Below are positions 1 to 38,476 of a DNA stretch of 38,476 nucleotides, one piece after another. This DNA is from Actinomycetota bacterium (GTDB lineage Bacteria > Actinomycetota > Acidimicrobiia > Actinomarinales > Actinomarinaceae): positions 1 through 38,476 of the forward strand of contig JAQCEB010000005.1 in assembly GCA_027729925.1 (NCBI GenBank). The letters are read 5' to 3'. Under the pieces are notes generated by a model that did no database searches, had not been told where the DNA came from, and worked only from the letters and a program-made list of their open reading frames with translations. Position 1 is the first letter of the stretch. Every line of letters starts with the position of its first letter. A program made the translations under genes and the position numbers.

Positions 1-62
1 TCTTTAAATTTACATTAGATAATAATCTTATGCAAGAAAATAGCTAATCTATTTTTCGCGAA

Positions 63-1151
63 CTAAAAATCTACTTTTTGTTCCCAATTTCTATCAGAAT
101 GTCCAAAATGAGAAAATAAAGTATCTTTTGTATAATCAACATCAAGTAAATTTAATCTTTCAATAATTGATCCTGGTTTCATATCAAACTTACTTACAAA
201 ATCTTGCAAAACTTTATCCTCAACTTTTTGAGTATCGAATAAGTTGATGCTTAATTCGTAAGGATCTGATTTACCAATTGCATAACTAACTCTAACTTGA
301 CATTTATCTGCTAATTCATGCATAACTATATTTTTTGCCAAATGTCTTGCTGCATAAGCAGCGGATCTATCAACCTTACTAGGATCCTTACCAGAAAACG
401 CACCACCGCCAACTGGAACTGTTGGACCGTATGCATCAACGACAATTTTTCTTCCGGTTAATCCTGTATCTCCTGCAGGCCCACCTTTAACAAATGATCC
501 AGAAGGATTTAAGTCTAATTTGTAATTAAACTCAATTACTTGACTAACAAGATTTGAAACAGTTTCTTCTAACTCACTAATATTTATGTTTGGTTGATGT
601 TGAGTTGAAACAACAACTTTTATTACTTCTCCACCAGTTGTTACTTGTACTTTTGAATCCAAATCTAAGTTCTCATCCGAATTTTGAACTGCCCATAATT
701 TCTGCTGAATTTGACGAGAATATTCAAAAGTTTTAGGCATAAAATTACTTGTTTCATTACTAGCAAATCCAACCATGATACCTTGGTCTCCAGCTCCTAA
801 ATCTTGATCATCTTCTACTGCTGAGCGAATCTCTTCAGATTGTGGAGTCAGTACATTTAAAATAGAAAGTTTGTTTAAATCAAAATCAAAAAAGCTGGTT
901 TTAATTGTTTTACTAAGAGCTAACTTAACAATGCTGTTAATTTTTTCGTCATCCATTCCAGCTATTTCACTAATTTCTCCTCCAACGACAACAAGTCCAC
1001 CTTCATGGGTTCCTGTCAGAAAAGTCTCAACAGCAACTTTTGATTTTTTATTTGTCTTTAAAGCTTCAGTTAAGACAGAATCCGAAATAAAATCTGCAAT
1101 TTTATCAGGATGTCCTGGCGAAACAGTTTCAGCGGTTGCAATTTTTTCCAT
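63..1151 (-). CDS. metK: S-adenosylmethionine synthetase (methionine adenosyltransferase)
   Basis: Makes SAM from methionine and ATP in the cytoplasm, the last step of the operon's pathway. Seen: GHPDK at residues 13-17 (ATP site), GAGDQG at 119-124, and the glycine-rich GGGAFSGKD at 248-256 (phosphate loop), in the family's order over the full length. At 362 residues it is somewhat shorter than the usual 380-400, with a trimmed C-terminus. The ATG directly abuts the metE stop codon (TAA then ATG), and an AGGAG ribosome site lies inside the end of metE, so the two are translationally close. It is third in the metF-metE-metK operon and so falls under the SAM riboswitch upstream of metF, giving feedback by its own product. 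Identity is certain; control is inferred. Confidence 0.97.
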   Translation of the reverse strand: MEKIATAETVSPGHPDKIADFISDSVLTEALKTNKKSKVAVETFLTGTHEGGLVVVGGEISEIAGMDDEKINSIVKLALSKTIKTSFFDFDLNKLSILNVLTPQSEEIRSAVEDDQDLGAGDQGIMVGFASNETSNFMPKTFEYSRQIQQKLWAVQNSDENLDLDSKVQVTTGGEVIKVVVSTQHQPNINISELEETVSNLVSQVIEFNYKLDLNPSGSFVKGGPAGDTGLTGRKIVVDAYGPTVPVGGGAFSGKDPSKVDRSAAYAARHLAKNIVMHELADKCQVRVSYAIGKSDPYELSINLFDTQKVEDKVLQDFVSKFDMKPGSIIERLNLLDVDYTKDTLFSHFGHSDRNWEQKVDF

Positions 1152-3407
1152 TTATAATTTCTCCTTAGCTTTATTCGTTGCATCAACCATATTAGTTAAG
1201 CTTTCTTTAACTTCTGGCCAGCCTCTTGTTTTAAGACCACAATCTGGGTTAATCCAAATTTTATTCAAGTCTAAGCTATTTATGAGTTCTCCAACCCTAT
1301 TTTCCGCATCAACGCCTTGAAGTACAAGTGGTGAGTGAATGTCGTAAACTCCTGGACCGATAGCTCCTCTGTATTTTTCTTTTAAATTAGGATTTACAAG
1401 TTCCATACCGCTTCTTGAAGCTTCTATTGAAAGCACGTCAACATCTAATGCATTGATTGCATCTAAAATTTCATCAAATTCTGAGTAGCACATGTGTGAA
1501 TGAATTTGAGTAGTAGTTTCAACTCCCGAGGATGCAAGTTTGAAAGAATTTACTGCCCAATCTAAATATTCATCTTTATATTTTGAATTAAGTGGCAAGC
1601 CTTCTCTAATTGCTGGTTCATCGATTTGAATTATTTTTATATTATTTTTTTCAAGGTCAATTACTTCGTCTCTTAAAGCTAATCCAATTTGATAAGCAAC
1701 ATCTTTTTTAGAGATATCATCTCTATAAAAACTCCATTGTAGAATCGTTACTGGACCAGTTAACATTCCTTTCATATTCTTTTTAGTTAAGCTCTGAGCA
1801 AAAACTGACCAATCAACAGTCATTGATTTAGGTCTATGAACATCGCCAAATATAATCGGAGGTTTTACGCACCTACTGCCATAACTTTGGACCCAACCAA
1901 ATTTTGAAAATGCAAAGCCTTCTAGTAGTTCTCCAAAATATTCAACCATGTCATTTCTTTCAGCTTCACCATGAACTAAGACATCGATTCCTAAATTTTC
2001 TTGAAACTCAATAGTTTCAGAAATAATTTGTTTTAAGCCATCATTGTATTCATCAATAGAAATTTCTCCGGATTTAAATTGCTTTCTCAAATTTCTTGTT
2101 TTGAGAGTTTGAGGAAAAGATCCAATAGTTGTTGTTGGTAGCAAAGGTATATTTAACGCTTTGGATTGTTTTTCTAATCTAACTTCTCTATCTTCACTTC
2201 TAATAAAATCTTCATCGGATAATTCAGAAACTCTACTCCTAACACTACTTACAACTCTTCCAACTAGTGCTTTGTCGGCAGTTAATCTTTTGCTTTCATA
2301 TTCCATAATTTCTTTTAAATCATTATTATTTGTTAAAGATGAATTGAGGATTCTTAATTCATCTAGTTTTTCTTCAGCGAAAGATAAAATATTTTTTAAA
2401 TTGATATCAAGACCATCTTCATTTTCAAGACTATACGGTGTATGCAACATTGAACACGAACTAGAAATTGAAAAGTTATCAATTCCTAACCCAATTAAAT
2501 TAGAAATCTTCTCATCAAGATTACTTTTCCATATTGTTCTACCGTTTATTAGTCCTATCACAACGTGTTTTTTTAAGGAAATATTAACTATTTCATCTTG
2601 TGAGAAACCTTCATAACAAAGATCTAGATGTATAGACTCAATATTTGAATCTAATATTTCATCTAAAAAACCTTCATACTTTCCAAAATAACCTAAAAGA
2701 TGTATTTTCAAATTAGATTTTTGAATCAATAATTTAAGAGAACTAAAAGCATCATCATTTACCATATGATTTCCGACACCTACACAACCTTCGTCTAGTA
2801 AGACTTCTTTGAATCCAATTTCTTCAAGCATTCTAAATAACTCAAGATAGGCATTAACAATTTTTTGTAGTTTGTTATCGTCTATTCCTTTTTCTTTAGC
2901 TAGCGTAAGTAAAGTTGCTGGACCAATAATCTTAGGTCTGCAATTAAAATTCTTAGATTTTGCTAAATCTAATTCATATTTAAATCTATAAATAGTAGGT
3001 TGAAAATCAAGAGACCAATCAATTTCTGGGACTAGATAGTGATAATTTGTATCAAACCATTTGGTCATATCAAGTGGGGGTTCGTCTTTTTCATTAACCT
3101 TTCCACCTCTTGATGCTTTAAAATATGTTTCTAGATTTTCATGATTTGTATAACCAAATCGTTTTTGGGGAATTCCAAGATGAGTTACAGTGTCAAGAAC
3201 TTGATCATAAAATGAAAAATCTCCAGCTAAAACAGTATCTGCACCATTCTTAGATTGAGTTTCCCAATTATTAGTGATCAGATTGTCAGATACCTCAAAA
3301 ACATCTTTGAGCGTTGAATCCCCTCTCCAATACTTTTCTACAATCCACTTGTATTCTCTATTCTTTCCAACTCTTGGGTATCCAATAATATTTATTTTAT
3401 TCGTCAT
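1152..3407 (-). CDS. metE: Cobalamin-independent methionine synthase
   Basis: Transfers the methyl group of 5-methyl-tetrahydrofolate to homocysteine without vitamin B12. The 751 residues match the usual two-barrel length of about 750-760. Seen: the N-terminal IIGYPRVGKNREYK segment, the linker to the C-terminal barrel at LLPTTTIGSFPQT, the HGEAERNDMVEYFGE segment, and the zinc-site residues in IHSHMC and NPDCGLKTRGW. Its methyl donor is made by metF just upstream (11-base gap) and its product feeds metK just downstream (no gap). An AAGG ribosome site stands about 5 bases before the ATG. Having the B12-independent enzyme fits a cell that does not rely on B12 for methionine, although a metH elsewhere cannot be excluded. 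Confidence 0.97.
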   Translation of the reverse strand: MTNKINIIGYPRVGKNREYKWIVEKYWRGDSTLKDVFEVSDNLITNNWETQSKNGADTVLAGDFSFYDQVLDTVTHLGIPQKRFGYTNHENLETYFKASRGGKVNEKDEPPLDMTKWFDTNYHYLVPEIDWSLDFQPTIYRFKYELDLAKSKNFNCRPKIIGPATLLTLAKEKGIDDNKLQKIVNAYLELFRMLEEIGFKEVLLDEGCVGVGNHMVNDDAFSSLKLLIQKSNLKIHLLGYFGKYEGFLDEILDSNIESIHLDLCYEGFSQDEIVNISLKKHVVIGLINGRTIWKSNLDEKISNLIGLGIDNFSISSSCSMLHTPYSLENEDGLDINLKNILSFAEEKLDELRILNSSLTNNNDLKEIMEYESKRLTADKALVGRVVSSVRSRVSELSDEDFIRSEDREVRLEKQSKALNIPLLPTTTIGSFPQTLKTRNLRKQFKSGEISIDEYNDGLKQIISETIEFQENLGIDVLVHGEAERNDMVEYFGELLEGFAFSKFGWVQSYGSRCVKPPIIFGDVHRPKSMTVDWSVFAQSLTKKNMKGMLTGPVTILQWSFYRDDISKKDVAYQIGLALRDEVIDLEKNNIKIIQIDEPAIREGLPLNSKYKDEYLDWAVNSFKLASSGVETTTQIHSHMCYSEFDEILDAINALDVDVLSIEASRSGMELVNPNLKEKYRGAIGPGVYDIHSPLVLQGVDAENRVGELINSLDLNKIWINPDCGLKTRGWPEVKESLTNMVDATNKAKEKL

Positions 3408-3418
3408 TTAGCCTTCTT

Positions 3419-4288
3419 TCATTTTTTAAATTTTTCATCTAGATTTTTATAAATTTCTTTAAAGGCTTTATATCTATTAAGTGTATAAAAATGAAGTCCA
3501 TCTACATTTTCTTCAATGAGTTCATTACACATTTCTGTTATATATTTAATTCCAAAAGATCTTTCTTGATCTTTTGAATTACATTGTTGAAAACCTTCAT
3601 GTAGCTTTTTAGGTAGTTTTATATCGCAAATTTTTGCAAATCTGATAGCTTGCTCATAACTTATTAAGGGCATAATGCCTGCATAGGTTGGAACGTAATT
3701 ATCAAGAACTTGTATTTTCTTTCTAAAATTTAAATATTCTTGAGAGTCAAAAAATAATTGAGTTGCTGAAAACAAACCTCCTTGGTCGACTTTTATTTTA
3801 TATGTTGAAATCGTTTGATAAATATCATCATCTTCAGGATGGCCTGTGGGAAAAGTTCCAAAACCTATTTTATCAATATTATTTTGTTTTAAATATGCAA
3901 TTAAATCACTTGCATATTCAAATTCACTATTCGTGCTTTCTAAATCATCAATATCCATTAAAAATTCATCTCTCGGACAATCTCCCCTTACAACCAAAAA
4001 TGAATCAATTCTATTTTCTAAATATGTATTAATAATTTTATCTACATCAGTTTTGTCTTTATCGCAACTAGTAATGTGAGCAACTATCTCTGAACGAGAA
4101 AATTTCCTAAAAATTTCAACAGCCCTAATTATTTCTCTATTCTTAGAAAATCCTGCACCATCAGTAAAGGATACAAATGCGGGATCAAAATCTGATAATT
4201 CTATTACTGATTTTTCAAATGATTCATACTCCCTCTCATTTCTAGGAGGGAAAAACTCAAATGATAACTCTAAATTTCTTCCAAACAT
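3419..4288 (-). CDS. metF: 5,10-methylenetetrahydrofolate reductase
   Basis: FAD enzyme that reduces methylene-THF to methyl-THF, the methyl donor for metE. The 289-residue length is typical. Seen: the N-terminal strand LSFEFFPPRNERE with the catalytic glutamate (E11), VSFTDGAG, VAHITSCDKDK, LVVRGDCPRDE, the DQGGLFSATQLFFDS flavin/folate segment, and the C-terminal GLHFYTLNR. First gene of the operon. The start codon lies only 10 bases after the last base of the riboswitch closing stem, and no strong separate ribosome site is visible between them, so SAM binding probably hides the start region. Identity is sure; the translational mode of control is inferred from this spacing. Confidence 0.97.
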   Translation of the reverse strand: MFGRNLELSFEFFPPRNEREYESFEKSVIELSDFDPAFVSFTDGAGFSKNREIIRAVEIFRKFSRSEIVAHITSCDKDKTDVDKIINTYLENRIDSFLVVRGDCPRDEFLMDIDDLESTNSEFEYASDLIAYLKQNNIDKIGFGTFPTGHPEDDDIYQTISTYKIKVDQGGLFSATQLFFDSQEYLNFRKKIQVLDNYVPTYAGIMPLISYEQAIRFAKICDIKLPKKLHEGFQQCNSKDQERSFGIKYITEMCNELIEENVDGLHFYTLNRYKAFKEIYKNLDEKFKK

Positions 4289-4298
4289 AATTTAAACT

Positions 4299-4392
4299 CA
4301 TTTTGAAGAAAGGCTATTTTTTGCAGAATGCCACATTAACTTAGCACCTTGGATAGCCTTCCAGGTTGCTGAGGACTTAACCTCTCAAAATG
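4299..4392 (-). promoter_or_regulatory. SAM riboswitch (SAM-I/IV clan) upstream of metF
   Basis: Read on the minus strand. P1: CATTTTGA (4392-4385) pairs perfectly with TCAAAATG (4306-4299). P2: GAGG (4384-4381) with CCTC (4374-4371). Then the conserved AGCAACC (4370-4364). P3: TGGA/TCCA (4363-4360 and 4353-4350) closes the loop AGGCTA. Then AAGGTGCTAA (4350-4341), the hallmark SAM-I clan core, with a short P4 TGC/GCA (4346-4344 and 4331-4329). The P3 loop AGGCTA (4359-4354) is fully complementary to TAGCCT (4316-4311), a pseudoknot to the 3' side as described for SAM-IV and SAM-I/IV variants rather than plain SAM-I. It controls metF-metE-metK. No terminator hairpin with a T-run fits before the metF start, so translational control is inferred. 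Confidence 0.9.
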
Positions 4393-4399
4393 TAATTTA

Positions 4400-4427
4400 A
4401 TATTAGTTACCTAAATTAATTATTCAA
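4400..4427 (-). promoter_or_regulatory. Probable promoter of the riboswitch-metFEK transcript
   Basis: Minus strand: TTGAAT at 4427-4422, a 16-base spacer, and TAATAT at 4405-4400. The expected start, about 4393, coincides with the first base of the riboswitch P1 stem (4392), which supports the assignment. Its -35 box abuts the -35 box of the divergent transporter promoter. Assigned by eye only. Confidence 0.5.
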
Positions 4428-4456
4428 TTTACATAAATAATTATTTCTTTTACTAA
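4428..4456 (+). promoter_or_regulatory. Probable promoter of the divergent MFS gene
   Basis: TTTACA at 4428-4433, a 17-base spacer, and TACTAA(T) at 4451-4456. Transcription would begin about 4463, within a few bases of the GTG at 4466, implying a leaderless or nearly leaderless message. Its -35 box lies directly back to back with that of the met operon promoter. Confidence 0.45.
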
Positions 4457-4465
4457 TCTTTGTTT

Positions 4466-5641
4466 GTGATTAAAGAAATTAAAAACATTTCAAGTCTCTT
4501 AATTTCAGTTGGATTTTCGTCAATAGGTTTTATTGCTGCAGTTACTGTAACCGCTTTAGCTGCTCGAGAAGTTTCAGATAATCCACTATTTGTTGGCTTT
4601 CCTAATGCTCTAGGTGTAGGTGGTGGCGTACTTGGGACTCAAATTTATTATTTTTTATCAAAGAAATACTCTCGTTATGTTGCATTATCAATAACTTTTT
4701 TTGTTGGGGGGTTAGGAGGCTTGATTTCACTTTACAGTCTAATATTAGACTCATTCCTTCTACTTCTGGTAGGTGCTTTCATATTAGGTATTGGTCATTC
4801 GGCTACTTTACAAACTAGATACGCAGCATCATTTGTTTCAAGCGAAAAATTTAAAGCCACATCTCTAGCTTTAGCAGTTTGGTTTTCAGTTTTTGGATCG
4901 GTTTTTGGTCCAAGATTAGTTGGTACTTACTCAGATTTTTTTGATAGCCTTTATGGATCAGATTTGATTGTTGGATATATAATTGCAATGTTTGGAATGT
5001 CACTAGCTGGATTAGCAATAATGTCATTTACCTCTAAAAAAAGCATACTTAGACAAGTTCAAATAAAAGAGACATTCAAACCAGAAGACTCTTCTAGTCA
5101 TAAAGAAGGAAATTTGTTGACCTTACTCCTAGTACTTAACCACTTTGTAATGGTTGTTGTTATGTCGGCAACTCCACTGCATATCAAAGACATAGGAGAA
5201 AGTGTTCAGTTGGTCGGAGTAATTATAAGTTACCACACGCTTGGAATGTTTCTATTATCTCCTATTTTAGGAAAGCTCGTTGATAGAAATGGTTATAGAA
5301 ATTTTACTTTTATTGGTTCGGGAATATTACTTTTGAGTTGCTGTTTAACTTTTTTGAACTCAAGTCCTCTATTTTTAAAAATAGGCCTATATCTGTTAGG
5401 TTTAGGTTGGAATTTTAATTATGTAGCTTTAAGCGATGCTATTTCTAAATTTACAATTAAATATAAAACACCCCTTAATATAAAAAGCGATTCTTTTGTT
5501 TTCGTTGGGAGCTTTGTTGCGCACTCCACCCTTGGCTTAAGTTATATAGTAATTGGATATAAAGGATTGTCTCTTATAGGAATAATCGTAAGTATATATT
5601 TATTACTTAATTTAAAAAAGCTCTCAAAAATTGCTATCTAA
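4466..5641 (+). CDS. MFS transporter, substrate unknown
   Basis: Integral membrane secondary transporter of about 390 residues, the normal MFS size, with around twelve hydrophobic segments. The loop GKLVDRNGYRN resembles the cytoplasmic loop motif of the superfamily (G-x-L-x-D-R-x-G). No residues tell the substrate. I chose the GTG at 4466; a TTG two codons earlier is also possible. No ribosome site is seen and a good -10 box (TACTAAT) ends just upstream, so a leaderless message is likely. Its TAA overlaps the next gene's ATG by one base (TAATG), so it is cotranscribed with the glycosylase. It is divergent from the SAM-controlled met operon, but nothing in the sequence links it to methionine transport. 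Confidence 0.85.
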   Translation: MIKEIKNISSLLISVGFSSIGFIAAVTVTALAAREVSDNPLFVGFPNALGVGGGVLGTQIYYFLSKKYSRYVALSITFFVGGLGGLISLYSLILDSFLLLLVGAFILGIGHSATLQTRYAASFVSSEKFKATSLALAVWFSVFGSVFGPRLVGTYSDFFDSLYGSDLIVGYIIAMFGMSLAGLAIMSFTSKKSILRQVQIKETFKPEDSSSHKEGNLLTLLLVLNHFVMVVVMSATPLHIKDIGESVQLVGVIISYHTLGMFLLSPILGKLVDRNGYRNFTFIGSGILLLSCCLTFLNSSPLFLKIGLYLLGLGWNFNYVALSDAISKFTIKYKTPLNIKSDSFVFVGSFVAHSTLGLSYIVIGYKGLSLIGIIVSIYLLLNLKKLSKIAI

Positions 5642-6246
5642 TGAACACAAAACCTTTTACAAAAAAAGAACTTTATTTAATTTCGAAAGATAAAAATTTA
5701 GCAAAAATTATAAGAAAAAACGGATCAATAAGTTTTTCAAGAAAAAAACAAGACCCTTTTAATAATTTGATAGGGATAATAATTTCACAATTTATTTCAA
5801 CCAAGGCAGCAGATGGCATTAAAAATAATATCTTAAATTTATTTAATAAAAAGCAGTTTGAAATAAATTCATTTAAGAATTTGAACGTAAACGAAATAAA
5901 AGCACTTGGATTGAGCACAAATAAAGCGAGATCTGTTAAAGAAGTTACGAATTATTTTTTGCATCATAAAGTTATAGAAAGAATCTATACACTTGATCAA
6001 AAAGAAAGAGAGGCTGAATTATTAAAACTATTTGGTATAGGTAGATGGAGTGTAGAAATGTTCGAAATGTTTGCTGTTAGAAATATAAATGTTTTTTCTT
6101 CAGGTGATGCTGCTCTTAGGTCAGTAATGATTGAAACTAATATGGTTCAAAAAAACGCAAATTTAAATGATTTTGAAAATTATTCAAAAATCTGGAGTCC
6201 ATTTAAAACAATCGCTTCTTTACACTTGTGGAAGTCTATTGACTAA
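5641..6246 (+). CDS. HhH-GPD DNA glycosylase, 3-methyladenine (AlkA/Mag) type
   Basis: Base-excision repair enzyme that removes alkylated purines. It has 201 residues, the size of the compact Mag-type enzymes without the extra N-terminal domain of E. coli AlkA. Seen: FNNLIGIIISQFISTKAAD, the usual first helical block; the helix-hairpin-helix LLKLFGIGRWSVEMF with GIGRW at 132-136; and NVFSSGDAALR with the expected catalytic aspartate at D156. It lacks the C-terminal four-cysteine Fe-S motif of endonuclease III and MutY, so it is not one of those. Start and stop codons fuse it to the transporter before it (TAATG). Its 3' end overlaps the convergent P450 gene by four bases. Confidence 0.88.
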   Translation: MNTKPFTKKELYLISKDKNLAKIIRKNGSISFSRKKQDPFNNLIGIIISQFISTKAADGIKNNILNLFNKKQFEINSFKNLNVNEIKALGLSTNKARSVKEVTNYFLHHKVIERIYTLDQKEREAELLKLFGIGRWSVEMFEMFAVRNINVFSSGDAALRSVMIETNMVQKNANLNDFENYSKIWSPFKTIASLHLWKSID

Positions 6247-7517
6247 TTTTTTATTTTTAGGAGTACATCTTTAACAGGGTGTGGAATTGGTGTAGGTCTA
6301 ATATTCAATTCACTTTCAATTTCAAAATTTGGATATGTTTGCACAAATTTATAAACTACATTTTTGAATATATAACTTGCAAGAAATTTACCTAAACATG
6401 TGTGCGCACCTCCAGCAAAAGGAAAATATGATTCATTGTTTTGTTCAACATCAATAAATCTTTTTGGGTCAAATTTCTCAGGATTACTCCAATATCTTTC
6501 ATCGTGATGAAGAAGTAAAGGACTAACTGCAATATATTGATCTTTAAGTACTGAGTAATTTTCAACAGTAGTTTCTTCAACAGCACAACGAAGTGAAAAT
6601 GGAACTGGTGGGTATAACCTAATTGATTCTTTAAAAATAGATTCAGCAAATAGTCCATTCTTAAGGTCAGCAATTTTTAACACATCAGTGTTCTGTGCTT
6701 CATTTCTTAATTCTTCAACAAGAAAACTTTCCTTAGCAAGGTTATATATTGAGTTAGTTAAAGTAATAGTAGTTGTATCGTGAGCAGCTAATAATAAAAA
6801 AATCATGTGCTCTGCAATTTCAAAATTTGATAAACCGGAGACTTCTTTATTTGTTAATACAAGTTCTTCAAAAATTGTATTTTTTTCTTTTTGTACAACC
6901 TCCATTGCTTTTTTTTCAAAATAATTAAGTAAATATTTTCTTGCCTTTAAGCCTTTTTTTAATTTTGTAAATGGTAAAGGTGATCTAACAACTGAAGTAG
7001 CAGAAGAAATAGAATCGCTAAACATTTTATTTAATAAATGTGAATCTTCATTGTTAACATTTTGAAAAAATAAATCTAAAGAGATATCGAACATTAGCTG
7101 TTTGATAGAAGAGTATAAATATAATTCTTTCCGAGTTTTTAAGTTTTCTAACCAGTCATCAATCGAGTCTTGAATTATATATAAATAATTTTCTATAGCA
7201 TCATGTCGAAATGACTCTTGTAGTAAAGATCTATGATATTTATGATCTTCAAAATCACGAAGCATTACTCCGTTTTCAAATGTTTTACCTAACGAAAACT
7301 CCCAACCTTTTTTAGAAGAAAAAATATTGTTTTTGTCTAAGAAAATTTCCTTGGTGGAATTTGGGGTTAAAAAAGTCAATACTCTTTCATTTAGCAAAGA
7401 TATTTGAAAAACATCGCCATATTTTTTTTGAACTTTTTTAGTTAATTTAAGAGCATTATTTTGAAACTGAACTGAGTGACCAATATAAGGCAAGCTAGGT
7501 ACAACTGGTGCTTTCAT
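6243..7517 (-). CDS. Cytochrome P450
   Basis: Heme monooxygenase of 424 residues, a complete soluble bacterial P450. Seen: the I-helix oxygen-activation motif AAHDTT at 244-249; ExxR as ESIR at 297-300; the PKRF meander at 351-354; and the heme loop FAGGAHTCLG with the cysteine thiolate ligand C374. The FxGGxHxCLG form and short proline-rich N-terminus resemble the CYP120/CYP51-like bacterial group more than typical actinobacterial class I enzymes with FGxGxHxCxG; this is a resemblance, not an assignment. Redox partner and substrate are unknown, and no ferredoxin gene lies in the window. It is last in the MFS-tmk-holB-hydrolase run, 45 bases after the hydrolase, and its end overlaps the convergent glycosylase by four bases. 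Confidence 0.95.
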   Translation of the reverse strand: MKAPVVPSLPYIGHSVQFQNNALKLTKKVQKKYGDVFQISLLNERVLTFLTPNSTKEIFLDKNNIFSSKKGWEFSLGKTFENGVMLRDFEDHKYHRSLLQESFRHDAIENYLYIIQDSIDDWLENLKTRKELYLYSSIKQLMFDISLDLFFQNVNNEDSHLLNKMFSDSISSATSVVRSPLPFTKLKKGLKARKYLLNYFEKKAMEVVQKEKNTIFEELVLTNKEVSGLSNFEIAEHMIFLLLAAHDTTTITLTNSIYNLAKESFLVEELRNEAQNTDVLKIADLKNGLFAESIFKESIRLYPPVPFSLRCAVEETTVENYSVLKDQYIAVSPLLLHHDERYWSNPEKFDPKRFIDVEQNNESYFPFAGGAHTCLGKFLASYIFKNVVYKFVQTYPNFEIESELNIRPTPIPHPVKDVLLKIKN

Positions 7518-7562
7518 ATTTTAATAATACATAATTGATGAACCGGATAAAACTTAATTTAT

Positions 7563-8390
7563 TTATAGCTCTATCTTTAATAAATCTGTGCCAAGAGTAA
7601 CTTCACCCTTATAGAATTCTTGGATTTTATTTAAAACTACTTTTTCATCAAATACTGGTGGAACAAAGTGATTTAAAATAAGTTTTTTTACACTAGCTTT
7701 ACTGGCTAACTTTCCCACTTGTTCAGGGGTTGAATGATACGCTTTAACATTCTCTAATGTTTCTTTAGACATTCTTTCTGGATGAAAAGTTAATCCCGCA
7801 TAAAGTTCATGAATTAATAAATCTACATTGTTAGATGCATCTTCCAAATTTTTTGAATATGAAGTGTCTCCCGAATAAACAAAAGTTTTTGTTTTATTAA
7901 TTGTTATTTTATAACCAAAAGCTGGCTCTACAGGTAAGTGATTAACTTCAATTGGTGTTATCTCAATGTCATTTATATAAATTAAAGATTTTGTATCTAT
8001 TTCAAAAATCTCATATGTAAGACCGTCCATATTTGGTCTTGCCTCCCAATCTTTTCTTAAATTTAGCTCCTGCTTATATGCCTCTAAAATTGTTTCGAAA
8101 TATTTTTTAATACCTTTAGGACCATATATTTTAAATGGAATATCTCTTCCTGTGTGCCATCCAGATATAAACAATTGGTAAAGATCAACAATATGATCAG
8201 AGTGCAAATGTGTTATAAGTATAAAATCAATTTCAGATGGTAAAATAGAGCACTCACTAAGCCTTTGCGTAACACCTGATCCTGCATCTATTAAAAAATT
8301 TAAATTTTCTGAACTAATCAAAGTGCTGGGGCCAAATCTTTCATGACTTGGTGCTGGACACCCTGTACCAAGTAATATAATCTCGCTCAA
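7563..8390 (-). CDS. Metallo-beta-lactamase-fold hydrolase, RNase Z/arylsulfatase-like
   Basis: Two-zinc hydrolase of 275 residues. Seen: N-terminal IILLGTGCPAP, the strand FLIDAGSGVTQRL, the zinc motif HLHSDH at 61-66, a conserved YSGDTSYS segment with a metal-bridging aspartate, HELYAG, and a late histidine in LILNHFVPP. This layout is that of the RNase Z / ElaC and related hydrolases, but the classical tRNase Z exosite arm is not obvious. The function may be tRNA 3' processing or a small-molecule hydrolysis, and I cannot separate these. The start is TTG, with GGAG about 8 bases upstream, overlapping the holB stop as TTGA. Confidence 0.85.
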   Translation of the reverse strand: MSEIILLGTGCPAPSHERFGPSTLISSENLNFLIDAGSGVTQRLSECSILPSEIDFILITHLHSDHIVDLYQLFISGWHTGRDIPFKIYGPKGIKKYFETILEAYKQELNLRKDWEARPNMDGLTYEIFEIDTKSLIYINDIEITPIEVNHLPVEPAFGYKITINKTKTFVYSGDTSYSKNLEDASNNVDLLIHELYAGLTFHPERMSKETLENVKAYHSTPEQVGKLASKASVKKLILNHFVPPVFDEKVVLNKIQEFYKGEVTLGTDLLKIEL

Positions 8391-9250
8391 TTTATTTCTC
8401 CAACTGATAATGAAGACAGCACAATTAATGGTCTTGCTCCAAGGCTTATTTGCTTTATACTATCTTCAATATTTTCTATATATCTAAATAGTTTTTTATC
8501 AAATTTTTTATTTTCCATAAGAGCAAATGAAAAATATTTAAGAGTTTGCACTATCAAAAAGTTTAAAGAAATATTTTCCTCTTCCGGTAATTTCTTAATA
8601 ATATCTTTACAAATTTCAATTAACCTAACAAAACAAGCCAATTGAACATAGTGATCATCTAATTCATCATTAAGTTGTTGAAGTAAATTTTTTAACTCCT
8701 TTAATTCTTCATTTAAATTCTTTTTAGTAAATATTTCATTGTCATAAAAAGTTAAAAGATCATCTTCTGAAAAATCATATTTTATTTCTATATCCGAATT
8801 TAAAAATAAAGTCCTACACCGACTTTTTATAGTCGTTAAGATAAAATTTTCAGTTTCTGCTTTTCCGTGAGACCAAAAATTTCCGGAGGATAAAATAATA
8901 AAAATACTTGAACTAGATGGCTCTTCAATAGTTTTTAGAAGAGCATTGGAGGCTTCCTCTGTAAGAGATTTAAATGGAGGAATAATAATTATTTTGTACT
9001 TTCCTTCTATCGGAACTAAAGAATCATTACTTATAATATCTCTTATGTCCTCTATTCCAATAGTATTCAAATTTTCTGATTCAATTAACCTAATATCTGG
9101 ATGTTGAATTTTTTCTAAATTCTGAAACAAAATTAAACTAGAAAATTTCTGTGCTTGGTCAATTAAATAATTTGCTGAGTTGGAATAGAGTAAATAGGCA
9201 TGGAAAGGTTTTTTTGCCTCTTGCAATAATTGATTATTAAGAATTGTCAA
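8387..9250 (-). CDS. holB: DNA polymerase III delta-prime subunit
   Basis: Clamp-loader subunit that helps open the beta clamp during replication. It has 287 residues. Seen: KKPFHAYLLYS at the N-terminus, the conserved EEASNALLKTIEEPSSSS block with ILSS after it, and SRCR (the SRC motif shared by clamp-loader subunits). There is no proper Walker A loop at the N-terminus, as is usual for delta-prime, whose ATP site is inactive; this separates it from DnaX. The start is a TTG inside the end of tmk (overlap 14 bases). The next gene starts within its stop codon. The tmk-holB neighbourhood is conserved widely in bacteria, which supports the call. Confidence 0.9.
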   Translation of the reverse strand: MTILNNQLLQEAKKPFHAYLLYSNSANYLIDQAQKFSSLILFQNLEKIQHPDIRLIESENLNTIGIEDIRDIISNDSLVPIEGKYKIIIIPPFKSLTEEASNALLKTIEEPSSSSIFIILSSGNFWSHGKAETENFILTTIKSRCRTLFLNSDIEIKYDFSEDDLLTFYDNEIFTKKNLNEELKELKNLLQQLNDELDDHYVQLACFVRLIEICKDIIKKLPEEENISLNFLIVQTLKYFSFALMENKKFDKKLFRYIENIEDSIKQISLGARPLIVLSSLSVGEIN

Positions 9251-9848
9251 AATTTAACCAGAAATTAATTTCAGATAAATTATGTTCAATTGAAGATTCG
9301 CCATTAAGAATAAGAAAATTATCACTATTTTTGTTTGCTATTTCAAGATAACCTTCTCTTACTTTTTCAAAAAATTCAAGTCTATCTGAACCAATTCTGT
9401 CCGCTAAAGATTGTCTTTTTAGTGCAATCTCTGGGTTAATATCCAACAAAATAACTTTATGTGGCCAAAATGAATTTATTGCTAAGTCATTTAATTGAAA
9501 AATCTTTTCAAAGCCGAGTCCTCTACCAACACCTTGGTATGCAACAGAAGAATATGCTGATCTATCAGAAATAATTTTTATATTTTTATTAATACTTGGT
9601 TGAACAACTTCATTTATTAACTGCGATCTTTGAGCTGCAAACAATAAAGCTTCTGTAAATTCAGAGACTACATAATCATGGCTTAATAATAAATTTCTTA
9701 TACCTTCACCAACTTTAGTTCCCCCTGGTTCTCGTACTAAAATATTCTCAACACCAGACTCACTTAGTTGTACAGAAAGTTTTTCAGCAAGAGTGGATTT
9801 ACCACAACCGTCAATTCCTTCAAAAGCTATGTAATCATTTTTCATCAT
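9237..9848 (-). CDS. tmk: Thymidylate kinase
   Basis: Phosphorylates dTMP to dTDP for DNA synthesis. It has 203 residues, the normal size. Seen: P-loop GIDGCGKST at 11-19, the VREPGGTKVGEGIR segment, the DR-x motif in SDRSAYSSVAYQG, and the lid region RQSLADRIGSDRLEFF. The ATG overlaps the stop of the upstream MFS gene (ATGA), so it is translationally coupled to a transporter. In many other actinobacteria these two are one fused protein. A second ATG follows immediately (residue 2) and may be the true start. Confidence 0.97.
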   Translation of the reverse strand: MMKNDYIAFEGIDGCGKSTLAEKLSVQLSESGVENILVREPGGTKVGEGIRNLLLSHDYVVSEFTEALLFAAQRSQLINEVVQPSINKNIKIISDRSAYSSVAYQGVGRGLGFEKIFQLNDLAINSFWPHKVILLDINPEIALKRQSLADRIGSDRLEFFEKVREGYLEIANKNSDNFLILNGESSIEHNLSEINFWLNFDNS

Positions 9849-11173
9849 GGCTGATCCTCTTCATTATTAAGATTTAATCTTAACTTGTTAAAATTAGAAT
9901 TTTCAAATCCAAATTCTTGTACTAAATTTTTGTATCCATTAAAAAATGTATAAATTCCTGTAACTAATATAAGCAATGCACTTGCCCTTAAAACAAATAG
10001 TACTCCATCAAATTTAAAAATATCTTTTGCAATGTTTGCTAAAAATCCTGATAAAAATACGGAGATTAATAATGAGATTCTTGCAATAGAATAAAAATTT
10101 CCAAACACTCTCCCTCTAAGCTCTTGCGAGGTAGTGCTTTGTAAGTAACTTAAAGTTAAAATATAAATTGTTCCTGAACCTATACCCGCAATAAAAATAA
10201 AAAATAAAATTGTTGAAAATTCATATGACGAAAAACTAAATATCAAAGATAAACCAGTTATTGTCATACTAATACCAATAAAAAACGGCACCCTGCTGAA
10301 ACTTGTTACGAAATAACTTAAAATTACCATCGTAAAAACTACTCCAAAACCAAAGGAAGCAATCATAAAACCATAGGAACTTTGAGTAAATTGTAAAGTT
10401 TGAGTTAAGTAAGAATTGCCAAGAACAAACAAAGCCCCTGCTCCTAATAGGCTGATTGATATTGATGTAGATACTGTTTTTAACTCTGAATTATTCAAAA
10501 AATATTTTATACCAATAGTTAAGCCTTTTAATACTGGTTGATTTTTCTTACTTTGAAATTTGTTTTGTGAACTTTTTAAAAATAATAACAAAATAATTGA
10601 TAACAGAAAAGTTAAAGCATCAATCAAGAAAATAATTGAACCATTCCAATTATTTCCTATCTTAATTAAAGATTGGAAGTAAAAAGAATCTGATAAAAAA
10701 CCAAATAGTAAAGATGCTAAAGGCAATGTAGCATAAGTTCCAATTGCAAAAAATGAGTTTGCCTTGACTAAATATTCATCTTTTACAACTTCTGGAACTA
10801 CAGCTTCTCTTGATGGTTGTCTTATTAATGAAAATATCTCTGAAACAAAATTTATTATGAAAAGTTGTAATAGTGATTCCGCAAAAAATAATAGAACAAC
10901 GACCAACATTCGTACACTATCGCATAAAAGCATTATGTTTTTTTTATTAAATCGATCTGCTAGTAAACCAGCAAAAGTTGAAAGTAAAGCTGGAATTATA
11001 CGAGCTATTACAGGGATTACTGCAGTAATTTCTGAGTTTCCATTTTTTGAACCAAAGTAACTTGCCAGAGCAACTGAAGCAAATAAAGTTCCCCAATCTC
11101 CAAAACTTGAAAGTGTGCCAGACCACCAAAGAATCGAAAATTGTGATTTTGAAAATATTTTTACTGAATTCAT
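9845..11173 (-). CDS. MFS transporter coupled to tmk
   Basis: Membrane protein of about 442 residues with some twelve hydrophobic segments. The loop ADRFNKKN matches the superfamily's cytoplasmic D-R-x-x-R/K loop. It resembles the MFS_3 (EntS-like) exporters, and also the transporter half of the fused MFS-dTMP kinase proteins annotated in Streptomyces and relatives. I chose the ATG at 11173 because an upstream TTG at 11209 adds only twelve unconserved residues and the ATG has AGGA spacing before it. Its stop overlaps the tmk ATG by four bases. It is divergent from topA with 90 bases between. The substrate is unknown, and the reason for the conserved link to tmk is also unknown. Confidence 0.85.
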   Translation of the reverse strand: MNSVKIFSKSQFSILWWSGTLSSFGDWGTLFASVALASYFGSKNGNSEITAVIPVIARIIPALLSTFAGLLADRFNKKNIMLLCDSVRMLVVVLLFFAESLLQLFIINFVSEIFSLIRQPSREAVVPEVVKDEYLVKANSFFAIGTYATLPLASLLFGFLSDSFYFQSLIKIGNNWNGSIIFLIDALTFLLSIILLLFLKSSQNKFQSKKNQPVLKGLTIGIKYFLNNSELKTVSTSISISLLGAGALFVLGNSYLTQTLQFTQSSYGFMIASFGFGVVFTMVILSYFVTSFSRVPFFIGISMTITGLSLIFSFSSYEFSTILFFIFIAGIGSGTIYILTLSYLQSTTSQELRGRVFGNFYSIARISLLISVFLSGFLANIAKDIFKFDGVLFVLRASALLILVTGIYTFFNGYKNLVQEFGFENSNFNKLRLNLNNEEDQP

Positions 11174-11263
11174 TCCTACAATAATCCTAATAACTCTTAC
11201 AAATGACAAGACTTTTTTTTTAAATACTGTACATTTAACAAAAATAATGTTATCAATAAAGAC

Positions 11264-13951
11264 ATGTCAAAACCATTAGTTATTGTTGAGTCCCCAACAA
11301 AGGTAAAAACTATTTCTAAAATTTTAGGGACTGAATATAATGTCAAGTCAAGTGTTGGTCATATAAGGGATTTACCAAGAAATTCTAAATCAATCCCTAA
11401 TCAATATATGAATGGGAATATTTTGTGGGGTGCAGTGAAACCTGGAAATTTTGAAAATATTTACGTAGTACCTGAAGATAGAAGAAAAATTGTTAATGAA
11501 CTAAAAAAATTAGCAAAAGATGCGCCGGATGTTTATTTAGCAACTGATGACGACAGAGAAGGTGAGGCTATTGCATATCATCTAAAAGAAATTTTAAATC
11601 TTAAATTTGAACCAAAAAGAATTAAATTCAATGAAATAACAGAATCTGCAGTAAAGAAAGCAATTGATAATCCTGAAACTATTAACATAGGAAAGTTTAA
11701 ATCTTATGAAGCTAGAAGAACACTAGATCGAATGATAGGGTACGAGATTTCACCAAAAGTTAGAGACTTGGGTGGAGCATTTATCTCTACGGGGAGAGTG
11801 CAGGGTCCAGCAATAAGACTAATTGTTGAAAGAGAAGAAGAAAGAATAAAGTTTGTAAAATCAAGATACTTTGACATATCTTCAATTTGTAATAGTGGTG
11901 GGTATCAATTCGAAGCAACAGTAAAAAAAATTAACAGTTTAAAAGTTGCTTCCTCTTCTGATTTTAATAATAAAGGAGAAAGAATAAGTGCAGAAAGATA
12001 CTATTTAGAGCAGAGCCAAATTGATAATTTAAAATCAAAGCTCAGCAATTTAGATTCTAAAGTTTCAAAAATTAAAAGTACTCCAAGAACTTCTCGCCCG
12101 CCAAAACCATTTAAGACAACCACTTTACAATCAGCAGCAAGAAGCGCTCTAGGTTTTCAGCCTGGAAAGACAATGGGTATAGCTCAAAAACTTTATCAAG
12201 AAGGTTTAATTACATACATGAGAACCGATTCAATTAGACTTTCAGATGTAGCAATAAATGCCTCAAGAAAGTATATAGCTGAAAACTTTTCTGATCAATA
12301 TCTTCCAGAAAACCCAAACTTATATGGAGATAATCAAAATGCTCAAGCTGCTCATGAAGCAATTAGACCTTCAGGTGAAATATTTACTACTCCTCAACAA
12401 CTTGAAAATAAATATAATAGTGATACTGACGAATTTAAACTATATTCATTAATTTTTAACACTACAATCGCTTCCCAAATGTCTGATGCTAATGGTTATA
12501 CCAAAACTATTGAAATTCAAATTTCTGACGAAGAGTTTGGATTAATAATATTAGGAATTTCAGGTACTACCTGGGAGTTTGGAGGATATAGAGATCAATT
12601 AAAATATGATAACGATTTAAGTCAAGAACTACCTGACCTAATTGAAGGTCAAAATCTAACTATAGAAAGATGTGAAATCGAAGAAAAATTTACTTCACCC
12701 CCAAACAGGTATTCTTCAACTTCACTTATTAATAAGATGGAAGAACTCGGTATAGGTCGTCCATCAACATATGTCTCGATTATTGACAGCATCACCTCAG
12801 TATTTATTAATTCCGAATCAAACTTAAAACCTAGAGCATTGGCTATGGCATTAATTAATAATTTTATGAAGCCTTTCTTTAACCAATATATTGATTTTGA
12901 ATTTTCAAAAGAAATGGAAGATGAATTAGACAAAATCCTAGATAGTTCAAATCCAGAAGATTCAAAAATTAATTTCTTAGAAAAATCTTATGAGTCAATA
13001 ACATACCATATTAACGAATACGGAACTCAGGACCCTGCTGTTTTAACAACTGTCAATCTTCCTTTTGAGTCAAGGTATGTAATCAAAACAGGGAGGATAG
13101 TTGAAAAAACACCATATCCATACTTGCTAAGAGATGATGGCTTTAAGGTTGGGCTGCCACCTGACATTACTATTGAAGAATTAACAAAAAATTATATTGA
13201 TGAATTAGAAGTGCAGCAAGAAAAAAGTTTAAAAAAAGAGAGATCTGTTGGCGATTGTCCTGAATGCAAAACTGAAATTTATATTAAATTAGGTCCCAAT
13301 GGAAGCTTCTATTTGCAACACGGTGAAAAAACTAAAGGAATTAAGCAATCAAAGTGTAAATATAAAAACTTAATTGGTCCTATTTTTGAAGATGAAGATC
13401 CTAATAATTTAAGTATTGAAGATTCTATAAATAGATTTTCACTTTCTACTAAGAATCCAAGACTAGTAACTACATCTGGAGAATGGTCATATTTAACTGC
13501 TGTAGGACCTTATGGTGGGTATGCAATAAAACAAAGAGATAGAAAAGTTTTTAATTTAGAACATCTAAATTCTTTAAACAAAGAGGAGTTGATAGAAATT
13601 TTAGATGATGAAAAGTACAAAAATATATCAAATTACCTAGGTGGAGAAAATTTAAAAATATCTAAAACTCAATCTAAAGATGAAATTATAAATTCAATAG
13701 CAGAACATTATAAATTAGAAGAAAAGCGAATTAAAACATTGAATAAAGAAACTTTGGTCTTGCTTTCTAAAGCCTTGGAAATAGTTTTCTATAGAGGTAG
13801 ATTTAGAATGAAAGCTGAGGACGCGACAAAACAAAATTTAATTAACAAGATATTGATAGACAAGAAAAACAAACCTTTAGAAACTCCAAGGCATGCTTTA
13901 ACTATTACTAGTGAGGAAATTTTAAATTTATTCGGTGATCTGGAAAATTAA
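11264..13951 (+). CDS. topA: DNA topoisomerase I
   Basis: Type IA enzyme that relaxes negatively supercoiled DNA. It has 895 residues. Seen: N-terminal Toprim domain (KPLVIVESPTKVKTISKIL, then the acidic triad TDDDREGEA), RRTLDRMIGYEISP, and the active-site tyrosine Y318 in ITYMRTDS. The C-terminal part starts with one degenerate zinc ribbon: CPEC is present, the usual GCS cysteine is replaced by QHG, and a last cysteine stands in SKCKYK. Then come basic Topo_C-like segments (GGYAIKQRDRK) typical of actinobacterial forms. No ribosome site stands before the ATG; a weak TGTACA / TATCAA pair (11228-11256) would start the message at the ATG itself. Its TAA overlaps the convergent glycosyltransferase by four bases. 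Confidence 0.96.
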   Translation: MSKPLVIVESPTKVKTISKILGTEYNVKSSVGHIRDLPRNSKSIPNQYMNGNILWGAVKPGNFENIYVVPEDRRKIVNELKKLAKDAPDVYLATDDDREGEAIAYHLKEILNLKFEPKRIKFNEITESAVKKAIDNPETINIGKFKSYEARRTLDRMIGYEISPKVRDLGGAFISTGRVQGPAIRLIVEREEERIKFVKSRYFDISSICNSGGYQFEATVKKINSLKVASSSDFNNKGERISAERYYLEQSQIDNLKSKLSNLDSKVSKIKSTPRTSRPPKPFKTTTLQSAARSALGFQPGKTMGIAQKLYQEGLITYMRTDSIRLSDVAINASRKYIAENFSDQYLPENPNLYGDNQNAQAAHEAIRPSGEIFTTPQQLENKYNSDTDEFKLYSLIFNTTIASQMSDANGYTKTIEIQISDEEFGLIILGISGTTWEFGGYRDQLKYDNDLSQELPDLIEGQNLTIERCEIEEKFTSPPNRYSSTSLINKMEELGIGRPSTYVSIIDSITSVFINSESNLKPRALAMALINNFMKPFFNQYIDFEFSKEMEDELDKILDSSNPEDSKINFLEKSYESITYHINEYGTQDPAVLTTVNLPFESRYVIKTGRIVEKTPYPYLLRDDGFKVGLPPDITIEELTKNYIDELEVQQEKSLKKERSVGDCPECKTEIYIKLGPNGSFYLQHGEKTKGIKQSKCKYKNLIGPIFEDEDPNNLSIEDSINRFSLSTKNPRLVTTSGEWSYLTAVGPYGGYAIKQRDRKVFNLEHLNSLNKEELIEILDDEKYKNISNYLGGENLKISKTQSKDEIINSIAEHYKLEEKRIKTLNKETLVLLSKALEIVFYRGRFRMKAEDATKQNLINKILIDKKNKPLETPRHALTITSEEILNLFGDLEN

Positions 13952-15000
13952 TTTTTAAGATTCAAAACTTTCTCAATTGATTCTGAAACTCTATCCCAAC
14001 TAAATTCTCTTTTAACGAATTCCTTTGAAGCATTGCCAAATTCTTTTATTTTTTCAGGATTATCGATGAAAAAATTAAGTGCATCAGAGATATCTTTTCT
14101 TGAAGAAACTATAAATCCTGTTTTCCCAGGTATTATAGTTTCGAATGAACCGCCTGATGAACCTACTAAAACAGGAAGGCCATAACTAGCAGCTTCCAAA
14201 TAAACTAATCCTAAACCTTCAAATTCTCTTCCAAAGTATCGTGATTTTGAAGGCATAACAAAAACATCTAGGGATTTATAAAATTCTTCCAAAGAGTCAT
14301 GATTCTTATCTGAATAAAAACTAATTTTTGCTGATGAAAGCTTTGCTAATTTCCTTAAAAAACTTTCTTGTTTTCCAAAACCAAATATCTTTAATTCTAC
14401 TCTCCTGCCTTCATCAACTAAATCTGATACTGAGTCGATAACCCAGTCAATTTTTTTTCTAGGTACAAATCTACTACTCACTCCTACGGTCAACACGTCT
14501 TTTTGTTTGTAATCTTTTTCAAAATCAATTTTGTCTATGCCAGCTTTAACTATTTCAATTTCAGAATCTACAATAGTTCTTAACTTCCTTGCCGTGTAGT
14601 AACTTACAGTAAATATTTTTTCTAAATCATTCAGATTATTTTTTAAAACTCTATTTAAAAATGGAATACTTCTAACAATGTTAAATTCCGCACCGTGAAC
14701 AATCATATATTGTGGTAAATTGTAAATTTTTAATTTCTTAATCATTAAAAACTGTGGATTGCTAGAAGCATGAAGAATAACATTTATATTCTTTGTATTA
14801 ATTATTTTATTTATCTCATTGTATGTTTTTTTATTCGGATAAATAAATCCTTTTGATGATTTTGTTTCAGGATTATTGTCTGCCCATTTTGGAGAATATA
14901 TAATAACTTCACTTTTCATATTTTCTATTAGTGAATTTATATATGTTGATATACCTCCTTTTTTTGGAGTTATATCATTTGTTATAAGTAAAATTCTCAT
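13948..15000 (-). CDS. GT4 glycosyltransferase, PimB'-like
   Basis: Sugar transferase of 350 residues with two Rossmann domains. Seen: glycine-rich N-terminus ITPKKGGISTYIN, the nucleotide-sugar strand GVSSRFVPRKK, the E-x7-E element in FEGLGLVYLEAASYG, and GSSGGSFETIIPGKTGFIV. The segment VFVMPSKSR followed by FEGLGLVYLEA is very close to mycobacterial/corynebacterial PimB' (mannosyltransferase for phosphatidylinositol mannosides), so a role in mannosylated lipid or another glycolipid is plausible, though the acceptor is unproven. I chose the ATG at 15000 with GGAG nine bases before; a TTG two codons upstream is unlikely. It overlaps the end of the phosphatase gene by 26 bases. Confidence 0.85.
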   Translation of the reverse strand: MRILLITNDITPKKGGISTYINSLIENMKSEVIIYSPKWADNNPETKSSKGFIYPNKKTYNEINKIINTKNINVILHASSNPQFLMIKKLKIYNLPQYMIVHGAEFNIVRSIPFLNRVLKNNLNDLEKIFTVSYYTARKLRTIVDSEIEIVKAGIDKIDFEKDYKQKDVLTVGVSSRFVPRKKIDWVIDSVSDLVDEGRRVELKIFGFGKQESFLRKLAKLSSAKISFYSDKNHDSLEEFYKSLDVFVMPSKSRYFGREFEGLGLVYLEAASYGLPVLVGSSGGSFETIIPGKTGFIVSSRKDISDALNFFIDNPEKIKEFGNASKEFVKREFSWDRVSESIEKVLNLKN

Positions 15001-16195
15001 ATCCAATTTCTCCTACATTATAGGACCATAGTTGGTATTGATTATTTTGATTTATCAAAGTTGAGATACCTAAATTATTGGGAATAGTAAATCCAGATGC
15101 TGCTTTATCGTTAGGAAGTTTTAATAGCTTTGTTATACCAGCTTTTATAGTCCCACCATGCGATGAGATAAACACATTTTTATTTTTAAACTGATTAAGT
15201 AATTTTTCAACTCTAACCCCGACTTGATATAAAGATTCTCCATTTTCCCCATATTTTGATTTATGGTTCAAAAAAAGTGCATTAATAAATTCATCTTTAT
15301 TGTTCTCGAGTATTTGTGATGTAGTCATCCCTTCCCAATTACCTAAATCAATCTCGACCAGTGAACTAGATAATTGAAAATTATTTTTTGTTACTAAATT
15401 TAATGTTTGCTGAGTTCTTTTAAGTGGAGATGAGATATATTCATCATAAATTGATATTTTTTTGTTTAATTTATTTGCCTCTCTTATTCCAAAATTATTT
15501 ATTGGATTATCAATTTTACCTTGCCAAATTCCTTTAGTGTTTGAATCAGTTTGTGCATGCCTCATAAACGTTAATTGAGAGTTAAATAAATGAATTGGAA
15601 AATCATACAAATTATCGAGATGGATAGCATCATTAAATTTATTAACTTGCCTAAGACCATCTCTTTCAATAATTGTAGAAATAGAAGTATTTCTAATATT
15701 TCCGACTGGATATGGGAACTCTTTAAAGCCTAAAGTTAAACCAATTGCAGTACCAATAAAAAAACCATGAGTTACAGCTAATGAAATTTCGTTTTCTTTT
15801 GTTTTTGAAAATAAATAATCTAGTTCAAGATGAACTCTTTCTCTAAAATTTTTCATTGATTCTCCATTTGGAAAAACAAATGAATCATCCGCTAAAGAAT
15901 CAAAAATGGACCGATTGTTAGTATAAGTTTCTGAAACTTTCTCGCCCGCAAAATTTCCAACATCAACTTCTCTCAATTGTTTTCTTTTCTCAATGCTGTT
16001 TGAGAATTTATGGGCCGTATCTAAAGCTCTTTTAAGATCTGAACTAAAAACTTTGGAGAAGTTGTTTAGTCTATTAGATGATTGAACTGCTTGTTTTAAA
16101 CCAGTTGAATCTAAAGAAGTTTCACTATGACCTTGCCAAATTTTTTGTAAATTTTCTTTTGTTTGACCATGTCTAATTAAGTGAAGAGTCTTCAC
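14975..16195 (-). CDS. Tandem histidine-phosphatase (phosphoglycerate mutase-like) protein
   Basis: 406 residues made of two complete histidine-phosphatase domains joined head to tail. Domain 1: LIRHGQT (H9), SSDLKRA (R56), VTHGFF (H143). Domain 2: FMRHAQT (H213), SSPLKRT (R260), SSHGGT (H346). Both keep the phosphorylated His, the pocket Arg and the second His, and both share an IWQG motif after the first His, pointing to internal duplication. Substrates may be sugar phosphates, phosphoglycerate, alpha-ribazole phosphate or glycosyl phosphates; the sequence does not decide. It begins with GTG, six bases after hppA, and overlaps the PimB'-like gene, so a link to glycolipid or sugar-phosphate metabolism is possible. 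Confidence 0.88.
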   Translation of the reverse strand: MKTLHLIRHGQTKENLQKIWQGHSETSLDSTGLKQAVQSSNRLNNFSKVFSSDLKRALDTAHKFSNSIEKRKQLREVDVGNFAGEKVSETYTNNRSIFDSLADDSFVFPNGESMKNFRERVHLELDYLFSKTKENEISLAVTHGFFIGTAIGLTLGFKEFPYPVGNIRNTSISTIIERDGLRQVNKFNDAIHLDNLYDFPIHLFNSQLTFMRHAQTDSNTKGIWQGKIDNPINNFGIREANKLNKKISIYDEYISSPLKRTQQTLNLVTKNNFQLSSSLVEIDLGNWEGMTTSQILENNKDEFINALFLNHKSKYGENGESLYQVGVRVEKLLNQFKNKNVFISSHGGTIKAGITKLLKLPNDKAASGFTIPNNLGISTLINQNNQYQLWSYNVGEIGYENFTYNK

Positions 16196-16201
16196 TAATA
16201 C

Positions 16202-18250
16202 TTAAAAAGCAGAGGCAAAAATTAAACTGACTATTGTCATAACCTTTATAACGATATTCATTGCTGGACCAGATGTGTCTTTAAATGGGTCTCCAATTGT
16301 ATCACCTATAACAGCAGCTTTGTGCTCATCAGAGCCTTTACCTGCGCCACCTCCAGCTTCAATATATTTTTTGGCGTTATCCCATGCTCCACCTGAGTTA
16401 GCCATAAAGATCGCTAATAAAAATCCAGTTACTAGAGCTCCAGCTAGAAATCCACCTAATGCCTCTTTATTCCAAAAACCAATTACTAATGGAAGGACAA
16501 TTGCTAATCCACCAGGTAATAACATTTCTTTTAAAGCTGCAGTAGTAGCAATATCTACACACTCTTCGTATTCAGGGACTACTCCTTCTTTTCCTTCTCT
16601 TAATCCAGGAATTTCTCTGAACTGTCTTCTAACTTCTTCAATCATTTTAAAAGCTGCCCGACCAACTGCATTAATTGTCATAGCAGCAAATAAAAATGGA
16701 AACATACCCCCTAGAAAAAGTCCAGCAGTAACTTCAACTTTAGTTAAATTTAATCCAATTTCACTCAAACCTGCACTTTGAACAAATGCAGAAAATAGGG
16801 CTAAAGAAGTAACTGCTGCTGATCCAATTGCAAAACCTTTTGCAATAGCAGCAGTAGTATTTCCTAACGAATCTAATTCGTCAGTAGCTTTACGTACTTC
16901 AGGGGCAAGATGGGCCATTTCAGCAATTCCGCCTGCATTATCAGCAATTGGACCGTAGGCATCAACAGCAACCGTGATACCTAGTGTTGCAAGAACTCCG
17001 ATAGCAGCAATAGCCACGCCATAAATTCCTCCACCTTCACCTAATGCCCAATCTCCAGAAGCATACGCGCCACCTACACCTAATACGACAACTACTACTG
17101 AAAAAGCTGCTGACCTCATACCTTCTGCTATTCCAGAAAGAACAACAGTTGCAGGGCCAGTTTTAGCTTGATCTGCAATATTCTTTACAATTGAATAATG
17201 ATCGGATGTAAACCACTCTGATATTTGTCCAACGAGGATACCAACTAAAAGTCCAACTATAACTGAAATAAATAAACCTACAGAATTTTCTGTGTAGTCA
17301 GAAAACATGGCAGAAGAAAGAAAATATACTCCAACGGCTGTTAAAAAAGCCGCAGAATAAGTTCCTCTATGTAAAGCTTGAGCTAACTTACCTTCTTTAG
17401 GAACTACTAAAAATGATGAAACAATGGATGCAAGCATTCCAATTGTGCCCACGGCCATTGGAAAAAATAATAAAGATGGAAGTACTTCTTGATTGCTAAA
17501 TACAATTGCTGCATATGCTAGAGGAGCGACTAAAGAACCAACATAGCTTTCAAATAAGTCTGCACCCATTCCAGCTACATCGCCAACATTATCACCTACA
17601 TTATCAGCAATTGTTGCTGGGTTTCTTGGATCATCCTCAGGAATTCCTGCTTCAACTTTACCTACTAAGTCAGCACCTACATCAGCTGCTTTAGTGTAAA
17701 TTCCGCCACCTACCCTTGCAAATAATGCAATTGAGGAACCTCCAAGACCTATTGCAGCCAAAATATCATATCCATTTTTTAGGTCCATAACATCAATGAA
17801 TATCCAATAGCCGAGTGCAACTCCTAAAAGTCCTAATCCAGCTACTGAAAATCCCATGACAGCTCCGCCCCTAAATGCTACTGGAAGAGCTTTTAATGTA
17901 CCTCCGTCTCTAGCAGCTTCAGTAGTTCTCCCATTTGCTGCGGTAGCTATTCTCATTCCGATAAAACCTGCTAAAGAAGAAAAAAGCGCTCCACCAACAA
18001 ATGCTACGGATCCCCAGGGATAACCCCAATCAGTTAAAGTAGAAATTAAAACTGCTAGAACAACTACAAAAACACTGACCCAAGAATATTGCCGTTTAAG
18101 AAATGCCATTGAACCTTTTCTGATTGCATCAGATAAACTTTTTACTTTTTCGTCTGTTACTTCTATAGATAAAATCTTTTTTGCAAAATATGCTGCTAAA
18201 GCAAGTCCTAAAAATGCAGCAATAATTGATCCTCGAAAGTTAAATAACAT
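16202..18250 (-). CDS. hppA: Membrane ion-pumping pyrophosphatase, K+-dependent type
   Basis: Hydrolyses pyrophosphate and pumps H+ and/or Na+ across the membrane. It has 682 residues and about 16 membrane segments. Seen: the substrate motif DVGADLVGKVEAG (190-202), then EDDPRNPATIADNVGDNVGD (205-224), the second acidic block DAYGPIADNAGG (430-441), and the third GDTIGDPFKDTSGPA near the end. GNTTAAIAK at 463-471 carries alanine at A467 and A470, where K+-independent H+-pumps have lysine and threonine; this is the K+-dependent signature. The membrane glutamate in DLFESY (E234) is present, but whether Na+, H+ or both are moved cannot be told. A GGGG-like ribosome site precedes the ATG. The antiporter gene lies 60 bases upstream. 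Confidence 0.95.
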   Translation of the reverse strand: MLFNFRGSIIAAFLGLALAAYFAKKILSIEVTDEKVKSLSDAIRKGSMAFLKRQYSWVSVFVVVLAVLISTLTDWGYPWGSVAFVGGALFSSLAGFIGMRIATAANGRTTEAARDGGTLKALPVAFRGGAVMGFSVAGLGLLGVALGYWIFIDVMDLKNGYDILAAIGLGGSSIALFARVGGGIYTKAADVGADLVGKVEAGIPEDDPRNPATIADNVGDNVGDVAGMGADLFESYVGSLVAPLAYAAIVFSNQEVLPSLLFFPMAVGTIGMLASIVSSFLVVPKEGKLAQALHRGTYSAAFLTAVGVYFLSSAMFSDYTENSVGLFISVIVGLLVGILVGQISEWFTSDHYSIVKNIADQAKTGPATVVLSGIAEGMRSAAFSVVVVVLGVGGAYASGDWALGEGGGIYGVAIAAIGVLATLGITVAVDAYGPIADNAGGIAEMAHLAPEVRKATDELDSLGNTTAAIAKGFAIGSAAVTSLALFSAFVQSAGLSEIGLNLTKVEVTAGLFLGGMFPFLFAAMTINAVGRAAFKMIEEVRRQFREIPGLREGKEGVVPEYEECVDIATTAALKEMLLPGGLAIVLPLVIGFWNKEALGGFLAGALVTGFLLAIFMANSGGAWDNAKKYIEAGGGAGKGSDEHKAAVIGDTIGDPFKDTSGPAMNIVIKVMTIVSLIFASAF

Positions 18251-18310
18251 TAATTTTTCCCCTTTTTCAACAAATTAATAATAATAAAAAAAATGACTTT
18301 TGTATTGAAT

Positions 18311-19537
18311 TTACTCAACTACCGGACTATTAAAACGTTCGTCATTATCACGTTGATCAAGAGGAACTTTTTTAAGAATTCTGTTTAGTAAAATTGGAGC
18401 GATAACAGTTGTATTTATAACCATCCATATAATTATAGAAATTATTTCCTCAGATATAACTGATGAAAGTGTAGTTGCAGCAACAGCCACAAAAATTAAT
18501 CCAACTTCACCTCTGGGTACCATTCCTATACCAATAATTGATGTGTTCATTCCTTTTCCTAGAGCTCCTAATGCGGATAAGTATTTTCCTACAAATGCTA
18601 ACAAGCTAACCACTGCTCCGTATAAAAATATGTCTAGTGAGGCAAGTACTTTTATATTCACTTCAGAACCTATATAAACAAAAAATATTGGAACTAATAA
18701 ATAATTAAGTGGTTTCAACTCTTCTCTTATTCTGTGAGTCATTCCAGATTCACCTGCCACAACTCCGCCTGCAAATGCTCCAACTATAGGATGTAATCCT
18801 ACAAAGTGTGCAGCAGCTCCAAGTAATGTTGCAAAAATAAAACTGCCTGTTACGAAAGTGCCTGCCGAAGGTATTTTGACAAAAGCATTAAATATTTTTG
18901 GAGAGAGCTTCCTACCTAGTAAAACAACTACTAATAAAAAGCCAATAGCCTTACCACTTATAAATAGTAAATCAATACCTGATAAAGCACCTCCGCTACC
19001 TAATAAACCAGCTACAACCGTTAAGATTAATAATCCAAGTATGTCATCAACCACAGCTGCTCCAATGATTGTTTTAGCTTCTTTAGATTTTAATGCTCCA
19101 AGGTCTCCAAAAACTCTAGCGGTTATACCTACTGAGGTAGCCGTCATTGCAGCACCTACGAACAAAGCTACTTCAAACTGATATTCATTGCCAAGGTTTA
19201 AAGCGTAAATTGCTCCAAAACCAAAAGCAAATGGAGCTATAACTCCAATTAACGCAACAAAAATAGAAGTTGAACCTAGCTGAATAAACTCATCTAATTT
19301 TGTTTCTAAGCCAACTTCAAAAAGTAATAAAACTACACCAATTTCAGCAAGTGTTGAAAACACATCGCCCGGTTGTGCATGAGGTAGTAAACCAAGACCA
19401 TAATATCCTATAATTACTCCAGCAAACAATTCTCCTATAACAGCAGGCTGATGTATTCTTCTCATAATCTCAGCACCAACTTTTGCAGCTACTAAAATTA
19501 CAGAAATTTCAAGAAAATTTTCAATTATTGTTTCCAT
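18311..19537 (-). CDS. Cation/proton antiporter, CPA2 family
   Basis: Membrane exchanger of Na+ (or K+) for H+, 408 residues, about 12-13 hydrophobic segments. Seen: HQPAVIGELFAGVIIG at the N-terminus, VVLLLFEVGLET, the TATSVGITARV segment of the crossed helices, and the ion-binding aspartate pair D164-D165 in AAVVDDILGL, as in NapA/KefB-like proteins. There is no cytoplasmic TrkA-N domain, so it is not a regulated KefB/C channel-antiporter. A pair of Asp is typical for electrogenic exchange. It is directly upstream of the pyrophosphatase on the same strand, suggesting a shared role in setting Na+/H+ gradients or pH. Confidence 0.92.
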   Translation of the reverse strand: METIIENFLEISVILVAAKVGAEIMRRIHQPAVIGELFAGVIIGYYGLGLLPHAQPGDVFSTLAEIGVVLLLFEVGLETKLDEFIQLGSTSIFVALIGVIAPFAFGFGAIYALNLGNEYQFEVALFVGAAMTATSVGITARVFGDLGALKSKEAKTIIGAAVVDDILGLLILTVVAGLLGSGGALSGIDLLFISGKAIGFLLVVVLLGRKLSPKIFNAFVKIPSAGTFVTGSFIFATLLGAAAHFVGLHPIVGAFAGGVVAGESGMTHRIREELKPLNYLLVPIFFVYIGSEVNIKVLASLDIFLYGAVVSLLAFVGKYLSALGALGKGMNTSIIGIGMVPRGEVGLIFVAVAATTLSSVISEEIISIIIWMVINTTVIAPILLNRILKKVPLDQRDNDERFNSPVVE

Positions 19538-19583
19538 AAGAATTTATTTTATATCTAGATAATATAAATGATAAGTTATATAA
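19538..19583. promoter_or_regulatory. Divergent promoter region with ATCTAGAT palindrome
   Basis: The 46-base gap between the antiporter and an MFS gene holds the perfect palindrome ATCTAGAT (19553-19560) flanked by near-symmetric A+T arms, TTTTATAT to the left and AATATAAA to the right. These give -10-like boxes in both directions (TATAAAAT on the minus strand, GATAAT on the plus strand). It may be overlapping divergent promoters or a small operator. By eye only. Confidence 0.3.
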
Positions 19584-20900
19584 ATGAATGAAAAATCAAA
19601 ATCAAATTTCAATTTTCTTATTTCTGCTTCTGCATTTAGTAATCTTGCAGACGGAATAGCAGGTTTTGCTTATCCTTGGTTGTTTTCACTAATCACTAGA
19701 GACCCTCAGCTTATTTCATTTATCATCGTATGTAGTACATTACCTCATTTAATATTTGTACTATTTGCTGGAGTAATAGCCGATAGATTTAATAGAAAAT
19801 CAATTTTAATTTTTACTCGAGTTGCTCAAATAGTTTTATCAGGTTTTTACATTTTAGTAATATATTTAAATCTTGATTTAATCCCAAAATCAGTACAGAT
19901 TGTAGAACCTGAGTTTAAATCTAAGTTTTTGATAATTACAATTTCTTACATTTTAGCTTTAATATTTGGAGTATTAGAGGTTACTAGAGACAATGCTGCA
20001 CAATCTTTTCTTCCTCAAATTGTAGATAAAGAGAACTTACAAAAAGCAAATGGTAGATTGTTTGGAATAGAATTAGTAAGTAATAATTTTTTGGGTGCAC
20101 CTATTGCAGGTTTTTTAATTGGAATATCTCTAATTACCCCTTTTGTTGCAGATACGATTCTACTAATATTTTCTTCATTTTTTATTTTTAAAATTAAAGG
20201 AAATTTTAAAAGGGAAGATCTTACTAATTCTGAACAGAAAACAATTCCAATGATTAAAGATGGTATTAAGTGGTTAAAATCTCAAACTCTTCTAAAACGA
20301 TTAGCAGCTTATACTGGTTTAGCTAATTTTCTTGGAGCAATGCAGTATCCAATTATGGTTTTATTTGCCCAAGAAATTCTTAATTTAAATTCTGTTCAAT
20401 ATGCATTTTTAGCTTACGGGTCTGCATTAGGTGGGGTATTGGGAAGCTACTTTGCCGATAAAATTAATAATCAACTAAAGGAATCGAAAACTTTATTAAT
20501 TGGAATGTTTTTGTTTTCTATTGGAATGTTTTTACCTTATACAACAAAAAATGCTTTTCTAGTTGCATTTGCTTTTGGGTTAACAAGTTTTGGGTCGATC
20601 ATTTGGAATGTTCAAGCGGTATCAATAAGACAATCCATAATTCCTGATATTTTATTAGGAAGGGTTAATAGTGTTTACAGATTGCTTGCATTGGGCCTAA
20701 CGCCAATTGGTGCTTTTGTCGGTGGTACAATTGTCAAGTTAACAGAATCTAACTTCAGCAGAGAATTTGCACTTAGAATTCCTTTTTTATTAGCAGGTAT
20801 TTTTATGCTGGTTATTTTCTTGACTGCATTAAAACTTCTTTCACAAAATCTGATTGATAAAACGAAAAATAATGCTTTAAATCAAATTTCTGAAGATTAA
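19584..20900 (+). CDS. MFS transporter, EntS/MFS_3-like exporter
   Basis: Membrane protein of 438 residues with about twelve hydrophobic segments. Seen: N-terminal SASAFSNLADGIAGFAYPWL, the cytoplasmic loop GVIADRFNRKS (superfamily D-R-x-x-R/K motif), and ARLFGIELVSNN-like text (NGRLFGIELVSNNFLGAP) typical of MFS_3 proteins related to the enterobactin exporter. The substrate is unknown; no siderophore genes lie nearby. It precedes leuC by 15 bases on the same strand and is probably cotranscribed with leuCD, so export of a branched-chain intermediate or amino acid is a thin possibility based only on position. Confidence 0.88.
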   Translation: MNEKSKSNFNFLISASAFSNLADGIAGFAYPWLFSLITRDPQLISFIIVCSTLPHLIFVLFAGVIADRFNRKSILIFTRVAQIVLSGFYILVIYLNLDLIPKSVQIVEPEFKSKFLIITISYILALIFGVLEVTRDNAAQSFLPQIVDKENLQKANGRLFGIELVSNNFLGAPIAGFLIGISLITPFVADTILLIFSSFFIFKIKGNFKREDLTNSEQKTIPMIKDGIKWLKSQTLLKRLAAYTGLANFLGAMQYPIMVLFAQEILNLNSVQYAFLAYGSALGGVLGSYFADKINNQLKESKTLLIGMFLFSIGMFLPYTTKNAFLVAFAFGLTSFGSIIWNVQAVSIRQSIIPDILLGRVNSVYRLLALGLTPIGAFVGGTIVKLTESNFSREFALRIPFLLAGIFMLVIFLTALKLLSQNLIDKTKNNALNQISED

Positions 20901-20915
20901 GATAGAAATTTAGAG

Positions 20916-22313
20916 ATGTCAAAAACACTTTTTGAAAAAATTTGGGAAAATCATTTAGTTGCTTCTGTAGATGAAAGTACAAATTTAGTATTTATAGATT
21001 TACATTTAGTTCATGAAGTAACATCACCTCAAGCTTTTGATAGCTTAAGAATTGCTGGTAGAAAAGTTAAGCATCCTGAATTAACCCTTGCAACTGTAGA
21101 CCATGGTGTACCTACTTCAAATAGAGTTTTAGGAATCAAAGATCCGCTCTCAAAAATTCAGATTGATGCTTTAGATAATAATTGCAAAGAATTTGGGGTA
21201 ACACTTTTTGGTATTAATGACCCTAGACAAGGAATTGTCCATGTGATTGGTCCGGAACAAGGATTAACACAACCTGGAATGACAATAGTCTGTGGAGATA
21301 GTCATACAGCTACCCATGGTGCGTTTGGTGCACTTGCATTTGGTATAGGAACTTCTGAAGTGGAGCATGTTCTTGCAACCCAAACTCTTGCTATGGAAAA
21401 ACCAAAAACGATGAAAGTCGAAGTTACTGGAATGTTATCCAAAGGAGTTGGTCCTAAGGATTTAATACTTGGAATTATAAGAAAAATTGGTACTGGAGGT
21501 GGTGCGGGTCATGTAATCGAATACACGGGTGAAGCAATAAAAAATATGAGTATGGAAAATCGAATGACTATATGCAATATGAGTATAGAAGGCGGAGCGA
21601 GAGCTGGAATGATTGCACCAGACGAAATTACTTTTAATTATCTTAAAAACAAAAACTACGCTCCTAAATATGAGGATTGGGATGATGCAATATCTGAATG
21701 GTCAGAATTATATTCAGATATAGATGCAATTTTTGATAAAACAATAATTATTGATGCGTCAGAGATAGAACCTTCTATATCTTGGGGTACTAATCCATCA
21801 CAAATTATTTTTGTAAATGATGTAATTCCAAAACCTGATGATTTTGAAAATGAAAGTGAGCAAGAAGCAGCTAAGAGAGCTCTAGAATATATGGATTTAA
21901 AACCTGGTCAAAAAATAAATGAAATTTCTTTAGACAGAGTGTTTATAGGTAGCTGTACAAATGGCAGAATAGAAGATTTAAGAGCAGCTGCTGAGATTGT
22001 AAAAGGAAAGAAGGTTTTTCAAAACATAAATGCTATGGTCGTGCCCGGCTCTACAGTAGTTAAAAAACAGGCTGAAGATGAAGGATTAGACAAGATTTTT
22101 ATTGATGCTGGTTTTGATTGGAGAGAGGCGGGATGCTCAATGTGTCTTGGTATGAATCCTGATATTCTTTTGCCTGGAGAAAGATGTGCTTCAACATCTA
22201 ATCGAAATTATGAAGGAAGACAAGGTGTCGGTGGCAGAACTCACTTAGTAAGCCCTGTTATGGCTGCTGCAGCTGCGATACATGGACATTTTATTGACAT
22301 AAGAAATATTTAA
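20916..22313 (+). CDS. leuC: 3-isopropylmalate dehydratase, large subunit
   Basis: With leuD it isomerises 2- to 3-isopropylmalate in leucine synthesis. It has 465 residues, the full usual size. Seen: [17 protein letters not shown]-like N-terminus, TVDHGVPT, the [14 protein letters not shown] block, and the three 4Fe-4S cysteines in GSCTNGR and [12 protein letters not shown], then [11 protein letters not shown] as [17 protein letters not shown]. The bacterial two-subunit form is clear because leuD follows directly with no gap. leuA and leuB are not in the window. Confidence 0.98.
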
Positions 22314-22901
22314 ATGAAAAAAATCAATACTTTTAAATCAACAATGCTTCCTCTAGCCATGTCAAATGTTGATACAGATCAAATTATGCCAAAACAATTT
22401 TTAAAAAGAGTTGAAAGGACTGGATATGGTGAATTTTTATTTTTTGACTGGAAAAAAGATCCTTCATTTGTATTAAACAATGAAAAATATCGAGATGCAA
22501 AAGTTTTGATAGCAGGAGATAATTTTGGGACAGGATCTTCAAGAGAACATGCACCATGGGGTTTACAAGATTGGGGTTTCGATGCAATTATATCAACAAA
22601 ATTTGCAGACATATTTAGGTTAAATTCTATAAATATAGGTTTAATCCCTATTGAAACTACAAAGCAAAATGTTGATTATTTGTTTGAACAAATCGAAGAA
22701 GATCCTAAATGTAATATTGAAATTTCAGTAGAAAACAAATCTGTTAGGTGCAAAAATTTAGAGTTTAATTTTCAATTAGATGAATTTTCACAAAACAGAA
22801 TTTTGAATGGTTTAGACAAGATTGATTTCAGCCTCAAATATTCAGAAGAGATCCAGAAATTTTTTAACAATCGTAAGCCTTGGAAGCCTAAATTAACTTA
22901 G
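22314..22901 (+). CDS. leuD: 3-isopropylmalate dehydratase, small subunit
   Basis: The swivelling domain of isopropylmalate isomerase, 195 residues, normal for the family. Seen: NVDTDQIMPKQFLK, then GDNFGTGSSREHAPWGL with the substrate-binding serine and arginine, and the conserved ADIFRLNSINIGLIPI. The ATG follows the leuC stop directly (TAA then ATG), so the two subunits are coupled in equal amounts. The last 14 bases overlap the 3' end of the convergent ald gene, leaving no room for a terminator. Confidence 0.98.
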   Translation: MKKINTFKSTMLPLAMSNVDTDQIMPKQFLKRVERTGYGEFLFFDWKKDPSFVLNNEKYRDAKVLIAGDNFGTGSSREHAPWGLQDWGFDAIISTKFADIFRLNSINIGLIPIETTKQNVDYLFEQIEEDPKCNIEISVENKSVRCKNLEFNFQLDEFSQNRILNGLDKIDFSLKYSEEIQKFFNNRKPWKPKLT

Positions 22902-23991
22902 ATAAAGTAAGACTTAAACTTTCAGCAACTTCCTCAGAAAGTAATAATCCATTGTAAAGTTGTAGTGAACTATTTAAATTTGGATTATTTCTATACTTCT
23001 CAAACCAATCTTCTTCAAGCAAATGCCCCACATAATTCTGTAATGAATTAGAAAGTTCAATTGAAGATGTTTTAGGAACAGCTCCAGGGAGATTGGCAAT
23101 AGCTGATAATATAATTCCATTTCTATTTTCATATGGTTCAGAATGTGAGTTTGAAGCAACACCTTCGACACAGCCTCCTTGGTCAATTGCAACATCAATA
23201 ACAACTGACCCTTTTTGCATATGAGAAAGATCTTCATTTGTTATAACAACTGGAGGTCTTTTACCTGGAACTAATACGGCACCGATTAATAAATCTGCAT
23301 CTCTTATTGCTTTAGTGGCTTCTTGGGTATTACTCAGGTAAGTATTTATTTTATCACCATAGGTTTTTTTAAGACTTTCTAAAGTTTCACCCTTAATATC
23401 AATAGCATTTACTTTTGCTCCAATTTGTATTGATTTTTTAATTGAACTTTGACCTACTATTCCACAACCTACTACAGTCACAGTTCCATTTTGTTTACTA
23501 CTTATCGAAGATAGAAGTAATCCTTTACCCCCAGAATTAAATTCTAAAAATTGCATACCTTTTTGAACTGCAAGATTTCCTGCAATTTTAGACATTGGAA
23601 TTAATAATGGATATTCATCTTCCTCTTTAATCATCTCAGTGGCAATACCAGTTACTTTCAGCTCTAAAAGTTTTTTAGTTAGCATTAGATTTGAAGCTAA
23701 ATGTAAATAGCCAAATAAAACATGATCGGATTTAATTCTGTTGAACTCCTCTTCTTGAGGTTCTTTAACTTTACAAATTATCTCAGAAATTTCGTATAAC
23801 TCATCTGCTGTATTTACGATTTTTGCTCCCGCTTTTACATATTCTTCATCAGTAAATCCTGAACTAAGACCCGCATTAGATTCTACGAAAATATCGGCTT
23901 GACCAGTAAATTGTGTTATATGTTCGGGTATTAAGCTAACCCTTCCTTCGTCTTTTTTAACTTCTTTAGGAATGCCTAGTTTTTTAATCAT
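22888..23991 (-). CDS. ald: Alanine dehydrogenase (NAD+)
   Basis: Interconverts L-alanine with pyruvate and ammonia. It has 367 residues, the usual 360-375. Seen: LGIPKEVKKDEGRVSLIPEH, the substrate region ICKVKEPQ and VLFGYLHLAS (conserved lysine and histidine), the Rossmann loop VVGCGIVGQSS, and VIDVAIDQGGCVEG. It is not a nicotinamide nucleotide transhydrogenase, because the second domain and membrane part are absent. Its ATG lies inside the end of the IDO gene (8-base overlap, ATGATTAA), so the two are translationally coupled. A link through tryptophan breakdown, in which kynureninase releases alanine, is inference. Confidence 0.97.
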   Translation of the reverse strand: MIKKLGIPKEVKKDEGRVSLIPEHITQFTGQADIFVESNAGLSSGFTDEEYVKAGAKIVNTADELYEISEIICKVKEPQEEEFNRIKSDHVLFGYLHLASNLMLTKKLLELKVTGIATEMIKEEDEYPLLIPMSKIAGNLAVQKGMQFLEFNSGGKGLLLSSISSKQNGTVTVVGCGIVGQSSIKKSIQIGAKVNAIDIKGETLESLKKTYGDKINTYLSNTQEATKAIRDADLLIGAVLVPGKRPPVVITNEDLSHMQKGSVVIDVAIDQGGCVEGVASNSHSEPYENRNGIILSAIANLPGAVPKTSSIELSNSLQNYVGHLLEEDWFEKYRNNPNLNSSLQLYNGLLLSEEVAESLSLTLSKLI

Positions 23992-25105
23992 TACTTGGAA
24001 CAGTTTCTTGTAAATGCTTATCTAAGTATTTCATAAATGGTGTTCCGCCGGTACCTACAATATTTGAATTAGAGTTGTTTGTTAAAGATTGTTCAAATAT
24101 ATAAACTCTTGCATACTCAAGATGCTTGTTACGAAAGATATGTACTTGTTCAATTATTGAATTCAATATTTCAACATGAGAGTGGTCCAAATTTTTTACA
24201 ATTTCTTTCCTATTATTCATAGACCACTGATCTAATTCATTCAATAAGACTCTGTGCTCTTTTGGCATGTAGGTTCTCATTTCATCTAGATACTCTCTCA
24301 GTGGGTCGTTAGAGTGTGTTACCCCTAACAACGCATCTAGCATTGGCACAATAGAACTTTGTGCTCCTGTTTCACCTCTAAATGAAACAGGTTTGTTTCC
24401 GTACTCTTCAACTCCTTCATAAATTACTCCATTAGGAGTAGCTGGATTATTTTTCCAACCGAAAATATAAGGTCGAACTCTGTTGTAGTAGATGAAAGGA
24501 TCGCATTTTTCAGGCATTCTATTCATAATTTCATTTATTTTTTTTATACTATTTAAAGCAATTTGTAATTTTTCAATTTCAAATGAACCGTTAAAAAAAT
24601 AATCCTTCAAACTTCCTAGAATATGCTTTGCTTCATGTTCTATCGCTACATGAATCATGATGAACCAATCTTCGTCAACACCTCCTAAAAAATTTTGCAA
24701 AATTTCAATATTTTCAAGTTCAAAAGGTTTTTCTTTATTTAACAATCGCCAATTATTCAATGCATATGAAGCATATGAGAGGATTGGAGGCCTATCAAGT
24801 TGTTGAGCTATTTTATGCCAAGTTAACGCTATTTGTTCTGGAATAATATTTTCTTCATTTTTCTTACCCCACATATAAGCGTGGCCAATATAAGAATAAA
24901 GAAGCATAGCCCTTTCAAGTTGGCTAGAGTTTAAATTTGATATATCTTTATGAATTTCAAGTTTTAAAACACTTTCTTCTATCTGCTCATTGCCAAGTAC
25001 CTTAGGTAATTGATTAGCCAAATTTTCAACGTCTTCAAAGCCTTCAGGAAGATTTTCTGAAATTTCTTTTGGTATAAATCCCATATCTAAAATTTCTAGG
25101 TTCAT
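23984..25105 (-). CDS. Indoleamine 2,3-dioxygenase family heme protein
   Basis: The family opens the indole ring of tryptophan to N-formylkynurenine using heme and O2. It has 373 residues, like animal and fungal IDO (about 400) and unlike bacterial tetrameric TDO (about 280). Seen: RPPILSYASYALNNW (105-119), DEDWFIMIHVAIEHEA, RPYIFGWKN, VIYEGV, RGETGAQSSIVPMLDALLG (243-261; animal IDO has SAGQSS here), YLDEMRTYMPKEHR, the proximal heme histidine H328 in FRNKHLEYARVYI, and the C-terminal GTGGTPFMKYL. A GGAG site stands before the ATG. It overlaps ald by 8 bases. Substrate could differ from tryptophan, since bacterial homologues such as PrnB do other chemistry. Family certain; reaction inferred. 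Confidence 0.93.
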   Translation of the reverse strand: MNLEILDMGFIPKEISENLPEGFEDVENLANQLPKVLGNEQIEESVLKLEIHKDISNLNSSQLERAMLLYSYIGHAYMWGKKNEENIIPEQIALTWHKIAQQLDRPPILSYASYALNNWRLLNKEKPFELENIEILQNFLGGVDEDWFIMIHVAIEHEAKHILGSLKDYFFNGSFEIEKLQIALNSIKKINEIMNRMPEKCDPFIYYNRVRPYIFGWKNNPATPNGVIYEGVEEYGNKPVSFRGETGAQSSIVPMLDALLGVTHSNDPLREYLDEMRTYMPKEHRVLLNELDQWSMNNRKEIVKNLDHSHVEILNSIIEQVHIFRNKHLEYARVYIFEQSLTNNSNSNIVGTGGTPFMKYLDKHLQETVPSND

Positions 25106-25114
25106 TTCATCTCC

Positions 25115-25153
25115 AGTTTACAAAATTTTTACTATCAGATTCAATGGTAAACT
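25115..25153. promoter_or_regulatory. Inverted repeat / facing -10 boxes between IDO and photolyase genes
   Basis: In the 61-base divergent gap, AGTTTAC (25115-25121) and GTAAACT (25147-25153) are perfect 7-base inverted arms, 32 bases centre to centre (about three helical turns). Each arm also provides TAAACT as a -10 box pointing at the nearer gene; for IDO a TTGAAT -35 box (minus strand, 25144-25139) lies 18 bases upstream. Starts would fall at or within a few bases of both ATGs. Either facing leaderless promoters or an operator; not decidable by eye. Confidence 0.35.
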
Positions 25154-25166
25154 ATCTTTAAATAAG

Positions 25167-26660
25167 ATGGGAAAAAAATTTTTTTTAATATTAGGTAATC
25201 AATTATTTAATCCTTCAATCCTAAAAAAACTAAATTGTGATGAGGTATTTATGGCTGAAGATGAAGGTTTGTGTACTTATGTAAAACATCATAAATTAAA
25301 ATTATTGTTTTTTCTTACTGCAATGAGGGATTATAAAAACGAACTTGAAAATAATAATATTAAAGTTAACTACTTCAAGTTAGATGAAAGATCAGATTTT
25401 AAAAATTATGTTGATTTTTTTGTAAGTTATCTGAATAAAAGAAAAATTGATAAAATTCATATGTTTCATATTGAGGATAAATTTCTTGAAATTGAAATAA
25501 TAAATAAACTTCAAAAAAATAATATTTCTTTTCAAATTGAAAAAAACCCTAATTTTATATTTACCCCTGAGGAGTTCAACAGCTTTACTAAATCTACAAA
25601 AGTTTATCGTATGGTTTCTTTTTACAAACAATCAAGAACAAAATTAAATATACTTTTAGACGAAAATATGAATCCACTTGGTGGGAAATGGTCGTTTGAT
25701 GAAGAAAACAGAAAAAAAATTCCAAAAAATAAATTACTTCCCACAGAAATACAACATAAACCTAGTGTAAATTTGAAAGAAGTTAAAAACTTAATTTCAA
25801 AAAGGTTTAGTAAACATCCTGGAGAATTAGAAAATGTTTGGTTTCCTACAACTAGAAAACAATCCGAGCAACATTTAGATTTCTTTCTAGAAAAAAAATA
25901 TTTGCACTTCGGAGACTATGAAGATGCCGTAGTAGAAAATACAAATTTTTTATTTCATAGTTCAATAAGTCCAATGTTAAATGTAGGGCTTTTAGACCCA
26001 AATAAAGTGGTGAAAAAAGCCTTACGGTTTGGTAAAGAAAATAATATTCCTATCAATTCTATTGAAGGTTTTATAAGACAAATTATTGGTTGGCGAGAAT
26101 TTGTTAGAGGAATTTATCAAGCAAAAGGAGAACTCCAATATAATTCAAATTTTTGGAATCATAACAATAAACTAAGTGAATCTTGGTATAAAGGAACTAC
26201 TGGATTAGAACCTCTTGACGACATAATAAAATCTGTTAACAAAGATGGTTATACACACCATATCCCTCGGTTGATGATTTTAAGTAATATTATGAATCTT
26301 TCGAGAATTCACCCAAAAGAAATCTATAAATGGTTTATGGAGATGTTTATTGATTCATCTGATTGGGTTATGGTACCCAATGTTTTTGGAATGGCAACAT
26401 ATTCGGACGGTGGTTTAATGTCAACAAAACCCTACACATGTGGTTCAAACTATATCTTAAAAATGAGTAATTATTCGAGAGGTGATTGGTGTGATGTTGT
26501 TGATGGTCTTTATTGGAAATTTACTGAAGACAATTTAGAATTTTATAAATCTAATCCACGACTTTCTGTATTGTCTAAAAATTTAGAAAGGATGAATCCC
26601 GAGAGAAAAAAAGATATCTTTCAAAAAGCTGAAAATTTTATTTCAAATAATACTAAATAG
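25167..26660 (+). CDS. Photolyase/cryptochrome of the PhrB (FeS-BCP) relatives, lacking most Fe-S cysteines
   Basis: FAD blue-light protein for DNA photorepair, 497 residues. Seen: N-terminal KKFFLILGNQLFNPS (the LGDQL motif of this subfamily), the FAD/DNA region IRQIIGWREFVRGIY, GYTHHIPRLMILSNI, DSSDWVMVPNVFGMATYSD and GGLMSTKPYTCGSNYI. PhrB holds a 4Fe-4S cluster with four cysteines. Here the region between SNYILKMSNY and GLYWKF is shortened and keeps only C442 (in RGDWCDVV); the others are replaced or deleted, and C425 is at another place. So a cluster is unlikely. It may repair (6-4) lesions, as PhrB does, or be a photoreceptor. Its end overlaps the convergent phosphodiesterase by 8 bases. 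Confidence 0.9.
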   Translation: MGKKFFLILGNQLFNPSILKKLNCDEVFMAEDEGLCTYVKHHKLKLLFFLTAMRDYKNELENNNIKVNYFKLDERSDFKNYVDFFVSYLNKRKIDKIHMFHIEDKFLEIEIINKLQKNNISFQIEKNPNFIFTPEEFNSFTKSTKVYRMVSFYKQSRTKLNILLDENMNPLGGKWSFDEENRKKIPKNKLLPTEIQHKPSVNLKEVKNLISKRFSKHPGELENVWFPTTRKQSEQHLDFFLEKKYLHFGDYEDAVVENTNFLFHSSISPMLNVGLLDPNKVVKKALRFGKENNIPINSIEGFIRQIIGWREFVRGIYQAKGELQYNSNFWNHNNKLSESWYKGTTGLEPLDDIIKSVNKDGYTHHIPRLMILSNIMNLSRIHPKEIYKWFMEMFIDSSDWVMVPNVFGMATYSDGGLMSTKPYTCGSNYILKMSNYSRGDWCDVVDGLYWKFTEDNLEFYKSNPRLSVLSKNLERMNPERKKDIFQKAENFISNNTK

Positions 26661-27435
26661 TTTTAGCTATATGGTTTCTAAAAATAATTGGGTCATCGGT
26701 TATTACACCATCACATCCAGTATTCAAAACTTCATCAAACTCTTGAATTGTATTAACCGCCCAAACATGGAGTTGTAATTTATTCAATGTACAAAAATTA
26801 ACTAATTTTTTTGAATACACTTTTAACCCCCTCCATATGTAAGGAGCTTGTAGTGCAGCAATACCTAAATCTCTTTTTTTAATTCTTGTAAACTTAGCTA
26901 TAAAATTTTCTCTAAAACTACCTGAAGTTAACACCTGTCCTTTAGAAACTTTTCTAAACTCATCTAATCGCTTAGGACTAAATGAAGAAACTAAAACTCG
27001 GTTTAAGGAATTCGTTTTTTTTAGTATTTTAAAAAGCTTTTCAGCCATTCCAGCTTGTTTTAAATCTAGATTAAATTTTAAATTTGAATAATTTACTAAA
27101 GCGTCTTCTAATCTTACAAATTCTGTTGACTTTTCTGGTTGATTATTTGATTGATAGAACTTATATCCAGCATTAATTTTTTGGACCTCATGCCAAGTAA
27201 ATTCGTTTACTTTGCCTGTTACATTAGTAGTTCTATCAAAAGTATCATCATGGTGTAAAAATATGACACCGTCTTTAGACATTCTTAAATCAGTTTCAAA
27301 ATGAGAAAATTTTTCAGCACTTATAAAGTTGAGTCCGTCCAAAGTATTCTCTGGTACAACTTTAGCTCCACCTCTGTGTGGAATGATAAGTGGTTTATCA
27401 CCTGAAAAATATTGGTGATTAACCTGCAACTCCAC
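26653..27435 (-). CDS. Glycerophosphodiester phosphodiesterase
   Basis: Cleaves glycerophosphodiesters (deacylated phospholipids) to glycerol-3-phosphate and an alcohol, giving phosphorus and carbon. It has 260 residues, the usual single-domain cytoplasmic form (UgpQ/GDPD), with no signal peptide. Seen: IIPHRGG with H20 and R21, PENTLDGL with E29 and N30, FETDLRMSKDGVIFLHHDD with E47, D49 and H62, NLDLKQ, and the terminal VWAVNT and GVITDDP. The start is a GTG inside the TldE gene's end (17-base overlap); a TTG two codons on, with GGTGGAG before it, is an alternative. Position after tldE-tldD seems fortuitous. Confidence 0.93.
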   Translation of the reverse strand: MELQVNHQYFSGDKPLIIPHRGGAKVVPENTLDGLNFISAEKFSHFETDLRMSKDGVIFLHHDDTFDRTTNVTGKVNEFTWHEVQKINAGYKFYQSNNQPEKSTEFVRLEDALVNYSNLKFNLDLKQAGMAEKLFKILKKTNSLNRVLVSSFSPKRLDEFRKVSKGQVLTSGSFRENFIAKFTRIKKRDLGIAALQAPYIWRGLKVYSKKLVNFCTLNKLQLHVWAVNTIQEFDEVLNTGCDGVITDDPIIFRNHIAKTI

Positions 27436-28744
27436 CAGTAAAATTAAACTCTTTTAGATGAAGAGCTGGTACGTTTAATATACCTTCGCCAAATTCAGAG
27501 TCCGCATATCTAGAATTATTACCAACACCCAATACATTTCCTTTTGACAATGAAGATATAAAACTTTGTGTAAATCTTAATCTTCCAATTGGCTTTATAA
27601 TTTTTCCATTTTCAATTAAAAAAGAGCCATTTCTATTCAATCCAGTAACAACTTGGGTTATAGGATCTAAAACTCTGCAATACCAAAACTCGTTAATGTA
27701 AATTCCATTTTTTACTTCAGAAATCATTTCTTCTAGGCTTTTAGAGCCAGCCTTAAGTTTTAGATTGGTACCTATCCCCCCAAAACTTTCTCCCCATCCA
27801 AAAAGTTCATGAAAAGTGTTCTGTGCATTCAATTCTTTAGAAGTTCTCCTGGTATGAAAATAATTGCTTGATACTCCGTTTTTAATTATTTCTAAGTTGT
27901 TTTTCTTAGACCCAGATGCATCGATTTTAAATCCTATTGAATCAAAATCTTCAGGTGTATCAAGTAAAGTAATTTTTTCGTCAAATTGTTGTTCATTTAA
28001 TACAATTGGACTCATACCGTCAACTTTACTTTTTGCATTGAAACCATATACTGCAAGAAATACAAGAATGGTACTTACAGCTTCATTACCAAGTATTACT
28101 TCATATTTTCCTGGATTAATATCTTCAGGATTTTGGCCTTCCCTTGCAAGTTTTGAGGCTTCGTTACCGGCTTTTTTAGAATCTAATTCATTTAAACTCT
28201 TCGCACCACGGTGTGATGATCCAGCAGAATTCTCGGTTCTAAAAATCCCGTCAATAAATGCACTTGAACTTGAATCACTCGAACTTAATCCATTTGAGTT
28301 CCAAACAAAAAAATTATCTACACTAGTTGAGCAGTATCCAGCAGAATTTAATTCACTTCCGCTACTTATAAACTCTTTTACTTTTAGAGCTCTCTCATCT
28401 GGGCTTGATTCTTCAATTTTTGTTAAATTATTATAAGAATTATCTTTATTAGCTAAACCAGCCCAGCCTTTATCAACAGGTGAGTTTTCAAGAGATTTTT
28501 CTGCTTTTTCAATAAAACTTTTAACTTCTTTAATAGCAGTTATATTGCTTGAAATAGTTGTAGTCTTCATGTTTCTATGAAGTGTTAAGTAAACTTCTGC
28601 TGATTCTTCATCAACATTTTGATGTATATGAGAATTGGCAAATCTAGTTAATGCACTTTTTGAGTGCATCATTTTTATTTCATATTCTGTATTGCTAGAA
28701 AGATAGTCTTTTGCTTCACTTAAAAATTCTTCCCAAATTTTCAT
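27419..28744 (-). CDS. tldE: TldE/PmbA-family subunit of the TldD-TldE protease
   Basis: Non-catalytic partner of TldD. The pair forms a heterodimeric metalloprotease that degrades unfolded peptides and, in known cases, trims RiPP precursors such as microcin B17. It has 441 residues. Seen: family-type segments RFANSHIHQNV, GLANKD, FVWNSNGLSSSDSSSSAFI, SHRGAKSLNELDS, GKYEVILGNEAVSTILVFL, FHELFGWGESFGG-like text, and VTGLNRNGSFLIENGKI near the end. The zinc motif HExxxH is absent, as expected for TldE. Its ATG overlaps the tldD stop (ATGA), so the two subunits are coupled. Confidence 0.92.
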   Translation of the reverse strand: MKIWEEFLSEAKDYLSSNTEYEIKMMHSKSALTRFANSHIHQNVDEESAEVYLTLHRNMKTTTISSNITAIKEVKSFIEKAEKSLENSPVDKGWAGLANKDNSYNNLTKIEESSPDERALKVKEFISSGSELNSAGYCSTSVDNFFVWNSNGLSSSDSSSSAFIDGIFRTENSAGSSHRGAKSLNELDSKKAGNEASKLAREGQNPEDINPGKYEVILGNEAVSTILVFLAVYGFNAKSKVDGMSPIVLNEQQFDEKITLLDTPEDFDSIGFKIDASGSKKNNLEIIKNGVSSNYFHTRRTSKELNAQNTFHELFGWGESFGGIGTNLKLKAGSKSLEEMISEVKNGIYINEFWYCRVLDPITQVVTGLNRNGSFLIENGKIIKPIGRLRFTQSFISSLSKGNVLGVGNNSRYADSEFGEGILNVPALHLKEFNFTGGVAG

Positions 28745-30183
28745 CCTCTAACCCCTACTCTGGTGTCTTTGAATCTGGCAGGAGAAGCTGGATGGCCTGT
28801 ATGTCCAATTTGGCTTGGTTGTCCTTTACCACAATTTGGTGTACCCCAAAAAACCCACTCTTCCTCTCCGGCTAGCATATCTAAATTTGCCCAAAACTTA
28901 GGTGTTATTCCTGTATAAGTAGGGTTTTTAACCATATCAATAACTTTTCCATTTTTTACAAGCCAACCAACTTCACAACCAAATTGAAAATTTAACCTTA
29001 AATCATCTATAGACCATGATCTATTTGTCTCCATATAAATGCCATTATCTGTTGATTCAATAATTTCTTGTAGTGATGAATCTCCTGGCAGTAAACCAAC
29101 GTTTGTCATTCTAACCATTGGCAATCTGCCAAATCCATCTGCCCTAACCATACCTCCTGGCTTTACTCCAGCTACAGCAGCGCTATCTCTGCCGGATAAA
29201 ACTCCAGTCCAAATACCTTCTTTTACAATGTCTACCCTTTGCGCAGGAGTTCCCTCATCATCATATTTAAATGTTGCTAATGCACCAGGCAATGTTGCAT
29301 CTGCAACAATATTCATTAATTTTGAACCATACTTATGAGAATTTAATTTTTTTAAATCTAAATGAGAAGTTCCTGCATATGCTGCTTCCCAACCTAGTAT
29401 TCTATCTAATTCAATTGCGTGTCCAACTGATTCATGAATCTGTAAAGCTAATTGACTACCTTCAAGTATTAAATCCATAGTTCCTTCGGGACATTGAGGA
29501 GCTACTAACAATCTTTGAGATTCTTCCGATAGCCTGTCTAAATGCTTTTCAAATTCAAAACTTTTTACTACTTCCCATCCACCAGTCCTATACTCCCCAA
29601 AAGATTGTGGATATGATCTAATTTGTGTTTCGCCGTCACCTATTGACAACGAAGATAATCCACCTCCAGTTTCAATAATATTTTGAAAAATTTTATGTCC
29701 TTGACTTGAAGCAAACCATTTCTGTGTATCCCAAAAATCTAAACGACCAAAAGCCCTTGAACTCCCTTGCTTCTTCATATGTTCCGTCGAACTTAAAAGT
29801 AGATTTATTTGTTCATCGCTAGAGATATTAAAAGGATTAATTTCATGTGGCGTAGTATAAGTGTCTTCTACTACAGGCACGTCAGCAAATGGCATTTCTT
29901 TCCCAGCAACTAATGAAGATGCTTTCGCAATATCAAATGCTTTTTTACCAGCAGCTTGTAATGAGCTATTACTTAAATCATATGTAGAGTAAAAACCCCA
30001 TGAAGACCCAACTAATGCTCTTACACCAATTCCTATTTTTTCTGATTCATTGAAATTTTCTACTTCTCCGTTTTTAGCAGAAATATTTCTTGTTTTAGAG
30101 AATAAAATTCTTGCATCAGAATATTTAGAACCGTTTTTTATTGCTGAATCAATAGCTATATCTAAATATTCGAACATACTCAT
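28741..30183 (-). CDS. tldD: TldD metalloprotease subunit
   Basis: Catalytic subunit of the TldD-TldE protease. It has 480 residues. Seen: N-terminal domain with YSDARILFSKTRNIS and GIGVRALVGSSWGFYST, the zinc motif H250-ESVG-H255, followed by AIELDRILGWEAAYAGTS, then DATLPGALATFKYDDEGTP, and the C-terminal glycine-rich region TNVGLLPG and GTPNCGKGQPSQIGHTGHP. The conserved cysteine in the last block is the third zinc ligand in TldD. Followed by tldE with a four-base overlap. No RiPP precursor or maturation gene is visible nearby, so a housekeeping role is the default. Confidence 0.95.
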   Translation of the reverse strand: MSMFEYLDIAIDSAIKNGSKYSDARILFSKTRNISAKNGEVENFNESEKIGIGVRALVGSSWGFYSTYDLSNSSLQAAGKKAFDIAKASSLVAGKEMPFADVPVVEDTYTTPHEINPFNISSDEQINLLLSSTEHMKKQGSSRAFGRLDFWDTQKWFASSQGHKIFQNIIETGGGLSSLSIGDGETQIRSYPQSFGEYRTGGWEVVKSFEFEKHLDRLSEESQRLLVAPQCPEGTMDLILEGSQLALQIHESVGHAIELDRILGWEAAYAGTSHLDLKKLNSHKYGSKLMNIVADATLPGALATFKYDDEGTPAQRVDIVKEGIWTGVLSGRDSAAVAGVKPGGMVRADGFGRLPMVRMTNVGLLPGDSSLQEIIESTDNGIYMETNRSWSIDDLRLNFQFGCEVGWLVKNGKVIDMVKNPTYTGITPKFWANLDMLAGEEEWVFWGTPNCGKGQPSQIGHTGHPASPARFKDTRVGVRG

Positions 30184-30222
30184 AGCTTAACAATACAAAA
30201 AAAAGTACGTAATCTTATAATT

Positions 30223-31278
30223 TTAAACTAAATCTTGTTCTCTAATGCCGAATGAAGGATGTCTTAGCCGACAAAGAGCTAATTTTTCTAGCTGACGAAT
30301 TCTTTCTCTAGTTAGATCAAACTCTTCACCAATTTCTTCTAGTGTTCTAGGTACACCATCATAAAATCCATATCTTAAAGCAAGAATTCTTCCTTCTCTA
30401 TCGGGTAGTCTGCTAATACTTTCTCTTAAACTTTCTGCTACGTCTAAATCTTGGACAATTAATGAAGGGTCGCTGGCATCTTCGTCTTGAATAAAATCAC
30501 CCAATTGGGCACCATCTTCACCGACTGGTTGCTCAAGAGAAACTGTATCAGCAACACTTAAAGCTAATTCAACTTTATCAACTCCGACTCCTGCTTCTTT
30601 AGCAATTTCTTGAGGTTTAGGATCTCTCCCTAATTCAGCTTTCAATTGTGCTTGTGCTGCTCTAACAGCCGCCATTGTATCATGTAAATGAACAGGGATT
30701 CTTACAGTTCTAGATTTATCTGCAATAGCTCTAGTGATAGCTTGTCTTATCCACCAAGTAGCATATGTTGAAAATTTAAATCCTTTTCTCCAGTCAAATT
30801 TTTCAACTGCTCTAATTAATCCTAAGTTTCCTTCTTGAATTAAGTCTAAAAAATCTATACCTGATGTGTTAGCGTACCTTCTAGCGTTAGCAACAACCAA
30901 CCTAAGGTTTGCAGTCAAAAAAGCATCTTTGGCTTCTGCGCCTTTTTTTCTATCCCTTTTTAACCTAATTTCACCTTTTTTATCTTTAAATTGTTTTTTT
31001 TGAAGCTTAATCGCAGCCTTTTCACCAGATTCAATCCTTTGAGCTAATTCAACTTCTTGCTCTGCAGTTAAGAGATCAAAGTTTCCTATTGCTGTTAAGT
31101 ATTGGCTAACTAAATCAGTTGTTAATTTACCTCTATCATCTGCAAGTTTTTTTGTTAAAGATTTTGCTTTTTCACGAGCAACTTTTTCTTGTTCAGGAGT
31201 TAGAGTTGTGTCCTCATTAGAAAAATCTATTTCTTTTTTTGCAGGCTTAGGCTTTGAGGGGATTGTTTTTGTTACCAT
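30223..31278 (-). CDS. rpoD: Primary sigma-70 factor (RpoD/SigA type)
   Basis: Directs RNA polymerase to housekeeping promoters. It has 351 residues. Seen: a lysine-rich, low-complexity N-terminus (1-50) without a large region 1.1; region 1.2 as [18 protein letters not shown]; region 2 with [20 protein letters not shown] and [16 protein letters not shown]; region 3 with [15 protein letters not shown]; region 4.2 with [20 protein letters not shown]. An extra [20 protein letters not shown] stretch separates 1.2 from 2.1. Could also be a SigB-like second factor, but in such a small genome the main sigma is more likely. The -10/-35-like boxes found here (TTGAAT, TAATAT) fit its promoter class. 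It stands alone, 69 bases from ctaA. Confidence 0.94.
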
Positions 31279-31347
31279 TAATTATTTGACCTTTTTGTTT
31301 AGAATCTAGTTACAAATGTGAATAATATACCAAATTAAAATATAAAG

Positions 31348-32232
31348 CTAATTAATTGGGTTAATTATTTTTAACTTTTTGAGGTATACATATATATATG
31401 TAATCCATAAAATATCTGCGGTTGCTAAATGTAGGATGCTGAGTGGAAGCACAATATTAGATAATACATTTAATATTCCTAAAGAAACTGAAAATAATAC
31501 TAAGTAAAATAATGGTTTTGTATTGATTCCAAAAGTTTTATGGATTTTTTTGCTCTGAACTACAAGTACATATGATAAAAACATTGAAAAAATTGGATGC
31601 AAAATTCTAAGTCTTGTGAGAAGTTCTGATGAACGATCAAAATCAGCAACTAGACCTTGAGTGAAAGACTCACTTGGATACAATACATCAGATAGTGCTG
31701 CGATTGAACCTGTTGCACCAGTCAAAAAAAACAAAATTCCTACAAGTTTAAAATTTAAATCAAAAAATCCATCTAAATTTTTTAAATCGAACTTTAAAAC
31801 AGCAAATAGAGTTGCATAACAGCCAAGTAAACCAAATGTGTTAACCAGATGTATTGGAACAGCTATAATCCTAGGGACTGAGCTGTTCATGCCGACCCAT
31901 TCATATAAAACAATTACTGCACCAATAGCAGCTTCTAGTAAAACAAAAAATGTTAATAGAACAATAATTTTTCTAATTAAATTTTGTTTAGGTAGATTAA
32001 AAGTTTTAGTAAATAAAATTAGTGTAATGATAAGTAGAAACCCGCTTATTGATCTATGTAGAAACTCAATAATCTCTGAAGTATCTTGAAGATTAGGAAT
32101 AATTTTTCCATTACATTTTGGCCAAGTTGAACCACAACCATCTCCAGAGCCAGTTGCACGAACAAATGCTCCAGCCAAAATTGAAACTATTGAAACAAAT
32201 AACCCTAATTTAACTAAAAAATAATTTTTCAA
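31348..32232 (-). CDS. ctaA: Heme A synthase (CtaA/COX15)
   Basis: Membrane enzyme that oxidises heme O to heme A for aa3-type cytochrome oxidase. It has 294 residues and about eight membrane segments. Seen: GAFVRATGSGDGCGSTWPKC with the cysteine pair C33 and C40, then EFLHR with heme-ligand H59, IPIHLVNT, RILHPIFSM and SILHLATAD carrying the other conserved histidines. The TTG start lies within the stop of the upstream HTH gene (TTGA), so it is coupled to that gene. The usual ctaB partner is not in the window. It shows the cell respires oxygen with an aa3 oxidase. Confidence 0.93.
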   Translation of the reverse strand: MKNYFLVKLGLFVSIVSILAGAFVRATGSGDGCGSTWPKCNGKIIPNLQDTSEIIEFLHRSISGFLLIITLILFTKTFNLPKQNLIRKIIVLLTFFVLLEAAIGAVIVLYEWVGMNSSVPRIIAVPIHLVNTFGLLGCYATLFAVLKFDLKNLDGFFDLNFKLVGILFFLTGATGSIAALSDVLYPSESFTQGLVADFDRSSELLTRLRILHPIFSMFLSYVLVVQSKKIHKTFGINTKPLFYLVLFSVSLGILNVLSNIVLPLSILHLATADILWITYIYVYLKKLKIINPIN

Positions 32233-32819
32233 AATAAAGCATCAATAATAAATACGACTGAATCCCAAAATAAGCTAAAAGATGTAACTATTATTACTAA
32301 AAACAAACCTAGCATTGCAAAAGTCTTAATATTTCTTGTAAAATAAAAGCCAATTTGGTTAGTGTCATATATATAGGGCATTTCTTTGTCTTTTAAACGC
32401 ATAATTTCTGATGGTTGACTTTGTTCCAAAGAAATAAATGTATCATCAATTTGATTTTCATAATTTTCACTTGATTTATTTAAGGTAGGGTTTTTTCTTT
32501 TAAACGAAGTTCTTACTCGGTCAAGTTTTGTATTTTTTAGATCAATTTTTTCTTTATTAACTTTAAATATGCTTTCCTCATAATTTCTATTTTGAACTTT
32601 ATTTTCAAAATTATTTTCGAAATTTTTTAATGATTTTGATATTTCTGTTCCTAAAAGACCTTCAAGAGCATTCAATACTTTGGAATCAGTAGGAAAACTA
32701 AGACCCGATTCCCATTTTTTAACTTCTTTTTGGTTAACTCCAGTAAATGAAGCTATTTGCTTATTAGACAAACCACGTTCATTTTTTAAATTGGTAAAAA
32801 TTTTACTAAAGTTATTCAT
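32229..32819 (-). CDS. Membrane-anchored HTH (XRE-type) protein
   Basis: 196 residues. Seen: an XRE-like helix-turn-helix at the N-terminus (FTNLKNERGLSNKQIASFTG, then NQKEVKKWESG), a charged and asparagine-rich linker (about 60-140), a short SEIMRLKDKEMPYIYD segment, and one hydrophobic stretch at about 166-192 likely to span the membrane, with a very short tail. The N-cytoplasmic HTH plus single helix layout recalls RodZ, but there is no RodZ periplasmic domain. It may be a membrane-tethered regulator or a cell-shape/division factor; I do not recognise a characterised homologue. It is coupled to ctaA by a TTGA overlap and divergent from tRNA-Sec. Confidence 0.75.
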   Translation of the reverse strand: MNNFSKIFTNLKNERGLSNKQIASFTGVNQKEVKKWESGLSFPTDSKVLNALEGLLGTEISKSLKNFENNFENKVQNRNYEESIFKVNKEKIDLKNTKLDRVRTSFKRKNPTLNKSSENYENQIDDTFISLEQSQPSEIMRLKDKEMPYIYDTNQIGFYFTRNIKTFAMLGLFLVIIVTSFSLFWDSVVFIIDALF

Positions 32820-32827
32820 AATTAGTA

Positions 32828-32857
32828 ATTCTATTCAATTAAAAATTTATTATGTAA
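32828..32857 (-). promoter_or_regulatory. Possible promoter of the HTH-ctaA transcript
   Basis: Minus strand: TTACAT (32857-32852), an 18-base spacer, and TAGAAT (32833-32828). The message would start about 32821, two bases before the ATG at 32819, again implying a leaderless transcript. By eye only. Confidence 0.35.
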
Positions 32858-32870
32858 CTACTCTTACATT

Positions 32871-32962
32871 GGAGGTGAATGAGCGCCTGGTGGGCTCCAC
32901 AGTCTTCAAAACTGTAGAAAGGTGTAATAATCTTTGGCAGGTTCGATTCCTGTCCACCTCCG
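32871..32962 (+). tRNA. selC: Selenocysteine tRNA (anticodon UCA)
   Basis: 92-base tRNA. Acceptor GGAGGTG (32871-32877) pairs with CACCTCC (32955-32961) over 7 bp, with G73 (32962) as discriminator and no encoded CCA. The anticodon stem ACAGT/ACTGT (32899-32903 and 32911-32915) closes the loop CTTCAAA with TCA at 32906-32908. A long variable arm with AAAG/CTTT stem follows. T arm: GGCAGG/CCTGTC (32936-32941, 32949-32954) around TTCGATT. The D arm is long, as in tRNA-Sec (GAGC with GCTC). E. coli selC has the same GCAGG/CCTGT T stem and CTTCAAA loop. The eighth acceptor pair would be A-C, so the 13-bp helix here looks like 7+6 instead of 8+5. Confidence 0.95.
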
Positions 32963-32997
32963 CTACTATATACTTTTTTAATGATTAATATTAAAAA

Positions 32998-33318
32998 ATG
33001 GACTCAAAAAAAGATATTCTTGAAAAAATAAATTTTGCACCAGCAGGTTTCAAAGTTTCACCAGGATGGCGTGTTGGACATTTGAAAGAAGAAACTATAA
33101 CAAAATCGGGTTTACTTGTTCCAGCAGGTAGTGAAAAAACTTCAGAAGCATTACCACTTATAGACGTAGATAGTGGTAAACAGTTCTGGGCGGTTGCAAG
33201 CGGTGCTTGGAAATTTATTTGGCCACCAAGTGGGAAAGTTGTATTGGCTGTTAGAGAATCTCAAATCATTGCTGAAGAAGAAGTTATTTCATCTCCTGAT
33301 AACGGAAACTATTTATAA
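32998..33318 (+). CDS. Small conserved-looking protein, faint GroES-like resemblance
   Basis: 106 residues, no recognised family with certainty. It has no signal peptide and no membrane segment. The stretch GWRVGHLKEETITKSGLLVP (24-43) followed by AGSEKTSEA resembles the GroES start (DRVLVKPLEEEEKTASGIILP, then DTAKEKP), and the end VVLAVRESQIIAEEE (82-96) resembles GroES LVLRESDILAIVE. The middle, with GKQFWAVASGAWKFIWPPSG, has no clear counterpart, and the mobile loop is different. It could be a divergent co-chaperonin-fold protein or an unrelated beta barrel. It lies between tRNA-Sec and hflX; the 9-base gap to hflX suggests cotranscription. Real gene: good length, frame and codon use; function unknown. 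Confidence 0.6.
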   Translation: MDSKKDILEKINFAPAGFKVSPGWRVGHLKEETITKSGLLVPAGSEKTSEALPLIDVDSGKQFWAVASGAWKFIWPPSGKVVLAVRESQIIAEEEVISSPDNGNYL

Positions 33319-33327
33319 AATTTATCT

Positions 33328-34644
33328 TTGAATCAACGAATTAACCCCAATCAGATCGATAGAAAATTATTAACTGTCTCAGATAGAGATATTTTTGTTA
33401 CAACTCAAAAAGCTCTATTGATTGGAATAATTTTAAAAAATGAAACTAGAGCTGATAAAGAAGAGTCTTTAAAAGAACTAGTTAACTTAGTCAAGACAGC
33501 TGGCTCAAACCCAACAATAATTCAAACAAAAAGAGTTGAGAGCATTGATCCAAAGACTTTTATTGGAAAAGGTTCAATAGCTGAATTGACTGATATTTCA
33601 GATGCTAATGATATAGATGTCGTCATTTTTGATTGTGAACTAAGTCCTAATCAACAAAAAGAGCTTCGTTCTATGTTTAAATGTGATGTTGTTGATAGAA
33701 CTGGTTTAATCTTAGATATTTTTGCTTTACATGCTCAATCTAAAGAAGCTCGCTTACAAGTAGAACTTGCTTTATCTATTTATCTTAAACCTCGTCTAGC
33801 TGGCCTTGGAAAAACATTGAATCAACAAGGCGGAGGAATTGGAACAAGGGGTCCAGGAGAAACAAAGTTGGAAACTGACAGCCGATTAATTGACAATAGA
33901 ATAAATAAATTAAAAAAAGATTTAAAAAAGATTTCAAAACAGAGAGAAGTTCAGTCAAGTTTGAGAAAAAAGAATAATACTCCATTAGTTTCTATCGTTG
34001 GATATACAAATGCAGGAAAATCTACCCTCTTAGAAAAAATAACCTCTTCAAAAACCTACGTTGCTAATGAGCTGTTTGCAACTGTGGATTCGTTACAAAG
34101 AGAATTAAAAATTGACGGTTTAAACGAACCAATAATTATTTCAGATACAGTTGGTTTTATACAAAACTTGCCAACCACACTTATTGAGTCTTTTAAATCT
34201 ACACTTACTGTAGTTAATGAAGCTAGCTTGTTAATTCATGTAGTAGATGCAGCTTCAGCACTACCAAGTATGCATATACAAACTGTGCATAGTATTTTGA
34301 AACAAATTAATAATCAAGTACCAGAAATATTAGTCTTTAATAAGATTGATAAAATTGATCAGGCATCCAAAAATTTTTTACTTGAAAAATTTAAAGATGC
34401 AATCTTTGTTTCTGCAATAGAAAATATAAATATTGATACCCTGATTCAAGAGATTACCGACAAAATTTTTGGAGATTTATTAAATGTAGTTGTATTAGTT
34501 GAACCTCATAATTTAGATAAAATTTACAAATTTGCTTCAATTTCTGATGTAAAAAACTCTGAAGGATTCTTAAAAGTAAATATTACAATTAGAAATCATT
34601 ATTTAGAAAAATTGATAACTAAAGACATTGTTAAACTTTTATAA
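33328..34644 (+). CDS. hflX: Ribosome-associated GTPase HflX
   Basis: GTPase that rescues and splits stalled 70S ribosomes under stress. It has 438 residues. Seen: the N-terminal domain with TFIGKGSIAEL and DCELSPNQQKEL, the middle GGGIGTRGPGETKLETD block (168-184), a coiled coil of lysines (about 185-215), then the G domain with G1 GYTNAGKST (225-233), ATVDSLQREL (G2), SDTVGFIQNLP (G3) and FNKIDK (G4). The start is TTG (an ATG is not available nearby) with no clear ribosome site. Its TAA overlaps the gnd ATG (TAATG), so the two are coupled. Confidence 0.95.
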   Translation: MNQRINPNQIDRKLLTVSDRDIFVTTQKALLIGIILKNETRADKEESLKELVNLVKTAGSNPTIIQTKRVESIDPKTFIGKGSIAELTDISDANDIDVVIFDCELSPNQQKELRSMFKCDVVDRTGLILDIFALHAQSKEARLQVELALSIYLKPRLAGLGKTLNQQGGGIGTRGPGETKLETDSRLIDNRINKLKKDLKKISKQREVQSSLRKKNNTPLVSIVGYTNAGKSTLLEKITSSKTYVANELFATVDSLQRELKIDGLNEPIIISDTVGFIQNLPTTLIESFKSTLTVVNEASLLIHVVDAASALPSMHIQTVHSILKQINNQVPEILVFNKIDKIDQASKNFLLEKFKDAIFVSAIENINIDTLIQEITDKIFGDLLNVVVLVEPHNLDKIYKFASISDVKNSEGFLKVNITIRNHYLEKLITKDIVKLL

Positions 34645-35996
34645 TGATGAATCAAATAGGATTAATAGGAATAGGTGTTATGGGAAGCAACCTAGCACTA
34701 AATCTTTCTGATAAAAATTTCAAAGTTAAAGTATTTAATAATTCTGATGAAAAAATTCAAAATTTAATCCAAAAAGACAAAAACAATAATATTGAAGGTT
34801 TTAATACAATTAAAGAATTAATTAAAAACCTAGAAAAACCAAGAAATTTACTTTTACTAGTTCCCTCTGGCGCTCCAACTTTTGAAGTCTCAAAAACACT
34901 TTTGGAGTTAATGGAGAAAGGTGATTTTCTAATTGATGCAGGGAATTCATATTTTGAAGACAGCATAACATTAGGAAAGCTTTGTAAAGATAAAGACGTA
35001 TCCTTCATAGGAATGGGTGTTTCTGGTGGTGAAGTTGGCGCTAGAACTGGACCAGCTCTCATGATCGGTTCAGAAAATCAAATACCAGATGAGTTAAAAT
35101 TTTTATTTGATTCAATTGCAGCAAAAAAAGATAGTGTACCTTGTTCTGGATACTATAAAGGAGCAGGTACTGGGCATTTTATTAAAATGATTCATAATGG
35201 AATTGAGTATGCAGAAATGCAAATTTTAGCTGAAGCATATTCAATTTTAAAATTTTCTAATTTTTCCAATTTTGAAGCATCTGAATTTTTTAGCAATCTT
35301 TCGAACAACAATCAGTCATCATATTTGATAGAAATTACCTCAAAAATTCTAAAAAAGGAAGTTAAGGAAAATTATATAATCGACAAAATAGATTCCGTAG
35401 CTAATCATAAAGGGACAGGAAAACTCACAATTGAAACTTCACTTGAACATGGTTTTCCGGTTCCATCTATTTATTCTGCTTTCAATGCAAGGGTTGAAAG
35501 TCATTATCAAAAACTATTTTCACTTGACGTTGATAAATTAGATAATCAAATAGACATTAGTAAGCTGAATAGTGCTATTTATTTTTCAAGATTGTCTTCA
35601 TTATTACAAGGATTGCTGTTTATAGAATTTTTAAGTGAACGCAATTCTTATAAAATAATGACAAAAAATATTCTAAGCAATTGGGCTGCAGGATGCATAA
35701 TACGATCTGAACTTTTAGCTGAATTATCTAATAACTGTGATAAAAAAGGTATGCTTGATAAAAACAAAGTTCAGAATTTATTAAATCTGTATTTAGAAGA
35801 CACTAAAGATGTTATTCGCCAAGCAATAAATTCAAATATACCTTTACATGTAATTACGTCATCGCTTAATTGGTATTTAAATTTATCTTCTAACACCAAT
35901 CCATCGAACTTAATACAAGCACAAAGAGATTATTTCGGTGCACACAAAGTTAAGTTAATTGGAAGTGAAGATTTTTTACACATTGACTGGGATTGA
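34644..35996 (+). CDS. gnd: 6-phosphogluconate dehydrogenase, decarboxylating
   Basis: Oxidative pentose phosphate enzyme giving ribulose-5-phosphate, CO2 and NADPH. It has 450 residues, slightly below the usual 468-480 long-form length. Seen: the Rossmann loop GLIGIGVMGSNLALNL (6-21), GDFLIDAGNSYFEDS, the substrate block GMGVSGGEVGARTGPALM, the catalytic lysine in HFIKMIHNGIEYAEMQ, NHKGTGKLT, and the C-terminal AQRDYFGAHKV with the subunit-swapped substrate residues. It starts within the hflX stop codon; a second ATG follows at once and may be the start. No zwf or other pentose phosphate gene is in the window. Confidence 0.96.
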   Translation: MMNQIGLIGIGVMGSNLALNLSDKNFKVKVFNNSDEKIQNLIQKDKNNNIEGFNTIKELIKNLEKPRNLLLLVPSGAPTFEVSKTLLELMEKGDFLIDAGNSYFEDSITLGKLCKDKDVSFIGMGVSGGEVGARTGPALMIGSENQIPDELKFLFDSIAAKKDSVPCSGYYKGAGTGHFIKMIHNGIEYAEMQILAEAYSILKFSNFSNFEASEFFSNLSNNNQSSYLIEITSKILKKEVKENYIIDKIDSVANHKGTGKLTIETSLEHGFPVPSIYSAFNARVESHYQKLFSLDVDKLDNQIDISKLNSAIYFSRLSSLLQGLLFIEFLSERNSYKIMTKNILSNWAAGCIIRSELLAELSNNCDKKGMLDKNKVQNLLNLYLEDTKDVIRQAINSNIPLHVITSSLNWYLNLSSNTNPSNLIQAQRDYFGAHKVKLIGSEDFLHIDWD

Positions 35997-36021
35997 AATA
36001 ATTTATTACTAATATCTGCTG

Positions 36022-38476
36022 ATGACCAAAAAAAATAGACTTCCTAAAATTGCAATACCTAACAGATACGAGATAAATCTTGATGTCGACATTGATAATT
36101 TTAAATATAAAGGTGACGAGGTAGTTTATCTAGAAATAGTTGAAGATACAGTTGAATTCGAACTCAACTCTGTAGGAATCGACATTCATAATGCATTCGT
36201 AGAGAACGACAACAATATGCACCATGAAGCTTCAGTAAATTACGTTAAAGAAGATGAAAAAATAATTTTAACTTTCGAAGAAACTGTGAAAGCTGGCGAC
36301 TGGAAACTTTATATTAGCTTTGATGCAGAAATTGTAGATGACTTGCGTGGATTTTATAGAAGTAGTTTCAAAGATTCAAATGGTATACAAAAGTGGATTG
36401 CAACAACACAATTTGAACCAACAGCTGCAAGAATGGCTTTTCCATGTTGGGATGAGCCTGAATATAAATCAGTATTCTCTGTATCTTTAACATCTAACTC
36501 AAATCTTGTAAGAATTAGTAATGAAAAAGTCCTAAGTGAAAATACAGAAAATGGCAAAACAACAACCAAATTTGTTGATTCCATGAGAATGTCTACCTAC
36601 CTTGTGGCATTTGTCGTTGGTGATCTTGAAATTACTGATATAGGTGAAGTTAATGGAACTTTTGTTAGAGTAGTTCACCGTCCGGGCTTTTCGAATCAAA
36701 CTGCTTTTGCTGGCCAAGCAGCAATAAAGATTTTGGAATTCTTTGAAAATTATTATGAAATAGATTATCCAGGTTCAAAACTAGATTTGATTTCAATTCC
36801 AGATTTTGCAATGGGAGCTATGGAAAATATTGGAGCAATTACATTTAGGGAGACTTTACTACTGATTGATGTAAAAAAAGCTACAAGAGCTGAGCTATCA
36901 AGATCTGTCGAGGTTATTGCGCACGAATTGGCACACATGTGGTTCGGTGACCTAGTAACAATGAAATGGTGGGATGGAATATGGCTAAATGAAGCATTTG
37001 CAAGCCTAATGGAAGTAATTGCATCAGAAGGTACCTATCCTGAATTTAAATTATGGAATGAATTAAATCTTGCTAGAACGCAAGGATTTAATGTTGATTC
37101 TCTTAAAACTTCACGACCAGTTGAGTTTGAAGTTGAAACCCCTGAGCAAGCCGAAGAAATGTTTGACGTCTTAACATATCAAAAAGGATCTACGGTATTA
37201 AGAATGTTTGAAACATTTGTTGGAGAAGAAAATTTTAGATTAGGTGTAGTTAACTACTTAAATAAATTTAAATACAAAAATACTCATTCTACGGATCTTT
37301 GGAATGAACTCTCTAAAACTAGTGATTACCGACTTGAAGAAATTTTGCCTACTTGGATACATCAAGAAGGGTACCCTATAATTTCAGTACATTTAGAAGA
37401 CAACAAAATATTTGTTTCGCAAGAAAGATTTTTAATTTCTGGTGACAGTGATGAAACAATTTGGAAAGTTCCACTAAATATTAGATATCTTGATTCAGAT
37501 TCTATAGATAAAATACTTTTTTCAGAAAAACAATCTTCATTTCAGCAAAATGGGAGTGTTCCTTTTGTAAATAATGGAGGTTGGTCGTTTTTTCATACAT
37601 CATATAGTGAGGATTTACTAAAAGAAATAATTAAAAATTTCAATCAATTAGATACAAACGAGAAGTATAGATTTTTAGAAGATGCTTGGATGAGTCTTAG
37701 AGTTGGGAAGTTATCATATGAAAACTTTTTAGAAATATTAAAACTTTACTCAAAATTCGAAGAAGTAAACACTTGGTCACTTATCTCAGGAATCATTTCG
37801 ACCCTAAATAAAATAATGCAAAATAATTCTATAAAAGAATTTACAAAAGAATTTTGTACACCTTTATTAAACAAGCTTGGGAAAGAATATGTTGAGAATA
37901 TTGAAAAAGAACTGGCACAGTTAAAATCTCAAGTTTGTAATTTATACGCAAATGTTTGTAGAGATGAAGAATTTATTAGTTACTTTTCAGATCAATTTAA
38001 GTCTGGAAAATATGAAGAATATGCAGAGGGTAGTTATTACAACTTGGTACTTTCAATTTCTTCGTTAGACAAGTCGATTTCAAGTAAGATTTATATAGAA
38101 AAGTTCAACAACTCTGAATCACCTCAACTACAAGCAAGATATCGTAATGTCCTAGGCTTAGTCGAAAACGAAGACTCTCCTGCCAATATAATAGACTCAA
38201 TTTTAAGTGAAGCAATAAGAGGTGCTGATGCTCCTTATGTCTTATCTTCACTAATTGCTAACTCAAATAATGGGCACGCTGCTTGGAAGATGATAACAAA
38301 ACATTGGAGTGAACTACTAAATATGATGCCTGAATGGACATCATCAAGAATCTTAGACTATTTGCCATCAATTTACGATAAAGAACTTGGTACTGAGATC
38401 GAAAAATTCTTACTTGCTAATCCATTACCTGCTGCTGAAAAAATAACAAAACAAAAATTGGAAAGACTTCAAGCAA
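36022..38476 (+). CDS. pepN: M1 family aminopeptidase (PepN-like), cut by the window edge
   Basis: Zinc exopeptidase that removes N-terminal amino acids from peptides. 818 codons are seen before the sequence ends, and there is no stop codon, so it is partial at its C-terminus. Seen: N-terminal beta domain (LPKIAIPNRYEINLDVDI), the GAMEN substrate motif at 265-269, the zinc site HELAH (H301, E302, H305) with E324 in WLNEAFA (18 residues on), and the catalytic tyrosine region MFDVLTYQKGSTVL. The C-terminal ERAP1_C-like helical part is present from about residue 510. No signal peptide, so it is cytoplasmic. The ATG is 25 bases after gnd; it could be cotranscribed with hflX-gnd. Confidence 0.95.
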   Translation, partial: MTKKNRLPKIAIPNRYEINLDVDIDNFKYKGDEVVYLEIVEDTVEFELNSVGIDIHNAFVENDNNMHHEASVNYVKEDEKIILTFEETVKAGDWKLYISFDAEIVDDLRGFYRSSFKDSNGIQKWIATTQFEPTAARMAFPCWDEPEYKSVFSVSLTSNSNLVRISNEKVLSENTENGKTTTKFVDSMRMSTYLVAFVVGDLEITDIGEVNGTFVRVVHRPGFSNQTAFAGQAAIKILEFFENYYEIDYPGSKLDLISIPDFAMGAMENIGAITFRETLLLIDVKKATRAELSRSVEVIAHELAHMWFGDLVTMKWWDGIWLNEAFASLMEVIASEGTYPEFKLWNELNLARTQGFNVDSLKTSRPVEFEVETPEQAEEMFDVLTYQKGSTVLRMFETFVGEENFRLGVVNYLNKFKYKNTHSTDLWNELSKTSDYRLEEILPTWIHQEGYPIISVHLEDNKIFVSQERFLISGDSDETIWKVPLNIRYLDSDSIDKILFSEKQSSFQQNGSVPFVNNGGWSFFHTSYSEDLLKEIIKNFNQLDTNEKYRFLEDAWMSLRVGKLSYENFLEILKLYSKFEEVNTWSLISGIISTLNKIMQNNSIKEFTKEFCTPLLNKLGKEYVENIEKELAQLKSQVCNLYANVCRDEEFISYFSDQFKSGKYEEYAEGSYYNLVLSISSLDKSISSKIYIEKFNNSESPQLQARYRNVLGLVENEDSPANIIDSILSEAIRGADAPYVLSSLIANSNNGHAAWKMITKHWSELLNMMPEWTSSRILDYLPSIYDKELGTEIEKFLLANPLPAAEKITKQKLERLQA

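Follow-up and report, generated by a model that had tools for sequence, protein, structure and literature searches.

Indoleamine 2,3-dioxygenase (IDO) has been studied almost wholly as a human immune enzyme. Bacterial IDOs are nevertheless known, and are reviewed in PMC4191572, which cites Yuasa 2011. Residues Ser167, Arg231, and Thr379 of human IDO1 are equivalent to His76, Arg144, and Thr342 of human TDO, whose respective contacts with L-tryptophan are to its indole N1, carboxylate, and amine, and a histidine at position 167 of human IDO1 destabilizes the ferrous-oxy complex (PMC5758539). All Actinomarinales, the order to which the genome considered here belongs, are auxotrophic for tryptophan (PMC7771536).

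The IDO-ald locus of Candidatus Actinomarina

The window, that is, the whole stretch of 38,476 nucleotides that was analyzed, comes from an assembly of 915 kb in 54 contigs (87.8% complete). Its nearest named relatives are Candidatus Actinomarina genomes, and the host organism is Candidatus Actinomarina. The features of the locus are as follows.

22314..22901, plus strand: LeuD gene (Pfam Aconitase_C), convergent neighbor and marker of the conserved locus by genus synteny
22888..23991, minus strand: alanine dehydrogenase gene ald (367 aa; PF05222 and PF01262), second gene of the unit
23984..23991, minus strand: 8-nt overlap of the IDO stop and the ald start, ATGATTAA, read from the sequence; potential translational coupling
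23984..25105, minus strand: predicted IDO-family heme dioxygenase gene (373 aa; PF01231, PDB matches to IDO1, residue mapping)
25106..25166, no strand: 61-bp intergenic region between the divergent IDO (minus) and photolyase-related (plus) genes
25167..26660, plus strand: photolyase-related protein gene (DPRP and FAD_binding_7 by Pfam), divergent neighbor of the IDO gene

The product of the first gene of the unit matches the Pfam IDO family over its whole length (PF01231, profile positions 10-409 of 412, E-value 2.3e-78, 264.3 bits against a cut-off of 26). Its closest solved relatives are human IDO1, with about 29% identity, and IDO2, and its AlphaFold model (pLDDT 86.7, pTM 0.87) superposes on both with a TM-score of about 0.87 in Foldseek, which places it in the IDO fold. 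The proximal heme ligand His328, Arg211, and the loop G351-G354 align with their counterparts in human IDO1, and the signatures TGAQSS (246-251) and GTGGT (351-355) are present. Pfam assigned the protein to the IDO family alone and not to the TDO family (PF03301), and a TDO gene was not found in the host genome. Based on these similarities, the protein is predicted to bind heme and to oxidize an indoleamine.

The second gene encodes a protein with both AlaDh_PNT domains, N- and C-terminal, whose nearest solved structures are alanine dehydrogenases (8hye, 2vhw, 1pjb). It scores 354.7 bits on TIGR00518, under the equivalog cut-off of 391.85, so that "somewhat divergent Ald" is a fair name for it. 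Thus, both gene assignments of the first-pass annotation hold, as do the motifs GAQSS, H328, and GTGGT on which it had relied and the 8-base overlap that it had described. The overlap measures exactly 8 nt in 32/32 Actinomarina loci, these being the genus loci where both IDO and ald are complete, and hence is not a product of chance. We infer that the two genes are made from one mRNA, with the expression of ald probably relying on the IDO leader and the overlap.

A GGAG ribosome-binding site lies directly 5' of the IDO ATG within the intergenic region 25106-25166. The promoter of the IDO-ald unit probably lies in this region too, if it does not sit within the neighboring gene. A scan for promoters and terminators gave no surplus over shuffled sequences and is uninformative in such AT-rich DNA. 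The photolyase-related gene is not a stable partner of IDO, since it is missing beside IDO in four genomes (L016, L028, L029, and L030), where a GDPD gene adjoins IDO instead.

Elsewhere in the window, both halves of the ORF at 14975-16195 match histidine-phosphatase families (RNase H/acid-phosphatase-like and alpha-ribazole phosphatase CobC-like, respectively); judging from these matches, it could be a tandem phosphatase fusion.

A TDO-like pocket in an IDO fold

Mapped to human IDO1, the pocket of the window IDO consists of Y111, Y114, F148, H152, Y206, R211, 245-ETGA-248, and 351-GTGG-354, with His328 as the proximal ligand. The bacterial clade to which it belongs (see below) has, in human numbering, Tyr126, almost always Tyr129, Phe163, His167, Glu171, Tyr226, Arg231, Glu-Thr-Gly-Ala at 262-265, His346, and GTGG. 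Among the 58 clade members listed, which come from many phyla, H167, E171, Y226, R231, ETGA, H346, and GTGG are invariant, and residue 129 is tyrosine in every listed member except L097. We take Tyr126 and Tyr129 to correspond to Tyr42 and Tyr45 of human TDO, and Tyr226, presumably, to Tyr113 of Xanthomonas TDO.

H152, R211, and T352 of the window IDO align with the distal His, Arg, and Thr that contact L-tryptophan in TDO. By the published residue correspondence (PMC5758539), the protein thus has the full TDO triad (His152, Arg211, and Thr352) in an IDO fold. Given the destabilizing effect of histidine at this position in human IDO1, His167 alone is no guarantee of activity.

A bacterial IDO clade across phyla

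The first-pass annotation had regarded IDO as mainly an animal and fungal enzyme that is scarce in bacteria. This view needs correction: in our searches, as in the literature (PMC4191572), IDO is patchily widespread in bacteria. In a tree of 61 rows, the Actinomarina IDOs are sister to those of SAR86 (support 99/98), within a bacterial clade whose members come from Nitrospirota, Bacteroidota, Armatimonadota, Myxococcota, Chlamydiota, Cyanobacteriota, and others. The branch that separates this clade from human IDO1 and from two other actinobacterial IDOs, L031 and L032, is long and has full support.

Outside the genus, clade members have no common genomic context. At 47 loci, ald was never found beside IDO within the fetched flank (0/47), and clustering of the neighbors revealed no partner common across phyla. 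The only recurrent neighbors are lineage-specific, for instance, a lipoamide acyltransferase in Bacteroidia, and PLP enzymes and MeaB in Myxococcota, and a conserved partner of the clade was accordingly rejected. The IDO-ald adjacency is conserved within the genus, where it was seen in 33 named loci, and absent from the fetched flanks of the 47 loci outside it. Kynureninase scored above the cut-off in 11/47 non-genus genomes with a clade IDO, mostly from one group of Bacteroidia, and in none of the clade's Nitrospira or Myxococcota genomes.

The orphan state of the gene and the lack of a partner conserved across phyla could suggest that the protein is a heme redox protein for handling or sensing of superoxide or oxygen, rather than a metabolic dioxygenase. 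It would then resemble the IDO-derived myoglobins of mollusks; IDO-fold oxygen carriers do exist, abalone myoglobin being the example (PMC4191572). We consider this improbable, as every clade member keeps all the substrate-binding residues, for which an oxygen carrier has no need.

Clade IDOs occur in many Nitrospira (L103, L105, L092, L099-L101, L107, and L112-L114), which are nitrite-oxidizing autotrophs. N. moscoviensis, whose genome is complete, is among them, and these genomes are without kynureninase.

Very long ORFs in two other actinobacteria (L033 in G190 and L034 in G212) include an IDO-like N-terminal half, which covers profile positions 8-212, and a ferredoxin-reductase-like C-terminal region (IAGGTGISPFLGM in L033); they are adjoined by CBS-domain-like genes. 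By domain content, these proteins could be self-sufficient IDO-reductase fusions.

A phage-borne origin of IDO was also considered and rejected. No match was found among 50,697 phage records, and of the five matches to clade IDO in IMG/VR at least one is probably chromosomal: the "viral" contig L161 carries the Actinomarina photolyase-IDO pair, and is therefore probably a misfiled chromosomal fragment. Other IMG/VR contigs with a clade IDO may be viral or archaeal. In L160, and similarly in L159, it lies between a gene for a saccharopine-dehydrogenase C-domain and a family-B DNA polymerase gene, whereas L162, which has a TPP enzyme close by, is part of a contig of 511 kb.

Distribution, selection, and loss within the genus

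IDO is present in 30/35 Actinomarina genomes and adjoins ald in all 30 of these loci, ald itself being found in 34/35 genomes. The search also covered 24 further genomes of the class, none of which carries IDO, and entry of the gene into the ancestor of the genus by lateral transfer is thus likely. The gene is under purifying selection, with omega of 0.03-0.14 in 11/13 close pairs. The two remaining pairs, L055/L056 and L057/L058, gave 0.37-0.43 from very few changes; they are the closest relatives of genomes that lost IDO.

Four genomes without IDO (G006, G011, G017, and G028, with loci L147-L150) keep the whole leuC-leuD-ald-photolyase neighborhood. In a tree of locus proteins they branch at two positions, and at both of these their neighbors are IDO-bearing genomes with near-identical flanks. 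In L147 and L150, the deletion is a join between two copies of TCGAATGA, which leaves a 22-codon in-frame IDO stub that ends with the same 8-nt overlap to ald. L148 and L149 have another junction, with the IDO stub frameshifted and ald intact. The start codon of the IDO gene in the subclade L147-L150 is TTG. With two tree places and different junctions, IDO was lost at least two times while ald stayed. The converse, a recent insertion of IDO before ald, was rejected: in the genus tree the IDO-less genomes are nested inside IDO-bearing groups, and residual IDO codons mark the junctions as deletions, which identifies the IDO-less state as the result of losses. The IDO gene of Actinomarina is thus an accessory gene, under purifying selection where present and recently lost twice.

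After deletion, the former IDO leader directly precedes ald, which supports a shared transcript. At the same time, the retention of ald after the loss of IDO argues against an obligatory pathway shared by the two products.

Tryptophan metabolism in Actinomarina

The first-pass annotation had proposed a joint role for IDO and Ald, where IDO, formamidase, and kynureninase convert tryptophan by way of N-formylkynurenine and kynurenine to anthranilate and alanine, and Ald deaminates the latter for nitrogen and pyruvate, and had named kynB and kynU as the genes to look for. Neither is in the host genome, where profile searches for kynureninase gave no match even at E <= 10 and none for the formamidase KynB (PF04199). 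Among genus genomes, which are 51-94% complete, the same kind of search gave 0/20 for kynureninase, 0/23 for KynB, 0/15 for 3-hydroxyanthranilate dioxygenase, and 0/23 for the tryptophan synthase alpha subunit TrpA, the latter in agreement with the tryptophan auxotrophy of the order. The kynureninase search was sensitive, as it gave strong matches in the controls and in a number of genomes from elsewhere in the class. It is most unlikely that assembly gaps alone are behind the joint absence over 15-23 genomes; an unrecognized kynureninase-like or formamidase-like enzyme may exist in the genus.

Operons of the proposed type do exist: in another actinobacterium with a 9.2-Mb genome (L031), a canonical IDO gene is directly upstream of genes for an alpha/beta hydrolase and kynureninase. 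As a query, this alpha/beta hydrolase had no match in the host genome and weak matches (E >= 1e-8) in six other genus genomes. Though this operon and the 8-nt overlap at every testable genus locus speak for a tryptophan-to-alanine route, the L031 enzyme belongs to the other, canonical branch, the two intermediate enzymes are missing from the genus genomes searched, and Ald persists in the four genomes without IDO. Both the missing enzymes and an adjacency confined to the genus are outcomes that the first-pass annotation had itself listed as counting against the route. On gene content and on the retention of ald, we reject the route, which almost certainly does not operate; as an account of the locus it is very unlikely. 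A role of IDO as the first step of NAD synthesis from tryptophan has still less to recommend it and is rejected as well, since it would need both kynureninase and 3-hydroxyanthranilate dioxygenase, which are absent from the searched genus genomes.

Predicted function of the Actinomarina IDO

We suggest, with a probability of about 0.6, that the Actinomarina IDO is a laterally spread dioxygenase of L-tryptophan (or another indole amino acid) that works without a kynurenine pathway, and that shares an mRNA, rather than a pathway, with ald. In this model, an IDO-fold heme enzyme of the clade with the TDO-like pocket would oxidize L-tryptophan or a close indole amino acid. Its histidine at the Ser167 position would bind the N-H of the indole, and Arg and the GTGG-loop Thr would secure the substrate's carboxylate and amine, respectively. 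In Candidatus Actinomarina, where IDO is the first gene of the two-gene unit with ald, imported tryptophan or a related indole would most likely be oxidized in one step to N-formylkynurenine. This compound would then be exported or deformylated non-specifically, so that the product is left as N-formylkynurenine or kynurenine. With formamidase and kynureninase missing, IDO and Ald do not make up a pathway from tryptophan to alanine. The catalytic activity, the substrate, and the fate of the product are deduced here. Candidate benefits could be the control of excess imported tryptophan; redox, oxygen, or reactive-oxygen disposal; or an excreted signal or light- or UV-absorbing product. For the last of these the divergent photolyase-related neighbor is tempting, though it is not a stable partner.

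It is physiologically odd for a tryptophan auxotroph to destroy tryptophan, which leaves room for another substrate, for instance, a D-amino acid, a hydroxy- or methoxy-indole, or indole-3-lactate, with Glu262, Tyr226, and His167 reshaping the selectivity. The clade-wide pocket substitutions, the general lack of kynureninase in the hosts, including Nitrospira, and the auxotrophy itself are all consistent with this, and ancestral IDOs have been suggested to be broad indole oxidizers (PMC4191572). We nonetheless regard it as a rather unlikely reading, since R231 and T379, the holders of the L-tryptophan carboxylate and amine, are invariant and His167 reproduces the contact that TDO makes with the indole N-H (PMC5758539). 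Activity toward other indoles or oxygen species, the second suggestion of the first-pass annotation, may still prove correct.

Returning to the favored L-tryptophan dioxygenase, a more general and more tentative proposal is that the clade represents a bacterial IDO branch with a TDO-type active site that functions outside any kynurenine pathway, with N-formylkynurenine or an analogue as the end product. If so, dissolved tryptophan would be oxidized and released, not used, by auxotrophic Actinomarina of the surface ocean, and strains with the IDO deletion would be natural controls.

If a large branch of bacterial IDOs has a TDO-like pocket and mostly does without kynureninase, the job of an IDO need not be the kynurenine pathway, and nature would have supplied a test of what the Ser167/His76 position does, which is debated. 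Marine microbiology is left with a puzzle: genomes of about 1 Mb, with no tryptophan synthesis, yet retain a gene predicted to destroy tryptophan. As near-identical genomes with and without IDO exist, this puzzle can be tested from field data. What appears to be new is the combination of a clade that spans phyla, has a TDO-like pocket, and generally occurs apart from kynureninase with its constant place ahead of ald in a marine genus auxotrophic for tryptophan and with two clean deletions found in nature.

Comparison with known systems

The window IDO and human IDO1 and IDO2 have in common whole-length homology, the fold, the proximal histidine, Arg231, Thr379, the GTGG loop, Phe163, and Glu171. 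They differ in the remainder of the pocket, where human IDO1 has Cys129, Ser167, Phe226, and GSAG at 262-265, whereas the clade has Tyr, His, Tyr, and ETGA; the unusual glutamate at 262, to which nothing in IDO1 corresponds, counts against the predicted activity. With TDO (PF03301), conversely, the window IDO shares the His/Arg/Thr triad of the pocket but not the sequence family. The canonical actinobacterial IDOs, L031 and L032, are from the same Pfam family and the same phylum as the window IDO, but they are 28-29% identical to it, have Thr at 167 and a GSAA or GSAG loop, and group with IDO1 in the tree. Between the window Ald and the solved alanine dehydrogenases, the active-site motif residues Arg, Lys, His, and Asp align. 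The clade IDOs of Nitrospira, Bacteroidia, Fimbriimonadales, Myxococcota, SAR86, and others are 42-52% identical to the Actinomarina IDO and carry the same pocket signature.
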